Virus record (IMG/VR): IMGVR_UViG_3300005530_000030 | Location: 1-53,930 of that record | From: a virus | Direction: 5' to 3' (one strand) | Length of the DNA: 53,930 nt | Shown: positions 1-53,930 of the stretch, one piece after another | Layout: each line of letters opens with the position of its first letter | How positions within the stretch are numbered: the first letter of the stretch is position 1 | The notes under the pieces: model-generated | The model's database searches: none | The model's input: only the letters and a program-made list of their open reading frames with translations | Told to the model about the DNA's origin: nothing | Translations under genes and position numbers: made by a program

Positions 1-405
1 GTGGATGGGCCGACGACAAAAGATCGGGGCGAGTGGGGCGAATCCCTTATCGACCTTATCGTGGATGAACACAAGCATTACTGGCTATACTGTTTCCTTG
101 GAATGACCCTGAGGGGCATTCTGTGGTGGACTCCCGTGGCCGGGGTTTTTGTGTGGTGGTTCTCGACCCTTGGCGGCAAGGACTTCAACTCGGAAATCCT
201 TCTTATGGTAAGCGCCTACGCCGCCGTCATCGTGTTGGGCCTGGGCGTCCTATTCCCGCTCACCTACTGGCTTGCGTCCAAGGTAGCCCCCCAGTCTACC
301 GACTATGTGGGATGGGCTGAAGGGCTCTATGGCGCCCTCTATGGGGCGGTTCTGAGCCTTGCGGTCCTGATGGTCATGGTGATTATCGCCCTGAGCCACC
401 TATGA
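1..405 (+). CDS. Small integral membrane protein
   Basis: A 134-residue protein read from a GTG at the first base, so the true start may lie upstream of the window. It has a short charged N-terminus and about three hydrophobic segments: residues 28-55, 65-92 and 108-132. I recognise no family. Its stop overlaps the ATG of the next tiny reading frame (ATGATGATG at 402), suggesting translational coupling. A holin or other envelope function is possible but nothing visible decides it. Confidence 0.6.
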   Translation: MDGPTTKDRGEWGESLIDLIVDEHKHYWLYCFLGMTLRGILWWTPVAGVFVWWFSTLGGKDFNSEILLMVSAYAAVIVLGLGVLFPLTYWLASKVAPQSTDYVGWAEGLYGALYGAVLSLAVLMVMVIIALSHL

Positions 406-491
406 TGATGAAGAAATGGTGGCTTTCTCTGTGGCGGCGGATTCGTCCAGGTCGCAATGACCATCTCTACTACCCAAATACCCACTTCTAA
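402..491 (+). CDS. Possible 29-residue basic peptide
   Basis: Starts at ATG 402, overlapping the stop of the membrane protein gene, and ends just before tRNA-Ile. The product is Lys/Trp/Arg rich (MMMKKWWLSLWRR at its start) and has no recognisable domain. Support is only the overlapping stop-start junction; it could be a chance frame. Confidence 0.3.
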   Translation: MMMKKWWLSLWRRIRPGRNDHLYYPNTHF

Positions 492-501
492 AGAAAAGGT
501 C

Positions 502-573
502 TGGCCTGTAGCTCAACGGTTAGAGCGGGCAACTTATAATTGTCAGAACCGGGTTCAACTCCCGGCAGGCTAA
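502..573 (+). tRNA. tRNA-Ile (anticodon TAT)
   Basis: Complete cloverleaf: acceptor arms tggcctg/caggcta, D-stem gctc/gagc, anticodon stem ggcaa/ttgtc with loop cttataa, T-arm ccggg-ttcaact-cccgg, discriminator A. The anticodon at 535-537 is TAT, reading AUA. No CCA is encoded. Most bacteria decode AUA with a lysidine-modified CAT tRNA, so a direct TAT isoacceptor is a phage-type supplement. Confidence 0.88.
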
Positions 574-580
574 AAACCTC

Positions 581-586
581 TAAATA
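581..586 (+). promoter_or_regulatory. Late-promoter-like TAAATA box before first fibre gene
   Basis: TAAATA in context CTCTAAATACC, the core of the T4 late promoter TATAAATA. The same box recurs before many transcription units in this window. A start about 6-7 nt downstream would fall near 592, inside the following hairpin, so the new RNA would lack the hairpin's left arm. Confidence 0.6.
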
Positions 587-622
587 CCCCTAGCTTTCTG
601 CCATCCAGAACTAGGGGTATTT
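582..622 (+). terminator. Hairpin: terminator and possible Shine-Dalgarno mask
   Basis: A 12-bp inverted repeat, AAATACCCCTAG at 582-593 with CTAGGGGTATTT at 611-622, follows tRNA-Ile and is followed by a T-rich stretch. It could terminate the tRNA transcript. The right arm also contains AGGGG, the only ribosome-binding-like sequence before the TTG at 626. Confidence 0.7.
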
Positions 623-625
623 TCT

Positions 626-2080
626 TTGGCTGTTTCCCTGTTGCCGGTGGATGTAGATGTCCAGACCTTCTTTAATTGGGTCACGGCAACAAACACCATC
701 ATCTCTACTATCAACACCGTCGTGGTCACTGCGAACTCGGCGGGCTCGACTACGACCGGAAATGCCATTATAAACGGCGTTTTTGCCGTAAACACCGGGG
801 TCATCGGAGTACTTCAAGGCGGGACGCTCGGCGTCCCTGGCGTGATAAATCTTGGCTCGAATGTCGATTTTCTCGGCAACAAGCTCTCGGGCAACAACAG
901 CTTCTTGATCAATGTCGGCTCAGTTGTAAGCTTAAACTCGACGGTAATCGTCGGAAATACAATCACCGCCGTTTCGGTCACGGGCAATCAGGTTTTCGCA
1001 AATACTGCCTCGGGAAATATTTCAAGCTTTGTGACCCACACCGGAAATTCGGTCACAACAAATACCGCCTCGGGAAATAACGCCAGCTTTGCAAACGTCG
1101 CCGCCACGGCTCTCCTAAACGTGGCCGGGGCTTTCTTCTCAGTAAATTCCAGCAAGCTACACTTTAATGGCTCGGACTTCACAAGTCTTGTGCCTTTCAT
1201 CAATATCTCGAATAATGGCGTGGCCGTTGTCACCACGACAAATGTCAATTTTAAGAGTCCCGACAGTTTCATCACTTGTAATGTCGTAAATCAAGGTGGA
1301 AACTGCGATATCACCTTTACGGTCAACACCTCGGGGACGGCCGGGTTGACCCTTGGGGCTTCGGCGGCCAACACCATCATCTATAATGACGGGGGCTCAA
1401 CCCCGAATGGCGACGTTTCCTTCCAATTTTTCAAGGGAAACACCACGGTCAAGATGACAAATGTCATCGTGGTGACAAGCATCGCCGGAGGAAATCACTC
1501 GGGAGACCGGCTGACCTTTACTGGCCCGGCAACCCTGAATGCCACGACCTCCAACTCTCTAGTAGTCACGACAAACGTCAACGCCAATCAGCTATACTGC
1601 AACTCAGTAAATTCTATCACGACAGCGACTCTAAACGTCGCCACCATCAATACAGCCACGATAAATTCCGCTTCGGCAAATAATCTTGTGGCAAATACTA
1701 TCGAAGCCAACAATATTCTTATTGCGAATACTGGGGCTCCCACAACAAATGTTGTCACGGATACAGCGATTTACTTGCTGGCAAACACGAATGCTTCCTG
1801 GAATCTTCACGCTTGGGGAATCGGTGCTTATCGAGCAGCCGAGTACTTCCTGACAATTTCCGACCAGAATTCCACAAGCTATCAGGCTGTGAGGCTTACG
1901 GTTATACATGATGGCACCCACGTCCAGCTAAATGAATACTCGATTCTGGCCACAAACGCCACCTACACCACCCTTTCGGCTTTCGATGTCGATATCACCG
2001 TCTCTCAGGTGGTCCTCAAGTATATCAGCGCCTCAACCAATACCGTCATCCAAGGCAAGTGCACAAGGATTGGGGTGTAA
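626..2080 (+). CDS. Tail fibre / virion structural protein
   Basis: A 484-residue, Asn/Thr/Ser-rich protein. After a short N-terminal helix it carries irregular beta-type repeats around GN-x-I and ANT motifs (about residues 60-150 and 310-370). It ends in a roughly 100-residue domain (YRAAEYFLTISDQN... onward) of the type found at the C-terminus of many virion structural proteins of T4-like cyanophages. The TTG at 626 is chosen because AGGGG lies 8-9 nt upstream; GTG 647 is an alternative. It heads a run of plus-strand fibre genes. Role in host recognition is inferred from composition and neighbours. Confidence 0.75.
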   Translation: MAVSLLPVDVDVQTFFNWVTATNTIISTINTVVVTANSAGSTTTGNAIINGVFAVNTGVIGVLQGGTLGVPGVINLGSNVDFLGNKLSGNNSFLINVGSVVSLNSTVIVGNTITAVSVTGNQVFANTASGNISSFVTHTGNSVTTNTASGNNASFANVAATALLNVAGAFFSVNSSKLHFNGSDFTSLVPFINISNNGVAVVTTTNVNFKSPDSFITCNVVNQGGNCDITFTVNTSGTAGLTLGASAANTIIYNDGGSTPNGDVSFQFFKGNTTVKMTNVIVVTSIAGGNHSGDRLTFTGPATLNATTSNSLVVTTNVNANQLYCNSVNSITTATLNVATINTATINSASANNLVANTIEANNILIANTGAPTTNVVTDTAIYLLANTNASWNLHAWGIGAYRAAEYFLTISDQNSTSYQAVRLTVIHDGTHVQLNEYSILATNATYTTLSAFDVDITVSQVVLKYISASTNTVIQGKCTRIGV

Positions 2081-2395
2081 ATGGCTCAGGTTTTTAATAT
2101 TTTCATCGACCAGGGGGCCGATTTTTCCCAAGAGTTTGGAATAGAAGGGGACTTGGCCGGGGGAGAAGTCAGCGGAAAAATGCGCCGGCATTATGAATCG
2201 ACAAATGCCGTGGCTTTCACTTGTTCTTCAAATACTTCGGCAAGCTCCATCACTATCCAACTAAATCATGTAGAAACCGGAAATCTTGTTCCGGGTCATT
2301 ATGTGTATGATGTAAATATCGCTTATTCTGGGCCAAATACTGTCCAAAGAATTATCGAGGGGCTGGCGATAGTCAGTGCTTCGGCAAGCTATTAA
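2081..2395 (+). CDS. Tail appendage protein, BppU-like N-domain type
   Basis: A 104-residue protein starting directly after the previous stop. The pattern 'DQGADFSQEFGIEGD...GKMRRHYES...VPGHYVYDVNI' matches a small beta-sandwich domain widespread in phage tail and baseplate appendages. In other phages this fold anchors receptor-binding proteins. No Shine-Dalgarno precedes the ATG, so coupling to the fibre gene is likely. The family is recognised by pattern only. Confidence 0.65.
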   Translation: MAQVFNIFIDQGADFSQEFGIEGDLAGGEVSGKMRRHYESTNAVAFTCSSNTSASSITIQLNHVETGNLVPGHYVYDVNIAYSGPNTVQRIIEGLAIVSASASY

Positions 2396-2411
2396 GGAGA
2401 ATTTCTGAGAA

Positions 2412-2861
2412 ATGGCGATTCAAATGTCCTCGGGGCTTCGAAATGCCCGCCTCAACAACATCACGGTTTTCGGGGGAAATACCGCCACCACCATCAGCCC
2501 TACCCTAGGCATTTTCGGAAATGGCTCAAAGCCGGCTGACTGCCAAGCGGCGAACACCGGAACCCTCATCTGCACCATCCCTTGTGATGGAAACAATGCT
2601 TGGATGAACACTGCGGTGGCCGGGGTTTTCAGCAAGAACGCTTCCCTGGTGTGGGCCAATACTTCGGCCGGCACGACTAACACCGCTGTGTATTTCCGTA
2701 TCTTCTCTTCAAATAACACCAATCTCGGAAACGTTGTGATGCAAGGATATTGCAACACCGTGGGCGGATCTCCCGGCGACTTGATTCTAGATAACCTTAG
2801 CATTGTGGCCACTCAGGCCGTCAACGTAACTTCTTTCGTAATTACAGACGGAAACGCATAA
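2412..2861 (+). CDS. Phage structural protein of unknown function (copy 1)
   Basis: A 149-residue protein starting 'MAIQMSSGLRNARLNNI' and ending 'SFVITDGNA'. This start and end are typical of a common small phage virion protein of unknown function. AGGAG lies 12-16 nt before the ATG. It is a diverged paralogue of the next gene: both share LRNARL/VRNLRL near the N-terminus, a central FRI strand and a C-terminal TDG-x-A. Probably a beta-sandwich decoration or appendage protein. Confidence 0.65.
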   Translation: MAIQMSSGLRNARLNNITVFGGNTATTISPTLGIFGNGSKPADCQAANTGTLICTIPCDGNNAWMNTAVAGVFSKNASLVWANTSAGTTNTAVYFRIFSSNNTNLGNVVMQGYCNTVGGSPGDLILDNLSIVATQAVNVTSFVITDGNA

Positions 2862-2864
2862 AAA

Positions 2865-3314
2865 ATGGCACTTCAGCTCGAAACCAAAGTCCGCAATCTT
2901 CGGTTAGACACAACCGAAACTTACACCAACACTTCCCCGATTCTATCGATTTGGTCGGGGACAATTCCCGCTAACTGTGCGGCCTCGAATACTTCTGGGG
3001 GCGGATCTCCTACCAAACTTGCCACGCTTACTCTGCCCTCCGATTGGGCCGCTGCGGCCTCAGGTGGTACTAAAGCCAAAAGTGGTACATGGCAAGATAC
3101 AGTGGCCGATGCTACGGGCACCGCTACTTTCTTCCGTATCCACTCGGCCCCCACCGGCCTTACGGCCAGCGCCACGAGCGCCGCAAATGACGAATGCGTC
3201 ATCCAAGGTACAGTCGGGCAAGGCTCGGGCGATATCTCGCTGGATAATACCAGTATCGGCGCTGGACAGCAAATCACCATCACGGCCTTCACTCTGACCG
3301 ATGGGGGGGCATAA
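2865..3314 (+). CDS. Phage structural protein of unknown function (copy 2)
   Basis: A 149-residue paralogue of the preceding gene. It is closer to the common form of the family (PANCAASNTS, LPSDWAAAASGGTKAKSG, FRIHSA, ITAFTLTDGGA). It begins 3 nt after the preceding stop with no clear ribosome binding site, so translation probably depends on the upstream gene. No enzymatic motif is visible. Confidence 0.65.
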   Translation: MALQLETKVRNLRLDTTETYTNTSPILSIWSGTIPANCAASNTSGGGSPTKLATLTLPSDWAAAASGGTKAKSGTWQDTVADATGTATFFRIHSAPTGLTASATSAANDECVIQGTVGQGSGDISLDNTSIGAGQQITITAFTLTDGGA

Positions 3315-3326
3315 AAAGGATAGACC

Positions 3327-3896
3327 GTGGCTGACACAAAATTTAGCGGCCTCACTGCGGTTGCGTCAGTTGTTGGCTCTCATGAGTTTTATGTAAACGA
3401 GTCGGGCACTAGCAAGAAAGCTAATGCCACCCAAATGGCTACTTATATCGGTCCATTTGATGCTTCTGATACTGTGCAAGGTAAAATTCAGCTAGCGGCC
3501 CAAGCCGACCAAGAAACTGCAACAAGTACTACTCTTGCGGTTACTCCTAGCATTGTCCAAAACCATCCTAGTGCTGCCAAATTTTGGTTATCGGGAAACG
3601 GCACTTCTACAACTATGGAAGCCTCCTATAACATGACAAGTTGGGCTCACACGGCCACCGGAGATTCCGATGGTACAATTGCCACTGATTTTTCCTCAAC
3701 TTCGTGGTGCGGGGTTGTTAGCATCATGGACTCCACTGGAGCATATACCGCCGCAAACATTACATCTCAAGGTTTTGATGCTCGAGCGGCCGGAACGTTT
3801 GGGGTTCGATGTGTTCTTATGACTGAGGGAAACGTCACAGCCTATGCCAATAACGACCCAGATTGGTGGTTCGTTGCTGGATTTGGAGACCAATAA
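3327..3896 (+). CDS. Tandem appendage protein A
   Basis: A 189-residue product from a GTG start. The N-terminus (MADTKFSGLTAVASVVGSHE, then ESGTSKKA) is the attachment module seen in many phage fibre-like proteins. The distal half holds HPSAAKFW, SYNMTSWAHT, DGTIATDFSS and a C-terminal DPDWWFVAGFGD. The two following genes share this whole plan. Likely a short fibre or receptor-binding subunit; inferred from architecture and location. Confidence 0.65.
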   Translation: MADTKFSGLTAVASVVGSHEFYVNESGTSKKANATQMATYIGPFDASDTVQGKIQLAAQADQETATSTTLAVTPSIVQNHPSAAKFWLSGNGTSTTMEASYNMTSWAHTATGDSDGTIATDFSSTSWCGVVSIMDSTGAYTAANITSQGFDARAAGTFGVRCVLMTEGNVTAYANNDPDWWFVAGFGDQ

Positions 3897-4471
3897 TGGC
3901 CGACACAAAAGTTAGTGCCCTTACTGCTGTTTCCTCTGTGGCCGGCACAAATGAGTTTGCTGTAAATGAATCGGGCACCAGTAAAAAGGCTACGGCCGAC
4001 CAGATTGTAACGTTTTTGGGGGGCACCCCCGCTGCCGCATCAACCAGCGCCAAGGGAAAAGTCGAGATTGCCGTCCAAAGCGAGATGGAAGCCGGCACTG
4101 ATACTGGGCGAGCGGTGGTTTCTGGAAGACAACATTTTCATCCTAGTGCCGCAAAATTTTGGGCAAAGGTGACTGGCAACTCCACAACAATACTAGCCTC
4201 CTATAACATGACAAGTTGGGCAGACACGGGTGTTGGGGATGCCGATGGCACAATTGCTACTGACTTCTCTAGCACAACTTGGGCTGGACTAGTTTCTATC
4301 ATTTCAGCTTCGGGATGGAGTGCTTCTGTTCTAACTAATGCCGGATTTAATGCCAAAGCGGCGGGCACTTTTGGGGTTCTGTGTGTCAATTTTACAGAAG
4401 GGGCAAACTCAACAGTTATCGTCTTTGACCCAGATACTTGGCTTGTCATAGGATACGGAGATTTTGCATAA
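3896..4471 (+). CDS. Tandem appendage protein B
   Basis: A 191-residue paralogue of the preceding protein. The start is ATG 3896, sharing its A with the previous TAA (taATG); an upstream in-frame extension is ignored because it would overlap gene A. It keeps ESGTSKKAT, HPSAAKFW, SYNMTSWAD and DGTIATDFSSTTW, but the residues between these blocks differ. That is the expected pattern for variable surface loops on a conserved scaffold. Confidence 0.65.
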   Translation: MADTKVSALTAVSSVAGTNEFAVNESGTSKKATADQIVTFLGGTPAAASTSAKGKVEIAVQSEMEAGTDTGRAVVSGRQHFHPSAAKFWAKVTGNSTTILASYNMTSWADTGVGDADGTIATDFSSTTWAGLVSIISASGWSASVLTNAGFNAKAAGTFGVLCVNFTEGANSTVIVFDPDTWLVIGYGDFA

Positions 4472-5058
4472 TGGCGGCTTCTATGATTAGCCAGCTAGGC
4501 GCTGTTGCTTCTGTAGCCGGCACCAACGAGCTTGGTCTTAACGAGTCTGGCACAAGTAAGAAAGCTAATGTAGACCAGCTATCAACTTATTTCTTTGCTG
4601 CGGCCTCGGATACTGTGGCTGGAAAAATCGAGATTGCCGACCAAAGCGAGCAAGAATCCGGCTCAGATAATACTAAAGCCGTAACTTCCGGCCGACAACA
4701 TTTTCATCCTAGTGCAGCCAAATTTTGGATTCAGGCCAATGGCACCAGCACAGTCATGCAATCTTCTTATAATATGACAAGTTGGGCTCACACTGGCACT
4801 GGGGATGCCGATGGCACAATTGCTACTGACTTCTCTGATGCTAATTGGTGCGGAATATCATCTATTCAAGTTCCGGCCTTGCGCATGTCCGCATGCACAT
4901 CGGCTCTTAATTCTCAATGCGCAAGTGTTGGATTTAATTCTCAAGCAGCTGGTACTTTTGGAGTTTTGTGCTCTCGAAATACTGGAAATGGCACGGCCGT
5001 TGTCGATCAAATTGACCCCGATTGGTATTTTGCGGTCGGTTATGGAGATTTTGCATAA
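4471..5058 (+). CDS. Tandem appendage protein C
   Basis: A 195-residue third paralogue, again starting at a taATG junction (4471). It carries a small insertion with four Cys residues (around ALRMSACTSALNSQCASVG) that A and B lack. Shared blocks are ESGTSKKAN, HPSAAKFW, SYNMTSWAHTGTGDADG and the C-terminal DPDWYFAVGYGDFA. Function as in A and B is inferred. Confidence 0.65.
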   Translation: MAASMISQLGAVASVAGTNELGLNESGTSKKANVDQLSTYFFAAASDTVAGKIEIADQSEQESGSDNTKAVTSGRQHFHPSAAKFWIQANGTSTVMQSSYNMTSWAHTGTGDADGTIATDFSDANWCGISSIQVPALRMSACTSALNSQCASVGFNSQAAGTFGVLCSRNTGNGTAVVDQIDPDWYFAVGYGDFA

Positions 5059-5088
5059 ACACACTAAAAGAAGACTTTGAGGATTTTT

Positions 5089-5637
5089 ATGAGTATTAGA
5101 AAACCCGATGTTGTTACAGTTCTCATCCATCGTGTCGATGGGGGAGTAACCCTTATGCGAGTTGTCACTACTGAATATCGTCCGACGACTTTGGCTGAAA
5201 AAGAAGCGGGACATGGAGAAAGAATCGCCAATTGGACGATTGAGCCAACTGAAGAATATATCAATTCTATTATCAAAAAGCACGATTGGCCTCCGGAGCT
5301 TCAGGCAGTTTCTTGGGATATCGTGCCCGATGACGTGAATGAAGGAGTTGACCACCACTTCCGAAATGCTTGGAAGAAAGACGGCAAAAAAATTGGCATT
5401 GATATGGTCAAAGCCCGTGATATTCACCGGGAAAATCTTCGAAGAATGCGCTACGGGCCTATGGAAAAACTTGATGTTGATTACCAAAGAGCCGATGAAG
5501 TTGGAGATATTGAAACAAAAATAAAAATTGCTAAACTTAAGCAAGAACTTCGGGATGTAACCAAACACCCCGATATCGAAAATGCACAAACCCCTGAAGA
5601 GCTTAAAAAGGTTATTCCCGACATTCTAAAGAGGTAA
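5089..5637 (+). CDS. Tail-module protein, possible fibre assembly factor
   Basis: A 182-residue protein; ATG 5089 is chosen because GAGG lies 6 nt upstream. The C-terminal half (KARDIHRENLRRMR..EKLDVDY..A..VGDIETKIKIAKLKQELRDVT) matches a helical module common in phage tail-fibre loci, often encoded next to the fibre gene. No catalytic motif is seen. A chaperone or attachment role is a guess from context. Confidence 0.6.
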   Translation: MSIRKPDVVTVLIHRVDGGVTLMRVVTTEYRPTTLAEKEAGHGERIANWTIEPTEEYINSIIKKHDWPPELQAVSWDIVPDDVNEGVDHHFRNAWKKDGKKIGIDMVKARDIHRENLRRMRYGPMEKLDVDYQRADEVGDIETKIKIAKLKQELRDVTKHPDIENAQTPEELKKVIPDILKR

Positions 5638-5640
5638 TAG

Positions 5641-7617
5641 GTGGCCGACCGTTATCTCTTAGAAACTAGTGCAACAGATGGATACCTTCTAGAAGACGGC
5701 ACCGGCGTCCTTCTTATCGAGGGTATCGTCGATGATAACGGCACTCTTGCTTCTACTCTTGGCGACACGACAGTTGTCGGCACTGGTACAAATCTCACTC
5801 ACATCACTGCGGCTGATACTATCCCGGACACGACAGTTGTCGGCACTGGTACAAATCTCACTCACATCACTGCGGCTGATACTATCCCGGACACTACGGT
5901 TGCCGGCACGGGAGGCGTCCTTGTCCAGGCTACAGCTTCCGATACTATCCCATCCACAACTATCGCCGGGAGCGGCCAAGTCCTTGTCCAGGCCACCGAA
6001 TCCTCGACGATTGCCGACACAACCGTAGCCGGAACCGGAACTAACCTTACCCACATCACAGCGGCCGATACTCTTCCAAATACCACAGTCACTGGCACGG
6101 CCACAAATCTTGTTCAAGGCACCGAAGCCTCGACTCTCGCCGACACTACAGCTTCAGGAACCGGCACCAATCTCACCCACATAACCGCCGCTGATACTCT
6201 TCCGGATACGACGGTTGTCGGAACCGGCACGGTTGAAAATAGTCTTATTCATTGCACTCTTGCCTCGACTCTTGACGATACTACGTCTTCAGGCACAGCA
6301 ACCAATCTCACCCACATAACCGCTGCTGATACTATCCCCGACACTACTGTTGCGGGTACTGGACAAGTCCTTGTCCAAGCGACTCTTGCCCGCACTATCC
6401 CCGACACCACAGTCGCCGGCACAGCTACCAATCTTGTCCAAGCGACTCTTGCCCGCACTATCCCCGACACCACAGTCGCCGGCACAGCAACCAATCTCAC
6501 CCACATAACCGCTGCTGATACGATTTCAGACACCACAGTCGCTGGTGTTGGAACCAATCTTACCCACATAACCGCTGCTGATACTATCCCCGACACCACG
6601 GCATCGGGCTCTGGACAGGTTCTTATCCAGGGAACTACTAGCTCCACAATCGGAGCCACAACTTGCTCAGGTACTGGCCAAAACCTTACCCACGGCCAAA
6701 CATCGGACACTATCGGGGATACTACTGTCTCGGGCCTTGCAGCAGCCCTCATCCATGCTTCATCTGCTCAGACTATCCAGGATACTACTGTTGCGGGCAC
6801 AGCGACCAATCTCGACCATGCTACTCTCGCCCAGACGATTCCCGACACTACTGTGGTGGCGTCAGGATCAAATGAGGTTTTCACCCAAGGCGATCTTAAT
6901 TCAACTCTTGAAAATACAACAATCTCGGGTCAAGGCGTATCTCTTATTCATGCCCAATCTAGCGCCACAACCCCCGACGCCACTAGCTCAGCAACTGGCC
7001 AAAATCTTACCCACATAACCTCTGCCGACACTATCCCGGATACCACAGTCGCCGGGACAGCCCAAAATCTCGACCATGCCTCGCTTGCTCAAACTATTTC
7101 GGATGCGACAGTTGCCGGGACAGCCCAAAACTTAGACCACGGTACAGTTTCCAGCACGCTTGAGGCCACAACGGCCTCGGGCCAAGCAACCAATCTCGAT
7201 CAAGGTACGCTTGCCTCGACAATCGGGGACACGACTTGCTCCGGTACTGGCCTTGTCATCTTCCCCGAGATTGGCATCACTCTCGACATAACAATTCCGG
7301 ACACCACGATTTCGGGCCAAGCAACCAATCTAGACCACGGCCAGCTAGCATCAACCTTTGGCGATTCCATTTCATCGGGAACCGGACAGGTTCTTGTCCA
7401 AGCTATTTCAAATTCTGTGATTGATGATTTGCTAAGTGTCGGTCAAGCAATAGCTTCAAGCAATCCACACATTTCAAGAGTCAAGAAGATTTCTAACGAA
7501 ATTGCAGTAACTTTCCCCAGTAGTGCAAATGGGTCGCTTGTAGACCCTGTTCATAATATTTCCGGGATAAGCGCCATTTCAACTAAATACCCCGTCATCC
7601 GGGTCCGAAAAAAATAA
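5641..7617 (+). CDS. Repeat-rich fibre protein (21-residue repeats)
   Basis: A 658-residue protein from a GTG, starting with the known phage module YLLETSATDGYLLEDGTGVLLIE. From about residue 35 to 590 it is built of some 26 degenerate 21-residue repeats with consensus DTTVAGTGTNLTHITAADTIP. The last 60 residues are unrelated. Regular Thr/Gly/Asp repeats suggest a beta-solenoid or extended trimeric shaft. Repeat DNA is nearly identical in places, so copy number may change by recombination. Confidence 0.65.
   Translation: MADRYLLETSATDGYLLEDGTGVLLIEGIVDDNGTLASTLGDTTVVGTGTNLTHITAADTIPDTTVVGTGTNLTHITAADTIPDTTVAGTGGVLVQATASDTIPSTTIAGSGQVLVQATESSTIADTTVAGTGTNLTHITAADTLPNTTVTGTATNLVQGTEASTLADTTASGTGTNLTHITAADTLPDTTVVGTGTVENSLIHCTLASTLDDTTSSGTATNLTHITAADTIPDTTVAGTGQVLVQATLARTIPDTTVAGTATNLVQATLARTIPDTTVAGTATNLTHITAADTISDTTVAGVGTNLTHITAADTIPDTTASGSGQVLIQGTTSSTIGATTCSGTGQNLTHGQTSDTIGDTTVSGLAAALIHASSAQTIQDTTVAGTATNLDHATLAQTIPDTTVVASGSNEVFTQGDLNSTLENTTISGQGVSLIHAQSSATTPDATSSATGQNLTHITSADTIPDTTVAGTAQNLDHASLAQTISDATVAGTAQNLDHGTVSSTLEATTASGQATNLDQGTLASTIGDTTCSGTGLVIFPEIGITLDITIPDTTISGQATNLDHGQLASTFGDSISSGTGQVLVQAISNSVIDDLLSVGQAIASSNPHISRVKKISNEIAVTFPSSANGSLVDPVHNISGISAISTKYPVIRVRKK
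5750..7400 (+). repeat. 63-bp tandem repeats within the fibre gene
   Basis: Direct repeats with a 63-bp period. The unit starting at 5765 is repeated exactly at 5828, and another near-identical pair lies at about 6380-6500. Copies elsewhere are diverged at third codon positions. The period is a whole number of codons, so gain or loss of a unit keeps the frame. Confidence 0.75.
7584..7589 (+). promoter_or_regulatory. Late-promoter-like TAAATA box before Ig-like gene
   Basis: TAAATA within the 3' end of the repeat-fibre gene, 45 nt before the ATG at 7634. It is followed at once by a short hairpin CCCG-tcatc-CGGG (7591-7603). AAGGAAAG precedes the ATG. Confidence 0.4.
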
Positions 7618-7633
7618 TCCGCAAGGAAAGATA

Positions 7634-8641
7634 ATGCGTAACAACAATCCTCGCTCCTTTAATAACCTGACTACCGGCTCTCCTCGGGATCGTAAGTCGG
7701 GCGGGGGTACGCCGGGGTCGCCGCTTGTCACGGGGAATCGGGATATCGTAGTCACCCTACAGCCGATGGATAACACCGTTTCCGAGGCGGCAAATTCGGC
7801 CACTTTCTTTATTCTTGCTGAAGCTCGCCCGGTCGAACTTTCTAATTCTATTTCCTATCAGTGGTTTGTAAATGGCGAAGAGATTGCCAGCGATAATGCT
7901 GACTGGAGTGGGGCAAATACCGCAAATCTTGCGCTTGTGGATAATCTTCTGACCTATGCCGATGGAGCCGATCCCGGCCTTCTTTATGTGGTGATGAGCA
8001 CAAATGACCGGACATTCTATCGGTCGCAGGCCGCAAATCTTATTGTTGCTACTGCCAATATCACCATCTCTCCGGATGCTGCCAACCTGACTATCGCACG
8101 GGGCGGGGCTTTTTTCATCAACGTCGGCGCCACAACCGATGCCAGCCCATCCGTGATTCTTGATTACAGCTGGACCTTTGCGAATGGCACAGCCTTGGTG
8201 GCCAATGCCACCCTCTCGGGTGTGACCTCGAATCAGTTGCACATCACTGACACCGGCTATCAAGTGTCGTCCAACCTTACGCCAAACTATTTCTATTGTG
8301 TGATTACTACGCCGGGCGGGGGAACGAAGAACACAGCCAACGCCACCGTATTCTCAGTCAACGTGGATACAATTCCGGTGGCTTGCTCGGTATCAGCTCC
8401 GGCAGCGGCCACGTTCACTCTTGCGGCTAATTGCCGACCAGCTGGCACTCTGGCTTATAGCTGGAAATTCGGAAACGCCCAGACTGTGGTAGCAAACTCG
8501 CTATTCTCAGGCGTTTCAAGCAATACCTTGGTTCTCTCAAACTCGACCGGATGGACAGGTAACACCTTCTACTGCTCGATCTCTGTCACGGGAGCCACGG
8601 GTACGGTCAACACAACTCCAGTAGCCCTAACGGTGGCCTAA
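7634..8641 (+). CDS. Virion protein with three Ig-like domains
   Basis: A 335-residue protein. After a Gly/Ser/Pro-rich N-terminus it has three tandem beta-sandwich units of about 95 residues. They are marked by YQWFVNG, YSWTFANG and YSWKFGN followed by a cysteine strand (YFYCVITT, TFYCSIS). This W...Y-x-C spacing is typical of Ig-like domains decorating phage capsids and tails. AAGGAAAG lies just before the ATG. Function is probably weak binding to cell-surface glycans, inferred from such domains elsewhere. Confidence 0.7.
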   Translation: MRNNNPRSFNNLTTGSPRDRKSGGGTPGSPLVTGNRDIVVTLQPMDNTVSEAANSATFFILAEARPVELSNSISYQWFVNGEEIASDNADWSGANTANLALVDNLLTYADGADPGLLYVVMSTNDRTFYRSQAANLIVATANITISPDAANLTIARGGAFFINVGATTDASPSVILDYSWTFANGTALVANATLSGVTSNQLHITDTGYQVSSNLTPNYFYCVITTPGGGTKNTANATVFSVNVDTIPVACSVSAPAAATFTLAANCRPAGTLAYSWKFGNAQTVVANSLFSGVSSNTLVLSNSTGWTGNTFYCSISVTGATGTVNTTPVALTVA

Positions 8642-8644
8642 GGA

Positions 8645-9106
8645 ATGACCGACGTAACTCTTATAATCACGAACCAAAACACCAAAAACACGGCACTTGG
8701 AGACGGCCCAGCTACCTCTACCGATGCTCAAAAACGAGCCTTGGTTGATGCTTGGGAACTTGATGGCAATGTTACTCGGGGTGGTAAGGTTGGTCTTATC
8801 GACAAGAAAGACGAAGTGGGAACAATCACAGCCTCGACCCCTTCGGACAACTCTGTAACGCATCCGGCCGCTGCAACTTTCCGCACTGTGGCGAATTCGG
8901 TGCCGACCGATACCCTGTCTTATCAGTGGTTTTGGTCAAATGGCTTGGCTCTTGTGGCCAATTCTCTCATGACCGGAGTTACCGCAAGCAATCTGGTGAT
9001 TTCGGACAGCACCGGCCTTAATGGCAAGCGTTTCTTCTGCAATGTCACGACTCTCAATTATGGGGGCTCGGCCCAAACAGCAATCGCAAACTTGGCAGTA
9101 GCGTAA
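8645..9106 (+). CDS. Single Ig-like domain virion protein
   Basis: A 153-residue protein. About 55 N-terminal residues without similarity precede one Ig-like domain (YQWFWSNG..., then RFFCNVTTLNYGG) closely related to the units of the preceding gene. It starts 3 nt after that gene's stop. Probably partners with it or arose from it by duplication. Confidence 0.65.
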   Translation: MTDVTLIITNQNTKNTALGDGPATSTDAQKRALVDAWELDGNVTRGGKVGLIDKKDEVGTITASTPSDNSVTHPAAATFRTVANSVPTDTLSYQWFWSNGLALVANSLMTGVTASNLVISDSTGLNGKRFFCNVTTLNYGGSAQTAIANLAVA

Positions 9107-9107
9107 A

Positions 9108-9233
9108 ATGATTACGATTCTCCTAAACGTCTTCAAAGCCATCGTCTGGCTTGTCAACCTTCTGCGGGCTCTTGGCGTTATGGCCATCCGACCATTTCAG
9201 CCAAAGCCAAAGCATCCAGCCAAAAAGAAATAA
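9108..9233 (+). CDS. 41-residue single-pass membrane peptide
   Basis: ATG 9108 to TAA 9231-9233. One hydrophobic helix (LLNVFKAIVWLVNLLRALGVMAI) is followed by a Lys/Pro tail ending PAKKK. The next frame begins on the final A of the stop (taATG). No family recognised. A membrane role during lysis or assembly is possible but unsupported. Confidence 0.5.
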   Translation: MITILLNVFKAIVWLVNLLRALGVMAIRPFQPKPKHPAKKK

Positions 9234-9346
9234 TGGCGAAGCCGACTAAACCCGACAGACGGCCGGCTATATCAACCAACCCGCCTCCGCCCCCATCGGA
9301 GCGGGTTGTTACTACGAGACCTAAGATATCAAAGGTAAACTCGTAA
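9233..9346 (+). CDS. 37-residue Pro-rich basic peptide
   Basis: ATG 9233 overlaps the previous TAA and its own TAA overlaps the next ATG, so three short frames form a coupled string. Composition is Pro/Lys/Arg rich (PPPPPSERVV). No domain. Support is the taATG chain on both sides. Confidence 0.45.
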   Translation: MAKPTKPDRRPAISTNPPPPPSERVVTTRPKISKVNS

Positions 9347-9567
9347 TGAAGATGAAACTGCGACAAATAATCCCTGAAGTAAAAATGAACTTTGGGTGGG
9401 ATACTCCCGATAAATCTTCGATACATACTCGTAAGAACGGAAAGCTTCGAACGTTAAAAGGTTATGAGAAAGCCGTGGCGGCCTCGAAGCGACACGAACG
9501 GCCCGAAGAACTTGCAAATGCCGAAAGAGGGGGGACAGATTATGGAACGCTGTTTCGCCGAGACTAA
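9346..9567 (+). CDS. Hypothetical basic protein
   Basis: A 73-residue Lys/Arg-rich protein (MKMKLRQIIPEVKMNFGWD...) coupled by taATG to the preceding frame. It has no membrane segment or motif. The context between Ig-like virion proteins and a possible internal head protein gives no clear role. Confidence 0.55.
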   Translation: MKMKLRQIIPEVKMNFGWDTPDKSSIHTRKNGKLRTLKGYEKAVAASKRHERPEELANAERGGTDYGTLFRRD

Positions 9568-9582
9568 GGAAAAGAGAAACCT

Positions 9583-10023
9583 ATGAAATCATTCAAAGAA
9601 TTTCTAAATGAAAACCTCGACGAAGGTAACTGGATTGCCAAGGCAGTCAAAAAGCCAGGAGCCGAGAAGGCAGCGGCCAAGAAAGCCGGGATGTCCACTC
9701 ATGAGTACATGGAAAAGCACAAGCATGACTCAGGCAAAGCCGGTAAGCGGGCACGCCTTGGGCTGACGCTATCCAAGCTCAGTAAAGAGTCGGTAGAAGC
9801 GGCGGGAGATGGCAAGGTTGCTCCGCAGTCTTTCAACCATCTTAAGAAAGAGCCCCTGAATCCCGGCCACGTCGGGAAGCAAGAGAAAGACCCTCTCGAT
9901 TGCCCCGCCGAGCATGAAGCCGGCCGAGATGCCCAGAAAGCTCACGGCAAGGAAGCCGAGGCAATCAAAGACAAGAAAACCCTATCCAAGATTGGTCTGT
10001 CTCCAAGGAACCTGAAGTCATAA
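9583..10023 (+). CDS. Possible internal/prohead protein with MKSFKEFLNE start
   Basis: A 146-residue Lys/Ala-rich protein. The N-terminus MKSFKEFLNENLDEG resembles the capsid-targeting sequence of T4 internal proteins (MKTYQEFI-type) with Glu-x-Glu style sites for a gp21-like protease. The middle (KKPGAEKAAAKKAGMSTHEYM...KAGKRARLGLTL) matches a small motif common in phage structural proteins. AGGA precedes the ATG. Assignment as a packaged or prohead-core protein is inference. Confidence 0.5.
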   Translation: MKSFKEFLNENLDEGNWIAKAVKKPGAEKAAAKKAGMSTHEYMEKHKHDSGKAGKRARLGLTLSKLSKESVEAAGDGKVAPQSFNHLKKEPLNPGHVGKQEKDPLDCPAEHEAGRDAQKAHGKEAEAIKDKKTLSKIGLSPRNLKS

Positions 10024-10024
10024 A

Positions 10025-10111
10025 ATGGCCAAACCTCAAAAACCCAACAAAGATAAGGCAACCGGCTCAAAAGCTCCGCCGCCAAAGAGACCGGGAACAA
10101 GGCGAAAGTGA
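10025..10111 (+). CDS. 28-residue Lys/Pro-rich peptide
   Basis: ATG 10025 shortly after the previous stop. The product is highly basic (NKDKATGSKAPPPKRPGTRRK) and its TGA overlaps the next GTG (GTGA). Probably DNA- or RNA-binding by charge if made at all. Confidence 0.4.
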   Translation: MAKPQKPNKDKATGSKAPPPKRPGTRRK

Positions 10112-10422
10112 AAAACGAGAATAGTCTTTTAGCTCGGGCAGCAGTGGGGCTTGGTCTTGCCCTCTGGAGAACGCCACAGGCTCGCACGGCAATTGGCCAA
10201 GTGTACAAGGGAGCCAAAGACATTGCGAATGCCCTCACTTCCTCAAATACCCAATCTTCCAATACCGGAACAACAACGGGCAAGATGGGGACAAATGACG
10301 GCTCGCCAAATGGCAGCTATGGGGGAAGTTTCGGAGGTAGCCCGTCTAGTCCAGGAACTCAACAAGATGAAGAATACAAAGGTAAGACGCTTAGGGATAT
10401 TCTCACGCTCAAAGAAGACTGA
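10108..10422 (+). CDS. Hypothetical Gly/Ser-rich protein with KGKTLRDIL tail
   Basis: A 104-residue protein from GTG 10108. An N-terminal amphipathic helix (LLARAAVGLGLALWR) is followed by a Ser/Gly/Thr-rich linker and the C-terminal motif KGKTLRDILTLKED. A similar tail, GKTLRDIIGEEAKG, occurs in the gene at 21978, and KKKPLREIVEAD in that at 43278. This may be a shared sorting or protease-site motif. Function unknown. Confidence 0.5.
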   Translation: MKNENSLLARAAVGLGLALWRTPQARTAIGQVYKGAKDIANALTSSNTQSSNTGTTTGKMGTNDGSPNGSYGGSFGGSPSSPGTQQDEEYKGKTLRDILTLKED

Positions 10423-10540
10423 GCCTTTGTCTCAGGCCGAAATGGTCTTTATGTTTTTCCAGATGATTATAGGGGTATCTTTTATTCTTTTTGTTTCTTA
10501 CTGGATTCTATCGGGATTTGTTTCTCCTTGGCTTCGCTAA
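10367..10540 (+). CDS. 57-residue single-pass membrane protein
   Basis: ATG 10367, overlapping the end of the preceding gene in another frame. A basic N-terminus (MKNTKVRRLGIFSRSKK) leads into one long hydrophobic helix (MVFMFFQMIIGVSFILFVSYWIL). ATG 10442 would give only the membrane segment. Positive-inside topology fits an N-in membrane peptide. Confidence 0.45.
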   Translation: MKNTKVRRLGIFSRSKKTEPLSQAEMVFMFFQMIIGVSFILFVSYWILSGFVSPWLR

Positions 10541-10560
10541 AGAAAACATCGATTCTCCGT

Positions 10561-10566
10561 TAAATA
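10561..10566 (+). promoter_or_regulatory. Late-promoter-like TAAATA box before long fibre gene
   Basis: TAAATA directly upstream of a GC-rich terminator hairpin (10568-10589) and 41 nt before the GTG of the 1007-residue fibre. Initiation 6-7 nt downstream would fall within the left arm of the hairpin. Confidence 0.55.
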
Positions 10567-10567
10567 G

Positions 10568-10589
10568 AGGGCGCCCTGCGCCCTTTTTT
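10568..10589 (+). terminator. Intrinsic terminator overlapping the fibre promoter
   Basis: AGGGCGC (10568-10574), loop CCT, GCGCCCT (10578-10584), with a run of six T at 10584-10589. It ends the upstream module while the adjacent TAAATA box starts the next. Confidence 0.8.
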
Positions 10590-10606
10590 CATTTCTAGGA
10601 TACCGA

Positions 10607-13600
10607 GTGCCGATAGATCCAAATCCGCCCAGAAAGCTCGCCCTCGACCGAGGCACCCAGATCCAAGAAGTCATTTCGGTTGGGTCGAATGTCTATGTCA
10701 ACACTGAGGGAATGTACTTTGTCGGTAATGCCCTCACCGCTATCCCCAATACCTATGCCAACTCCCAGGGCTTCTTTGCCAATGGCCCTCACATCACTGT
10801 CCAGAATAGCTCAGGCTTCTTTATCGACGGCGCCGCAGTAACCGGAGGCGCCGCTACTCCTGGCGGGAATAATCATGATGTCCAGTACAATGATAATGGA
10901 ATTGCGATGGGGGGCTCCGATGGCTTCACCTTCGACCCGACCACAAACAATGTTTTTGTGGCAAATTCTATCACCGCAAATCAGGCGATTGCAAATCAAT
11001 TCTCAGGAAATGATGTCCTGGCAAACACCGGGCATTTCCAGAATGTCGCCGCTAACAACTTCTCGGGAAATCATGCTGTTCTTGTAGACCTGACAGCGAA
11101 TCAGGTCTTTGGTAATACTATAACAGCAAATGCCATTGTCGCAAATACCGGCGATTTCCAGAATGTCACGTCGAATAATATCCAGGGAAATGCTCTTTCT
11201 ATCAACACCATTTCCGCTGTAAACGTCGCCGCTAACAACTTTACCGGAAATCACGTCTCAGTTGTTGATGTGACGGCCAATCAAGTTTTTGCAAACACCA
11301 TAACCGCAAATATCGAGCTTGTGGGCATCACGATAAATGTCGGAGCCAACGTCTACCTAAACTGCTCGACCCTGTTTCTTGGAAACTCCACTGTCAACTT
11401 GGTGGCAAACTCCTTACAGCTTGCCATAGCGAATTCTACCGCCTTGTCTACTATGAGCGTGGCCGGTTTTGCGGCCGGGGCGAATACCACAGCCAACCTG
11501 ACCGGGGTTTTCCTAGGCAACTCGACGGTCAACTCTCTGGCGAACTCCACAACCCTAGCGATAGCTAACTCCACGTCTCTCACAACCCAAAACACGACTG
11601 GCTTCTTTGCTGGAGCCAACGTCAGCATGAATCTCTCGACGGTCTTCCTGGGGAACTCGACGGTCAACACTTCAATCAATTCGGTTTCGGCTACAGTACA
11701 GAACAGCACCGCTGCTGTTGTGACAAACTCCCTTGGCTTCCAAGCTGGGGCGAATGTGGTGGCGAATCTTACCGCTGTGGCTGTGCAGAATTCGACCGTC
11801 AACACGATTGCTCTTGTCTCGGGGGTCACTACCCAAAACTCCACAGCTGCCGTGGTGCTCAATTCTACCGGCCTTGCGTCGGGAGCAAACGTGGTGGCCA
11901 ATCTCACGGCCTTTGCTGTCCAGAACTCGACGGTTAACACCGTCATCACCATCACCACTATCACCCAGCAAAATAGTACCGCTGCTGCTGTTTCGAATTC
12001 GACAGGCTTCTTCGCTGGCGCAAATGTCGCAATGAACCTAACCCAGGTTTCGGTGGGACCAAACAACTTCATTAATCTTTCCAGCATGTTTCTTGGAAAC
12101 ACCGGAAACACCCTCATCAACTCCACCGGGATTTTCATCGGGGCCAATGTTGTCTGCAACCTCACCACCATGTTTGTGGGAGATGGCTCAGCAAACACCG
12201 TCCAGAATAGCTCAGGCTTTTACCGGAATGGCTCTCTCATCGGAGGGGGAAGCTCGCCGGGGGGCTCCGATACCTTTGTCCAGTTTAATGACGCCACGAC
12301 CTTTGGAGGCACCGCTGGCTTAACCTTCACGAAAGGGACAAACAATGTCTTCATCGGCAACACCCTAAGCGTCGGGGCGAATACCATCGCCAACCTGACC
12401 GGAATCTTCCTTGGAAATTCCACGGTCAACTCTCTGGCGAACTCCACAGCAATCCAGGTCTTGAATTCCACGGCCACCGTGGGGCTCTCCACGGCTGGAC
12501 TATCGGCCGGGGCAAACACCGTGGCAAACCTGACTGGTGTTTTCCTTGGGAACTCGACGGTCAACAGCTATGCCAACTCTATCCAGCACGGAATCGTGAA
12601 CTCGACGGCAAACCTCATTGCCACTCCGATTTCAGTCACGGTGCAAAACTCCACAGCTGCCGTAGTTTCTAACTCCACTGGTCACTTTTCCGGGGCGAAT
12701 GTCGTTGCCAATCTCACCGCTGTGGCCATCCAGAATTCGACGGTTAATTCTGTACTTCTGATTACAGGTCTTACTACCCAAAACAGCACAGCCGCTGTGG
12801 TAACAAACAGCACCGGATTCTTTGCTGGAGCCAACACCGTAGCCAATCTCACGGCGGTTCAATCTCCTATCCTTACAGCAACCTCGAATCTCACGACCAA
12901 TACTCTTACTGTCAATACCATCGTGGCGGCGGGCTCGCCCATCAATCTTGCGGCAAATGCCACCTATCTTTTCAATATCATAAGATCCGATGGGTGGGCT
13001 CTAAGCCCTGTGGTTCTCTGGCAAGGAGTCAACACCACAACGAATAGCACTTTTAATATCAACTGGCAAAGTGCAATCGGAGGTTTTCAAGATACTTGGC
13101 AATATTTTATTTTGGACGTTTTTTGCGGGGCCGCAAGCAGTAATCTTGGACTTCAGTGTCAACTAATCAATGCCACCGGATCAGTAATAAGTGGGGCAAA
13201 TTATCAATGGGTATATGTGTGGAGTTTTACAAATTCCACCGCTGCTACTTCTGGTACATCTGGATTATTAGGAGATACAAATTTTCCTATTCAAGATGGT
13301 TCCCAAGGAATTTCTAATACCGCAAATTCTAGTGGTGTCCGAGCACAATTCAAAATTTGGAATCCTTATTCTGCAAATAATGCCCTTTTTGGAGCGACAG
13401 GAACAGGTTATCGACCTTATATTGATTTCACAGCATCATTTTTTAATTCTGTTGCGGCTGGCCCCGAGACCCATACGGGCACCGTTAGATATTCATCTAC
13501 CGATGTTGGTAATATTTCTGGACTTCACTTCTTTTTCACAAATACAGTAGTAACTAATATAAACTGCATCCGAAGAAGTTGGACTTTGACTGGATTCCCA

Positions 13601-13630
13601 ACCATGTACACAGCCAATGCCGGGCAGTAA
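10607..13630 (+). CDS. Long tail fibre with Asn/Ser/Thr repeats
   Basis: A 1007-residue protein from GTG 10607 (AGGA just upstream). Residues about 100-240 have GN-x-I / ANT-GDFQNV repeats. Residues 240-760 are dominated by a roughly 45-residue unit containing VFLGNSTVN...NSTxLxxQNSTGFFAGANVxxNL. The C-terminal 230 residues form a distinct, Trp-containing globular domain, probably the receptor tip. Repeats of this type form beta-helical or triple-stranded shafts. It is the largest protein of the adsorption module. Confidence 0.75.
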   Translation: MPIDPNPPRKLALDRGTQIQEVISVGSNVYVNTEGMYFVGNALTAIPNTYANSQGFFANGPHITVQNSSGFFIDGAAVTGGAATPGGNNHDVQYNDNGIAMGGSDGFTFDPTTNNVFVANSITANQAIANQFSGNDVLANTGHFQNVAANNFSGNHAVLVDLTANQVFGNTITANAIVANTGDFQNVTSNNIQGNALSINTISAVNVAANNFTGNHVSVVDVTANQVFANTITANIELVGITINVGANVYLNCSTLFLGNSTVNLVANSLQLAIANSTALSTMSVAGFAAGANTTANLTGVFLGNSTVNSLANSTTLAIANSTSLTTQNTTGFFAGANVSMNLSTVFLGNSTVNTSINSVSATVQNSTAAVVTNSLGFQAGANVVANLTAVAVQNSTVNTIALVSGVTTQNSTAAVVLNSTGLASGANVVANLTAFAVQNSTVNTVITITTITQQNSTAAAVSNSTGFFAGANVAMNLTQVSVGPNNFINLSSMFLGNTGNTLINSTGIFIGANVVCNLTTMFVGDGSANTVQNSSGFYRNGSLIGGGSSPGGSDTFVQFNDATTFGGTAGLTFTKGTNNVFIGNTLSVGANTIANLTGIFLGNSTVNSLANSTAIQVLNSTATVGLSTAGLSAGANTVANLTGVFLGNSTVNSYANSIQHGIVNSTANLIATPISVTVQNSTAAVVSNSTGHFSGANVVANLTAVAIQNSTVNSVLLITGLTTQNSTAAVVTNSTGFFAGANTVANLTAVQSPILTATSNLTTNTLTVNTIVAAGSPINLAANATYLFNIIRSDGWALSPVVLWQGVNTTTNSTFNINWQSAIGGFQDTWQYFILDVFCGAASSNLGLQCQLINATGSVISGANYQWVYVWSFTNSTAATSGTSGLLGDTNFPIQDGSQGISNTANSSGVRAQFKIWNPYSANNALFGATGTGYRPYIDFTASFFNSVAAGPETHTGTVRYSSTDVGNISGLHFFFTNTVVTNINCIRRSWTLTGFPTMYTANAGQ

Positions 13631-13636
13631 TTAAAG

Positions 13637-14278
13637 ATGTGTAAATTCCGAAACCTCTGCGATATTCGAGAAGAAAGAATAGACGGCATTGGGCCGTGGC
13701 TCTGGATTGCCCGAGACAGCGGGGCGTGGGACGGCCCTAAAGGCGATTGGTACGGGGAGCACAAAGAGACCATCGGGAGAATCCCCCAAAGGCGCCTAGC
13801 CATCCAGGCCGGGGGATGCATGGGAATGTACCCAAGACTCCTATCTCAGTATTTTGAAACCGTATATACTTTTGAGCCCGACCATCTAAACTTCTTCTGC
13901 TTGTCCTATAATTGTCAAGTCGAGAACATTTTCAAGTTTCAGGGTTTTCTCGGGGATAACCGAAAACTTTGGGATTTGAATAACCAGAACAGAGATAACT
14001 GCGGAACCCACACGATCAACCTTCAGGAAGATTCAACAAACAGAAACATCCCGATGTTTCGAATTGATGATTTTGAATTTCAAAATGTGGATTTGATTTG
14101 GCTAGATATCGAATCATCGGAGATGGCGGCCCTCAAAGGGGCAGAGCAAACCATCCAAACCTGGAAACCCTGGATTATAGCCGAGCACGGGTTGCGAGTA
14201 CAAGAGTACCTTTCCCTCTTTGATTATGAAAATGTTGGGTCAACTGGCCCCGACACCATCTTCAAACCCAAAGGCTAA
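13637..14278 (+). CDS. FkbM-like SAM-dependent methyltransferase (1)
   Basis: A 213-residue protein. Residues about 55-80 (LAIQAGGCMGMYPRLLSQYFETVYTFEPD, quoted here as LAIQAGGCMGMYP and TVYTFEPD) form the SAM-binding motif I and acidic strand-2 end. LIWLDIESSEMAALKGAE near residue 150 matches the FkbM D-x-E-x-x-E-x-x-x-L-x-G block. The glycine motif is less canonical (AGGCMG) than in copy 2. The gene sits between long fibre and tandem fibre genes, so it may modify fibre or surface glycan; the substrate is unknown. Confidence 0.75.
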   Translation: MCKFRNLCDIREERIDGIGPWLWIARDSGAWDGPKGDWYGEHKETIGRIPQRRLAIQAGGCMGMYPRLLSQYFETVYTFEPDHLNFFCLSYNCQVENIFKFQGFLGDNRKLWDLNNQNRDNCGTHTINLQEDSTNRNIPMFRIDDFEFQNVDLIWLDIESSEMAALKGAEQTIQTWKPWIIAEHGLRVQEYLSLFDYENVGSTGPDTIFKPKG

Positions 14279-14291
14279 ATCTAAGTAAAAC

Positions 14292-15326
14292 ATGGCCAAC
14301 ACTGTCCCCTTGAATCTCGCCTTTGGACTAAATGTCGCAAACAACCTAATCGTGGACTCGACCAGTCTCACGACCAACGGCATGTCGGTAAACTCTACCG
14401 GAGTAGATATGACCGGCAAGATTCTTACCGTTGCTGGAAACTTGAATTCTAATAATCTCATTGCCAATACTGTCACTCATCTGAATCTTATCGCCAATCT
14501 TGTTTCTCAAAATGTTATTTCGGGAAATCTAGCGACTCTCAAACAACTTATTGCGAATGAAGCTTTTGTAAATTCTATCTCGGGAAATATTGCCACCGGA
14601 TTTCTAAACTTTACTTCCAATCAGTTTTTTGTTAATTCTATTACAGGAAACAATGCCACATTTTCAGATCTTGTTCTCACAACTCTTGATTCTACTTCAA
14701 ATCTTGTTTTTGGAAATGCCACAAACTATACCATTATGTCTCCCAATGGTTTTTACTTTGCTGATGGAAATGGAGTGGCGTCCCATATGCCAGCCGAAGT
14801 TCTTCTCCAGACCGGCACCGTTACGGGCGTTACCAACTTCACCGTGAACTTTGCCAATGAAGTAAATTCCAATCTATTTCCATCAATGAAATTGGTTGTA
14901 AAGTTTTACGTGGGGGGAAGCCCATCAGCCGATTATTTCGTTACTATGCAATTTTGCTCCGATGGCTCAACACCCACGACTTCGGGGTACCGATGGTCGA
15001 AAATCAATCTTGATAGCGGAGCTGGCAACGTTTTTGGCGACAGCCATACTTCAGATACTGCCCCAACTCTCCTGGATTTGGACAATAGTGTAAGCGGGAA
15101 TCACTGCTATCAGCTTGAAATCTTCTTTCCCGATACCAAGAATGTTTCAGCAAATAAATCGGCTTTCAGTCGAGGCTTGGACTTCTGGAATGTGTCTTTT
15201 GGCGCAGCAACTCCATATATTGCTGGTTTTTGGCATTCTTCCATGAATCTAAAAGGAGTGAAAATAGCAATCACAGACGGGAACTTTACCCCTTGTAACT
15301 GGGCTTTAGTGGGGATTAGAGCATAA
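14292..15326 (+). CDS. Tandem fibre paralogue 1
   Basis: A 344-residue protein. The N-terminus MANTVPLNLAFGLNVANNLIVDS is shared with the next two genes. Residues 40-140 have SGN/FVNSISGN-type shaft repeats. The C-terminal 190 residues are a globular beta domain ending LKGVKIAITDGNFTPCNWALVGIR. The whole plan is repeated in the two following genes, so the three may form alternative or hetero-oligomeric fibres. Confidence 0.7.
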   Translation: MANTVPLNLAFGLNVANNLIVDSTSLTTNGMSVNSTGVDMTGKILTVAGNLNSNNLIANTVTHLNLIANLVSQNVISGNLATLKQLIANEAFVNSISGNIATGFLNFTSNQFFVNSITGNNATFSDLVLTTLDSTSNLVFGNATNYTIMSPNGFYFADGNGVASHMPAEVLLQTGTVTGVTNFTVNFANEVNSNLFPSMKLVVKFYVGGSPSADYFVTMQFCSDGSTPTTSGYRWSKINLDSGAGNVFGDSHTSDTAPTLLDLDNSVSGNHCYQLEIFFPDTKNVSANKSAFSRGLDFWNVSFGAATPYIAGFWHSSMNLKGVKIAITDGNFTPCNWALVGIRA

Positions 15327-15327
15327 A

Positions 15328-16332
15328 ATGGCCAACACCCAGCCTTTTAATATAGCCTTTGGCTTAAATGTCGCAAACAACCTAATCGTGGACTCTATAT
15401 CTTTTGTGGCGAACAACTTTTCGTCAAACTCTTTAGGGGCAAATACTCCCCAGTCAGTTTCAAATTCGGTTATTGCCAATAACATCGTCGGAAACACTGC
15501 CCAGTTTTTGAGCCTTGTGGCAAATCTCATCAGTATGAATGTACTGTCTGGGAATATAGAAACCCTGAAAATCCTTACTTCTAATCAAATTTTCGTAAAC
15601 GCCATTTCAGGAAATACTGGAAATTTCTTAAAACTCACAAGTAATCAAATTTTCGTAAACACCATTTCAGGAAATACTGGAACTTTTGGAAACTTGACAG
15701 TCAACAATTTTACAATCAACAATATTGTTCATGTGGGAAATTCCACAGTTTATACAAATGTTCATGCTAATGCCATTTATAAATCCGACGCAAACGGCTC
15801 GGCGCTTAGTGGACCTTTAGAGGTTGTTTTGCAAAACGGGGTGGTCACAACTGGCCCAAACTTTATGATCAACTTTTCAAGTGAAGTGACTTCGAATGCC
15901 TATAAGTGCATGAAATTGATTTTATCGAATATACAACTGGCCAGCGGCAGCTCAGACCTTAATCTTAGAATTTCTAGCGATGGGACCACGGCGCTCTCGG
16001 GAGCAAACTATAACTGGGGAAACTTTGGGTATGACTCAGTAGTGGGAGCCCAGGATGGCGATCAAGACCAAGGCGTAACTGTTGCTCAGCTAACCCAAAA
16101 CGCTAACTCAGGCTTGACTTTTGGATGCGAGATAATATTCACAGATACTACTACTAACAGCCGAATAAAAAGTTGGCACGGACATGCCATGGGAGTTATC
16201 GGAACCGATCCCCAGTTTCGGGCATTGGCGGGTTTCTATAACTCTTCCCTAGTCCTTAAGGGAGTCCAAATTCTAGCAGAGACTGGAAACTTTGTATCTT
16301 GTAACTGGCTACTTCTCGGATATCGCTTCTAA
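15328..16332 (+). CDS. Tandem fibre paralogue 2
   Basis: A 334-residue paralogue starting 1 nt after the previous TAA. It keeps MANTQPFNIAFGLNVANNLIVDS, repeats of NQIFVNxISGNTG, and the end LKGVQILAETGNFVSCNWLLLGYRF. The DNA of the repeat at about 15590-15690 is locally duplicated. Same inferred role as paralogue 1. Confidence 0.7.
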   Translation: MANTQPFNIAFGLNVANNLIVDSISFVANNFSSNSLGANTPQSVSNSVIANNIVGNTAQFLSLVANLISMNVLSGNIETLKILTSNQIFVNAISGNTGNFLKLTSNQIFVNTISGNTGTFGNLTVNNFTINNIVHVGNSTVYTNVHANAIYKSDANGSALSGPLEVVLQNGVVTTGPNFMINFSSEVTSNAYKCMKLILSNIQLASGSSDLNLRISSDGTTALSGANYNWGNFGYDSVVGAQDGDQDQGVTVAQLTQNANSGLTFGCEIIFTDTTTNSRIKSWHGHAMGVIGTDPQFRALAGFYNSSLVLKGVQILAETGNFVSCNWLLLGYRF

Positions 16333-17397
16333 ATGGCCAACACCCAGCCCTTCAACTCTCCTCTCGGATTGACAGCCGCCAACTCTTTGGTGGTCAATGC
16401 CACCGCCCTTACGGCGCCGGGGCTAGTTGCCAATTCGACCGGCGTCAATGCCGGGGCCGCCACTATCGATAATGTCTCGGCAAACGTCATGCAATCAAAC
16501 CTTGGGCAGTACATCTCCCTTATTGCCAATCTCATCAGTATGAATGTGTTGTCGGGGAATAATCAAACTTTATTGAGCATGACAAGTAATGAAGTTTTCG
16601 TGAATACTATTTCCGGAAATACTGGAACAAGTTTTCTAAATTTTACAAGTAATGAAATTTTCGTGAATACTATTTCCGGAAATAGTATCAGTATTCCGAC
16701 CATAACAACTACTTTACAAAGTTCTGTTAATAGTATTGTTGTTGGGGGAAATGCTACCGCCCAAACTATTATTGGGGCGAACGGCATTTATGTTATTGAT
16801 ACTATTTCGGGGGCTACTCCTCAAAGAAACATGGCAGGAGAAGTTATTCTTCAAAGAGGTACAGTTTCTTCTGTTAATAACTTTTTAATCAACTTTGCCA
16901 CCGAAGTAAATTCAGGACTTTTTAAGTCTATGCGAGTCGTTGTGGCAAATTTGGTTGTTTCGGCTCTTGATTTTGATATCACCTTTCAGTGGACAACCGA
17001 TGGCACCGCAGGCGCTCTTGTAACCTCGGGATACAATTCTTCCGATATCACCATAGACGGATATCAAGCCAGTGGGGATGATGACCTTCAATCTCGCCCG
17101 ACAGTCAATGCCTCTAACGGCAAACTCACAAGGTTTGGGGCGAATAATAGCTTTCGAAACTGGATTGATGTTTACTTCTATGATACATCAACAACCGCTG
17201 GCCGAAAATCTTGGGGTTCTTTTGGCCTCGGGGGGGTTGCAGAATTTAATGCCAGCACGCAAAATGTGCCTGCTATGGTTCTGGCGGGGGGATATAATAC
17301 CAGTACCAGCCTTGTTATTAGAGGGGTGCAAATCCGCACCGCTAGCGGTACATTCACTTCTGCAAGCTGGACTCTGATTGGAAGGCGTTGGATATAA
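16333..17397 (+). CDS. Tandem fibre paralogue 3
   Basis: A 354-residue paralogue abutting the previous stop (taaATG). The N-terminus MANTQPFNSPLGLTAANSLVV is diverged. SNEVFVNTISGNTG/SNEIFVNTISGN shaft repeats remain. The C-terminus (IRGVQIRTASGTFTSASWTLIGRRW) lacks the Cys of the other two. The head domain is the most divergent of the three. Confidence 0.7.
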   Translation: MANTQPFNSPLGLTAANSLVVNATALTAPGLVANSTGVNAGAATIDNVSANVMQSNLGQYISLIANLISMNVLSGNNQTLLSMTSNEVFVNTISGNTGTSFLNFTSNEIFVNTISGNSISIPTITTTLQSSVNSIVVGGNATAQTIIGANGIYVIDTISGATPQRNMAGEVILQRGTVSSVNNFLINFATEVNSGLFKSMRVVVANLVVSALDFDITFQWTTDGTAGALVTSGYNSSDITIDGYQASGDDDLQSRPTVNASNGKLTRFGANNSFRNWIDVYFYDTSTTAGRKSWGSFGLGGVAEFNASTQNVPAMVLAGGYNTSTSLVIRGVQIRTASGTFTSASWTLIGRRWI

Positions 17398-17410
17398 TTA
17401 AGGTTATAAA

Positions 17411-18088
17411 ATGGCTCAAATGATTGATGATGTTCACCAAAAGCTTATGCTCGGCGAAGTTTTTATCCATGATATAATCAATACTTTAGATTTGCGAGGC
17501 AAGCTCGCCCTCGATATCGGGGCAAACTATGGCCATTATGCCCGCTATCTGGCCGATGCCGGAGCTAAGGTTGTGGCCTTTGAGCCCGATGCCGATAACT
17601 TCCAAGGAATGCTAGATAAAGATGAAGGCGGCGGAAATATTACCTATGAGAAGACGGCGGTCGGAAACGTCAACGGACCAGTGCCTTTCTATCTCTGTCC
17701 TTTGAATCCCGGCGCTCATTCTATCGATGGTACTCTCCTAAACTACGATTGGGGTCATAGCAAAGAGCATATTATCCAAGTTCCTTGTGTGCGGCTCGAT
17801 GACTACTTTTCTCCGGAAACCAATATTTCATTTATGAAAATAGATGTTGAGGGGGCCGAAGAAGGGGTTTTGCGAGGAGCCGAGAATCTTCTTCGAAAGA
17901 CAAACCCCAAATCTATTGCTTTAGAAACCCACCGAACCATTAATTGTGATTCGATTTACAGGTTTATGAGTTCTATGGGTTATTACTTTTACATAAAAAG
18001 AAACAGCGATGACCGCAAAAGTTACATCGCCCAAGTTGATAGAATTTACACCGATTGTCATTATCTAATAACGAACGTGCCCCGATGA
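17411..18088 (+). CDS. FkbM family SAM-dependent methyltransferase (2)
   Basis: A 225-residue protein with classic FkbM blocks: LALDIGANYGHYARYLA (motif I, residues 31-47), VVAFEPDADNF (acidic residue binding the ribose), and FMKIDVEGAEEGVLRGAENLL near residues 140-160. It follows the tandem fibres and its TGA overlaps the next ATG. FkbM enzymes are mostly O-methyltransferases acting on sugars or small molecules, so modification of fibre-linked or host surface glycan is a reasonable inference. Confidence 0.85.
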   Translation: MAQMIDDVHQKLMLGEVFIHDIINTLDLRGKLALDIGANYGHYARYLADAGAKVVAFEPDADNFQGMLDKDEGGGNITYEKTAVGNVNGPVPFYLCPLNPGAHSIDGTLLNYDWGHSKEHIIQVPCVRLDDYFSPETNISFMKIDVEGAEEGVLRGAENLLRKTNPKSIALETHRTINCDSIYRFMSSMGYYFYIKRNSDDRKSYIAQVDRIYTDCHYLITNVPR

Positions 18089-18801
18089 AATACGACCTAG
18101 TTCTTGTCAATCCCCCAAACGACACCAGCCCAAACTCGAACTTTGGAAGTGCCAGGGTAGCCGTCTTTGAGGATGAGGACAGCTCCCTTGTCTCCGAAGA
18201 GAACGGCTTGAGCCTAATCCCTCTCCATGCCGTCTACATGGATGAGGAAGTTGAGGCCAAGAATCTGCCGAGCATTCCCGAGAATGCTCCAAAGGTTGAG
18301 CTATCCGTGGCCACCTTCGAAAACTTTTTTGATCACCTACCAAAGGATGATACCGAGAAGGATGAGGCCGCCAACGCCATTGCCAAGCGTTTCTGGGAAA
18401 TTGAGATAAAGGACGACTTTCCCAAAGAAATGCTCGGAAAACTTGTCTTCAAGCTCCATTCCCAGATGATATTCAATAAGAAGACCGTTTTTTATCCATA
18501 TCTCAAGAAGCGGGTTCTTGAGCACGTCAATGATATCATTTTCAAGAGAAAGGCTGGAGTAGAACTTGGGCGGCCCTTGGAGAATGCCGAAGAAGCCCTT
18601 AACTTAGCATTTTGGCTGGTAGCAATTACAGTCGTGACAGACGGCATGACTTGTGTCTTAATCCATGACCAAGAGAAAGGGCCTTTGGTTCTGCCCAGGG
18701 GCTTGACCAAAGCGACGTGGTTTGGATTCCAGGGGACTCATAAAATAGTAAGCGACCCCCGCAAGAAATTATTAGAGGATAAAACAAGTGGCCGACTATA
18801 A
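18085..18801 (+). CDS. Hypothetical protein
   Basis: A 238-residue protein; ATG 18085 overlaps the methyltransferase stop (ATGA), preferred over an upstream TTG. Mixed charged composition with an acidic middle (VFEDEDSSLVSEENG, DDTEKDEAAN) and a mainly helical C-terminal half. No family recognised. Its end overlaps the GTG of the next frame. Confidence 0.6.
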   Translation: MKYDLVLVNPPNDTSPNSNFGSARVAVFEDEDSSLVSEENGLSLIPLHAVYMDEEVEAKNLPSIPENAPKVELSVATFENFFDHLPKDDTEKDEAANAIAKRFWEIEIKDDFPKEMLGKLVFKLHSQMIFNKKTVFYPYLKKRVLEHVNDIIFKRKAGVELGRPLENAEEALNLAFWLVAITVVTDGMTCVLIHDQEKGPLVLPRGLTKATWFGFQGTHKIVSDPRKKLLEDKTSGRL

Positions 18802-19120
18802 CGAGGCCAACACTGGGTTCTTGGTGGATGGGGTTTGGCAGCTCGCCCCTCCTCCCAATGATTCGGTCTTTAGTAATGGCGTATGGCTTACCCCGCCAGT
18901 AAACGCCGACGAAGCAAAAACATGCTCTTGTGGAAAATACATATTATGGGGCAGGTTACACAATTGTTCAAAGGAAAAAGATAATGTACTTCAAGGATTG
19001 GGTGGAAGAGAGTCTAAAGATTTGGAGTCTGATTCGGGACATGATTGTGGGACCGAAGAAGGAAGATGCCAGTGCGGCCCCGGCGTCTGGACACCCTGTA
19101 CCTGTGGGCGTAAAGGCTGA
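18788..19120 (+). CDS. Cys-rich small protein overlapping the next gene
   Basis: GTG 18788 overlaps the previous gene. The 110-residue product has CSCGKYILWGRLHNCS around residue 46-61 (C-x-C...H-x-C, zinc-ribbon-like) and a second Cys-rich patch (RCQCGPGVWTPCTCG) at its end. The last 137 nt overlap the next gene in a different frame, which is unusual; the real product may be shorter or frameshifted. Confidence 0.45.
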   Translation: MADYNEANTGFLVDGVWQLAPPPNDSVFSNGVWLTPPVNADEAKTCSCGKYILWGRLHNCSKEKDNVLQGLGGRESKDLESDSGHDCGTEEGRCQCGPGVWTPCTCGRKG

Positions 19121-19964
19121 CCCGGTTATTCTCCAAACCTGGATTGACCTTCTCTTTAAGAATCCCACGCCGACTTACTGCACGCCGGCCGAAGACCTAT
19201 CCACGAAATGCCAAGCAGTGCTTTCGTGGATAGATGACCATGTTGAGCTTGGCAATGAGGTTCCCAAGGATAGGGCCGAGTTTTACCACAATCACCTTCT
19301 GGCCCTGAAGCGAGACTGTGAAGTCCGCAAGAACGGGCTTGATGATGTGGACAAGATGCTGGCCGAATCTACCATCAGCATGCTTAAAGCTGTGTATACC
19401 TGTAAAGAGCCGTTCGGCGGCATGGCCCCCGTAACTTTCAATTTCCAGTCTTGGGATGAGATTATCGGGGACGCCAAGCCCACGAAGGCAGCCGACTTCC
19501 CTATTCAAGAACAGGATGACGAGCAAATCAAGGGCAAGAGGGGAAACCTAGGCTCTCCGGCTGTCAAGGTAACGGAACGCCCAGCTACCAAAAAACAGAC
19601 GGTAAGGAAGCCAAAGAAGGGCAAGCTAACCGCCGAAGAGAAGCAATCCAAGGTACTGGCCGAAGTCTCGGATGCCGTCGTGGATGCTCACACATGGATG
19701 GACACCCTAATGGCCCTAGAAAAGGGCATGGAGCTTGATGTCAAGGAGACGATTGCCGAGGCTGAGCAAATTATGCTCAAGATTGGCTCGCTAACGGCCG
19801 AGGCTGTAAAGCTTGGGGTGGAATGGGGCCATGTCATCCTGGCCGAGGCCGAGGCAACCTTTGACGAACTTATGGCCAAGACCAAGGCTTTGAACGTCAA
19901 GCTCCAGAAGAAAGCCGGCAAAAAGAAGCCAGCCCCAAAGAAAAAGACAACCAAAAAGAAGTAA
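18984..19964 (+). CDS. Hypothetical helical protein with Lys-rich tail
   Basis: A 326-residue protein starting at ATG 18984, chosen because AAGGA lies just upstream; an in-frame extension to 18930 is possible. The N-terminus MYFKDWVEESLKIW is amphipathic. Residues about 200-300 are Glu/Ala/Lys-rich and probably coiled coil. The last 20 residues are almost pure Lys/Pro (KKPAPKKKTTKKK), as in DNA-contacting phage head proteins. No named family recognised. Confidence 0.6.
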   Translation: MYFKDWVEESLKIWSLIRDMIVGPKKEDASAAPASGHPVPVGVKADPVILQTWIDLLFKNPTPTYCTPAEDLSTKCQAVLSWIDDHVELGNEVPKDRAEFYHNHLLALKRDCEVRKNGLDDVDKMLAESTISMLKAVYTCKEPFGGMAPVTFNFQSWDEIIGDAKPTKAADFPIQEQDDEQIKGKRGNLGSPAVKVTERPATKKQTVRKPKKGKLTAEEKQSKVLAEVSDAVVDAHTWMDTLMALEKGMELDVKETIAEAEQIMLKIGSLTAEAVKLGVEWGHVILAEAEATFDELMAKTKALNVKLQKKAGKKKPAPKKKTTKKK

Positions 19965-19973
19965 AAAGGATAT

Positions 19974-20201
19974 ATGAAAACGGTCCCCCCGATAAAATCG
20001 AGAAGGACCGTTTTCGGTGCGAAGCCCGCCGAGAATCGTGACAAACTCGGGGACAGCCTCCCCTTTACCGACCGGCGAACGCCCTGTCAAGCCTCAGACC
20101 TGGGGCATCCTGTCACATGGTATCGTTCACTCTTCCTCGATTACCTTTTCCATTATCTCGATAGCATCCCGGAAAGCGGCGAGAACTTGGGACTTTTTTG
20201 A
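19974..20201 (+). CDS. Possible small protein overlapping a terminator
   Basis: AAAGGATAT directly precedes ATG 19974, an almost ideal ribosome binding site. The frame runs 75 codons. However its first codons contain the inverted repeat of a terminator and its last 75 nt overlap the convergent minus-strand gene. Either a real peptide sits on the terminator or the site is fortuitous. Confidence 0.3.
   Translation: MKTVPPIKSRRTVFGAKPAENRDKLGDSLPFTDRRTPCQASDLGHPVTWYRSLFLDYLFHYLDSIPESGENLGLF
19976..20015. terminator. Bidirectional hairpin after the fibre module
   Basis: Perfect 11-bp inverted repeat GAAAACGGTCC (19976-19986) / GGACCGTTTTC (20005-20015). The A-rich and T-rich ends give T-tracts on both strands, suiting the convergent junction between the plus-strand fibre module and the minus-strand gene at 20127-20627. 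Confidence 0.7.
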
Positions 20202-20627
20202 TACCATGGCGTCATTCCAATAGATAATACTTGAAGCATTATTGGAACCATGAATTGTTTGCATAAATGGGAGAAGATGATTAGCAGTAATTTCTTTACA
20301 TCCATACTTGGCACGAGATTCGTCGTTTTCGAAAATGACACTTTTCAAGATGCCAGCGACAATCCAATCCCCAATAGAAACCCCCGATTCTTTTCGGACT
20401 TCATGAACGCCCCGGACTATTGCCCCTGATGCACAGAAGCGACAAGCTTCCTCCGAAGTGGTTATAACAATGTCTCCTTTGGCGTTTTTGGCATTTGCTT
20501 GGTGGGTCCATCCCCCCCGCCGAGATAAAAGCCCAAGGGCTTTCTTAAGAATCATAACAATATTTGGATAGTGAGCTTTCGGAATCCCCGACAGATATTC
20601 CCGTAGCTCAGCATTATTGGTATCCAT
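20127..20627 (-). CDS. DUF6197-like protein
   Basis: A 166-residue protein; start ATG 20627, with AGGATAGGG upstream. The pattern LKKALGLLSRRGGWTHQANAKNAKGDIV...ACRFCASGAIVRG matches DUF6197, whose members share GWT-x(4)-A-x-D/N and a W/F-C-A-x-G-A motif. Function of the family is unknown. It is a lone minus-strand gene between two plus-strand modules. A second probable relative lies at 23954. Confidence 0.65.
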   Translation of the reverse strand: MDTNNAELREYLSGIPKAHYPNIVMILKKALGLLSRRGGWTHQANAKNAKGDIVITTSEEACRFCASGAIVRGVHEVRKESGVSIGDWIVAGILKSVIFENDESRAKYGCKEITANHLLPFMQTIHGSNNASSIIYWNDAMVSKKSQVLAAFRDAIEIMEKVIEEE

Positions 20628-20629
20628 GG

Positions 20630-20635
20630 TAAATA
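20630..20635 (+). promoter_or_regulatory. Late-promoter-like box before neck gene 13
   Basis: GGTAAATACC, with TAAATA 31 nt before ATG 20666. It is followed by a bulged hairpin CTATCC (20638-20643) / GGAGTAG (20649-20655) that contains the GGAG of the neck gene. Confidence 0.55.
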
Positions 20636-20665
20636 CCCTATCCTTTCTGGAGTAGCCCGGCCCGC

Positions 20666-21661
20666 ATGATACCCACAAATCGACAGGAATTCAAGGAGTA
20701 CTGCCTGCGGCGCCTTGGCGCTGGAGCTATCAACATCGAGCTTACCGAAGAGCAAATCGATGACCGGGTGGACTATGCCCTACGCATGTTCATAGATTAT
20801 CACTTTGAAGGCACGCAAAAGTGCTATTACAAGTACAGGATTCAGGCAAATAATTTTGGGACTGCTGTTTATAGTCTAGGACTTACTACGGGAGGAACCG
20901 GTTATGACAACACCGATATTATTGTATTCGATGCTGGGGGCTCTCAGCTTAGCTCTACAGCTAATGCTACTCTACTCACCAACGCCAACGGCACGATTAC
21001 GTCGGTCAACCTAATCAGCAACGGCCTTGGCTATGGAGCCCCGGTCCTAGCAAGTGTCGTGCAGAGCGATGGGACAACCCCAAGCGGCGGGACCGGAGCT
21101 ACCTTTGATGTCGTGATGGGCGGCTTTATTCCGATTCCGGACAACATCATCGGCATCGTGGATCTCTTCCCGGTGGGGGACCAAGCCGGGGCAAGCAACC
21201 TGTTCTCGCTCCGATATCAGATTGTCTTGAACGACTTGTACATGTTCAACAATCTGAATATCGTGCCTTATGTTTTTGCGAAAACAAATATCGCCCAAAT
21301 CGAGGAAGTCTTGGTCGGCAAGCAGCCGCTTCGATACAACCGATACCAAGGGCGGGCCTACATCGACATGGATTGGAGCGCCATTAATCAAGGGGATTAT
21401 GTGGTGCTCACTGCCTATGAAGTTATTGACCCCAACGTCTACACCAAAGTTTTCAGCGACCCCCTGCTACAAAAGTACGCTACGGCCCAGCTGAAACAGC
21501 AATGGGGAACCAACCTCTCTAAGTATCCAAACATGCCCCTAGTCGGGGGGATGACCTTAAACGGCACTCAGTTCTACACCGATGCAACGGCCGAGATTGC
21601 CGAAATCGAAAACAAAATGCAGAATGATTGGTGGCCGATGCCTACCGACTTTTATTCGTAA
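20666..21661 (+). CDS. 13: Neck protein, T4 gp13-like
   Basis: A 331-residue protein. The N-terminus (NRQEFKEYCLRRLGAGAINIELTEEQIDDRVDYAL) matches T4 gp13 and its cyanophage homologues (ELKDxxLRRLGAPxINVELT...). Together with gp14 it closes the packaged head and connects to the tail. Residues about 62-150 are a Gly/Thr-rich beta insertion (GGTGYDNTD..., GTITSVNLISNGLGYG) of a type usually found in fibre proteins, which splits the gp13 fold. gp14 follows at 22788 after three other frames. Confidence 0.8.
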   Translation: MIPTNRQEFKEYCLRRLGAGAINIELTEEQIDDRVDYALRMFIDYHFEGTQKCYYKYRIQANNFGTAVYSLGLTTGGTGYDNTDIIVFDAGGSQLSSTANATLLTNANGTITSVNLISNGLGYGAPVLASVVQSDGTTPSGGTGATFDVVMGGFIPIPDNIIGIVDLFPVGDQAGASNLFSLRYQIVLNDLYMFNNLNIVPYVFAKTNIAQIEEVLVGKQPLRYNRYQGRAYIDMDWSAINQGDYVVLTAYEVIDPNVYTKVFSDPLLQKYATAQLKQQWGTNLSKYPNMPLVGGMTLNGTQFYTDATAEIAEIENKMQNDWWPMPTDFYS

Positions 21662-21681
21662 ATCTAGAAAGGACTTAAACT

Positions 21682-21801
21682 ATGCGAGTGATTATCCCCG
21701 TCAAGAATGTGAAGAAGCCGCAGAAACAGAAGAATGCAGCTAACGCCAAGCGCAACCAATCGCAAAAGGTAGCGGCAACAAACACTGGCGGAAAGAAGTA
21801 A
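21682..21801 (+). CDS. 39-residue basic peptide
   Basis: AAAGGA precedes ATG 21682. The product is Lys/Asn/Gln-rich (KNVKKPQKQKNAANAKRNQSQK) and ends GGKK. Likely nucleic-acid-binding by charge; no family. It lies between the two neck genes. Confidence 0.5.
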   Translation: MRVIIPVKNVKKPQKQKNAANAKRNQSQKVAATNTGGKK

Positions 21802-21806
21802 AATAA

Positions 21807-21968
21807 GTGGCTATCGCCGCTCTAGCCTTCCAATATGCTGGGGGGACCGTAAAGAAGGTAATCAACACATGGTTTTTCCAAAAAGGGAAAACCATTTACG
21901 GTCCCTTCCAAAACCAAGACGATGCGATGACTTTCGCCAAGGGACTTCTCCCGGTAGCTAATACCTAA
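21807..21968 (+). CDS. 53-residue hypothetical protein
   Basis: GTG 21807 to TAA 21966-21968. The product contains 'FFQKGKTIYGPFQNQDDAMTFAKGLLP', a short beta-hairpin plus helix pattern. No membrane segment. The stop codon is part of a TAAATA box. Unknown function. Confidence 0.5.
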   Translation: MAIAALAFQYAGGTVKKVINTWFFQKGKTIYGPFQNQDDAMTFAKGLLPVANT

Positions 21969-21971
21969 ATA
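21966..21971 (+). promoter_or_regulatory. TAAATA box six bases before an ATG
   Basis: TAAATA overlaps the stop of the preceding small gene and ends 6 nt before ATG 21978. If used as a T4-type late promoter the RNA would begin at or next to the start codon. The same spacing occurs at 30605-30617. Confidence 0.35.
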
Positions 21972-21977
21972 CGGGTT

Positions 21978-22787
21978 ATGAAAAAAGATCTTCAAAGCCC
22001 CCCAAAACCCCATAAAAACCCAAAAAAGCTTGGGTTTTATGATAAGCTGCGCAAGGGTATCCAGGGAATCAGAACAGAGATTGTCAAGGACACCCAAAGT
22101 TTCAAAGAAGACGTTTACGCCAAGGTAACTGACCCAAAGCATGACGAGACCAAGAAACAAATGTCGGACGTAAAGAACAAGATTTCCAAGGTCAAGGTCG
22201 ATAAAGAAGGCCACACAGTCGGCATTCGAGAAGCCAAAATTACTCCGGCCCAGGCCCACGGAATTCTAAAACATGCGGGCGGATCTGACAAAGATTACCA
22301 TGCGCTTACTTCAGGCCATGTGCATATCCTGAAACAGCAAGCTTCCATCTATGGGTACAAAAAATCAAAGAACGCCCCCGGCTCCAAAGCTCGGATGTTT
22401 CATCAACATCTAAAGCGAATCGCCTCAGGGGTTAGCGAAGATGTCATGAACTATGGAGCGCCGGCTCGCACGCTACCGGGCACAGGACAGACCCGAAAGC
22501 CATCTGGATACGGTTCCCCAGCCCGTGGCGGGGACGGGAACGGCCTCGGGGCTTCCAAGCAAGAGAAGCCGCCCGGCTATGGAGCGCCAGCCAAAGACCT
22601 TACGCCGGGCACCAGGGCAGGCATGCGACCAATCAAGATTGAATCAGCTGCGACCGGCAAGACTCTCCGGGATATCATCGGGGAAGAGGCAAAGGGTCTT
22701 GATTCCCTGAATATGAAAAATGCTAGAGTAAACCCCGCCCAAAAAGAATATCTGAAAAAAGTTGCTTCCCTAAAAAAGAAGAAATAA
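21978..22787 (+). CDS. Basic protein between neck genes, possible head-interior protein
   Basis: A 269-residue protein rich in Lys, Gly and Pro. N-terminal helical region, then RMFHQHLKRIASGVSEDVMNYG, then three related GYGxPAR/GYGAPAK segments (about residues 157-205), then GKTLRDIIGEEAKG, and a Lys-rich end (LKKVASLKKKK). It lies directly before gene 14, a position where T4 has no such gene. A DNA-binding or scaffold role is inferred from charge only. Confidence 0.55.
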   Translation: MKKDLQSPPKPHKNPKKLGFYDKLRKGIQGIRTEIVKDTQSFKEDVYAKVTDPKHDETKKQMSDVKNKISKVKVDKEGHTVGIREAKITPAQAHGILKHAGGSDKDYHALTSGHVHILKQQASIYGYKKSKNAPGSKARMFHQHLKRIASGVSEDVMNYGAPARTLPGTGQTRKPSGYGSPARGGDGNGLGASKQEKPPGYGAPAKDLTPGTRAGMRPIKIESAATGKTLRDIIGEEAKGLDSLNMKNARVNPAQKEYLKKVASLKKKK

Positions 22788-23579
22788 ATGGGGTTCGGGG
22801 GCAAGTCCAATCCACTCTTTAATCTTTACGGCGCCAGTTCCAACGGAATCGGCCAGGACTTCCGCACGCCTGAGCAACTTCTTCTTCAAGGATTGATTAC
22901 CGAGGCTATAGCCATTTATGGCCTTGACATGTTCTATGTGCCTCGCATCTTAAACAACCTGGAAAATCTGTACCTACAAGATGACCAAAGCTCTTATGAG
23001 GATGCTTACCAGATTGTCGCATATGTAAAGAACTATGAAGGATTCGGGGGCGAAGGCTCCCAAATGTCCAAGTTCCTTCTCCAGATTCGTGATCAGATTA
23101 CGTTCACCGTCTCCACTCTTGCTTGGCTTGGGACAGTTGGGAAGCCCACGGGATTCGAGCGCCCCAAGGAAGGCGATTTAATTTACTATCCCCTGAATAA
23201 TAAATGCTTTCAAATCCGGCACGTGGAAAACAAACCGATTCACTATCCTTTGGGAATCCTACCATCGTGGGATTTGCAGTGTGAGCTATTCGAGTACTCG
23301 CAAGAGAAAATCCACACCGGCATTCCCGAAATCGACCGTCTCTGGAAAGAGCGCAGCCTCGATATCTATGACTTCCTGCTAGTCAACGAAGATGGGGCCG
23401 CTCTGATGGACCAGCGAGGGCAATTCTTGCTTGTGGACGACTACGACTTCGATGGTATCTCGGGGGCCGGCAACAACGACGAATTTATCGACCGCTCGGA
23501 CGATATCGTCAATTGGGATGCGGAAAATCCATTCAACGAGCCGGGCAACACTTCATGCCCGGACGACAATAACGAATGA
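22788..23579 (+). CDS. 14: Neck/head closure protein, T4 gp14
   Basis: A 263-residue protein (T4 gp14 is 256). Strong blocks in the same order as T4: GLDMFYVPR, AYVKNYEGFGGEGSQMSKF, IRDQITFTVS and RPKEGDLIYYPLNNKCFQI, followed by an acidic C-terminus. In T4 gp14 forms with gp13 the neck plug to which the tail joins. ATG directly follows the previous TAA. The gene ends 1 nt before a convergent minus-strand gene. Confidence 0.9.
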   Translation: MGFGGKSNPLFNLYGASSNGIGQDFRTPEQLLLQGLITEAIAIYGLDMFYVPRILNNLENLYLQDDQSSYEDAYQIVAYVKNYEGFGGEGSQMSKFLLQIRDQITFTVSTLAWLGTVGKPTGFERPKEGDLIYYPLNNKCFQIRHVENKPIHYPLGILPSWDLQCELFEYSQEKIHTGIPEIDRLWKERSLDIYDFLLVNEDGAALMDQRGQFLLVDDYDFDGISGAGNNDEFIDRSDDIVNWDAENPFNEPGNTSCPDDNNE

Positions 23580-23580
23580 T

Positions 23581-23742
23581 TCAAAGCTGAAGCGGACTTA
23601 CAACCTTGGCCATTATCAGATAGTCAAGGACTCCCAAGAGGATAGCTCCTCCGGCACAAGCCCCGACGATTATAAAAGTCAGTATAACCAGCACTTTACA
23701 AAATGTTGGGTACAAGCAATTCAAATTCCTATTTTCGTCCAT
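23581..23742 (-). CDS. 53-residue single-pass membrane protein
   Basis: Start at ATG 23742, chosen because AGGA lies 9 nt upstream; a longer frame to 23790 would overlap the preceding gene more. One hydrophobic helix (VLVILTFIIVGACAGGAILLGVL) occupies the centre. Last gene of the minus-strand accessory block, abutting gene 14 tail to tail. Confidence 0.5.
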   Translation of the reverse strand: MDENRNLNCLYPTFCKVLVILTFIIVGACAGGAILLGVLDYLIMAKVVSPLQL

Positions 23743-23957
23743 ATCAAAAGTCCTATAAAAGATGAAAAGCCTATAAGCAATAAAAGACAAACAATCAAGA
23801 AAAACCAGGCTTGGGCTTCAGTCAGGTACGGATGTTTCTTATAGTAGGCTATCTGCTCTTCATCTATTTGATGGCCCCAGCCCTCTTTCCATTCTTCAAA
23901 CTCGGCCTTCCGTCTATCGTCACGGGTCCAGGCGCCTTTTCCATCCGGGCCTATCAT
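23721..23957 (-). CDS. 78-residue C-terminal-anchored membrane protein
   Basis: A charged N-terminal half (GKGAWTRDDRRKAEFEEWKEGWG) is followed by a C-terminal hydrophobic helix (AWFFLIVCLLLLIGFSSFIGLLIW). Its ATG overlaps the preceding stop (ATGA). Topology suggests a cytoplasmic head with a membrane tail. No family recognised. Confidence 0.55.
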   Translation of the reverse strand: MIGPDGKGAWTRDDRRKAEFEEWKEGWGHQIDEEQIAYYKKHPYLTEAQAWFFLIVCLLLLIGFSSFIGLLIWTKIGI

Positions 23958-24346
23958 AGCTTATCAATCGCCCTATTCAGAAGGTCCAGCACTTCCTTCT
24001 TTTTGCGCTTGGGGTGGTCATTCCAACGCATAAGGTCACATACAAGTGATCCCGTTTCCTTCTTCTTAGGAAGTTCATCATGGAGAGTTTTTGCGGCCAA
24101 GTCGAACGCATTGCATCCGGCTGACGACGGATTGAAGATGGAGACCCCATCCGGATAGCGAATGTTGAGATCCATGGCCATTAAGAGGCACATAGTCTTG
24201 CCCCCGAGCTTTTCTTCATTTCTTGTCCAATGGCCGGGTTTCGCCAAGTAGTCTCGGGTGGCGACCAAACCCTTTTTGGCGCTTTCTCTTATCACGAGAT
24301 CTTGCTTCACTACGCTGGTCACGGTCGATAGCCTCTTTTTTGTCAT
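23954..24346 (-). CDS. DUF6197-like protein (second copy)
   Basis: A 130-residue protein with the DUF6197 plan: ATRDYLAKPGHWTRNEEK..GG..MCLLMAMDLNI, then CNAFDLAAKTL and a C-terminal WNDHPKRKKKEVLDLLNRAI. ATG 24346 is used; a TTG at 24358 or an internal GTG near VIRESAKKG are alternatives, and the conserved part begins only at about residue 28. Paralogous to the gene at 20127. Function unknown. Confidence 0.6.
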   Translation of the reverse strand: MTKKRLSTVTSVVKQDLVIRESAKKGLVATRDYLAKPGHWTRNEEKLGGKTMCLLMAMDLNIRYPDGVSIFNPSSAGCNAFDLAAKTLHDELPKKKETGSLVCDLMRWNDHPKRKKKEVLDLLNRAIDKL

Positions 24347-24386
24347 CCGGGATTTCAAGGGAGTCGTCGATAAACTGGATTATCAT
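24216..24386 (-). CDS. Possible 56-residue protein overlapping DUF6197 gene
   Basis: ATG 24386 opens a 56-codon frame (MIIQFIDDSLEIPDDKKEAI...) with an acidic start and a basic end. It overlaps 131 nt of the next gene in another frame. It would be favoured if that gene starts at an internal GTG. No ribosome binding site stands out. Confidence 0.3.
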   Translation of the reverse strand: MIIQFIDDSLEIPDDKKEAIDRDQRSEARSRDKRKRQKGFGRHPRLLGETRPLDKK

Positions 24387-24450
24387 TTTTGGTTCTTTCT
24401 TTGAGGACTCTAACAGCTTTTCGGATATCCTCTTTGCGCACCATAACGAT

Positions 24451-24528
24451 TGGCAGCCTCGGGGGGAATCGAACCCAAACCATCTTCGGAGTCAAAGTCC
24501 GACGTACTGGCCATTGTACTACGAAGCC
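24451..24528 (-). tRNA. tRNA-Gln (anticodon TTG)
   Basis: Acceptor ggcttcg/cgaggct (two G-U pairs), D-stem gtac/gtac, anticodon stem tcgga/tccga with loop ctttgac (TTG), T-loop ttcgatt, encoded CCA at 24453-24451. The T-stem pairs only in its three loop-proximal positions (ttggg/ccccc), a weakness for folding. Confidence 0.8.
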
Positions 24529-24549
24529 TCACCGATGTCAAACGGCTCT

Positions 24550-24750
24550 TTATACAATATGGGAGACTTCTCGCTGTCTGGCAAGAGCCCCGGCCCATCC
24601 CGCCAGTTTCACTTTCTGTTCATGAGTGAACGTTGGCCAGATATCTTTAATCATCATCGGAACCTCTTGGGTCCAATGATATTTTTTTGTTTCATGCCGT
24701 TCCCAGTCAGGACTGAGAACATCTTTATAAGGGTTTTCTTCTTCGGTCAT
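24550..24750 (-). CDS. 66-residue hypothetical protein between tRNAs
   Basis: ATG 24750 with AAGG 6 nt upstream. The product is acidic and Trp-rich (DWERHETKKYHWTQEV, KDIWPTFTHEQKVKLAGWAGALARQR). Sandwiched between tRNA-Trp and tRNA-Gln, so probably expressed on the same processed transcript. Unknown family. Confidence 0.5.
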   Translation of the reverse strand: MTEEENPYKDVLSPDWERHETKKYHWTQEVPMMIKDIWPTFTHEQKVKLAGWAGALARQREVSHIV

Positions 24751-24763
24751 GATCACCTTGGAA

Positions 24764-24837
24764 TGGCAAGGGTGGCAGGAATTGAACCTACTCTTCCGGT
24801 TTTGGAGACCGATGTGCTACCGTAACACTTCACCGAT
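24764..24837 (-). tRNA. tRNA-Trp (anticodon CCA)
   Basis: D-stem gtgt/gcac, anticodon stem tcggt/accgg with loop ctccaaa (CCA), T-arm gtagg-ttcaatt-cctgc, discriminator G and encoded CCA. The acceptor stem atcggtg/caccctt has mismatches at 2:71 and 3:70, so the gene may be decaying or the RNA may tolerate them. Confidence 0.75.
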
Positions 24838-24838
24838 T

Positions 24839-24914
24839 TGGAAGATAGAGTGGGAATCGAACCCACTTTGACGCAGATTTGCAATCTGCCGCTTGTCCAA
24901 CCAGCCCTCTACCT
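24839..24914 (-). tRNA. tRNA-Cys (anticodon GCA)
   Basis: Acceptor aggtaga/tctatct, anticodon stem gcaga/tctgc with loop ttgcaaa (GCA), T-arm gtggg-ttcgatt-cccac, discriminator T as in bacterial tRNA-Cys, encoded CCA. It ends 1 nt before the tRNA-Trp 5' end. Confidence 0.88.
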
Positions 24915-24918
24915 ATAT

Positions 24919-24993
24919 TGGCGAGTCATAAGGGAATCGAACCCTTCTCACCGCCCTGACAAGGCGGGGTTTTAGCCAATAAACTAATGACCC
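24919..24993 (-). tRNA. tRNA-Asp (anticodon GTC)
   Basis: Acceptor gggtcat/atgactc, anticodon stem ccgcc/ggcgg with loop ttgtcag (GTC), T-arm aaggg-ttcgatt-ccctt, discriminator G and encoded CCA. First of a four-tRNA string with Cys, Trp and Gln. Confidence 0.9.
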
Positions 24994-25007
24994 TTTTTAA
25001 CCGGTCC

Positions 25008-25014
25008 TTATTTA
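25008..25014 (-). promoter_or_regulatory. Late-promoter-like ATAAATA box before tRNA string
   Basis: On the minus strand CCATAAATAAGG overlaps the stop of the CADD-like gene and lies 15 nt before the tRNA-Asp 5' end. It matches 7 of 8 bases of the T4 late box TATAAATA. Confidence 0.45.
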
Positions 25015-25649
25015 TGGACTGACGATAGGAAGTTCCATATCGCCCCAGAAGCACTCTTGGCCGCATCAATTGCGATATCTCGTTTTCTATCGTCGATACG
25101 GTCGATTAGGCATTCGGCTTCGAAAGCATGGGATACGTCAGCTTTCTCATGCACAACGAAAAAGTCTAGGGCATGGACCGGAATTCCCGGCCAATTCTTC
25201 TTTATGCCCTCAATCTTTTCCCTGGACACATCCGGCATCTGAGACTCGTAGGCGTACAAAGCACTAACGCCTGCCTCATATGACCGATTGCAGCACAAGT
25301 CAAGAAAGGTGTCTCGGAAGTACAAGGCTTCAGGAGTCACCTTCTTCTTTCTATCAGCTTCAATCCCATCGATAAAGTTCTGCCAAAGGATGGGGTGCGG
25401 AGGCGAGTCCCCCAAGCCTTCTTCATCCATGAGGTTTTGAAGCAAAGAGCGCCGGTCGTCTCTATCGACGCAGTTGCTATGGACGCCGCTCACAAACCGG
25501 GGAAAGGCGTCCACAAACGGCTTGTACTGCACAGCGTAGTTTTGCAGTTGCGCCATCGAAAGCTTTCCTTCTGTCCAATCCCGATAGAAAGGATGGGAAA
25601 GCATTTTCTTGGCGTCGATTTGCTTCTGGATCTCTCTGAGAAGGTTCAT
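25008..25649 (-). CDS. CADD/PqqC-like (heme-oxygenase fold) metal enzyme
   Basis: A 213-residue protein; start ATG 25649 with GGAGA 6 nt upstream (a longer frame would read through the tRNA). It matches the CADD family of the TenA/PqqC superfamily: HPFYRDWTEGKLSMAQLQNYAVQY, FPRFVSGVHSNC, NLMDEE...HPILW, YAYESQMP and a final HALDFFVVH..ADVSH metal-ligand helix. CADD proteins are iron/manganese oxygenases linked to p-aminobenzoate (folate) supply in Chlamydia. A folate-related or other oxidative auxiliary role in infection is inferred. Confidence 0.75.
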   Translation of the reverse strand: MNLLREIQKQIDAKKMLSHPFYRDWTEGKLSMAQLQNYAVQYKPFVDAFPRFVSGVHSNCVDRDDRRSLLQNLMDEEGLGDSPPHPILWQNFIDGIEADRKKKVTPEALYFRDTFLDLCCNRSYEAGVSALYAYESQMPDVSREKIEGIKKNWPGIPVHALDFFVVHEKADVSHAFEAECLIDRIDDRKRDIAIDAAKSASGAIWNFLSSVHK

Positions 25650-25669
25650 GCGTTTCTCCATAGCGAAGT

Positions 25670-25747
25670 TGGTAGCGGGGGAGGGATTCGAACCCTCGAC
25701 CTTCACGTTATGAGCGTGACGAGCTGACCTGACTGCTCTACCCCGCA
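25670..25747 (-). tRNA. Initiator-like tRNA-Met (CAT)
   Basis: Acceptor tgcgggg/ccccgct with an unpaired T1:T72, D-stem gagc/gctc giving A11:T24, anticodon stem tcacg/cgtga with loop ctcataa, T-arm gaggg-ttcgaat-ccctc, encoded CCA. A 1:72 mismatch and purine-11:pyrimidine-24 are hallmarks of bacterial initiator tRNA. The usual three G:C pairs next to the anticodon are not intact (A-C-G/C-G-T). Confidence 0.85.
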
Positions 25748-25848
25748 AAAAAGTCTCCCGTTCGCAGCCACCACTGAGACATGCCTAGGTCGAAACAGCC
25801 GATGACTTGTTCGAACGCATCCCCACGGGACAACGGGGCATTCGAATT
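25748..25848 (-). other. Spacer between tRNA-Ala and tRNA-Met with inverted repeats
   Basis: About 100 bases without a credible gene. An imperfect hairpin at 25810-25846 pairs TTCGAA..GC.CCCC with GGGG..GC..TTCGAA, starting 2 nt after the tRNA-Ala CCA. A weak GTCTC/GAGAC stem followed by six T (minus strand, 25780-25747) may be a poor terminator or processing signal. Confidence 0.4.
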
Positions 25849-25925
25849 TGGTGGAATGCGGTGGGCTTCGAACCCACAACCCCCTGCTTGCAAGGCAGGT
25901 GCTCTCCCAGTTGAGCTACGCCCCC
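25849..25925 (-). tRNA. tRNA-Ala (anticodon TGC)
   Basis: D-stem gctc/gagc, anticodon stem cctgc/gcagg with loop cttgcaa (TGC), T-arm gtggg-ttcgaag-cccac, a CCA at 25851-25849. The acceptor gggggcg/cgcattc keeps a G3-T70 wobble (the alanine identity pair) but has a mismatch at 4:69, and one extra base precedes the ACCA end. Confidence 0.82.
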
Positions 25926-25936
25926 ATATTGGGTTA

Positions 25937-26155
25937 TTACTTAGTCTCCTCTTTCATCAATTTATTATAAACAATATTAGCAGCTTCGGAAAAGCGATAG
26001 CTATCTTCCGAGCAATCGGCTGGATCAAGACCACACGCCATTGCTTCTAAGATAATGCCCCACTCTTGAAAGGATAGCAAGGGCATTTTTTTATGCAATC
26101 GCTCTGCGGCTTTTATATAATCGGTATGCACGATTCCCCTAGGAAGGGACTTCAT
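25937..26155 (-). CDS. 72-residue hypothetical protein
   Basis: ATG 26155 lies just after the stop of the Tat-like gene; a longer frame from 26188 would overlap it. Helical composition: 'KAAERLHKKMPLLSFQEWGIILEAMACGLDPADC' then 'FSEAANIVYNKLMKEE'. No recognised family. It precedes tRNA-Ala on the same strand. Confidence 0.5.
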   Translation of the reverse strand: MKSLPRGIVHTDYIKAAERLHKKMPLLSFQEWGIILEAMACGLDPADCSEDSYRFSEAANIVYNKLMKEETK

Positions 26156-26159
26156 TTTT

Positions 26160-26384
26160 TTACCCAATGTAAACGTTACACCAGCCATTATTAAGCACTT
26201 CTACTCCATATCCGTTTTGATTTTTTCTTGCAACTTTAAGAACCTCTGCAAGCTTTTCTTCAGGAACTTTCAGCCACACATTTTCTGCATACCGAAGCCA
26301 TCCTAGATTATGCTCAGAAAACTTCGGCAAGGCAAGAGCTAGAGCGCCCCCGAAACCAAAAGCAAAGAAGTTCCGCCGATTCAT
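26160..26384 (-). CDS. Small exported protein with Tat-like signal
   Basis: A 74-residue protein starting MNRRNFFAFGFGGALALALP: twin arginines, a hydrophobic core and a proline, resembling a twin-arginine signal although the consensus Ser/Thr before RR is Asn. The mature part is about 50 residues (ENVWLKVPEEKLAEVLKVARKNQNGYGVEVLNNGWCNVYIG). AGGAG stands 6-7 nt before the ATG. Periplasmic or envelope role inferred. Confidence 0.6.
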   Translation of the reverse strand: MNRRNFFAFGFGGALALALPKFSEHNLGWLRYAENVWLKVPEEKLAEVLKVARKNQNGYGVEVLNNGWCNVYIG

Positions 26385-26395
26385 TGGTGTCTCCT

Positions 26396-26665
26396 TTAGA
26401 TTGTGTGCGCTACGACCTTGTGGACTTGATCATAAGTCGGATTATCGTTGTCGGGAAACTTGGTAATGACTTTATCCATGCACGCTTCACACAGGTGATG
26501 GTCCCCGATAACATCTAGGTGCATCTCGACGTATTTCATCAGATCGACATGCGTTACCAAGTCATGGTTGTCCTGTTTGATGCTGGCGGCCGGATCTAGG
26601 TCATGATGATAGATGAAGCCGCATCCGTCACATTCGACTTTGGCTTCGATTGCTTTGAGTGCCAT
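26396..26665 (-). CDS. Small zinc-ribbon-like protein
   Basis: An 89-residue protein; ATG 26665 is chosen because GGAGG lies 9 nt upstream and because the longer frame (to 26830) would run through a structured leader. Two Cys pairs, VECDGCGF near residue 10 and HLCEACMD near residue 60, could bind one zinc ion. The rest is acidic/His-rich (YHHDLDPAAS). Such proteins often modulate host proteins, but the target is unknown. Confidence 0.6.
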   Translation of the reverse strand: MALKAIEAKVECDGCGFIYHHDLDPAASIKQDNHDLVTHVDLMKYVEMHLDVIGDHHLCEACMDKVITKFPDNDNPTYDQVHKVVAHTI

Positions 26666-26693
26666 TACCGCAACCCTCCATATGAGAGAGAAA

Positions 26694-26734
26694 CCGAGCG
26701 GCCCAGTTTGCCGGGAACTCCTGCCGCCGCTCGG
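26694..26734 (-). terminator. Hairpin in leader of zinc-ribbon gene
   Basis: On the minus strand, 9-bp stem CCGAGCGGC/GCCGCTCGG separated by 23 nt and followed by TTTCTCTC, then the GGAGG of the zinc-ribbon gene. Could act as an attenuator or end the upstream leader RNA. Confidence 0.5.
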
Positions 26735-26824
26735 GAGGTAGTAGTAAATCGAGGCCATGGGCCGGTGGGGTATCTTAGGCGAAGCTTTCGCTGTCAACCT
26801 TTTCCCATCCTCCGTTTGGTCCGC

Positions 26825-26867
26825 CACCACAGCAAACCCCAGTCATTTTGTGGTGAGTATTGACTGG
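26825..26867 (-). ncRNA. Predicted H-type pseudoknot in leader RNA
   Basis: Minus-strand order: CCAGTCA (26867-26861), ATACT, CACCACA (26855-26849), AAA, TGACTGG (26845-26839), GGTTTGC, TGTGGTG (26831-26825). Two interleaved perfect 7-bp helices form a classical H-type pseudoknot. It lies in the roughly 260-nt untranslated stretch between a TAAATA box (26932) and the zinc-ribbon gene. No protein frame here is convincing. Confidence 0.55.
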
Positions 26868-26925
26868 CTTTCCTTACCCACACGGCTCCACAGTGCACTG
26901 CTTCAACGCCGCTGCCTCTTGGGCC

Positions 26926-26932
26926 TATTTAA
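26926..26932 (-). promoter_or_regulatory. Late-promoter-like TTAAATA box
   Basis: On the minus strand CACTTAAATAGG, located between the exported Gly/His gene and the pseudoknot leader. It would start the transcript carrying the zinc-ribbon gene, the Tat-like gene and possibly the tRNAs. Confidence 0.45.
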
Positions 26933-26960
26933 GTGAAGCTAGAGGCTAAGTCAAGCCCCA

Positions 26961-27680
26961 TCAATGATGGTCGTCAACTCTCCCATCGGCATAGATATCC
27001 ACCACGACAGCCAGGAAAGGGGAATCTTGAGCGCCCGTCTGCATGTTATAGCGAGTACACTGACTCCAGTGATTCGCCACTGGCGAGGCTAGGCAGTTAT
27101 AGCCAACCGGGTCGCCCCGATAACCTCTCGCCTCGGGAAAGAGTAGAGTGTTGCCGGTGGAGTTGGAAACCCAGACTGTCCAGGTGTGGCCAAAACTGTT
27201 GGTAAAAGTTTGAACTCGATAGCCAATCCGGCGATAGTCCTCCACAACAAGCTTCCATGGTATGATCACAGGAGCCGGGGCAATCTGAGGCGGAACAACC
27301 ACGGCCGGGGGCTGGACAATCGTAGGAGGCACAACCACTGGCGGCGGCTGTTCCTCAACAACCACCGGAGGCGGAATTATTGTCGGTTGCTGCCAATCCG
27401 GAGCCGGAAGGATAGTCCCGCCCCAACCCCCTCGATAGGGCTCGATATAGCGTCCGCCCCGGAAGTAATGACCACCACCATGCCAATGTCCCCCGCCTCC
27501 GCCCCGCCAGTGTTGTCCACCACCGCCGCCATGCCAGTGACCGCCCCCGCCCCCACGAAAGCCCCCATGCCCGCCGTGGCCGCCACCGTGCCCGCCACCA
27601 TGGCCGCCGTGGCCGGCTAAAGCAGGACTCAAAATCGAGGCCACAACTAGAGCTAGAGTGGCAATGAAGGTTGTCTTCAT
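26961..27680 (-). CDS. Exported Gly/His-rich protein with Pro/Val stalk
   Basis: A 239-residue protein with a clear signal peptide (MKTTFIATLALVVASILSPALAG). Residues 23-80 are Gly/His/Trp repeats (GGHGGG, GGHWHGGG). Residues 95-150 are a Pro/Val stalk (PPPVVVPP). A C-terminal 85-residue globular domain has two Cys and several Trp. AGGAG precedes the ATG. Gly/His tracts can bind metals or anchor surfaces. It may be acquired from a bacterium; action in the host envelope is inferred. Confidence 0.65.
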   Translation of the reverse strand: MKTTFIATLALVVASILSPALAGHGGHGGGHGGGHGGHGGFRGGGGGHWHGGGGGQHWRGGGGGHWHGGGHYFRGGRYIEPYRGGWGGTILPAPDWQQPTIIPPPVVVEEQPPPVVVPPTIVQPPAVVVPPQIAPAPVIIPWKLVVEDYRRIGYRVQTFTNSFGHTWTVWVSNSTGNTLLFPEARGYRGDPVGYNCLASPVANHWSQCTRYNMQTGAQDSPFLAVVVDIYADGRVDDHH

Positions 27681-27704
27681 CGTAGGTGTCTCCTTTTTCC
27701 AGCC

Positions 27705-27711
27705 ATAAATA
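27705..27711 (+). promoter_or_regulatory. Late-promoter-like ATAAATA box
   Basis: CCATAAATATGG, 7/8 match to the T4 late box, 35 nt before ATG 27746. The bases just after it, ATGGT (27711-27715), are complementary to ACCAT (27743-27747) over the start codon. Confidence 0.55.
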
Positions 27712-27745
27712 TGGTCGAGTACTCAACTTTACAAGGGATTCAACC

Positions 27746-28096
27746 ATGGACGTTCTTACGCAATTTTTGCTACAAATCCTAGCTTTAATTCAGAATGCGG
27801 CAGCATCGCCGTGGCTTCCCCCTGTCATTGCCCTAATCGTGGGCTGGGGCCTTCCAACGCCGTCATGGCTTGCTTGGCTGTGGGGTGGCGTCATGGGCTT
27901 CCGAGCCGAGCTAACCACGATTGGTCAGCTAATTGACACGATTAACACTATCCTACAGGCAAACGGCTTAATTCCGGTAGACGGCCCAAAGGTCACTGAG
28001 AAGCAAGTTCGGGATGTTCTTGAGGGCAAAGTGAGCCTTGAAATGATGGTTAAGGTCCATCGGGCAACTTTGGCAGCTCATAATGCCATGAAGTAA
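27746..28096 (+). CDS. Membrane protein, possible holin-like
   Basis: A 116-residue protein; ATG 27746 chosen with AAGGG 8 nt upstream (a longer frame starts before the promoter box). One or two hydrophobic segments (FLLQILALIQNAAASPWLPPVIALIVGWGL, described as residues 6-38, and 40-52), then a soluble helical C-terminus (KVTEKQVRDVLEGKVSLEMMVKVHRATLAAHNAMK region). It is a stand-alone plus-strand unit with its own promoter and terminator. Size and layout would suit a holin or other lysis protein, but no specific family is recognised. Confidence 0.55.
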   Translation: MDVLTQFLLQILALIQNAAASPWLPPVIALIVGWGLPTPSWLAWLWGGVMGFRAELTTIGQLIDTINTILQANGLIPVDGPKVTEKQVRDVLEGKVSLEMMVKVHRATLAAHNAMK

Positions 28097-28117
28097 GCGC
28101 AAAGCTTGCAAAAGGAT

Positions 28118-28148
28118 AAGGGCCGGGAGGATTTCCCCGGCCCTTTTT
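28118..28148 (+). terminator. Strong intrinsic terminator
   Basis: AAGGGCCGGG (28118-28127) and CCCGGCCCTT (28136-28145), loop of 8 nt, then T-tract to 28148. Ends the single-gene plus-strand unit. The A-tract on the other side lets it also serve the minus-strand block less efficiently. Confidence 0.88.
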
Positions 28149-28199
28149 GCGTCCACCCTACGTCTAGGCAGTCTGAGAGTCCTAGCCCGCCGACGCAAT

Positions 28200-28574
28200 T
28201 TAGCGATTCCATTCCCTCTCGTCGTAATCACGCACAAAACGCAGAATGCGGTCGTACTCCTCAAGACCGGGAATAGTTGGGCTTCCCGGTCCAAGTATTT
28301 TACGTCCGTCTTCTGATGCAGCCCACTCCCGCCGTTCTCTCATTCGTCGCTCGATATAAGCAACGATTTCATCGGTCCGATGCTTCATTTCATACAACCG
28401 GCCTTCCCCAAAAGCATCCCACCACGTCGAGCGGATTAGCTTGATCAAGGTAATGGGCCGGCTAACCAAAGGAAGGATTTGCTGCTCAACAAGCTCCTTA
28501 CACCACTTAAGACTACCGGGTTTGCCCGATTGTCCTACAGCCATCTCCTCGGTTTTTTCTTTCAGCTTGCTCAC
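28200..28574 (-). CDS. Hypothetical protein
   Basis: A 124-residue protein from GTG 28574, which overlaps the preceding TGA (GTGA). Helical, with a central segment (LPLVSRPITLIKLIRSTWWDAF) and a charged C-terminus (RRMRERREWAAS, DYDEREWNR). No family recognised. Last gene of the coupled minus-strand string. Confidence 0.6.
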   Translation of the reverse strand: MSKLKEKTEEMAVGQSGKPGSLKWCKELVEQQILPLVSRPITLIKLIRSTWWDAFGEGRLYEMKHRTDEIVAYIERRMRERREWAASEDGRKILGPGSPTIPGLEEYDRILRFVRDYDEREWNR

Positions 28575-28795
28575 TTATTACTACTACTCACACTGCTTTT
28601 GAAGAGAAGACCACAGAGCACCAGCAATCCCCAAGCACTCCAGAAGTCAAGCTCTTTTACTACCGGGTTGACGAAGAGATTGGGAAGGACAAAATTCCAC
28701 AACCACATGGTCGGGAACGCCATCAGAGCCCCGAGAAGTACACCTAAAGTGATAGTACCAAGAAATACCGTAGCAGCAGTGAAATAAACGTTCAT
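28571..28795 (-). CDS. Two-pass membrane protein of a common phage type
   Basis: A 74-residue protein with two hydrophobic helices (VFLGTITLGVLLGALMAF and SAWGLLVLCGLLF). The core pattern LWNFVLPNLF...AWGLLVLCGLLF occurs in small membrane proteins of many phages and bacteria without assigned function. Coupled at both ends by ATGA/GTGA overlaps. Confidence 0.65.
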   Translation of the reverse strand: MNVYFTAATVFLGTITLGVLLGALMAFPTMWLWNFVLPNLFVNPVVKELDFWSAWGLLVLCGLLFKSSVSSSNK

Positions 28796-29166
28796 AGCTT
28801 TCCCTCTTTTGGAAATTTAGTCAACACTTTACCTAAACCAAGGTCTTTAATAACCTTGCGCACGTAACTGAGGTTTTCTTTTTCAACCTCAACTTCTATA
28901 ACTATCATCTTTTGTTGTTTTCGCCAGCGCCGAATCAGGACGGCAACATCTATATCCTCAGGAACTCCCATCTCTCGGGCGGGAACACCGTCATCGCCCT
29001 GCCAAAGTATTGGCCCAAGGGCTTCGGTATCATAGATGATATCAGGGTCGGGACTTTCGTCAAACTCTTCATGATCCCAATACCAACAACGGGGCGTGGG
29101 AAATTGGGGCCAACCTCCGGTTTCATCATCAAGAAACCGGATTAACTCCGAACCTTTAATTTTCAT
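28792..29166 (-). CDS. Hypothetical acidic protein
   Basis: A 124-residue protein. The N-terminal half is acidic and Trp/Pro-rich (DDETGGWPQFPTPRCWYWDHEEFDE region). The C-terminal half predicts beta-alpha structure (MIVIEVEVEKENLSYVRKVI). ATG overlaps the preceding gene's TGA. No recognised family. Confidence 0.55.
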   Translation of the reverse strand: MKIKGSELIRFLDDETGGWPQFPTPRCWYWDHEEFDESPDPDIIYDTEALGPILWQGDDGVPAREMGVPEDIDVAVLIRRWRKQQKMIVIEVEVEKENLSYVRKVIKDLGLGKVLTKFPKEGKL

Positions 29167-29333
29167 TTCTTCCTCAATACCAAATGTTCAATATCAATCC
29201 CTTGAGGATTGGAGCCATAGTTTTCTTTTATCCAAGGCGAGACTTTTCTTTCGTCTCGCCCTGGAAAGCATTTCACTACTAGATAGCCCCGTCTTATCGG
29301 ACAGTACTCTTTGATAACCCAGATGCTTTTCAT
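29163..29333 (-). CDS. 56-residue basic protein
   Basis: ATG 29333 to a TGA overlapping the next ATG (ATGA at 29166-29163). Product MKSIWVIKEYCPIRRGYLVV..., mixed beta/basic, no membrane segment. It contains the inverted repeat GGCGAGAC/GTCTCGCC inside its coding sequence. Coupled context supports reality. Confidence 0.55.
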   Translation of the reverse strand: MKSIWVIKEYCPIRRGYLVVKCFPGRDERKVSPWIKENYGSNPQGIDIEHLVLRKK

Positions 29334-29342
29334 CTGCGGCTC

Positions 29343-29501
29343 TCACGCCCCGTCATCTTCCTCTTGGTGCACTAGGCGGATAGCTTCGCTGTATCCTTCC
29401 CAGTTGTCAACCCCCGCCGCTCGCAACGCCTCTAATTTGCGCTGGGCAAGTTTTAGGGTCTCATATTCTCGCTTAGAGATGGTCACTTCTTCGGCAGACA
29501 T
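29343..29501 (-). CDS. 52-residue helical protein
   Basis: GAGGAG precedes ATG 29501. The product (ISKREYETLKLAQRKLEALR then AAGVDNWEGYSEAI) matches a short phage module in which a helix is followed by GVDNW-x-GY. Function unknown. Part of the coupled minus-strand string. Confidence 0.6.
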   Translation of the reverse strand: MSAEEVTISKREYETLKLAQRKLEALRAAGVDNWEGYSEAIRLVHQEEDDGA

Positions 29502-29505
29502 GTCT

Positions 29506-29691
29506 TCACTCCTCGGGGGCTGCCTGATTAGGTTTCTTCCTTAGCAAGTCTTCCCTTAAGCCTCGTAGGTGAGGGAAGTCCTTGCATTCCTTAATTCCTG
29601 CGATGGCCGCTTCCATAAGCGGGAGAGTCAGCTTAAAAAAGTCAAGTTTTGATTTTGGAAGCATAACAACTACTTCAACGTCCTCGGTCAT
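29506..29691 (-). CDS. 61-residue hypothetical protein
   Basis: ATG 29691 lies inside the end of the preceding gene. Product MTEDVEVVVMLPKSKLDFFKLTLPLMEAA..., amphipathic, with a basic C-terminus. The overlap of 17 nt with the upstream gene and 4 nt spacing to the next one fit the compact string. Confidence 0.5.
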   Translation of the reverse strand: MTEDVEVVVMLPKSKLDFFKLTLPLMEAAIAGIKECKDFPHLRGLREDLLRKKPNQAAPEE

Positions 29692-29953
29692 GAATATCTA
29701 AAGCCTCTTTTATTTTGGATTGTATATTTTTCTGTCCCTTTTCATAACTTCGGGCCAAGCGTATTGCAAGGAGATTTCGAAACTGCGATAGAGAAGACTG
29801 GTAAACTTTATAACGTTTGTTATTGTTCAAATTATCCACATAATCTTCCGGAGAAACGTGAAGGGTGCTGTGTTTGGATGTAACATCATTAATCCACTCC
29901 AGCCGTTGGAGAAGTTCGTCGGCTTCAGCAAAGAAGTCATCATCGTTTTTCAT
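29675..29953 (-). CDS. 92-residue hypothetical helical protein
   Basis: Acidic N-terminus (MKNDDDFFAEADELLQRLEW) then a Lys/Arg-rich helical region (LAIRLARSYEKGQKNIQSKIKEAL). ATG overlaps the preceding TGA (ATGA). No family recognised; predicted soluble. Confidence 0.55.
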   Translation of the reverse strand: MKNDDDFFAEADELLQRLEWINDVTSKHSTLHVSPEDYVDNLNNNKRYKVYQSSLSQFRNLLAIRLARSYEKGQKNIQSKIKEALDIHDRGR

Positions 29954-30276
29954 AGTCTTATGTTCCTATGTAAGTCGCCCTTGGCCGGCACTCCGCTGGA
30001 TTCTTTTGTGGCCGGGCCGCCCTTCACATACCGCAGATAAGTATACCGCAAGTCCTTGGCAAGGACGGCTAGACGTTTCATGGCCCGATGCCAACCGATG
30101 TACTCGGGGTCTTCAAAGGATGCCTTAACTGACTCCGGAGTCATCGTGGGCATCGCAACTCTCAGCCGAGCCGCCGTGGCTTCCTCTCGGCAAATCTGGG
30201 CAAGAATTTCCAAGACTTCATCAATCCCGGCTGTTTTAACCAGATTGTGAAGATCATTTCTCTCATGAGGAAGCAT
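29950..30276 (-). CDS. 108-residue hypothetical helical protein
   Basis: Soluble, mainly helical (ILAQICREEATAARLRVAM, HRAMKRLAVLAKDLRYTYLRYVKGG). It starts 3 nt after the preceding gene. No recognised domain. Second gene of the operon headed by the winged-helix-like gene. Confidence 0.55.
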   Translation of the reverse strand: MLPHERNDLHNLVKTAGIDEVLEILAQICREEATAARLRVAMPTMTPESVKASFEDPEYIGWHRAMKRLAVLAKDLRYTYLRYVKGGPATKESSGVPAKGDLHRNIRL

Positions 30277-30278
30277 GG

Positions 30279-30500
30279 TTATCGGGGTCCAGCGTACTGG
30301 TAGAAGTTGGGTTTAGCTTGAAGGATACTCTTGGCTTGCAGAAGATAGGAGATGCACTGTTGAACCTCTCGCAAGCTGTTGTCGGGAAAGAACCGAGCAA
30401 CATCGTTAGGTTGCAGCAAGGCGTTTGGGTACTTCTTAAAGAGCGCCAGCACTTCAGTACTAAGAGCGGCGGTTGCTGCCAAACTTGCTGCGGTAGCCAT
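30279..30500 (-). CDS. Small winged-helix-like protein
   Basis: A 73-residue protein: LFKKYPNALLQPNDVARFFPDNSLREVQQCISYLLQAKSIL... resembles the compact helix-turn-helix plus wing found in small phage regulators. GAGGA stands 10 nt before ATG 30500. First gene after the minus-strand TAAATA box, a sensible position for a regulator. The DNA-binding assignment is by pattern only. Confidence 0.5.
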   Translation of the reverse strand: MATAASLAATAALSTEVLALFKKYPNALLQPNDVARFFPDNSLREVQQCISYLLQAKSILQAKPNFYQYAGPR

Positions 30501-30530
30501 TAAGATGTCCTCATCGTGTCTCTCTCAAGA

Positions 30531-30536
30531 TATTTA
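30531..30536 (-). promoter_or_regulatory. Late-promoter-like box of the 28-30 kb minus operon
   Basis: On the minus strand CTGTAAATATC, 31 nt before ATG 30500. It would drive the nine-gene coupled string down to 28200. Confidence 0.55.
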
Positions 30537-30583
30537 CAGACGGGAGCTAGGCGATCCTAGTTGCCTTGTCAAGGAGAATAGTC

Positions 30584-30601
30584 GTGTCGAAACGCAAGTA
30601 A
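30584..30601 (+). other. Five-codon micro-ORF with strong Shine-Dalgarno
   Basis: AAGGAG (30571-30576), 7 nt, then GTG TCG AAA CGC AAG TAA (MSKRK). It could be a leader peptide or the stump of a gene cut when the HNH gene inserted just downstream. Confidence 0.3.
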
Positions 30602-30604
30602 GTC

Positions 30605-30610
30605 TAAATA
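30605..30610 (+). promoter_or_regulatory. TAAATA box six bases before the HNH start
   Basis: TAAATA ends 6 nt before ATG 30617, the same spacing as at 21966-21978. A T4-type late start here would give a leaderless or nearly leaderless RNA. Confidence 0.4.
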
Positions 30611-30616
30611 TACTTA

Positions 30617-31099
30617 ATGGCACTCCTACCGACAAAAGACATCCTACACGAACACCTTTACTATCAAAAAGGTGTTCTTTATTGGCGCATTAATATGAGA
30701 CGAAGACCGGCAGGGAGCGTAGCCGGTCATGCCCCAAAAGGGGAAAAAGATTATTGGGTTGTTGGAATCAACAAAAAGATTTATCGGCGCTCCAGACTAG
30801 TATGGGTATATCACCACGGCGATATACCTGATGGTCTTGTTATAGACCATATAAACCGGAATCGACAAGACGATAGAATTGAGAATCTTAGGTTAGTAAC
30901 AAGAAGACAAAATCAAAGAAATCTAAGCAACCAATCTAAGTATGGAGTAGGAGTTTACCTTGGTAGATGTGCTAGCGGGAATCCACGCCAAAGATATTCA
31001 AGTTCTATAAGCAAAAAAGGAAAGTACATTTTCTTAGGAACATTTGCAACTCCAGAAGAAGCAAGGGAAGCTTATAATAAAGCTTCAAAGGAAGAATAA
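30617..31099 (+). CDS. HNH homing endonuclease with AP2 domain
   Basis: A 160-residue protein. YRRSRLVWVYHHGDIPDGLVIDHINRNRQDDRIENLRL spans the HNH nuclease core (H in YHHG, D-H in VIDHI, N in ENLRLV). After it YSSSISKKGKYIFLGTF-A-T-P-EEAREAYNKA is an AP2 DNA-binding domain. This two-domain set is typical of free-standing homing endonucleases in phages. It sits directly upstream of gene 15, inside the conserved 13-14-15-16-17 order, which marks it as a mobile insertion. Confidence 0.9.
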   Translation: MALLPTKDILHEHLYYQKGVLYWRINMRRRPAGSVAGHAPKGEKDYWVVGINKKIYRRSRLVWVYHHGDIPDGLVIDHINRNRQDDRIENLRLVTRRQNQRNLSNQSKYGVGVYLGRCASGNPRQRYSSSISKKGKYIFLGTFATPEEAREAYNKASKEE

Positions 31100-32086
31100 A
31101 TGCTAGGGTTCCCTTATTTCGGCCATGGTCTCATCAAGACGTACAACATCGCTTTTGGTGCCCTTTTCAGCAACGTTTGGATTCAGCGCAGATCTCGGGC
31201 GGGGGCCGAGCTTGCGTACTTCAAGGTGCCGCTTACCTACGGCTCCAAAGACAAGATGCTGATTCAGATTCAGCAAGATCCGAGCATCCAAAAACCATCG
31301 GCTATCGACTTGCCGATGATGTCTTTTGAGTACAACATTGTCGGATATGATTCGGAGCGCAAGCTTAACAAAACCAACACTATCATCGGGGGCCGCTCCA
31401 ACACCGGGGGCGTGCTCACAACTCTCAATCCTGTCCCTTACAATATCGCTTTTCAGCTTTATGCTTATGTAAAGTTTGAGGAAGATGGGCAAAAGATTGT
31501 CGAGCAGATTCTTCCCTTCTTCACTCCCGACCTTACCCTACAGATGACTCTTGTTCCGGAGCTTAATGAAGCCGGCATCCGAGACATTCCTATCATCTTG
31601 AACGGCGTAAACATGGAAGACCGCTTCGAAGGTCCGCCCATCGACCGCCAAGTCAAAATTTGGACTTTCACCTTCACGATGCAAGCATACCTCTTTGGTC
31701 CGACCGTCGATAGACCGACAATCAAGTTTGTGAACTTCAACTACATCCCCTATGGGGGCAACACCAGTCTTGTCACTGAAAATGACATGCGAATCATCTT
31801 CACTACTCAGCCGGGACTTGATGCCAACGGTAATCCCACAAGCAACGTCAGCATCTCTATTGACCCTCATCTGATCAATTTCGACGACAACTTTGGATAC
31901 GTTTTCATCGTCGAAGACCCGACGATAAATGCCGGAGAACCGCATGCCCACTACAATCCTCCGATGTTCTCGGGGCCAAGTCAGACCCAAATTCTTCAAG
32001 ACTTCCTTTATACTTTACGGGGAGGATTGCCTGACAGCACGACTCTTGATGCTTTGACGGGGGACTTAGAAGGAACTGTGACGTGA
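31100..32086 (+). CDS. 15: Tail sheath stabiliser/terminator, T4 gp15
   Basis: A 328-residue protein (T4 gp15 is 272). Shared blocks: GFPYFGHGLIKTYNIAFGALFSNVWIQR near the N-terminus (read as FGALFSNVWI), FKVPLTYGSKDKMLIQI, NPVPYNIAFQLYAYVKFEEDGQKIVEQILPFFTPD (read as KIVEQILPFFTPD) and IWTFTFTMQAYLFGP. gp15 caps the sheath and tube at the head-proximal end and joins the tail to gp13/gp14. ATG directly follows the HNH stop. The C-terminus is about 50 residues longer than in T4. Confidence 0.9.
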   Translation: MLGFPYFGHGLIKTYNIAFGALFSNVWIQRRSRAGAELAYFKVPLTYGSKDKMLIQIQQDPSIQKPSAIDLPMMSFEYNIVGYDSERKLNKTNTIIGGRSNTGGVLTTLNPVPYNIAFQLYAYVKFEEDGQKIVEQILPFFTPDLTLQMTLVPELNEAGIRDIPIILNGVNMEDRFEGPPIDRQVKIWTFTFTMQAYLFGPTVDRPTIKFVNFNYIPYGGNTSLVTENDMRIIFTTQPGLDANGNPTSNVSISIDPHLINFDDNFGYVFIVEDPTINAGEPHAHYNPPMFSGPSQTQILQDFLYTLRGGLPDSTTLDALTGDLEGTVT

Positions 32087-32532
32087 TAGAAGATGGAGAC
32101 TGGGAAGATGACGATAATGATAAGGCAGTTGAAGCTCTAAAAGAAATCATCAATCCGACGCCCGAACCAACTACTGAATTGGTTGTGCATGTCCCGGAAA
32201 TTGAAGATGATGCCGAGTTTGCCCGGCAAGCTATCCGTCGAGCGGTAAAGTATGCCGAAGGCGCTGTAAAAGCGGCCGGAGATGGCGTGGCTGCATCAGA
32301 GAACAACCCGAGGGCAACTGAGGTTCTTGTCCAAGCCATTAAAACCATGGCCGAAAATGCCAAAACTTTGATGGATACCAAAAAGGTTGATGTTGAAATA
32401 AATAAGACCAAAGAACTTAAAGACAACACCCAAGTTATAAACAACAACTTGTTCGTTACTCCGGCCGAACTTCTGAGGCTTAGGGAAGAGGCCGAGGAAA
32501 AGAAGAAAAAAGATGGGTCATCACCGAGTTAA
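32083..32532 (+). CDS. 16: Small terminase subunit, T4 gp16-like
   Basis: A 149-residue protein (T4 gp16 is 164) from a GTG overlapping the gene 15 stop (GTGA). Acidic N-terminus, central Ala-rich coiled-coil helices (EFARQAIRRAVKYAEGAV; VLVQAIKTMAENAKTLMDTKK) and FVTPAELLRLREEAEEKKKK at the end, as in T4-type small terminases. Position between 15 and 17 supports it. Function: recognises DNA and stimulates the gp17 motor. Confidence 0.8.
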   Translation: MIEDGDWEDDDNDKAVEALKEIINPTPEPTTELVVHVPEIEDDAEFARQAIRRAVKYAEGAVKAAGDGVAASENNPRATEVLVQAIKTMAENAKTLMDTKKVDVEINKTKELKDNTQVINNNLFVTPAELLRLREEAEEKKKKDGSSPS

Positions 32533-33727
32533 AATTGACCCCAGCTTAGCTAAAGCTCTCCTTTCCGTTCACGGGGGAGAAACTACAGTTTTCAAAGGTC
32601 TAAAGCCCGATGATGTCAAGGGGCTTAAGGACACTGCTAAGCATCATGGGTACATGCCCCCAAAAGCCATGTCAAAGAAGCCAATCGAGGCTTTTCATAA
32701 CTTCTTACAGCGCCGAGGAAAAGTGTTCGAACCCAAAAAGCTCACGAATGAGGAAAAACAGGTTTTTCATGAGGCGCTGCGTAAGTCGGTAAAAATCGTC
32801 CACAAGGCCGTTCGGGGAGCGCCGGGGTCTATCCCCGACTCAAGCGGCGGACCGGCTGTGGGGGCTGGAAATGCAGTAGGGATGGCTGAGGATTCGGCTT
32901 ACCCAATGATGACCAAATCCAAAGAGCAACTTCATGACATTGCTCGGAAGGCAAAAGCATCGGCCGACACCTCTCATCGGCGAACGGACCCGGAAGTCGC
33001 CAAGTATTTTGATAAGGAGCACGAAAGAGCCCAATCCGAATTGAAAAGGCGACAAGGGGACAAACCTTGGTGGGTTAAGGAAAGCAGTCGGTATGACGAA
33101 GGATTCTTCCAAAAGTTAATAATGCGCACTCAAGCCTACATTAACCGCCCTAAAGTGCCTTCAAGGGCACAAGAGCCCGCTCAAGCTCCAGCTGCCCCAG
33201 CCAAAAAGAAGCGGGGCCGCAAGCCCCTTGACCCGGAAGTAAAGGCTAATCGCAAGGCATCTCGGGAAGCGTTTAAGCACTCGCAATCCCCCCAAACCGT
33301 TTACCACAAGAAACTCCAGGCCGCCGATTACTGGAAAGACTATTCGGACGATGAAATAGAAAAATTCGCAAACTCCCCGAATGTAAGGCGCAAACTAAAC
33401 AAACCAATGGAAAAGGGTAAAGAGAAGCAATCAAAAACTGTCAATAGACCCCTTGATACCGATTATGACAAGATTTTTGATGAAATGGGTCTCAAAAAGA
33501 AAAACGAATCCTGGCATCCCTTCCGGAGCATCTCCAAACTTCCGAAATTCGCAAATGTGAAACCAGTTGCGAACAAAAGCGCAAAAAGCGGTCCAGGATT
33601 TTTTAAGGGCACCTATCGCTCGGCAAGTACAAACCCCATCGGTAATATTGGACATTGGTTGATCAATATTTTCAAACAGGCTCACAAAGACGCCGTGAAG
33701 GCGATGCAACCCCCAAAGAAAAAATGA
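32513..33727 (+). CDS. AT-hook protein between terminase genes
   Basis: A 404-residue, Lys-rich protein overlapping the end of gene 16 by 20 nt. Residues about 218-232 read PAAPAKKKRGRKPLD, an AT-hook-like KRGRKP core preceded by a Pro/Ala linker. N-terminal HHRVKIDPSLAKALLS and C-terminal IGHWLINIFKQAHKDAVKAMQPPKKK are amphipathic. No T4 gene lies here. Charge, AT-hook and location suggest a DNA-binding packaging or head-interior protein. Confidence 0.55.
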   Translation: MGHHRVKIDPSLAKALLSVHGGETTVFKGLKPDDVKGLKDTAKHHGYMPPKAMSKKPIEAFHNFLQRRGKVFEPKKLTNEEKQVFHEALRKSVKIVHKAVRGAPGSIPDSSGGPAVGAGNAVGMAEDSAYPMMTKSKEQLHDIARKAKASADTSHRRTDPEVAKYFDKEHERAQSELKRRQGDKPWWVKESSRYDEGFFQKLIMRTQAYINRPKVPSRAQEPAQAPAAPAKKKRGRKPLDPEVKANRKASREAFKHSQSPQTVYHKKLQAADYWKDYSDDEIEKFANSPNVRRKLNKPMEKGKEKQSKTVNRPLDTDYDKIFDEMGLKKKNESWHPFRSISKLPKFANVKPVANKSAKSGPGFFKGTYRSASTNPIGNIGHWLINIFKQAHKDAVKAMQPPKKK

Positions 33728-33742
33728 TGAGCCCCCTCTGAA

Positions 33743-35566
33743 ATGGGCATCTCTAAAGGTTATCAAGGAAATCCTAATCTTCGCCCAGCTGGCATTCCCC
33801 AGCAATGGACCCCCGAACAATGTATTGAATGGAATAGATGTTATGACGACCCCATCTATTTCATCGAAAACTACATGTATGTTAAGTCTAAGGGCAAAAG
33901 AACAAAAATCAATCTTTACCCTTGGCAAAAAGATATTGTCAGAGACTATCAGAGTCACACTAGCACTATTGTAGTAACGGCTCGTCAGGCCGGAAAGTCT
34001 ACCACCACAGTAGGATTCATCCTCTGGTACATCCTTTTCCACTCTACCAAAACCTGCGCCATTGTGGCGAACAAGGAAATGGTGGCCTTCGAAATGATTG
34101 GCCGCATCAAGTATGCGTACAAGGACATTCCTTTATGGCTCCAGCAGGGAGTTGTAAAATGGGATAAGGGAAGGATCGACCTCGAAAATGATTCACTTGT
34201 ATTTGGCGCTGCTACTTCTCCAGATAGTATCTCCGGGTTCACTGTGGATTTTCTCATGGTGGATGAGGCGGCCAAAATCGAAAACTGGGCCATGTTCTGG
34301 CCATCGACCTACGGAACTCTTACTTCGAATCCTGAGGCGAAAATTGCAATGATTTCCACGCCTCTTGGTATGAATCACTTCTATCAATTCTGGCAAAACT
34401 CCGATAGAGGCGATTGCATCAAGTATCGTCGGGACCGAGATAGTTACAACGATTTCCACGGACACCTCATCACTTGGAAGTTGGTACCCGGTCGAGATGA
34501 GAAATGGCGGCGGAAGGCCCTCGCCGGTCTTGGATTCGACGAAGACAAATTTGCTCAGGAACAGGAAGGCGAGTTTATTGGTTCGTCCGGAACTCTTATC
34601 TCTGGATGGAAGCTCAAGGAACTTGCCGAAGATGTGCGGGTGCCCTCTGTATTCACCGCTGGCGTCAAGCAATATGAAGCAGTAATCCCCAAGAACAAGT
34701 ACGTCATCATTGCCGACGTGTCCGAAGGTAAGGGACTTGACTACTCCGCCGCCCAGGTTATCGACATCACATCCTTGCCTTATCGGCAAGTGGCCACTTA
34801 TCACGACAACGGCATCACCCCCTATGAGTATGCCACCGTGCTTGCCAAGCTCGGGCGGCATTTCAATCTGGCTGATATCTTGGTCGAAAACAATAACGCC
34901 GGGGGCATGGTAACAAATACTCTTTGGGAAGACCTTGAGTATGAGCACCTAATCTTCACAAAGCCGGGCCAAAAGAAGGGCGGGCGGGCCAGGGCTGGAT
35001 GGGATGTGGCTCTTGGGGCCATTGATGGGGCCGAAGCCGGAATCAAGACGACCGTCTCTACCAAGACGGCCGGATGCAACTTGCTCAAGCACCTAATCGA
35101 ACAAGACAAATTCAAGTTGGTGGATTCTCAGACTGTCACGGAACTTAACACCTTTGCTCGCCGGCAAAAAGCTGATGGCACCTACATGAATGTGTATGAA
35201 GCCGAGAAAGGTCATCATGACGACCTTGTGATGGGACTGGTGCTGGCCGCTTGGCTATTCGAGACTGACTCATTCAAGCACGTAATCAACACCTTAGCCG
35301 AGCTAAAGGACAAGGGCGAGTCGCTTTCCGATGAACTTGCCCCGTTCATGATGCATGCCGATGGTCACAATGATACGTGGGATGATACTAGGGCACTTAT
35401 GATGATGAAGCCCGAAGAAGAAAAGAAAGAAAGAATTTGGGAGTGGCCGTCTACTTGGAACCCGGCCGGAGACCACTTCACCTCGGAAGAAAGAGAAAAA
35501 GCCCTAGAAAAAATCCGAGAAAAGGTTAGCAAGGAACAACGGGCCAAGCTTTTCCCGTTTGGTTGA
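33743..35566 (+). CDS. 17: Large terminase subunit, T4 gp17
   Basis: A 607-residue protein (T4 gp17 is 610). ATPase domain: PWQKDIVRDY Q-motif region, Walker A TARQAGKST near residue 84, Walker B FLMVDEAAKI near 170, coupling motif ISTP near 204. Nuclease domain: IADVSEGKGLDYSAAQV near 323 (catalytic Asp), LVENNNAGG, and GHHDDLVMGLVLA near 491. It cuts concatemeric DNA and pumps it into the head. A tRNA begins 1 nt after its stop on the other strand. Confidence 0.95.
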   Translation: MGISKGYQGNPNLRPAGIPQQWTPEQCIEWNRCYDDPIYFIENYMYVKSKGKRTKINLYPWQKDIVRDYQSHTSTIVVTARQAGKSTTTVGFILWYILFHSTKTCAIVANKEMVAFEMIGRIKYAYKDIPLWLQQGVVKWDKGRIDLENDSLVFGAATSPDSISGFTVDFLMVDEAAKIENWAMFWPSTYGTLTSNPEAKIAMISTPLGMNHFYQFWQNSDRGDCIKYRRDRDSYNDFHGHLITWKLVPGRDEKWRRKALAGLGFDEDKFAQEQEGEFIGSSGTLISGWKLKELAEDVRVPSVFTAGVKQYEAVIPKNKYVIIADVSEGKGLDYSAAQVIDITSLPYRQVATYHDNGITPYEYATVLAKLGRHFNLADILVENNNAGGMVTNTLWEDLEYEHLIFTKPGQKKGGRARAGWDVALGAIDGAEAGIKTTVSTKTAGCNLLKHLIEQDKFKLVDSQTVTELNTFARRQKADGTYMNVYEAEKGHHDDLVMGLVLAAWLFETDSFKHVINTLAELKDKGESLSDELAPFMMHADGHNDTWDDTRALMMMKPEEEKKERIWEWPSTWNPAGDHFTSEEREKALEKIREKVSKEQRAKLFPFG

Positions 35567-35641
35567 TGGCGCTCCCGACAGGATTCGAACCTGTAACCCC
35601 CGACTTAGAAGGTCGGCGCTCCTCCATTGAGCTACGGGAGC
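35567..35641 (-). tRNA. tRNA-Arg (anticodon TCT)
   Basis: Acceptor gctcccg/cgggagc, D-stem gctc/gagc, anticodon stem ccgac/gtcgg with loop cttctaa (TCT), T-arm acagg-ttcgaat-cctgt, discriminator G, encoded CCA. All stems pair perfectly. It lies directly against the end of gene 17. Confidence 0.92.
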
Positions 35642-35645
35642 CCGA

Positions 35646-35879
35646 TTACTTCACCCTAATATCTTCAAGGGCGTCTTTGATTTCTCGTACTGTTAGGGTG
35701 CCGAGAGCATTTTCCCGATGAACACGTTCCATCCGAGCCCGCTCATAGGTTACAGAGGCGTGGCGAATGTCCTGAATAATCATGGCGATGGTTGTGTCGT
35801 CGATGCCGTAGGTACGCATGTCCACCACGGCTTTGCGCAAGGTGGGCTCAGCAAAGAAGTCCATGTTATCTTTGATCAC
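35646..35879 (-). CDS. 77-residue hypothetical protein
   Basis: GTG 35879 follows AAGGAG by 5-6 nt; an internal ATG (MDFFAEPT) is less well placed. Product helical and charged (YERARMERVHRENALGTLTVREIKDALEDIRVK tail). No family recognised. Probably co-transcribed with tRNA-Arg. Confidence 0.55.
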   Translation of the reverse strand: MIKDNMDFFAEPTLRKAVVDMRTYGIDDTTIAMIIQDIRHASVTYERARMERVHRENALGTLTVREIKDALEDIRVK

Positions 35880-35896
35880 ACTTTCTCCTTTCGCAT

Positions 35897-36274
35897 TCAG
35901 TCATACACGAAAAGTCGAATGCGCTGCGCAACATCGGATGGGTGCACTTTCTTGGTGCCACCAATCCACGCATAGCCCACGAAACTGAAAAGCCTCTCGG
36001 CATCATCATAGGAGATACCGAAAAGTTTGGCTGCCGCAACGAAACCATATTCGCCCTCAAAATGAGGTCGGACACCTTCAGAATAGCATCCGGTTGGCAT
36101 GGTCTCGGGCTTCATGAGGGTAAGGCCCAACTCTTGGAAGTATGGGTCTTTGGCCGCATGTCCGATGGCACATGCAACGGTGCCGCATGAATCTTGCCAT
36201 CGATGGATATTGAACTCTTCAACCTTGATATGGTCAAGAAGGTCGGCAAGCTTTAGGAGGTGGTTTCTGTACAT
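35897..36274 (-). CDS. Hypothetical protein with CGTVACAIGHA motif
   Basis: A 125-residue protein; ATG 36274 with GGAGG 7-8 nt upstream. RWQDSCGTVACAIGHAA is a motif shared by a group of small phage and bacterial proteins of unknown function that resemble DUF6197 (compare RFCASGAIVRG at 20127). The C-terminus holds a short helical region with DDAERLFSF. A general role cannot be assigned. Confidence 0.6.
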   Translation of the reverse strand: MYRNHLLKLADLLDHIKVEEFNIHRWQDSCGTVACAIGHAAKDPYFQELGLTLMKPETMPTGCYSEGVRPHFEGEYGFVAAAKLFGISYDDAERLFSFVGYAWIGGTKKVHPSDVAQRIRLFVYD

Positions 36275-36423
36275 TTTGATTCCCTCCATAAAAACTTTCG
36301 GTCGATGTATTCTTTTGCGAAGTCTTCCGATAGAAATCCGGAAACTGTTGTTCGCCCATCAAGAGATGTGATTTTGAGATACACGTTTCCGATTCGACTG
36401 ATTCTGAATCCCTTGTAGGTCAT
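36253..36423 (-). CDS. 56-residue beta-rich protein
   Basis: ATG 36423 to TAA; overlaps the next gene by 22 nt so that its own codons contain that gene's GGAGG. Product MTYKGFRISRIGNVYLKITS..., predicted small beta barrel. The arrangement suggests translational coupling. Confidence 0.5.
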   Translation of the reverse strand: MTYKGFRISRIGNVYLKITSLDGRTTVSGFLSEDFAKEYIDRKFLWRESKCTETTS

Positions 36424-36556
36424 CTTTTATGTGCCCGAGTGAGAACCATTCCCCGCAAGCCAAACACGGCAGATGTTTCGGACCTATGTGTCTATGCCGA
36501 AATATCTTGTCCAACCGAAAAAATAGAAGCATTTCGTCGGCTGGACGCCAAGCCAT
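36359..36556 (-). CDS. Small protein with Cys pair downstream of structured RNA
   Basis: ATG 36556 with GAGGG 5 nt upstream. A 65-residue basic product containing LPCLACGEWFSLGHIKDD, one C-x-x-C pair plus His. The last 65 nt overlap the next gene in another frame. It follows the inverted-repeat leader at 36576-36645. Could be a degenerate zinc finger. Confidence 0.45.
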   Translation of the reverse strand: MAWRPADEMLLFFRLDKIFRHRHIGPKHLPCLACGEWFSLGHIKDDLQGIQNQSNRKRVSQNHIS

Positions 36557-36575
36557 GTTCCCTCGCTTTTGAAGT

Positions 36576-36665
36576 GTCTCGGGGCCGCAGCCCATCACAG
36601 CTCAGGGGTTAAGTCTTTGCCATATCGCCCCTGTAGCCCCGAGACAAGGGTCTACATAGCAGACC
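36576..36665 (-). ncRNA. Structured leader with enclosed micro-ORF
   Basis: Minus strand: hairpin GGTCT/AGACC (36665-36649), then a perfect 10-bp outer stem GTCTCGGGGC (36645-36636) / GCCCCGAGAC (36585-36576). It encloses CAGGGG (36633-36628) / CCCCTG (36608-36603). Between these inner arms lies ATG GCA AAG ACT TAA (36623-36609), whose AGGGG ribosome-binding-like site is in the inner arm. The layout resembles a leader-peptide attenuator. Confidence 0.45.
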
Positions 36666-36677
36666 TTAGAGGCCATT

Positions 36678-36980
36678 TCAAGCCCGTCGAATGTACTCCA
36701 GAAGGCTGGTAGTCTTAAGAATACCAACCTCCATATCGGGTTCCCATTCGGCCATGGCTGTAGCCCAAACCGCCGCATTAACTAGAGTGCTAGTCATAAT
36801 GGTAGCGGTTTTTTCATCACAGAAATAGTAAGAAGTTGTTATATCCTTATCTTCAATATCTTTTTTATAGGCAGAAATCACCAAATATTCGTCAGCATAG
36901 CCCTGGTGATAGAAGATAGTAGAACTTCCCAGGGACTTTAGCTGATGTACTTTTTTTATTTCATCTAAGGACAACCACAA
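36678..36980 (-). CDS. 100-residue hypothetical protein
   Basis: TTG 36980 preceded by GGAGA 9 nt upstream. Product MWLSLDEIKKVHQLKSLGS..., alpha/beta, with TTSYYFCDEKTATIMTSTLVNAAVW in the middle. No recognised family. Its ribosome binding site lies in the right arm of the promoter-overlapping hairpin at 36986-37016. Confidence 0.55.
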   Translation of the reverse strand: MWLSLDEIKKVHQLKSLGSSTIFYHQGYADEYLVISAYKKDIEDKDITTSYYFCDEKTATIMTSTLVNAAVWATAMAEWEPDMEVGILKTTSLLEYIRRA

Positions 36981-36985
36981 GTAGG

Positions 36986-37019
36986 ATATCTCCGCCGTTC
37001 TTTGCGACGGAGATATTTA
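36986..37019 (-). promoter_or_regulatory. TAAATA box fused to a Shine-Dalgarno-masking hairpin
   Basis: TAAATA at 37019-37014 (minus). A perfect 9-bp stem ATATCTCCG (37016-37008) / CGGAGATAT (36994-36986) starts inside the box and contains the GGAGA used by the TTG at 36980. Initiation at about 37007 would omit the left arm. Confidence 0.6.
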
Positions 37020-37027
37020 CTCATTTG

Positions 37028-37264
37028 TCAGGCGCTTTCGGGTGTCCTGCCAACCTTTCGGCTATGGTAGCCCCGATGAGCGAAGCGCCGGGCAAGAAGG
37101 AATCTCTCTCGGGGACTCATGTCCTCCATCTCCGGGAGCCACCACGCCGGGCGTTTGTCCAGGTAGGTGAGACCCGTGCCATAGCGAGGGCCGGGCTTCT
37201 CTTGGTGCACGTTGCTCTTGTTGCGGAGCGGAACATAGGGATAGGCGGCTTCAAGGTGTTCCAT
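37028..37264 (-). CDS. 78-residue basic protein
   Basis: ATG 37264 with AGGAG 12-13 nt upstream; a competing ATG 4 nt earlier opens only six codons. Product rich in Arg, Pro and Trp (EKPGPRYGTGLTYLDKRPAWWLPEMEDMSPRERFLLARRF region). Unknown. It is divergent from the plus-strand unit at 37338. Confidence 0.5.
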   Translation of the reverse strand: MEHLEAAYPYVPLRNKSNVHQEKPGPRYGTGLTYLDKRPAWWLPEMEDMSPRERFLLARRFAHRGYHSRKVGRTPESA

Positions 37265-37280
37265 TCATCCAATCTCCTAC

Positions 37281-37309
37281 TTGACCATCAAGATAGTTGT
37301 TGTTATCTC
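37281..37309 (+). promoter_or_regulatory. Weak sigma70-like promoter candidate
   Basis: TTGACC (37281-37286), 17 bp, TATCTC (37304-37309), before the plus-strand gene at 37338. This divergent junction lacks any TAAATA box, so an early host-type promoter would be expected. The -10 match is poor. Confidence 0.25.
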
Positions 37310-37337
37310 CAAGAGATGTCAAGGGGGAGCCAACAAA

Positions 37338-37577
37338 ATGTTCTGGCGACAACCTTATTGGTGGTGGGACACGTGGCAAGAGGGGGAAGAGGAAGTGAAA
37401 GTAGAGCTTAAGGCGGAAGTTGTAAGACTGGTTAATCTATACGACCACAACGCCATCCTCGACGCCCTCAAAGAAGCCTTAAACACTAAGGCCGACTGGA
37501 CTCCAGACGGACCCGAGAGGGACAAAATTTTGAGAGTGGTCCTGCGATTAGATGACTTGACAGTCACTAGTTCTTGA
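37338..37577 (+). CDS. 79-residue hypothetical protein
   Basis: ATG 37338 is preferred over upstream starts because GGGGGAG lies 8 nt upstream. Product: Trp-rich start (MFWRQPYWWWDTWQ), acidic linker, then AEVVRLVNLYDHNAILDALKEALN, a helix pair common in small phage proteins. Function unknown. Confidence 0.55.
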   Translation: MFWRQPYWWWDTWQEGEEEVKVELKAEVVRLVNLYDHNAILDALKEALNTKADWTPDGPERDKILRVVLRLDDLTVTSS

Positions 37578-37651
37578 ACTATATTCACGGCGAAAGGAAT
37601 ACCGCCGTGCTTCACACTCTACCCTTGGACATGAGACTAAGGTCTTGGGTG

Positions 37652-37762
37652 ATGTCCGAAACAACAAAAGCAGCAAAGCCAAAAGATGATAAGCGAACAA
37701 CGAAAAAAGCTTCTGGCAGAAAAAAATCGGGCAAACTGGATTCCGATTCTTCTATCTCTTGA
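37652..37762 (+). CDS. Possible 36-residue Lys/Ser-rich peptide
   Basis: ATG 37652 opens MSETTKAAKPKDDKRTTKKASG..., low complexity and basic. It overlaps 77 nt of the next gene in another frame. Either this or the N-terminal part of the next gene may not be translated. Confidence 0.3.
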   Translation: MSETTKAAKPKDDKRTTKKASGRKKSGKLDSDSSIS

Positions 37763-37952
37763 CAGGCAACTCTATCCCGATGCTCTTCTTCGACCTAACA
37801 CAGACTTAATGTCAAAGAAAGAGCTAATGACGCACGCCAAGGATCTTCTCAAGAAGGCTTACTGCAAAAAGTCCATCTTGGAAGAAATCATCAAAACCGC
37901 CGAGCTAGAATTCTGGACGGACGGTAAAACCGAGGATTGGAGAAACCTGTGA
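37686..37952 (+). CDS. 88-residue hypothetical protein
   Basis: ATG 37686; an internal ATG (MSKKELMTH) is possible. C-terminal part is helical (KELMTHAKDLLKKAYCKKSILEEIIKTAELEFW region). TGA overlaps the next GTG (GTGA). No family recognised. Confidence 0.5.
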   Translation: MISEQRKKLLAEKNRANWIPILLSLDRQLYPDALLRPNTDLMSKKELMTHAKDLLKKAYCKKSILEEIIKTAELEFWTDGKTEDWRNL

Positions 37953-38272
37953 AAATCGTGGCCGATATCAAAACATCGAAAATCCTCAATCCGGATTACT
38001 ACGTCACCGGGCTGATGAAGAAAGAACACTCGACTGCTTCCCAACTGTTTTATCATTTTCGCAAGACAACCGAAATTGTGTTGTCTCAGGCTCTGGACGA
38101 TGCCACAGTGGCTGGTCTCAGGATTGACGGAGAAGATGTGGCCGATGAATTCGCTTATGCAAGTGATGTAGTTGCAGCCTGTAGGCGGGCACTAGAAGCA
38201 ACCAACCCCGAGGATATTCTTGAACAAGACAAGGATATGATTTGGGGGGCGACGTGGGCCTTTATTCTTTAA
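37949..38272 (+). CDS. 107-residue hypothetical protein
   Basis: GTG 37949 with GGAG 8 nt upstream, overlapping the previous stop. Alpha-rich product (KIVADIKTSKILNPDYYVTGLMKKEHST...; DEFAYASDVVAACRRALEATNPEDILEQD region). It ends 10 nt inside the convergent secreted-protein gene. Unknown function. Confidence 0.55.
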   Translation: MKIVADIKTSKILNPDYYVTGLMKKEHSTASQLFYHFRKTTEIVLSQALDDATVAGLRIDGEDVADEFAYASDVVAACRRALEATNPEDILEQDKDMIWGATWAFIL

Positions 38273-38483
38273 CCGGCTTACCCCACATCTCGCACTTGCC
38301 AAAAACCTCGACATCAAGGGCTCCCTGTTTCTTAAAGTTCTCGGGGAGCCCTTTTTGTAGGGTCTCAAGTTCTTTGGTGCATTCCTCTACAGTTGGAAAC
38401 TGTGTCGAGAACTCTTGAGATCCGGCGTGACGCTCGCCATTAAAAGTCCAAACAACAATAATAGACAGAAGAAAAACTTTCAT
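38262..38483 (-). CDS. Small exported protein
   Basis: A 73-residue protein with a signal-peptide-like start (MKVFLLSIIVVWTFNG) and a short mature part holding two Cys (VEECTKEL and FGKCEMWG) that may form a disulphide. Its ATG overlaps the gene 25 stop (ATGA). Last gene of the baseplate operon; a periplasmic or lysis-related role is possible. Confidence 0.55.
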   Translation of the reverse strand: MKVFLLSIIVVWTFNGERHAGSQEFSTQFPTVEECTKELETLQKGLPENFKKQGALDVEVFGKCEMWGKPVKE

Positions 38484-38926
38484 CGGACCCTTTTCAAAAT
38501 TGTGTTTAGAGTGAAAATTTGGGGGCCAAGATTTACAATTTCAAAAGCGATTGCCACAAAATATCCGGGAGTATCATCCCCGTCACTACCAAATTGGTCC
38601 CCTTCTTGGGCAGTTACTTGGACTTGAATATTTCTAGCCCGAGGCTCGTATATAAAAGCTTGTTCGATTGAAGACTGTAGAATGTCAGCCGTCATTTGAT
38701 CAACGGGGTCGAAAAGACCATTCTGGACCTTCGACCCCTTGAGAGGCTGATAAGGCGCCTCTCCCAAATTCGTCAGCATAAGAAGGCGCAAAGACTGCCG
38801 TACAGCGGCGGCGTTTTTCTCGACATCAAGATTCCCCGATGTCGGATTTGTCTGAAACTGCCAATTTATGTCACTGTAGTAAACAAGCTGCTTAGAGGCA
38901 GCAGTAAACTTTTCTGCACGTGGCAA
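38480..38926 (-). CDS. 25: Baseplate wedge protein, T4 gp25
   Basis: A 148-residue protein (T4 gp25 is 132) with the gpW/gp25 fold signatures: YYSDINWQFQTNPTSGNLDV, AVRQSLRLLMLTNLGEAPYQPLKGS (read as LLMLTNLGEAPYQP), FDPVDQMTADILQSSI and YEPRARNIQVQV (the conserved EPR loop). gp25 is part of the inner wedge core and starts sheath assembly. TTG start with a weak purine-rich site upstream. Confidence 0.93.
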   Translation of the reverse strand: MPRAEKFTAASKQLVYYSDINWQFQTNPTSGNLDVEKNAAAVRQSLRLLMLTNLGEAPYQPLKGSKVQNGLFDPVDQMTADILQSSIEQAFIYEPRARNIQVQVTAQEGDQFGSDGDDTPGYFVAIAFEIVNLGPQIFTLNTILKRVR

Positions 38927-38928
38927 TT

Positions 38929-39009
38929 TTACTTCTTCTTACGATTGGCCACACGATAAGAACCGTGGACGATAAGCCCGCCGACCAAAACGCCGATTAC
39001 GAAAATCAT
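38929..39009 (-). CDS. 26-residue membrane micropeptide
   Basis: AGGAGG lies 7 nt before ATG 39009, and the ATG shares its A with the preceding TAA. Product MIFVIGVLVGGLIVHGSYRVANRKKK: one short hydrophobic helix and a Lys tail. The ideal ribosome binding site is the main evidence. Confidence 0.55.
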   Translation of the reverse strand: MIFVIGVLVGGLIVHGSYRVANRKKK

Positions 39010-39221
39010 TAGAGTCCTCCTGTTTTCTTTCGGTAGTCTTGAGCAGCCGAAACTGCCGTTTTATAAACAGACTTCACCAACCGTCCCATCGGATGCGCCG
39101 ATAGCGCACTACTAACAATCCCCGACCCCACACTCTTAGCCACATGACCAGCCATGCCAAGGGTGCTCCCCATCGGCTTATTTTTGACTACGCCAGTGTT
39201 GTTTTTGAATGGGTCGGCCAT
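39009..39221 (-). CDS. 70-residue baseplate-operon protein
   Basis: ATG 39221 with AAGGAG 12 nt upstream. Gly/Ser/Ala-rich, amphipathic (HVAKSVGSGIVSSALSAHPMGRLVKSVYKTAVSAAQDYRKK region). No family recognised. It precedes the micropeptide and gene 25 in one transcript. Confidence 0.55.
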   Translation of the reverse strand: MADPFKNNTGVVKNKPMGSTLGMAGHVAKSVGSGIVSSALSAHPMGRLVKSVYKTAVSAAQDYRKKTGGL

Positions 39222-39245
39222 CGGGAAACCATACTCCTTTTCGGA

Positions 39246-39251
39246 TATTTA
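39246..39251 (-). promoter_or_regulatory. Late-promoter-like box inside the baseplate operon
   Basis: On the minus strand GGGTAAATATCC, 25 nt before ATG 39221. ATATCC (39248-39243) can pair with GGAGTAT (39237-39231), which contains the GGAG of the next gene, with one bulged G. Confidence 0.55.
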
Positions 39252-39294
39252 CCCCCGAGCCCGTCGCCTTACGTCCCGCCGAAACTTCTGGTCT

Positions 39295-39414
39295 TTAAGC
39301 CACGCCCAAGGGCCTCCATCCAGCACCCACGCAATTCCCAAATATAGCGAGAAAAATCGGAAACAAAATATATCGAACCCAAAGAGGGAATCGTTGAAGA
39401 AGAGCCCCAATCAT
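39295..39414 (-). CDS. 39-residue membrane peptide
   Basis: ATG 39414, 3 nt after the spike gene stop, with AGGTGG 9 nt upstream. Product MIGALLQRFPLWVRYILFPIF... has one hydrophobic helix. No family. Coupled position supports expression. Confidence 0.45.
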   Translation of the reverse strand: MIGALLQRFPLWVRYILFPIFLAIFGNCVGAGWRPLGVA

Positions 39415-39416
39415 TT

Positions 39417-40019
39417 TTAATCACCCACCTGTTTCACATTGTTAATCTGGACATTGCCCTTTAGATTGAAAGAACTCTGTCCCTGCATTTGGATACTACC
39501 CTTGACCTTCATATCCATTTTTCCAGTCACGTTTACGTTATGGTCGCCCTTTACACCATGATAGGCGTTTCCGGCTGTGGCCGTCTTAGAGTTTCCCCCA
39601 ACAACTGACTGAGAATGCCCTGCCGTGACTTGATTGCTGTCCCCGGCTGTCTCGATATGACTCCCCCCGTCCACATTGAAGCGGTGATGTCCGGCCACCT
39701 TCATATCATGGTTTTGATTGACGGTCATGGACATTCCGCCTTTCTTGTAATTGATGCTCTGTCCCACGCTAAAGTGTTTCATAGACCCATCCGGACCAAT
39801 TTCGGAATAAGTCCCGGACTTGTGTCCAATAAAGATTCGCTCTTTTCCTGGGGTGTTATCAAAGTGAACTTCGTGCCCAGCTTCAGACACAAAAACCTGA
39901 TTGTAAGGGTACTGGGGAGTACTTCCGTCTTCCTGGTGTCCTTTAGGAAGTCGGTTTTTTTGTCCTTGGCCGCCATTTTGGCCGCCCCCACTGCCTCCGC
40001 CACCACCACTTGCTGCCAT
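39417..40019 (-). CDS. Baseplate spike needle, gp5 C-terminal beta-helix type
   Basis: A 200-residue protein. Gly/Ser/Gln-rich first 35 residues; then GHEVHFDNTPGKERIFIGHKSGTYSEIGPDG (residues 48-78), the entry strand set of the gp5/VgrG needle; then a series of short strands with alternating hydrophobics (HDMKVAGHHRFNVDGGSHIETAGD; VKGSIQMQGQSSFNLKGNVQINN region). It lacks OB and lysozyme domains, which T4 gp5 has in the same chain. It likely trimerises to form the membrane-puncturing tip. AGGGGG precedes the ATG. Confidence 0.75.
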   Translation of the reverse strand: MAASGGGGGSGGGQNGGQGQKNRLPKGHQEDGSTPQYPYNQVFVSEAGHEVHFDNTPGKERIFIGHKSGTYSEIGPDGSMKHFSVGQSINYKKGGMSMTVNQNHDMKVAGHHRFNVDGGSHIETAGDSNQVTAGHSQSVVGGNSKTATAGNAYHGVKGDHNVNVTGKMDMKVKGSIQMQGQSSFNLKGNVQINNVKQVGD

Positions 40020-40020
40020 C

Positions 40021-40119
40021 TTATCCCCCTAGAGACTTAAAAACTAACCAAGTACATCCCGCCATAAAAAGCGTGACCCCAAATCCGCCGATGATAATCC
40101 CAACAATCAGATTCGGCAT
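40021..40119 (-). CDS. 32-residue membrane micropeptide
   Basis: GAGG lies 7 nt before ATG 40119. Product MPNLIVGIIIGGFGVTLFMAG... is a single hydrophobic helix with a short basic tail. It is the third micropeptide of this kind in the baseplate operon (see 38929 and 39295). Confidence 0.5.
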   Translation of the reverse strand: MPNLIVGIIIGGFGVTLFMAGCTWLVFKSLGG

Positions 40120-40120
40120 T

Positions 40121-40465
40121 TTAGACCTCGTTTACATCCTGACCAATGATAGGGTCATTACCAGCTTCGGCAAAAAGCTCTTCAATCGAGGCTTGAAGGG
40201 CCTCGAATTCGGACGCTTGCTGCAAAAGCTCTTCGGAATTTGCAGTGTTTGCTTGCTGGTCAAGAGGGCTTTTCTTACTCTTCTTCTGAGACAAAGCCTT
40301 GAGCATCGCCCCAAGAGCCCCGGCACCCACTGATTGCACCATCGTTGGGTTGCCGTTCATGGACTCAAGTTTCTTGAGCATGTCCAGAGCCGGCTTGCCC
40401 ACGGCCCCCGACTTATTCTGTCCGTTTAAGTTACGGATCGTATTTGTTGCGCTGTGAAATGGCAT
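40121..40465 (-). CDS. 114-residue hypothetical protein
   Basis: Helical, Ala/Ser/Gln-rich, with a Gly/Ala hydrophobic stretch (VGAGALGAMLKALS) and an acidic C-terminus (ASIEELFAEAGNDPIIGQD). Located between baseplate genes, so a tail assembly factor is plausible. No family recognised. Confidence 0.55.
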   Translation of the reverse strand: MPFHSATNTIRNLNGQNKSGAVGKPALDMLKKLESMNGNPTMVQSVGAGALGAMLKALSQKKSKKSPLDQQANTANSEELLQQASEFEALQASIEELFAEAGNDPIIGQDVNEV

Positions 40466-40467
40466 TT

Positions 40468-40806
40468 TCAGTAAACCTCCAAAGATTTTGTAGCAACTTC
40501 TGATATACTAATCTCCAGATAAATTGTAACCGGTCTCTGGTTTGGATGGGTCCACCTTATCGAAAGATCTTTAATCTCTCTCCCAACCAACTTCTCCAAT
40601 CCCGAGATAAAATCCCTGGTCTTGGTATTATCCTTCAAAGAAGGACAGATTGTGGAAGTTAATCTAGATACTGGGTAAATTATTGGGACTTCCGAACCAT
40701 CAAAAGACCTTACAACAGCTAGCTCTTGTCCTTCATCCTCATAAAGAGCCACTATTTTCAGTTTTGCTGATGTAGTAGCCGAATAGACGATATCGCCAAC
40801 TTTCAT
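40468..40806 (-). CDS. 112-residue hypothetical beta-rich protein
   Basis: The first 60 residues (MKVGDIVYSATTSAKLKIVALYEDE...VRSFDGSEVPIIYPVSRL) resemble a small SH3-like barrel. The second half is alpha/beta. It overlaps the previous gene by 68 nt. Codon use looks more AT-rich than the flanking baseplate genes, hinting at a recent insertion. Confidence 0.55.
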   Translation of the reverse strand: MKVGDIVYSATTSAKLKIVALYEDEGQELAVVRSFDGSEVPIIYPVSRLTSTICPSLKDNTKTRDFISGLEKLVGREIKDLSIRWTHPNQRPVTIYLEISISEVATKSLEVY

Positions 40807-40999
40807 TTTTTACCTCTTCAAACAAGTAGTCATTGTAGAACCGATTTTCTTCTCTTATTTCTTTGAGAAGAAAGGCACATGCTATATTCGGTATAAAACG
40901 ATTTATGCCGGATATAGTATAAACTTCTCCTGTCCGAAGCCCAGTTGGGGCCACGACATTCGCTACAAGTCGAACTTTCGACCCTATCTTTATCCCCAC
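40739..40999 (-). CDS. 86-residue SH3-like hypothetical protein
   Basis: MGIKIGSKVRLVANVVAPTGLRTGEVYTISGI... is typical of a small SH3-like barrel (K-V-R-L strand and G-x-V-Y-T-I strand). The end overlaps the next gene, which also starts with an SH3-like pattern (VGDIVYSAT). Both are inserted between the OB protein and the rest of the operon. Confidence 0.5.
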   Translation of the reverse strand: MGIKIGSKVRLVANVVAPTGLRTGEVYTISGINRFIPNIACAFLLKEIREENRFYNDYLFEEVKNESWRYRLFGYYISKTENSGSL

Positions 41000-41574
41000 T
41001 GATATGACCCAAGCGTCCAGGATTGTTCATCGCTATGTGGACTTTGGGTCATTCCAAACTGATTTTTAGCCTCATTTCTTGCATACGCCGGCACCGAATC
41101 ATTTCCATAGTTATTGGATTGGCTGTCAAAGCGTTTGTAGGCGCCCCCTGTCTTCGGCGAGCGAGAAGCGATAGGCGAGTCATGATTGCGACCACTGGTG
41201 TCAAGTTGACCACCCCCGCTCTGGCCACCTTTACCAGAGCGCCCCACACCTCCAGTGTACATTAGTTGTTGCGAGCCATCGAGCATGTGGCCGATGACCA
41301 CGGAATTCTCCATAGACCCGTTTTGGGATAGACCGATTCCACCTTGTAGAGGATTATTGTGCGAACCCTCCGGGCGAGCCCAAAGAAGTTGCTCGTCCGG
41401 AATGTTACCTTTATCGTTTTGCCAGCCAAAGACCCGAACCTGCACTCGCCCGGCTTCTTCCGGGTCCATGCGGTTTACAACAGTCATGATAAGCTGGCGG
41501 CCTCCACCACCCCCGTAGGAGTAATTTGGTGGATCAAACGGCGTGAATGGTGCGGTTCCGTGATTTTGTGGCAT
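40990..41574 (-). CDS. Baseplate hub protein with gp5-type OB fold
   Basis: A 194-residue protein. Residues about 25-105 carry the gp5 N-terminal OB pattern: QLIMTVVNRMDPEEAGRVQVRVFGWQNDKG, WARPE, GIGLSQNGSMENSVVIGHMLDG (split here as GIGLSQNGSMENS and VVIGHMLDG). A Gly/Ser/Asn-rich tail follows without the lysozyme or beta-helix of T4 gp5. It should sit between hub (gp27-like, 42058) and needle (39417). ATG 41574 lies inside the upstream gene. Confidence 0.8.
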   Translation of the reverse strand: MPQNHGTAPFTPFDPPNYSYGGGGGRQLIMTVVNRMDPEEAGRVQVRVFGWQNDKGNIPDEQLLWARPEGSHNNPLQGGIGLSQNGSMENSVVIGHMLDGSQQLMYTGGVGRSGKGGQSGGGQLDTSGRNHDSPIASRSPKTGGAYKRFDSQSNNYGNDSVPAYARNEAKNQFGMTQSPHSDEQSWTLGSYQWG

Positions 41575-42061
41575 AGTAGTATAAGAAGAAGTTCTGGAAT
41601 CGTTGGTGCCAAATATGTATGCTTGCTATATGTTCTTCGATAATCTTTATATCGTAGCCATAATAAGAAGCACACTCGTGATATTTACGCAGTCGCCAAG
41701 AAAGAAAGGAGGTTATCTCGTCTTCCCTAGCGTATGCTTCCTGTTTAGCAAACCAGATTCCGGGCTGGGTGACGGGGAAATCGCTGTCGTCTAGAATGCT
41801 TCCCCAAACGCTAAAGATGTGTCCGGCCAAAACATCAAAAGAGTGGACACTCTTCGGATATCTTGACGCCAGGATAGGATAAGAGAATTTGTGCCAGTAC
41901 ATCGAATTGATGCTACCAAGGAACTGGGCAGCCTTGTTCCGGCGCACATAAACTTCTTCTTGTTTTTTGGGTTCCCCTTCCTTAACAACCACCGGCTTTA
42001 CCGGGGCACGCATAGTCGGCCGGGTCTTCCACGCATCAAAGTCGATGACCACACACGTCAT
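41534..42061 (-). CDS. Hypothetical protein between hub genes
   Basis: A 175-residue protein; ATG overlaps the gp27-like stop (ATGA). N-terminal basic/proline linker, then an aromatic-rich helical body (SMYWHKFSYPILASRYPKSVHSF...; HECASYYGYDIKIIEEHIASIHIWHQRFQNFFLYYY region). Location suggests a hub or spike assembly protein. No recognisable T4 counterpart. Confidence 0.5.
   Translation of the reverse strand: MTCVVIDFDAWKTRPTMRAPVKPVVVKEGEPKKQEEVYVRRNKAAQFLGSINSMYWHKFSYPILASRYPKSVHSFDVLAGHIFSVWGSILDDSDFPVTQPGIWFAKQEAYAREDEITSFLSWRLRKYHECASYYGYDIKIIEEHIASIHIWHQRFQNFFLYYYATKSRNRTIHAV
41682..41687 (-). promoter_or_regulatory. TAAATA box within the hub-region gene
   Basis: On the minus strand GCGTAAATATC, inside the coding region and 108 nt before the OB-protein start. 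Its internal position makes it a weaker candidate. Confidence 0.3.
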
Positions 42062-43278
42062 GCCGCTGCAACCTCCAAGGCGCTTTGGGTAGCCGTGAAA
42101 ATAGATACCGCACCAAACTCCCGGTCGTCAAGAGCAAAAGAGTGGGCAAGTTCTGTCACAAGGTAATCACCAGAAGCAACCGATGTCGAAGCATTTCCGC
42201 CCCCCTGAGGCGGAATAAGTTGCAAGGATACTCCCCCTCCTACGTCTAGAAAGAGTCCGCCCTGGACCGGCACCTTGACGATAAAGGTGCGTCCTCCCTT
42301 CATGGCCGCCGTCTGTAGCTGATCAGTGGTGGAATTGCTTAGGGGATTCTGGGCAGCGTCTTGCGAGGCCGAATCATTCAAGTGGTAGTTGGGTTTTCCC
42401 CCATTGCCACCCCCAACGCCACTCAGACCGCCAATACTTCCCATGCCCGTCCCCATCTTGTTCATGACTTGCTCAAGAGTCCGGATGTCAAACATGGACA
42501 TTGCTTGCGAAAGGGCTCCGGCGATGGCCCCCACAGCACCTCTATGGCCGGGGGCGGCACATGTACCATTTGCCTTAGCAACAATCGAGATGATTGCGAA
42601 AACAGTATCGGTTTGGTCTTGAAGCCAGTTTACCCCCCAAGTAGTTTTCTGGATAAACTTGGTGCCTCCTTTTGCCCCCAAAAGAGAGCCAATGGTGGCA
42701 AGTACCATACTTGCATAAGACCTAAAATATACGGGATTTTCGGTAGTTCCCCAGCTGGAGTGGCGCTTAATGTCATCAATTGCGGTGAAAGGATTCTTTC
42801 CCGACACAACAAAACTTTCTTTGCTCAGCATCCCCGAGGATGCTCGCATCTGGAGCCCGCCCCCGATGTACTGACCATGGATAGCGGCGATGGCCGCTGA
42901 GCCCGGCATACCCTGGAAAGACTGCTGGACGATATTGGCCTTGTCCTTAAAGTATTCATTTCCAATCATATCGATTGTATACTTCTGCGAACGATTAGCC
43001 GGCTCCGGTTGCTCCCCTGTCATCGAAAGAAGCTTTAGGCTTCCGGCAAAAGTGACTCCTCCGCAATCCCACGAATATACAACTTCTTCTCCCCCTTGAA
43101 TCGCCATACCCTCAATCAAGTTGGTCTCATCGTTGAGGTGCATCTTGCCGGTCAGATAGGGCTTGTGAATGGTGCCATAGACGTTGAACTCCACAACAAG
43201 AGTACGAATGTCCACCCCTTTCATAGTAAGAACTCGGGGGCGACACTTAGTAGTCTGAAAGCCAGATCCAAAAGCCAT
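42058..43278 (-). CDS. 27: Baseplate hub protein, gp27-like
   Basis: A 406-residue protein (T4 gp27 is 391). GVDIRTLVVEFNVYGTIHKPYLTGKMHLNDETNLIEG (split as LVVEFNVYGTIHKPYLTG and MHLNDETNLIEG) and GGEEVVYSWDCGG follow the beta-barrel pattern of hub proteins. The middle has a helical region and the C-terminus returns to beta structure (SGDYLVTELAHSFALDDREF). Position directly before the OB-fold gene matches 27-5 partnership. Identity to gp27 is by pattern and context. Confidence 0.65.
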   Translation of the reverse strand: MAFGSGFQTTKCRPRVLTMKGVDIRTLVVEFNVYGTIHKPYLTGKMHLNDETNLIEGMAIQGGEEVVYSWDCGGVTFAGSLKLLSMTGEQPEPANRSQKYTIDMIGNEYFKDKANIVQQSFQGMPGSAAIAAIHGQYIGGGLQMRASSGMLSKESFVVSGKNPFTAIDDIKRHSSWGTTENPVYFRSYASMVLATIGSLLGAKGGTKFIQKTTWGVNWLQDQTDTVFAIISIVAKANGTCAAPGHRGAVGAIAGALSQAMSMFDIRTLEQVMNKMGTGMGSIGGLSGVGGGNGGKPNYHLNDSASQDAAQNPLSNSTTDQLQTAAMKGGRTFIVKVPVQGGLFLDVGGGVSLQLIPPQGGGNASTSVASGDYLVTELAHSFALDDREFGAVSIFTATQSALEVAAA

Positions 43279-43562
43279 TAGCGATAACCTTTAGTTGCTC
43301 CAATTCCGAGAGTTTTTTGTTTTTGTTGATTGATTTTAGGAACCGGGGCGGGGCTTCCTTTCCTTGGGGCCAGCATTCCCAAGAGACTAATCCCGGTCGT
43401 CATGATATCCGCTTCTACAATTTCTCTTAGGGGCTTTTTCTTATTATAAGATGCCCAAGCAATCTTGAAAGGAGAAGAAGACCCTTTTGGAAACTTCTTT
43501 TTAAGTTCCAAAACCTGTTTCTCCCTGCCTGGGGGAGCGACCTCATTAAGTTTTATTGTCAT
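43278..43562 (-). CDS. 94-residue hypothetical protein
   Basis: Begins MTIKLNEVAPPGREKQVLELKKKF, then 'PKGSSSPFKIAWASYNKKKPLREIVEADI'. The PF-x-IAWA-x-YNK pattern is found in short proteins and protein ends of T4-like phages. KKKPLREIVEAD resembles the LRDI tails at 10108 and 21978. ATG overlaps the gene 53 stop region. Function unknown. Confidence 0.55.
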   Translation of the reverse strand: MTIKLNEVAPPGREKQVLELKKKFPKGSSSPFKIAWASYNKKKPLREIVEADIMTTGISLLGMLAPRKGSPAPVPKINQQKQKTLGIGATKGYR

Positions 43563-44485
43563 GTGATTGCCCCGTTATTTGCTAGGTCTACCCGAAGTTG
43601 TTCGGCCGCTTGGGTCGCATAATTCGGGTCGAGAAGATAAAGAGAGCGTTTTGATGCGTTCTTTTGTTGCTCCCAATCATAGACACTTACCGGCGCCCAG
43701 AAACTAAACTCCTCAAGCGGAATAATTTCGATGACAAGTTCGTTGTTTGATATTTGCTGATTTGCCCCCGAAAACCAGCCGGCCAGATATAGATTATTCA
43801 GCCATTCGGTGTTTGAGGTGATGATGTTGGCTTCGGTGTTCCCCTCGACGTGGCGGATAAAGAGGGTGTTGTTGGCTGCATAAATCTGCTCAAGCTCGCA
43901 CCGACCTACCTGTACCCCGTTGTTCCACATGAAGCAAAGCTCTGAGTCTTGGTAGGCAGCGGCATTCGCCACTTGCACCGCAACAATCATGTTTGTATCG
44001 GCCACCCAGTCAGCTTCTAACCGAGCATACTTTATCACTTTACCTTTCTGCCCAAAGACCGCCTGATAGTATTTTTTCGCTCCTTCCGGAATAGTATTTG
44101 CATAAAAGTCGGGAGAAATGGTTATGTCGTCATTTGCCCAGTTATTCGTATAAAATTTTGTACGCTGTTGTTGAATGTCGATGCCCCCATCATTCACATA
44201 CTTGTCTCTCATAAAGGACTGAAAATCAAAATCAGTCAGAGGCCAGTCATACATCGGATCAATAATTCCGTTCACAAGATAGATGAGCCAATCCATGTAG
44301 GAATCTTGATAGTATCCGTAAGCAGTAAGGTCCGCCCTCTGACCTTCGGGTACGTCGTAGGCATAGAAAGCGGTTGGAAGGCTAGTAAGATCCGTCGTCG
44401 CCAAAGTGACTCGGCGAGTAATATCGACGCAATTTGCCCCGTTATAATTGATTTGCGGAAACTTCTGGAAATAATATTCGGACAT
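43559..44485 (-). CDS. 53: Baseplate wedge protein, T4 gp53
   Basis: A 308-residue protein. The first 120 residues match the gp53 family: YYFQKFPQINYNG..CVDITRRV, FYAYDVPEGQRADLTAYGYYQDSYMDWLIYLVNGIIDPMYDWPLT (split as FYAYDVPEGQRADLTAYGYY and DWLIYLVNGIIDPMYDWPLT). These are the LysM-like part that clamps wedges together. The remaining 190 residues are an extra domain absent from T4 gp53 (196 residues). ATG overlaps the gene 48 stop. Confidence 0.85.
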   Translation of the reverse strand: MSEYYFQKFPQINYNGANCVDITRRVTLATTDLTSLPTAFYAYDVPEGQRADLTAYGYYQDSYMDWLIYLVNGIIDPMYDWPLTDFDFQSFMRDKYVNDGGIDIQQQRTKFYTNNWANDDITISPDFYANTIPEGAKKYYQAVFGQKGKVIKYARLEADWVADTNMIVAVQVANAAAYQDSELCFMWNNGVQVGRCELEQIYAANNTLFIRHVEGNTEANIITSNTEWLNNLYLAGWFSGANQQISNNELVIEIIPLEEFSFWAPVSVYDWEQQKNASKRSLYLLDPNYATQAAEQLRVDLANNGAIT

Positions 44486-45537
44486 TATTGTGGATTCGGG
44501 TTAATTGATGATGGAGTATTTCCGTGCTGAGAAGCATCCCACGGGTCATTGACTTCGGAGAAGTCATTCGTCAGCCAGTACTCGATTTCGATAAAGCGAG
44601 CCGACACGTCAACAATTACCGGTGAGCCGACATTATTTGTTGCGGGGTCGGGCCGATAAAAGGCCGGCTGACCTTCGGGGGCGTAGTTGGCTGTGAAAGT
44701 GGTTAGTACGGCCGGCTTAAACTTATACATCTGCAAAGGATTCGGAAGAATACCGATTCGCCAGATGGCAGGATATCCCCACACAGCTCCCGAGGGAGCA
44801 ATCGATGGGCTCATCTGGCGCTGAAACATGCGGATAACTCTTCCGAGTTGAATCGCATCTTGAGGGGTGTTTGGCGAAAACTTCCACTGAAATTCAAACA
44901 TCTTGTACTTCGGACCTTGAAGCAAGATGGTCAAGAACTGGTTTGGGGCAATTCCAAAGAAAGCCTGGGCCGCCTCGCCGAAGTTGATTCCCCCAACGTT
45001 TGGAGCAAAGGCGGCCCCTTGTCTTAGGAGAGATTGCAAAGAATCATTTACGCTCGCTGAAGAAGATACGGCGTTACGACTATTTCCTGGATCAAGGGTG
45101 GCGCCACTTCCCATGTGAAGACCTTCTCTCACTTTCTGCGCAATGTTAACCATTTCTCCAGTGAAAGTCCCAAGGGCCTTTTGGTCATACTCGACGTTTA
45201 GAGCATCAACCATCACCTGACTTAAAGGCAAAAAGATATTTCCAATTTCATTAAGCGGTCCCACTTCCAAAAGTCCAGCCCGAGAATACTGATTTATCTG
45301 AAATCTCATATAATACTTTGGGAAGTCGGCGGTCGGATAGAGCATCGTGCTTACCGACTGGAGACTAGAGAGGTTGTTCTGAATCGTCTGGGGGCTTGAG
45401 GGCGCCCCAATACTAACCCCCCCAACCGAGCCCCCCTGAGCTTGGGCAGTGGCCCCGCTCGTAAATGGACTAGCTCTGTTAAGGTTTTGCGGGGTACCTT
45501 GCTGAGTGCCAGAGGTTCCGAAAGGGACAAACGCCAA
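44485..45537 (-). CDS. 48: Baseplate tail-tube cap, T4 gp48-like
   Basis: A 350-residue protein (T4 gp48 is 364). Ser/Gly/Gln-rich N-terminus of about 60 residues, then FPKYYMRFQINQYSR..., FLPLSQVMVDALNVEYDQKALG, and the tube-like C-terminal part (YKMFEFQWKFSPNTPQDA, VIRMFQRQMSP, GYPAIWRIGI, LTTFTANYAPEGQPAFY, EIEYWLTNDF). gp48 sits on the hub and seeds the tube with gp54. TTG start; first gene after the minus TAAATA box. Confidence 0.8.
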   Translation of the reverse strand: MAFVPFGTSGTQQGTPQNLNRASPFTSGATAQAQGGSVGGVSIGAPSSPQTIQNNLSSLQSVSTMLYPTADFPKYYMRFQINQYSRAGLLEVGPLNEIGNIFLPLSQVMVDALNVEYDQKALGTFTGEMVNIAQKVREGLHMGSGATLDPGNSRNAVSSSASVNDSLQSLLRQGAAFAPNVGGINFGEAAQAFFGIAPNQFLTILLQGPKYKMFEFQWKFSPNTPQDAIQLGRVIRMFQRQMSPSIAPSGAVWGYPAIWRIGILPNPLQMYKFKPAVLTTFTANYAPEGQPAFYRPDPATNNVGSPVIVDVSARFIEIEYWLTNDFSEVNDPWDASQHGNTPSSINPNPQ

Positions 45538-45565
45538 TCTAAGTATCCTTTGATGAATTCCTTTT

Positions 45566-45571
45566 TATTTA
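45566..45571 (-). promoter_or_regulatory. Late-promoter-like box of the baseplate operon
   Basis: On the minus strand ATGTAAATAAAAAGG, 29 nt before the TTG of gene 48. It would drive genes 48 to 25. It overlaps the ATG of the divergent gene 4. Confidence 0.55.
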
Positions 45572-45572
45572 C

Positions 45573-46067
45573 ATGCAGATGGCCAGAGAATATCACAAGG
45601 GTAAGTATACCCCCAAAAATCCGACGAAATACGTAGGCAATGTCCATAACATTGTATTCCGCTCCGGCTGGGAAGCAGAATTTATGAACAAGTTAGACCT
45701 AAACGAAGATGTACTTTCTTGGGGTTCGGAAGAAATTGTAATTCCCTACTACAATCCTGTAAAAGAGAGGATGGCCCGGTACTTCCCTGACATGATTATC
45801 CGCCAAAAGGAGAAGGATGGCAGCCACAGCACTGTCGTGGTCGAAATTAAGCCTCCGAATGAAATCACGAAGCCCGTTCGCAATCGTGGTAAAAAAGCCT
45901 CGACATACATGCATGAGTGTCTTACATGGATACAGAATCAATCCAAGTGGCGGGCAGCTGCCGATTGGTGTCAGAAACGTGGTGCCACCTTTGTAGTTGT
46001 CACTAAGAACAACCACAACAGGTTCGTGATTCTAACTGAGGAGCAAGCCATCCATGGCGGCCGATGA
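45573..46067 (+). CDS. 4: Head completion nuclease-like protein, T4 gp4
   Basis: A 164-residue protein (T4 gp4 is 150). Matches: GKYTPKNPTKYVGNVHNIVFRSGWEAEFMNKLD (read as YTPKNPTKYVGN and FRSGWEAEFMNKLD), WGSEEIVIPYYNPV, RYFPDMIIRQKEKDG and VVVEIKPPNE. D in YFPD and E-x-K in EIKP form a PD-(D/E)XK-type nuclease centre. gp4 is needed to finish heads before tail joining. ATG 45573 or 45579 may start it; no clear ribosome binding site. Confidence 0.88.
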   Translation: MQMAREYHKGKYTPKNPTKYVGNVHNIVFRSGWEAEFMNKLDLNEDVLSWGSEEIVIPYYNPVKERMARYFPDMIIRQKEKDGSHSTVVVEIKPPNEITKPVRNRGKKASTYMHECLTWIQNQSKWRAAADWCQKRGATFVVVTKNNHNRFVILTEEQAIHGGR

Positions 46068-46314
46068 TAGCGAGAGACTGCACAACCCCCTCCTTTTCGG
46101 GGGCGTGACGTATGACGAGCGGCGACGCATAATCAGCATGTCCAAGTTCCCCGACGCAACGCCTTGTCCGGGCTGCGGCAACAAGGTCTTTGAGTCAATC
46201 TGGTGGTCGAGCCGCATCCCATCTGAGAAAGACGAGTCCGTCTGGGATTGGTGGCATACAGTGTGCCTTTGGAAGAAAGTCTATAAGGAGGACAATGCCA
46301 AAACCGCCGACTAA
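46054..46314 (+). CDS. 86-residue zinc-binding protein
   Basis: ATG overlaps the end of gene 4. CPGCGNKVF near residue 38 and WWHTVCLW near residue 67 supply a C-x-x-C plus H-x-x-C set, a plausible treble-clef zinc site. The rest is Trp-rich (SIWWSSRIPSEKDESVWDWWH region). Inserted between genes 4 and 2. Function unknown. Confidence 0.6.
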   Translation: MAADDSERLHNPLLFGGVTYDERRRIISMSKFPDATPCPGCGNKVFESIWWSSRIPSEKDESVWDWWHTVCLWKKVYKEDNAKTAD

Positions 46315-46990
46315 TGACTTTCAAGGCACCGAAATAGAGAAAATTCGCCGGCTTTTCAAGACAAAAGCCGGCAAGTCTCTTCCTTCCGTCAGTAAGATGG
46401 AAGCAAAAGATGTGCGGGAGTGGTTTACCCGCAACATGAAGATGTTGGCATCCAATGTCAATGTCAACAAAATTATGCGAGATAATCCCGAACGCCTAGT
46501 TCCTGGTAACAGGATTAGTTCCCGTACTCTTGGCATGATGATGATGTGGTTTTACGACCCAAAACACAAAAAGACCCTTCCATACTATGACCGGCTTCCG
46601 GTCGGATTCATTGTCCAGCTAGCCCCTCACGGCTTCTATGCCATCAACCTGCACTACCTAAACCCCCAGGATAGAATGCGGCTATTTGCCGCACTTATCG
46701 ACATTGGGGGAAGTCGCATCGGCGAGCAGCGGCGCCTCTTGCTCACCTATCGCCTCCTAAAAGGCGCAGCTCGCACCAAACTCTTTCGCCCGTGTTTCAA
46801 GCGTTACTTGGCCAATCACGTCAAAAGTCGTTTCTATATTGTGCCGCCCGACGAATGGCATATTTTCCTGTCTCTACCAAATGTCGAACGCTTCGAAAAG
46901 GGCGGCGGGGGCAACAAAGGCAATTTTGGCGGTTCTATCAGTAAATACCAGATATGGTCTCAATCCCGAAAAAAGGCTGATATTTCTTAA
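46295..46990 (+). CDS. 2: DNA end protector-like, T4 gp2 type
   Basis: A 231-residue protein; ATG 46295 with AAGGAGG 4-5 nt upstream. LGMMMMWFYDPKHKKTLPYYDRLPVGFIVQL (read as WFYDPKHKKTLPYYDRLP), GFYAINLHYLNPQDRMRLFAAL, RPCFKRYLANHVKSRFYIVPPDEWHIFLSLP (read as RPCFKRYLANHVKSR and DEWHIFLSLP) match the proteins called gp2 in T4-like cyanophages. T4 gp2 sits at the DNA end and blocks RecBCD. Neighbour gene 4 is next to gene 2 in T4 as well. Confidence 0.7.
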   Translation: MPKPPTNDFQGTEIEKIRRLFKTKAGKSLPSVSKMEAKDVREWFTRNMKMLASNVNVNKIMRDNPERLVPGNRISSRTLGMMMMWFYDPKHKKTLPYYDRLPVGFIVQLAPHGFYAINLHYLNPQDRMRLFAALIDIGGSRIGEQRRLLLTYRLLKGAARTKLFRPCFKRYLANHVKSRFYIVPPDEWHIFLSLPNVERFEKGGGGNKGNFGGSISKYQIWSQSRKKADIS

Positions 46991-47688
46991 TGCCTCTTGG
47001 ATTTAATATCCAGCAATTTATCGATATCATAAATGCCAAGGGCGGTTTTCAAAGACCGAATAAGTTCTTGGTGACTATAAGTCCGCCTCAAGCCATGATG
47101 GGGCAAATCACTAAGGCCGGAGTGCAAAGTCCGGCAAGTTCGCAAAGCCAAACTTTTACGGGCCAAAACCTCCTTCAACAATTGCATTTTTGGTGTGAGG
47201 GGGCTCACCTTCCCGGTGTCATTTTGATGAGTCAAGAAGTGAATCGCTATGCCTATGGTATTCCGGAAAAAAAGCCTTTCCGGGCCGGATTCCAAGACAT
47301 GGGGCTTATCTTCTATGCTGACGGCCAGATGGAAAACTGGACATTTTTTACAAAGTGGTGCCAGCTCGCAACCAACTATGATATGAGCGGAGGTACTCCA
47401 GCTCCGGCCACTCACACAAGAGTTGTAGGCGGCGCTCCCCAACCCCAAGATCCCTATGAAGTCAGTTACAAAATTGATTATGAAGGAATGGTGCAAGTCA
47501 CCCTCTTTGACCAAACCGGCCAGCAAACCTTGAGCGTAGTACTTCGGGATGCTTGGCCGATTTTCGTCAGTGACGTGAATTTGCATTGGGCCGAAAACAA
47601 CCAATTCATGCGATTTGGGGTCTCAATGAACTTCCGAGATTGGTACATCGGCGGAAACCCATATAATACTATGGTGCGGCTGACCTAA
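46990..47688 (+). CDS. 54: Tail-tube family protein, gp54/gp19-like
   Basis: A 232-residue protein; ATG overlaps the preceding TAA (taATG). RPNKFLVTISPPQAMM, CEGAHLPGVILMSQEVNRYAYGIPEKKPF (split as CEGAHLPGVILMSQEVNR and YAYGIPEKKPF), DMGLIFYADGQMENWTFF and a C-terminal VVLRDAWPIFVSDVNLHWAENNQ are the strand pattern of the T4 tube fold (gp19, gp54). The length exceeds gp19 (163) and is below gp54 (320). As sheath and main tube genes are not in the window, gp54-like initiator is preferred. Confidence 0.65.
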   Translation: MPLGFNIQQFIDIINAKGGFQRPNKFLVTISPPQAMMGQITKAGVQSPASSQSQTFTGQNLLQQLHFWCEGAHLPGVILMSQEVNRYAYGIPEKKPFRAGFQDMGLIFYADGQMENWTFFTKWCQLATNYDMSGGTPAPATHTRVVGGAPQPQDPYEVSYKIDYEGMVQVTLFDQTGQQTLSVVLRDAWPIFVSDVNLHWAENNQFMRFGVSMNFRDWYIGGNPYNTMVRLT

Positions 47689-47755
47689 CTACTTTTTGAG
47701 CCATTAATAGCCCACGAAGGGCCTTCATGCTTCATTTATAGACCAAAGGTGGAAA

Positions 47756-48475
47756 ATGCTTCCTAAGATTCAATACCCTCTTACTGACCTGACGCTCCCA
47801 ACTAACGGCAAAATTCTGAAAGTCCGACCCTTCCTGGTAAAGGAAGAGAAAATTCTTCTAATGGCAAAGGAAGCGGCATCGGCCGAAGGGGCCAACTATC
47901 AGAAAGAAGTCCTGCGGGCCGTTCAACAAATCGTGCAGAATTGCGTCCAAGAAAAAGACTTTGATGCCGAAAAGTTGGCCATGGCCGACTTGGAATGGCT
48001 ATTCCTGAAACTACGAGCAATCAGCGTCGAGAATGTCGTCAAAGTCTCTTATCGGGACCCAGAAGACGATAAGGTCTATGATTTCAGCATTAACCTGGAT
48101 GAGATTCAGGTGGATATGACTAAGGTTACGACCTCGGTTATCGATTGCGGGAGCGTGAAGCTGGGAATGCGCTATCCCCGAGCCGCCCTATTCCTTGGAG
48201 ACGTGCCAAAGAACGGCACCGAAGAACTTGAGCGCCTTCTAAAGCACACCATCTCCCATATCGAGGAAGCGGGCGGAAAGAAGTACGATTTGGCTGAGGT
48301 AAAAACCGAAGACCTGCAAGAATTCATCGAGTCAATCCCCGGCAAAGCTCTTGAGGATATCAAAAAGTTTTGGCAGGGCGCCCCAAATCTAAAGCATGAA
48401 ATCAAATACACAAACTCTAAAGGTACCGAGCGTTCGATTGCTCTGACTTCGCTATTTGATTTTTTCTCTTTCTAA
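47756..48475 (+). CDS. 26: Tail assembly chaperone, T4 gp26-like (frameshift donor)
   Basis: A 239-residue protein with the gp26/T4_baseplate pattern LTLPTNGKILKVRPFLVKEEKILLMA, then ADLEWLFLKLRAISVENVVKVSY and CGSVKLGMRYP. In T4-like phages this gene lies upstream of the tape measure and behaves as an assembly factor. Its last codons, GAT TTT TTC TCT TTC TAA, contain a slippery heptamer that can move ribosomes into the next frame. Analogy: lambda gpG/gpGT. Confidence 0.8.
   Translation: MLPKIQYPLTDLTLPTNGKILKVRPFLVKEEKILLMAKEAASAEGANYQKEVLRAVQQIVQNCVQEKDFDAEKLAMADLEWLFLKLRAISVENVVKVSYRDPEDDKVYDFSINLDEIQVDMTKVTTSVIDCGSVKLGMRYPRAALFLGDVPKNGTEELERLLKHTISHIEEAGGKKYDLAEVKTEDLQEFIESIPGKALEDIKKFWQGAPNLKHEIKYTNSKGTERSIALTSLFDFFSF
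48460..48466 (+). promoter_or_regulatory. Programmed -1 frameshift heptamer T TTT TTC
   Basis: In the zero frame the codons are GA-T TTT TTC, fitting X XXY YYZ exactly, nine bases before the stop. A -1 slip reads TTT CTC TTT CTA and joins the ORF beginning at ATG 48475. The site lies where G/GT chaperone frameshifts occur, just before the tape measure gene. Confidence 0.7.
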
Positions 48476-48699
48476 TGTGCCATCAAAGCCTCCAGAGTTA
48501 CTTCAGTTTATTGCATAGCTTGTCTTATCATCACAAGTATTCAATAACTGATCTGGAGGGCATGATGCCGTGGGAGCTTAATGTTTATGTCGCTATGCTC
48601 CAAAAAGAACTCCAAAAAATAGAAGAAGCTCAGTCAGCTCCTAAGCAACAAATTCCTCAGCCGACATTCCAAGGGGCCGTTCCCGGTCTTACTTGGTAA
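48475..48699 (+). CDS. 51: gp51-like / T-domain of tail assembly chaperone
   Basis: A 74-residue ORF in the -1 frame relative to the gp26-like gene. Its ATG overlaps that stop (taATG), and the same frame is open upstream to the slippery site. LHSLSYHHKYSITDLEGMMPWELNVYVAMLQKEL is the short helical T-domain type, with a final Gln/Pro tail. T4 gene 51 lies at the same place. It may be made as a fusion of about 310 residues and/or by reinitiation. Confidence 0.65.
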   Translation: MCHQSLQSYFSLLHSLSYHHKYSITDLEGMMPWELNVYVAMLQKELQKIEEAQSAPKQQIPQPTFQGAVPGLTW

Positions 48700-48702
48700 A
48701 TA
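48697..48702 (+). promoter_or_regulatory. Late-promoter-like box before the giant tail gene
   Basis: GGTAAATATC, overlapping the stop of the gp51-like ORF (TAA 48697-48699), 28 nt before ATG 48730. It is directly followed by the hairpin at 48701-48721. Confidence 0.55.
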
Positions 48703-48721
48703 TCGTGTCATGAGCACGATA
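48701..48721 (+). promoter_or_regulatory. Hairpin abutting the Shine-Dalgarno of the giant tail gene
   Basis: TATCGTG (48701-48707), loop of 7, CACGATA (48715-48721). The right arm's last base is the first base of AGGAAG. Initiation 6-7 nt after the TAAATA box (about 48708) would remove the left arm. Confidence 0.55.
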
Positions 48722-48729
48722 GGAAGATA

Positions 48730-51700
48730 ATGCCTTTTTGGGGTAATCTTGGAAGATTTGCGCTTGGTTATACCGCCGCTCGTCTTTCTCAGTCAGTAAG
48801 TCAAACCACAGCCGGCTCTCTGTATATGCAGGGCCGGAATATGTGGAACGCCGTGTCCTCTGTACGGGAATCGCTTGTCCCTGAGAGACTGACTAACTCT
48901 ATTTCAAATGTTGGATTTGGACTTAGCACCTTCCAGCCGGCTCGCCTTCCTCAAAATTTGCATCCGGGCGGGGTCACGGATATCGAGGAGGTTGATCATA
49001 AGTTTACCGGGGCCTACAACAACCTTCTAAAAAGTCTTCGCCAAAATAATCAGGCGATTGCAAAAAGCTTGTCCGAGCATAGCCGGGCCATTCAGATTTT
49101 GCGCTCCGATGTCGCCGGCCTTAAGCGCCAACAAGACCGATTTGAAATGGCTTTCAACCGCATGCGGTATGAAGGCATGGGTCAGGGCGGCGTACAGTCT
49201 CTTGGCTCTATGGGTCAAATGGGCGCCTTTGGAGGCATGGGCGGGGGCATTCAATATGGCCAGAATCACCCATGGCTTCATGCGGCAGCAGCTGGATACG
49301 GACTTTATAGAGGGGGCCGGGCAGCGGCTGGAGGGGCCGCCAGGGCTCTTGGGTTTCGGGGGGCAGCACGGGCCGGGGCAGGTTTTCTTGGGCGTCTAGC
49401 CGGTCGAGCAATCCCCGGTATTGGCTTAGGTCTTCTAGCCTATGATGCCTTTGGCATCGGCCGCAACATGTACCATGGCCAGGGATTTGGCCAAGCTCTC
49501 GCCAACCAATTTGGTTTTGGGGGAGCATATCCAGGAGGCGTGCCGTCTAACGCCGGGGGCGGATGGATGGGCGATGCTCCCGGCACCATTCGAGGCTATG
49601 GGGGCGGATTCCAGGGCGGACAGCTGGGCAACTATGGCTCATCTATGGGATTCCAGGGATCTTTCTCTGGTCATGGGGGGAACTCAAAAGACCAAGAAAA
49701 GGAAGCTATCGAGGGGCTAAAGAAAATGCTCCCCGAAGTCTTAAAAGATAAACTTGAAGTCGAAAGACTTGAATTTGTCTCAAAAGGCAGCATGAAGTTT
49801 AAGGCGGCCGGTCAATTCGTCATTCGAGGAAGTGAAGTTCTTATCTCAGCCGGCACCGTGACCATTGATACCCAGAATCTAAAGCTTTCATCAGGGGCCA
49901 TCCAACAACTTTATAGCAAAATGAATATTGGGGCGGCGGTAGACCAAAAAATCAAAGCCCTTGAAAGCAAAATAGATAATCGCCTGAGAAATATGGGGAG
50001 ACAGGGCGCCGAGCAAAGCTTTTCTCAACAGAGAGAGGCTGAGAGTCGTCGGTTTAGTTCGGCCGAGGGAGCCCAAAGACAAAATCTTCGTTCTCGCCCA
50101 TTTTCTGCAATTCAAGAACACGTTCGACCACACGACAATCGTCATTCCCAAGCCGAGCAAAGATATCGAGACAACTTCCGTTCTCGGCCATTTTCTTCGG
50201 TTCAAGAACATACTCGACCTTCAAGTTTAAGAGACAGACTAGCGGAGGTAGAGCAACAATACCGGGACAACTTTCGCTCCCGGCCCTTCTCATCCGTCCA
50301 AGAAACGGTAAGACCATACGATTCGAGAATGCAAGACGCTCTTTCTCAAGAGCGAGGCTTTCATGGTTCGGGCTATGGTCGCCAAAGTTCTCCAGGTTCG
50401 GGGCTTAGCCGAAATAAGGTAGAAGAAGCTATTCGCCGTTTTGGCGGACCTGAGAAAGTCATGGAAGCTGTTCGCTCCATGGGATGGAAGCAAGCTGTAA
50501 GCCTTATCTTCCGAGGAATTGGTGTCACTTTGGATGTCGTGATGGTGTTGCAAGCCATCAAAATCATTGAAGAGATTCTTCAGGCGTGGGTACCTGAGCA
50601 ATACGGAGGAAAGGAAGGACCGAACTACGGTAAGGTACCTTTGCCTCCTCAAAATCTACAAGAGATGTTCAGTCCTCGGATGGGCAGTGAACACGACCTT
50701 CGCCGAGACCTTGAACAACGACTTGGGATAAAACACCATAACTTGCATGGTCGTTTTGCCAATCACTTAAGAAATCGAGGATTCTCTACTGGAGGGAGTT
50801 TTGGGGCGGAACGGCAACCCAACAAAGGTTCCACCCAACAAATCACTCCCCCTTCTGTTATGCAGCGCCTCAAAAACTGGTGGGGCGGGGGAAGCCGCAA
50901 CCAAACATCTTCAGCGCAGCGCCATCATAACTTACATGGTCGTTTTGCCAACCATCTTAGAGAATATCAAAATAAAATCAGCCCCGAACAATCGGGTATG
51001 GGGCCGCCTGATCTATATGGCTCAGTAGCTGGAGGAACCCAGCTTGGAAATTACGGGGCAAGCATGGTGTTTGGACAGCCAAACACTGGCCGAAATGTGC
51101 GTCCAGCTCCCGGATCTGGATATACTACTCCCGGCAGCACCGTAAACGATATTGGTTATGGGGGTGGTATCGCCGGAAGAATCGGAACATCGGGGGGATT
51201 TGAACCCTATGGCAGCGGCGGGGGAGGATATTCCGGGGGCGGGGCAAGGTCTCCTCAGCAAGGCTCAAACGGCGCTATCAGTGGCGGCGACAGAACTTCC
51301 GGGGGCACCGACCTTGGGTCGGGGGGCGGGGCCGCATATCTCGCCCAGCGCCGACAAAGATTCCAGCAAGAAATAAATGGCGACCCCGAACTACGTCGGA
51401 AGTTAGCTAGACTTATCCAGGCAGAAAACCCCAGGGCGGGTACTGCTGTTATGGAAAGCATGTTCAATCGTCTTGAGTTGATGGAGCAGCAGACTGGTCA
51501 AAGAACTACTATCTCCGATTACTTAAATCGTTCGGGCCGGAATCAGTTTTATGGTCCTATTCGAAGGGGTGCTCTTCCTAATATCAACGAGCAGCAATAT
51601 AATCGTTACAGCGGAAATATTGATGAAGCCTTAAGAGGTTCAAATCAAATCCGAGGGGCCACTGATCAAGGATCTGGAAACGACCCCAACGTAAGACATC

Positions 51701-53930
51701 AGGGTGGTCGAGTTTCAATCGGGGGAGAAACCTTTAACGACTTCGGCGGCGTCCGAGGCGGTCACGCAGCCTCGGCCCGATTCCGAGAAAACCTGATGCA
51801 AGGTTATAACCAAGCCGAAAATCAGATAGCACAGCAATCAGGAAATCAAGGCAGAGGACAAGGGGGCCAGCAAGGTGCAGCGGCCACTACTGGGACATCT
51901 AATGCTTCGGTGATTGAGGCAATGCGCAGCGGCAAACCTTTAACCGGCGCTGCCCTTCAACACGCAACTAGAATGATGGGATTCCAGGGCGGTGGGCGTG
52001 GCGCCGAAATGGAACAATTTTTGCGGGGCGCCGGTGGCACTACCCGACATGCTTGGTGTGCTGACTTTGTGCGTTCCTGGTTAAAAGATAATAACGTCGA
52101 TATTCGAGGCACAAACTCGACAGCCGCCTCTTTCCGTAATTGGGGACAAGCAGCCGATGGTACTCCCCGCACCGGCGATGTTGTCTATCGGCCTCGACAA
52201 GGGGGCACAGGCCATGTCGGCGTTCTTGTCCAATCCGAAAATGGCTTAGATGTTCTTCAGGGTAATAATCTAAACAGATATCCTTATAGACCAAATCAGT
52301 GGACCGATGTTCGCCGAGCAACACCAGAAATGTTGCCGCAATCGGCTCCCGGAAACGCCCCGTCTCTTTCTCAAAATCTTTCTCAAAACCAAGGAAGCGG
52401 GCAGCATAATCTTAATGGTAACTTTGCCAACCACCTTAGAAATGGTCGAGCACCACAACAAGATGGCTCTTCCCCGCATACCGATACCGGAAGTTCCCCG
52501 ACTCCAGCAACCGTTACCCCTCAGTCTAATGCCGGGTCAATCCAACCCGGTCAAGTTGGGCCAGCTCTTCAAAGAGCGATGGCTGGAAACCGTGATGCTG
52601 CCAAAGTTTACAGAGATACCCAAGGCACTCCTGACACCAAAGGCCATGAAGCAATCCATGCTCTCTCAACACCGGGCAACGCCGGAGGGGGACTATGGAC
52701 CGCTAACGGATATATTCCTTTCGTAAATCCTGATAATAAACTTAACCTTCCTAGACCAGATTCTCTTGTCAAACGAGAAGCTTTTGGGATTAGAGGCCAG
52801 AATCTCCAATTTGACACTTACATGGGGCAAAGAAGTTCGGCATCAGCCCAAGATCTTGGGGGCGGACTCCTTGATGAAGTAAACGCCTATACTCACGACC
52901 AGCACTTGCAAATGGACGCCGGCAGCAAGCAAGTAAATGCCGGAGGCTTCCTTGGAAATATGGCATTCACAGCTGAGTACATGAATAGGCTGTCCCCAGC
53001 CCAGCGTGCCCAACTACGAGACCAGTATGGGCCTCAGATGAATCAAGTTATGACAAATGCCGAGCAATCTCTTGCTCGCTCGGCGCCCAACCAAGCAGAA
53101 TTTCAGGACCAGCCGTTTCGTCAATATCTTGGAAATCCCAAAAACCTTTCAGGCATCAATGATGTTATTGGAAGAAACGTGAATCTTCCTGACCTATCTC
53201 ATCCTAGCGGGGCTCTACAAGGGGATGTTTCGGTTCAATCCATGGAAGGTCATGATCACACTGGTCATGCCCACAATCGAACGGGGTCTTCCGAGGGCGC
53301 CCAGGCGCAGCAAGTCCAGTCGGCCGGAGGAAGTTGGGGACAACGACTTCACGGAGATTTGATGAGAGACTATGGCCTCTCAAGTCATCAAGCGGCGGGC
53401 ATCGTCGGAAATCTGCATCATGAGTCCGGAGGATTCCGCCAGATGCAAGAACAAGGACAACGCTCGGGTCGGGGGGGACTTGGTATCGCCCAGTGGACTG
53501 GGCCTCGACGCCGTGAATTCGAAAGTCTGGCCGCCCAGCGTGGCCTAAGCACGTCTTCTTATGAAGGCAACTATGCGATGCTTCGTCATGACCTCGACGG
53601 GAAGTACAAGAATTCTATTGCGGCAATTCGTCGTACCGGAGATGTGCAAAGCTCTACAAGTTCTTTCATGAATACTTTTGAGCGGCCCGGTGTGCCTCAT
53701 CTAGATCGGCGTCTTTCGGCCGCCCAACGTTATGCTGGGGGAAGAGGCGGGCAACAAGTAGCCAGCGCCGAGCCCCAACCTACAGCTCGCCGGGGACGGC
53801 GAGGAGAAGGGGGTACTCCCCAACAAGTTCAAGCTGACCATTCAGCCAGGGCAGCGCCTCATAATGCTCAAGCTCATGGTCGAGCGGCGGCGGGGCAAGG
53901 ACAACAAAGACGCCAGCGCCCAGCGAACCA
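48730..53930 (+). CDS. Giant tape-measure-like protein with four hydrolase-like domains
   Basis: Open from ATG 48730 (AGGAAG upstream) to the window end: at least 1733 residues, C-terminus missing. Residues 1-200: N-terminal helical region and Gly/Ala hydrophobic segment. 430-530: three FRSRPFSxVQE repeats. About 868-1040: SleB-like hydrolase domain with Glu899 in LIQAENPRAG..MFNRLE. About 1095-1190: CHAP/NlpC-like domain, Cys1110 (HAWCADFV) and His1162 (GHVGVL). About 1290-1400: HExxH metallopeptidase-like motif (His1306, Glu1307, His1310; possible ligand Glu1383). About 1538-1680: Phage_lysozyme2-like, Glu1565 in GNLHHESGG. Three HNLxGxFANHLR linkers separate modules. Position after the 26/51 pair indicates tape measure. 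Confidence 0.8.
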   Translation, partial: MPFWGNLGRFALGYTAARLSQSVSQTTAGSLYMQGRNMWNAVSSVRESLVPERLTNSISNVGFGLSTFQPARLPQNLHPGGVTDIEEVDHKFTGAYNNLLKSLRQNNQAIAKSLSEHSRAIQILRSDVAGLKRQQDRFEMAFNRMRYEGMGQGGVQSLGSMGQMGAFGGMGGGIQYGQNHPWLHAAAAGYGLYRGGRAAAGGAARALGFRGAARAGAGFLGRLAGRAIPGIGLGLLAYDAFGIGRNMYHGQGFGQALANQFGFGGAYPGGVPSNAGGGWMGDAPGTIRGYGGGFQGGQLGNYGSSMGFQGSFSGHGGNSKDQEKEAIEGLKKMLPEVLKDKLEVERLEFVSKGSMKFKAAGQFVIRGSEVLISAGTVTIDTQNLKLSSGAIQQLYSKMNIGAAVDQKIKALESKIDNRLRNMGRQGAEQSFSQQREAESRRFSSAEGAQRQNLRSRPFSAIQEHVRPHDNRHSQAEQRYRDNFRSRPFSSVQEHTRPSSLRDRLAEVEQQYRDNFRSRPFSSVQETVRPYDSRMQDALSQERGFHGSGYGRQSSPGSGLSRNKVEEAIRRFGGPEKVMEAVRSMGWKQAVSLIFRGIGVTLDVVMVLQAIKIIEEILQAWVPEQYGGKEGPNYGKVPLPPQNLQEMFSPRMGSEHDLRRDLEQRLGIKHHNLHGRFANHLRNRGFSTGGSFGAERQPNKGSTQQITPPSVMQRLKNWWGGGSRNQTSSAQRHHNLHGRFANHLREYQNKISPEQSGMGPPDLYGSVAGGTQLGNYGASMVFGQPNTGRNVRPAPGSGYTTPGSTVNDIGYGGGIAGRIGTSGGFEPYGSGGGGYSGGGARSPQQGSNGAISGGDRTSGGTDLGSGGGAAYLAQRRQRFQQEINGDPELRRKLARLIQAENPRAGTAVMESMFNRLELMEQQTGQRTTISDYLNRSGRNQFYGPIRRGALPNINEQQYNRYSGNIDEALRGSNQIRGATDQGSGNDPNVRHQGGRVSIGGETFNDFGGVRGGHAASARFRENLMQGYNQAENQIAQQSGNQGRGQGGQQGAAATTGTSNASVIEAMRSGKPLTGAALQHATRMMGFQGGGRGAEMEQFLRGAGGTTRHAWCADFVRSWLKDNNVDIRGTNSTAASFRNWGQAADGTPRTGDVVYRPRQGGTGHVGVLVQSENGLDVLQGNNLNRYPYRPNQWTDVRRATPEMLPQSAPGNAPSLSQNLSQNQGSGQHNLNGNFANHLRNGRAPQQDGSSPHTDTGSSPTPATVTPQSNAGSIQPGQVGPALQRAMAGNRDAAKVYRDTQGTPDTKGHEAIHALSTPGNAGGGLWTANGYIPFVNPDNKLNLPRPDSLVKREAFGIRGQNLQFDTYMGQRSSASAQDLGGGLLDEVNAYTHDQHLQMDAGSKQVNAGGFLGNMAFTAEYMNRLSPAQRAQLRDQYGPQMNQVMTNAEQSLARSAPNQAEFQDQPFRQYLGNPKNLSGINDVIGRNVNLPDLSHPSGALQGDVSVQSMEGHDHTGHAHNRTGSSEGAQAQQVQSAGGSWGQRLHGDLMRDYGLSSHQAAGIVGNLHHESGGFRQMQEQGQRSGRGGLGIAQWTGPRRREFESLAAQRGLSTSSYEGNYAMLRHDLDGKYKNSIAAIRRTGDVQSSTSSFMNTFERPGVPHLDRRLSAAQRYAGGRGGQQVASAEPQPTARRGRRGEGGTPQQVQADHSARAAPHNAQAHGRAAAGQGQQRRQRPAN

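Follow-up and report, generated by a model that had tools for sequence, protein, structure and literature searches.

In bacteriophage T4, the genes e, soc and 49 have a late promoter in the 5' arm of a hairpin that masks the ribosome-binding site (RBS), and the late RNA lacks the left arm (PMC3014915). The phage homing endonucleases I-TevI, segB and Aeh1 mobE are also gated by hairpins (Gibb and Edgell, PMC2988022). A similar arrangement was found at positions 581-628 of the window, meaning the whole stretch of 53,930 nucleotides analysed (IMG/VR record IMGVR_UViG_3300005530_000030). The window comes from a T4-superfamily phage that is represented solely by metagenome contigs. It contains neck, sheath-stabiliser, tail-tube, baseplate, head-completion, DNA end-protector and terminase genes, and the terminase is closest to that of Sinorhizobium phage phiM12 (42% identity). 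A second contig (G001/L002), which encodes gp6-, gp7- and gp8-like baseplate genes, overlaps window positions 1-3052 at 99.7% and extends about 30.5 kb upstream. The features of the locus are as follows.

502-573, + strand: tRNA-Ile with anticodon TAT, closing the upstream plus-strand unit (ARAGORN; Rfam RF00005, 63 bits)
581-586, + strand: TAAATA, putative T4-type late-promoter box with a predicted start near 592 (genome-wide promoter position; start from T4 spacing)
582-593, + strand: left hairpin arm AAATACCCCTAG, beginning inside the promoter box (perfect 12-nt inverted repeat; shuffle p = 0.002)
596-610, + strand: inner 5-bp stem and 5-nt loop, UUCUG-CCAUC-CAGAA (minimum free energy (MFE) structure)
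611-622, + strand: right hairpin arm CTAGGGGTATTT (MFE structure, inverted repeat)
613-617, + strand: Shine-Dalgarno (SD) sequence AGGGG inside the right arm (SD opening cost, read-through versus late RNA)
618-627, + strand: U-rich, terminator-like tract UAUUUUCUUU after the G+C-rich stem core (sequence; hairpin-plus-T-tract scan)
626-2080, + strand: fibre-type structural gene, 484 aa, predicted TTG start (ORF; coding score 162, simple gene caller)

The two outer arms (582-593/611-622) form a perfect 12-bp inverted repeat. It is extended by the inner stem (5 bp, 596-600/606-610) to a compound stem of 17 bp, and the hairpin as a whole, 47 bases long, is fused to the promoter box just 3' of the tRNA gene, whose end lies 8 nt before the box. 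The MFE of positions 560-680 is -39.7 kcal/mol (z = -2.9), with none of 200 shuffles equally stable. Late initiation at this site would remove -13.4 kcal/mol of folding energy, whereas the shuffles average -1.8 (p = 0.002, the minimum that 500 shuffles can give). The hairpin at 582-622 is not due to chance, and the 12-bp stem beginning in the TAAATA box, as given in the preliminary description, is an exact inverted repeat supported by both the fold and the shuffle statistics. An Rfam search returned tRNAs only and no other RNA family.

The locus shares with the T4 gene e class the position of TAAATA at the foot of the left arm and of the SD in the right arm. It differs in that a fibre-type gene with a predicted TTG start lies behind a tRNA, in its 17-bp compound stem and terminator-like U-tract, and in that TAAATA is not preceded by TA. 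In the homing-endonuclease gates, promoter, hairpin and RBS overlap as they do here, but 626-2080 encodes no endonuclease. Endonuclease genes with the same gate are found in phiM12, where homing endonucleases follow the four sites with the strongest SD masking, and in RHph_I1_18 (one gene), where a lysozyme-like and a baseplate wedge gene also lie behind such sites. As in an intrinsic terminator after a tRNA gene, a G+C-rich stem 8 nt beyond tRNA-Ile leads into a U-rich tract; unlike in such a terminator, the stem incorporates both the putative late box and the next gene's SD, and the U-tract is interrupted.

The SD lies 8 nt 5' of TTG 626. AGGGG is the sole plausible SD before this codon, as had been proposed, and neither of the in-frame alternatives (TTG 641, GTG 647) comes with an SD. 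The product of 626-2080 has no PHROG or Pfam match, and the gene after it matches a tail-fibre assembly PHROG. The preliminary description had also claimed that RNA started at the promoter would leave the SD free, with folding of the two alternative 5' ends as the check. Given T4 spacing, RNA starting near 592 would lack 10 of the 12 left-arm bases, and the computed cost of opening the SD falls from 16.8 kcal/mol in read-through RNA to 2.9 kcal/mol in RNA starting at 591-594. The SD is therefore locked in the former and largely freed in the latter, where some pairing persists (P unpaired 0.08, opening cost about 3 kcal/mol). For T4 gene e the corresponding values are 10.7 and 2.1 kcal/mol. TTG 626 as the start codon, the transcription start and the timing are all predicted.

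Close homologues of the 581 site were found neither in GenBank phages (including by N-terminal tblastn) nor in IMG/VR outside the same virus. The two copies of this virus differ by 8 SNPs in 3,052 bases, all at 1948-2200 and outside the hairpin. The IMG/VR copy is identical at the hairpin, and the searches gave no diverged homologue in which covariation would show. A 15-mer scan with box and left arm hit five contigs; one is the same virus, and the other four are few enough for chance.

The role of TAAATA was examined over 84.5 kb of phage sequence, using as controls the 14 other hexamers with the same letters and gene starts picked by a caller blind to the box. Of the 23 TAAATA copies, eleven are placed 8-55 nt upstream of a called gene, compared with 23 of 522 scrambled hexamers (p = 8e-9). 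The total count of TAAATA is not raised, so the signal is the placement of the copies. By its position genome-wide, TAAATA in this phage acts like a true promoter box. No copy is found on the plus strand in the 9.5 kb upstream of the element. The window lacks the full T4 octamer TATAAATA; gp55 and gp33 were not found in 84 kb of the genome (a fragment), and a phiM12 gp55 query gave no convincing match, so that "late" is a putative class, assigned from kinship and motif.

Several other features of these boxes were noted. An ATG starts exactly 12 nt after the first T of the box in 5 of 23 cases (controls: 3 of 173, p = 6e-4). Four genes, including those for the gp6 baseplate wedge and an HNH endonuclease, have this TAAATA-N6-ATG form (window 21966-21980 and 30605-30619; contig L012 6007-6021 and 2035-2047, minus strand), and their predicted late mRNAs would be leaderless or nearly so. 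RHph_I1_18 has a similar ATG peak at offset 11-12. One TAAATA (25014, minus strand) is found just upstream of tRNA-Asp. The window has seven more tRNA genes on the minus strand (Gln, Trp, Cys, Asp, Met, Ala, Arg; 24451-25925 and 35567-35641).

Each TAAATA was further tested for the folding energy lost if RNA starts 11 nt downstream, relative to dinucleotide shuffles. Box-spanning structure (p <= 0.02) was detected at 6 of 23 TAAATA sites and at 14 of 506 control-hexamer sites (p = 9e-5); with all TAAATA sites pooled, the Fisher combined value is 9e-7. The strongest sites are 581 and the following three.

10561-10607, + strand: putative late box and terminator-like hairpin GGGCGC..GCGCCC with T6; a 1007-aa gene with a GTG start follows (SD not in the stem)
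36980-37019, - strand: second copy of the design, TAAATATCTCCG...CGGAGATAT, whose right arm contains GGAG; TTG 36980 follows (12-bp stem; shuffle p = 0.006)
48697-48732, + strand: putative late box and hairpin TATCGTG..CACGATA with the SD abutting the stem, before ATG 48730 (p = 0.002; SD not masked)

TTG 36980 opens a 100-aa ORF (36678-36980, minus strand). This copy has no U-tract and masks the SD nonetheless, the opening cost being 14.4 kcal/mol in read-through and 2.6 kcal/mol in late RNA. The gene at ATG 48730 is large and its frame is open to the window end. At 10561-10607 the predicted late start falls inside the terminator, from which only late RNA would escape. RBS masking is predicted at two sites only, 581 and 37019; since the SD is free at 10561 and 48697, what the sites of this genome share is a box embedded in a hairpin and not RBS masking.

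The pattern in related phages is uneven. Box-hairpin tests gave a positive result in phiM12 and RHph_I1_18, did not reach significance in DLP6 and S-RSM4, and were negative in XG4. T4, S-RSM4, DLP6 and XG4 show no genome-wide enrichment, and the trait is therefore not uniform across the superfamily. A strict filter (at least 6 pairs, SD covered) returned seven sites in T4; five of these, identified by protein starts, are the published cases e (two promoters), 49, I-TevI and segB. The earlier comparison with T4 gene e is hence upheld, as the filter that recovers it is the one applied to 581.

Some elements carry TAAATA on both strands in (near-)symmetric form (RHph_I1_18 24803-24831, L041; also L116, L133, L146, L229, L244 and L248). 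These would be divergent late promoters with one common hairpin, and in RHph_I1_18 the element lies between head-completion and tail-tube genes. The 581 site was considered as such a palindrome and rejected: its opposite strand reads AAAATA, not TAAATA, and faces the tRNA only.

The reading we consider reasonably likely is that 581-628 is a boundary element, in which a late promoter inside a hairpin gates the fibre gene by termination, RBS masking or both. It would separate the upstream unit of unknown genes and tRNA-Ile from the late structural genes. Polymerase arriving from upstream would make the full hairpin and either terminate at the U-tract or yield read-through RNA in which AGGGG is buried, so that the fibre gene would not be translated early. 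A gp55-type late polymerase would start at about 592 from the TAAATA at the foot of the left arm. Its RNA, without 10 of the 12 left-arm bases, could form neither terminator nor mask, and the fibre gene would be translated from TTG 626. We infer the start site, the temporal classes, termination and silencing from the sequence, and every computable sequence-level step of the preliminary interpretation is borne out. The hairpin is probably also the intrinsic terminator of the tRNA operon: CCCCTAG..CTAGGGG followed by UAUUUUCUUU has the form of one, and the standard scan omits it because of its loop limit of 3-8 nt. The preliminary description had not mentioned this U-rich tract directly behind the hairpin. 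Termination and RBS masking overlap and are not exclusive, and the sequence fits either or both. One point against a boundary element is that fibre genes are not obviously toxic if made early, unlike most documented gated genes.

The hairpin might be nothing but the intrinsic terminator of the tRNA operon, with TAAATA as its A-rich foot and the SD overlap a result of genome compactness. Its place 8 nt after the tRNA and the G+C-rich core running into the U-rich tract fit this, as does the pairing of A-tract with U-tract, which is usual in terminators. We regard it as unlikely, since TAAATA specifically occupies the promoter position in this phage, box-spanning hairpins are enriched for TAAATA over other A4T2 hexamers, and the copy at 37019 masks its SD without any U-tract. 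It is less likely still that promoter and terminator are real and translation starts from TTG 641 or GTG 647, with no translational gating. TTG 626 does lie within a T-rich tract, and the search for N-terminal homologues gave none that would settle the start, but only TTG 626 has an SD at the proper spacing, and the gene caller picked it. A main role in protecting or processing the tRNA 3' end, or in stabilising late mRNA, is very improbable. The hairpin is stable and adjoins a tRNA without an encoded CCA; against this, the full hairpin would be missing from late RNA, and the same architecture occurs with no tRNA nearby at 37019, in RHph_I1_18 and in phiM12.

The box-hairpin design was also searched for across IMG/VR. 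The exact combination TAAATATCTCC..GGAGATAT is found in 67 viral stretches and its box-scrambled hairpin in 26, and TAAATACCTCC..GGAGGTAT in 59 compared with 21. Box plus hairpin is thus 2.6-2.8 times as frequent as box-scrambled hairpins, an imperfect control as AAA also favours pairing with terminator U-tracts. With duplicates removed, a reading frame directly follows 56 of 101 distinct elements and 6 of 34 scrambled ones (p = 9e-5). The downstream genes encode T4-type lysozyme, RuvC-like, RusA-like and endonuclease VII-like resolvases, GIY-YIG and HNH endonucleases, terminase large subunit, tail sheath, head-tail adaptor and tail fibre. Rhizobial T4-superfamily phages and viral contigs commonly carry the design, in front of lysozyme, Holliday-junction resolvase, homing-endonuclease, terminase, tail-sheath and baseplate genes.

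Among the exact-pattern hits, the gate precedes three unrelated types of Holliday-junction resolvase (RuvC-, RusA- and endonuclease VII-like) in different phages (L192, L209, L213, L223, L226 and L239), which suggests selection on gene function and not ancestry. In the RusA-like resolvase family, S-PM2 and some cyanophages carry the complete element and most relatives lack it, which points to its gain or loss as a unit and not to slow variation. We tentatively propose, with somewhat less than even confidence, that non-enteric T4-superfamily phages have a standard "late gate", TAAATA-YCTCC..GGAGR-TATTT-ATG, which would combine promoter box, terminator-like hairpin and RBS mask in one palindrome and would have been attached independently to unrelated genes, among them the three resolvase types, lysozymes, endonucleases, terminase and some virion genes. 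Its spread over unrelated genes may be new, as no paper describing it was found in a search mostly of non-subscription literature. If the proposal is true, a scan for the late-gate pattern would predict late genes and their start codons. With the 581 element, a textbook T4 device would reach the tail-fibre region of a T4-superfamily phage that has not been cultivated. The device can be recognised by pattern across environmental phages and would there mark late promoters, start codons and genes barred from early expression.
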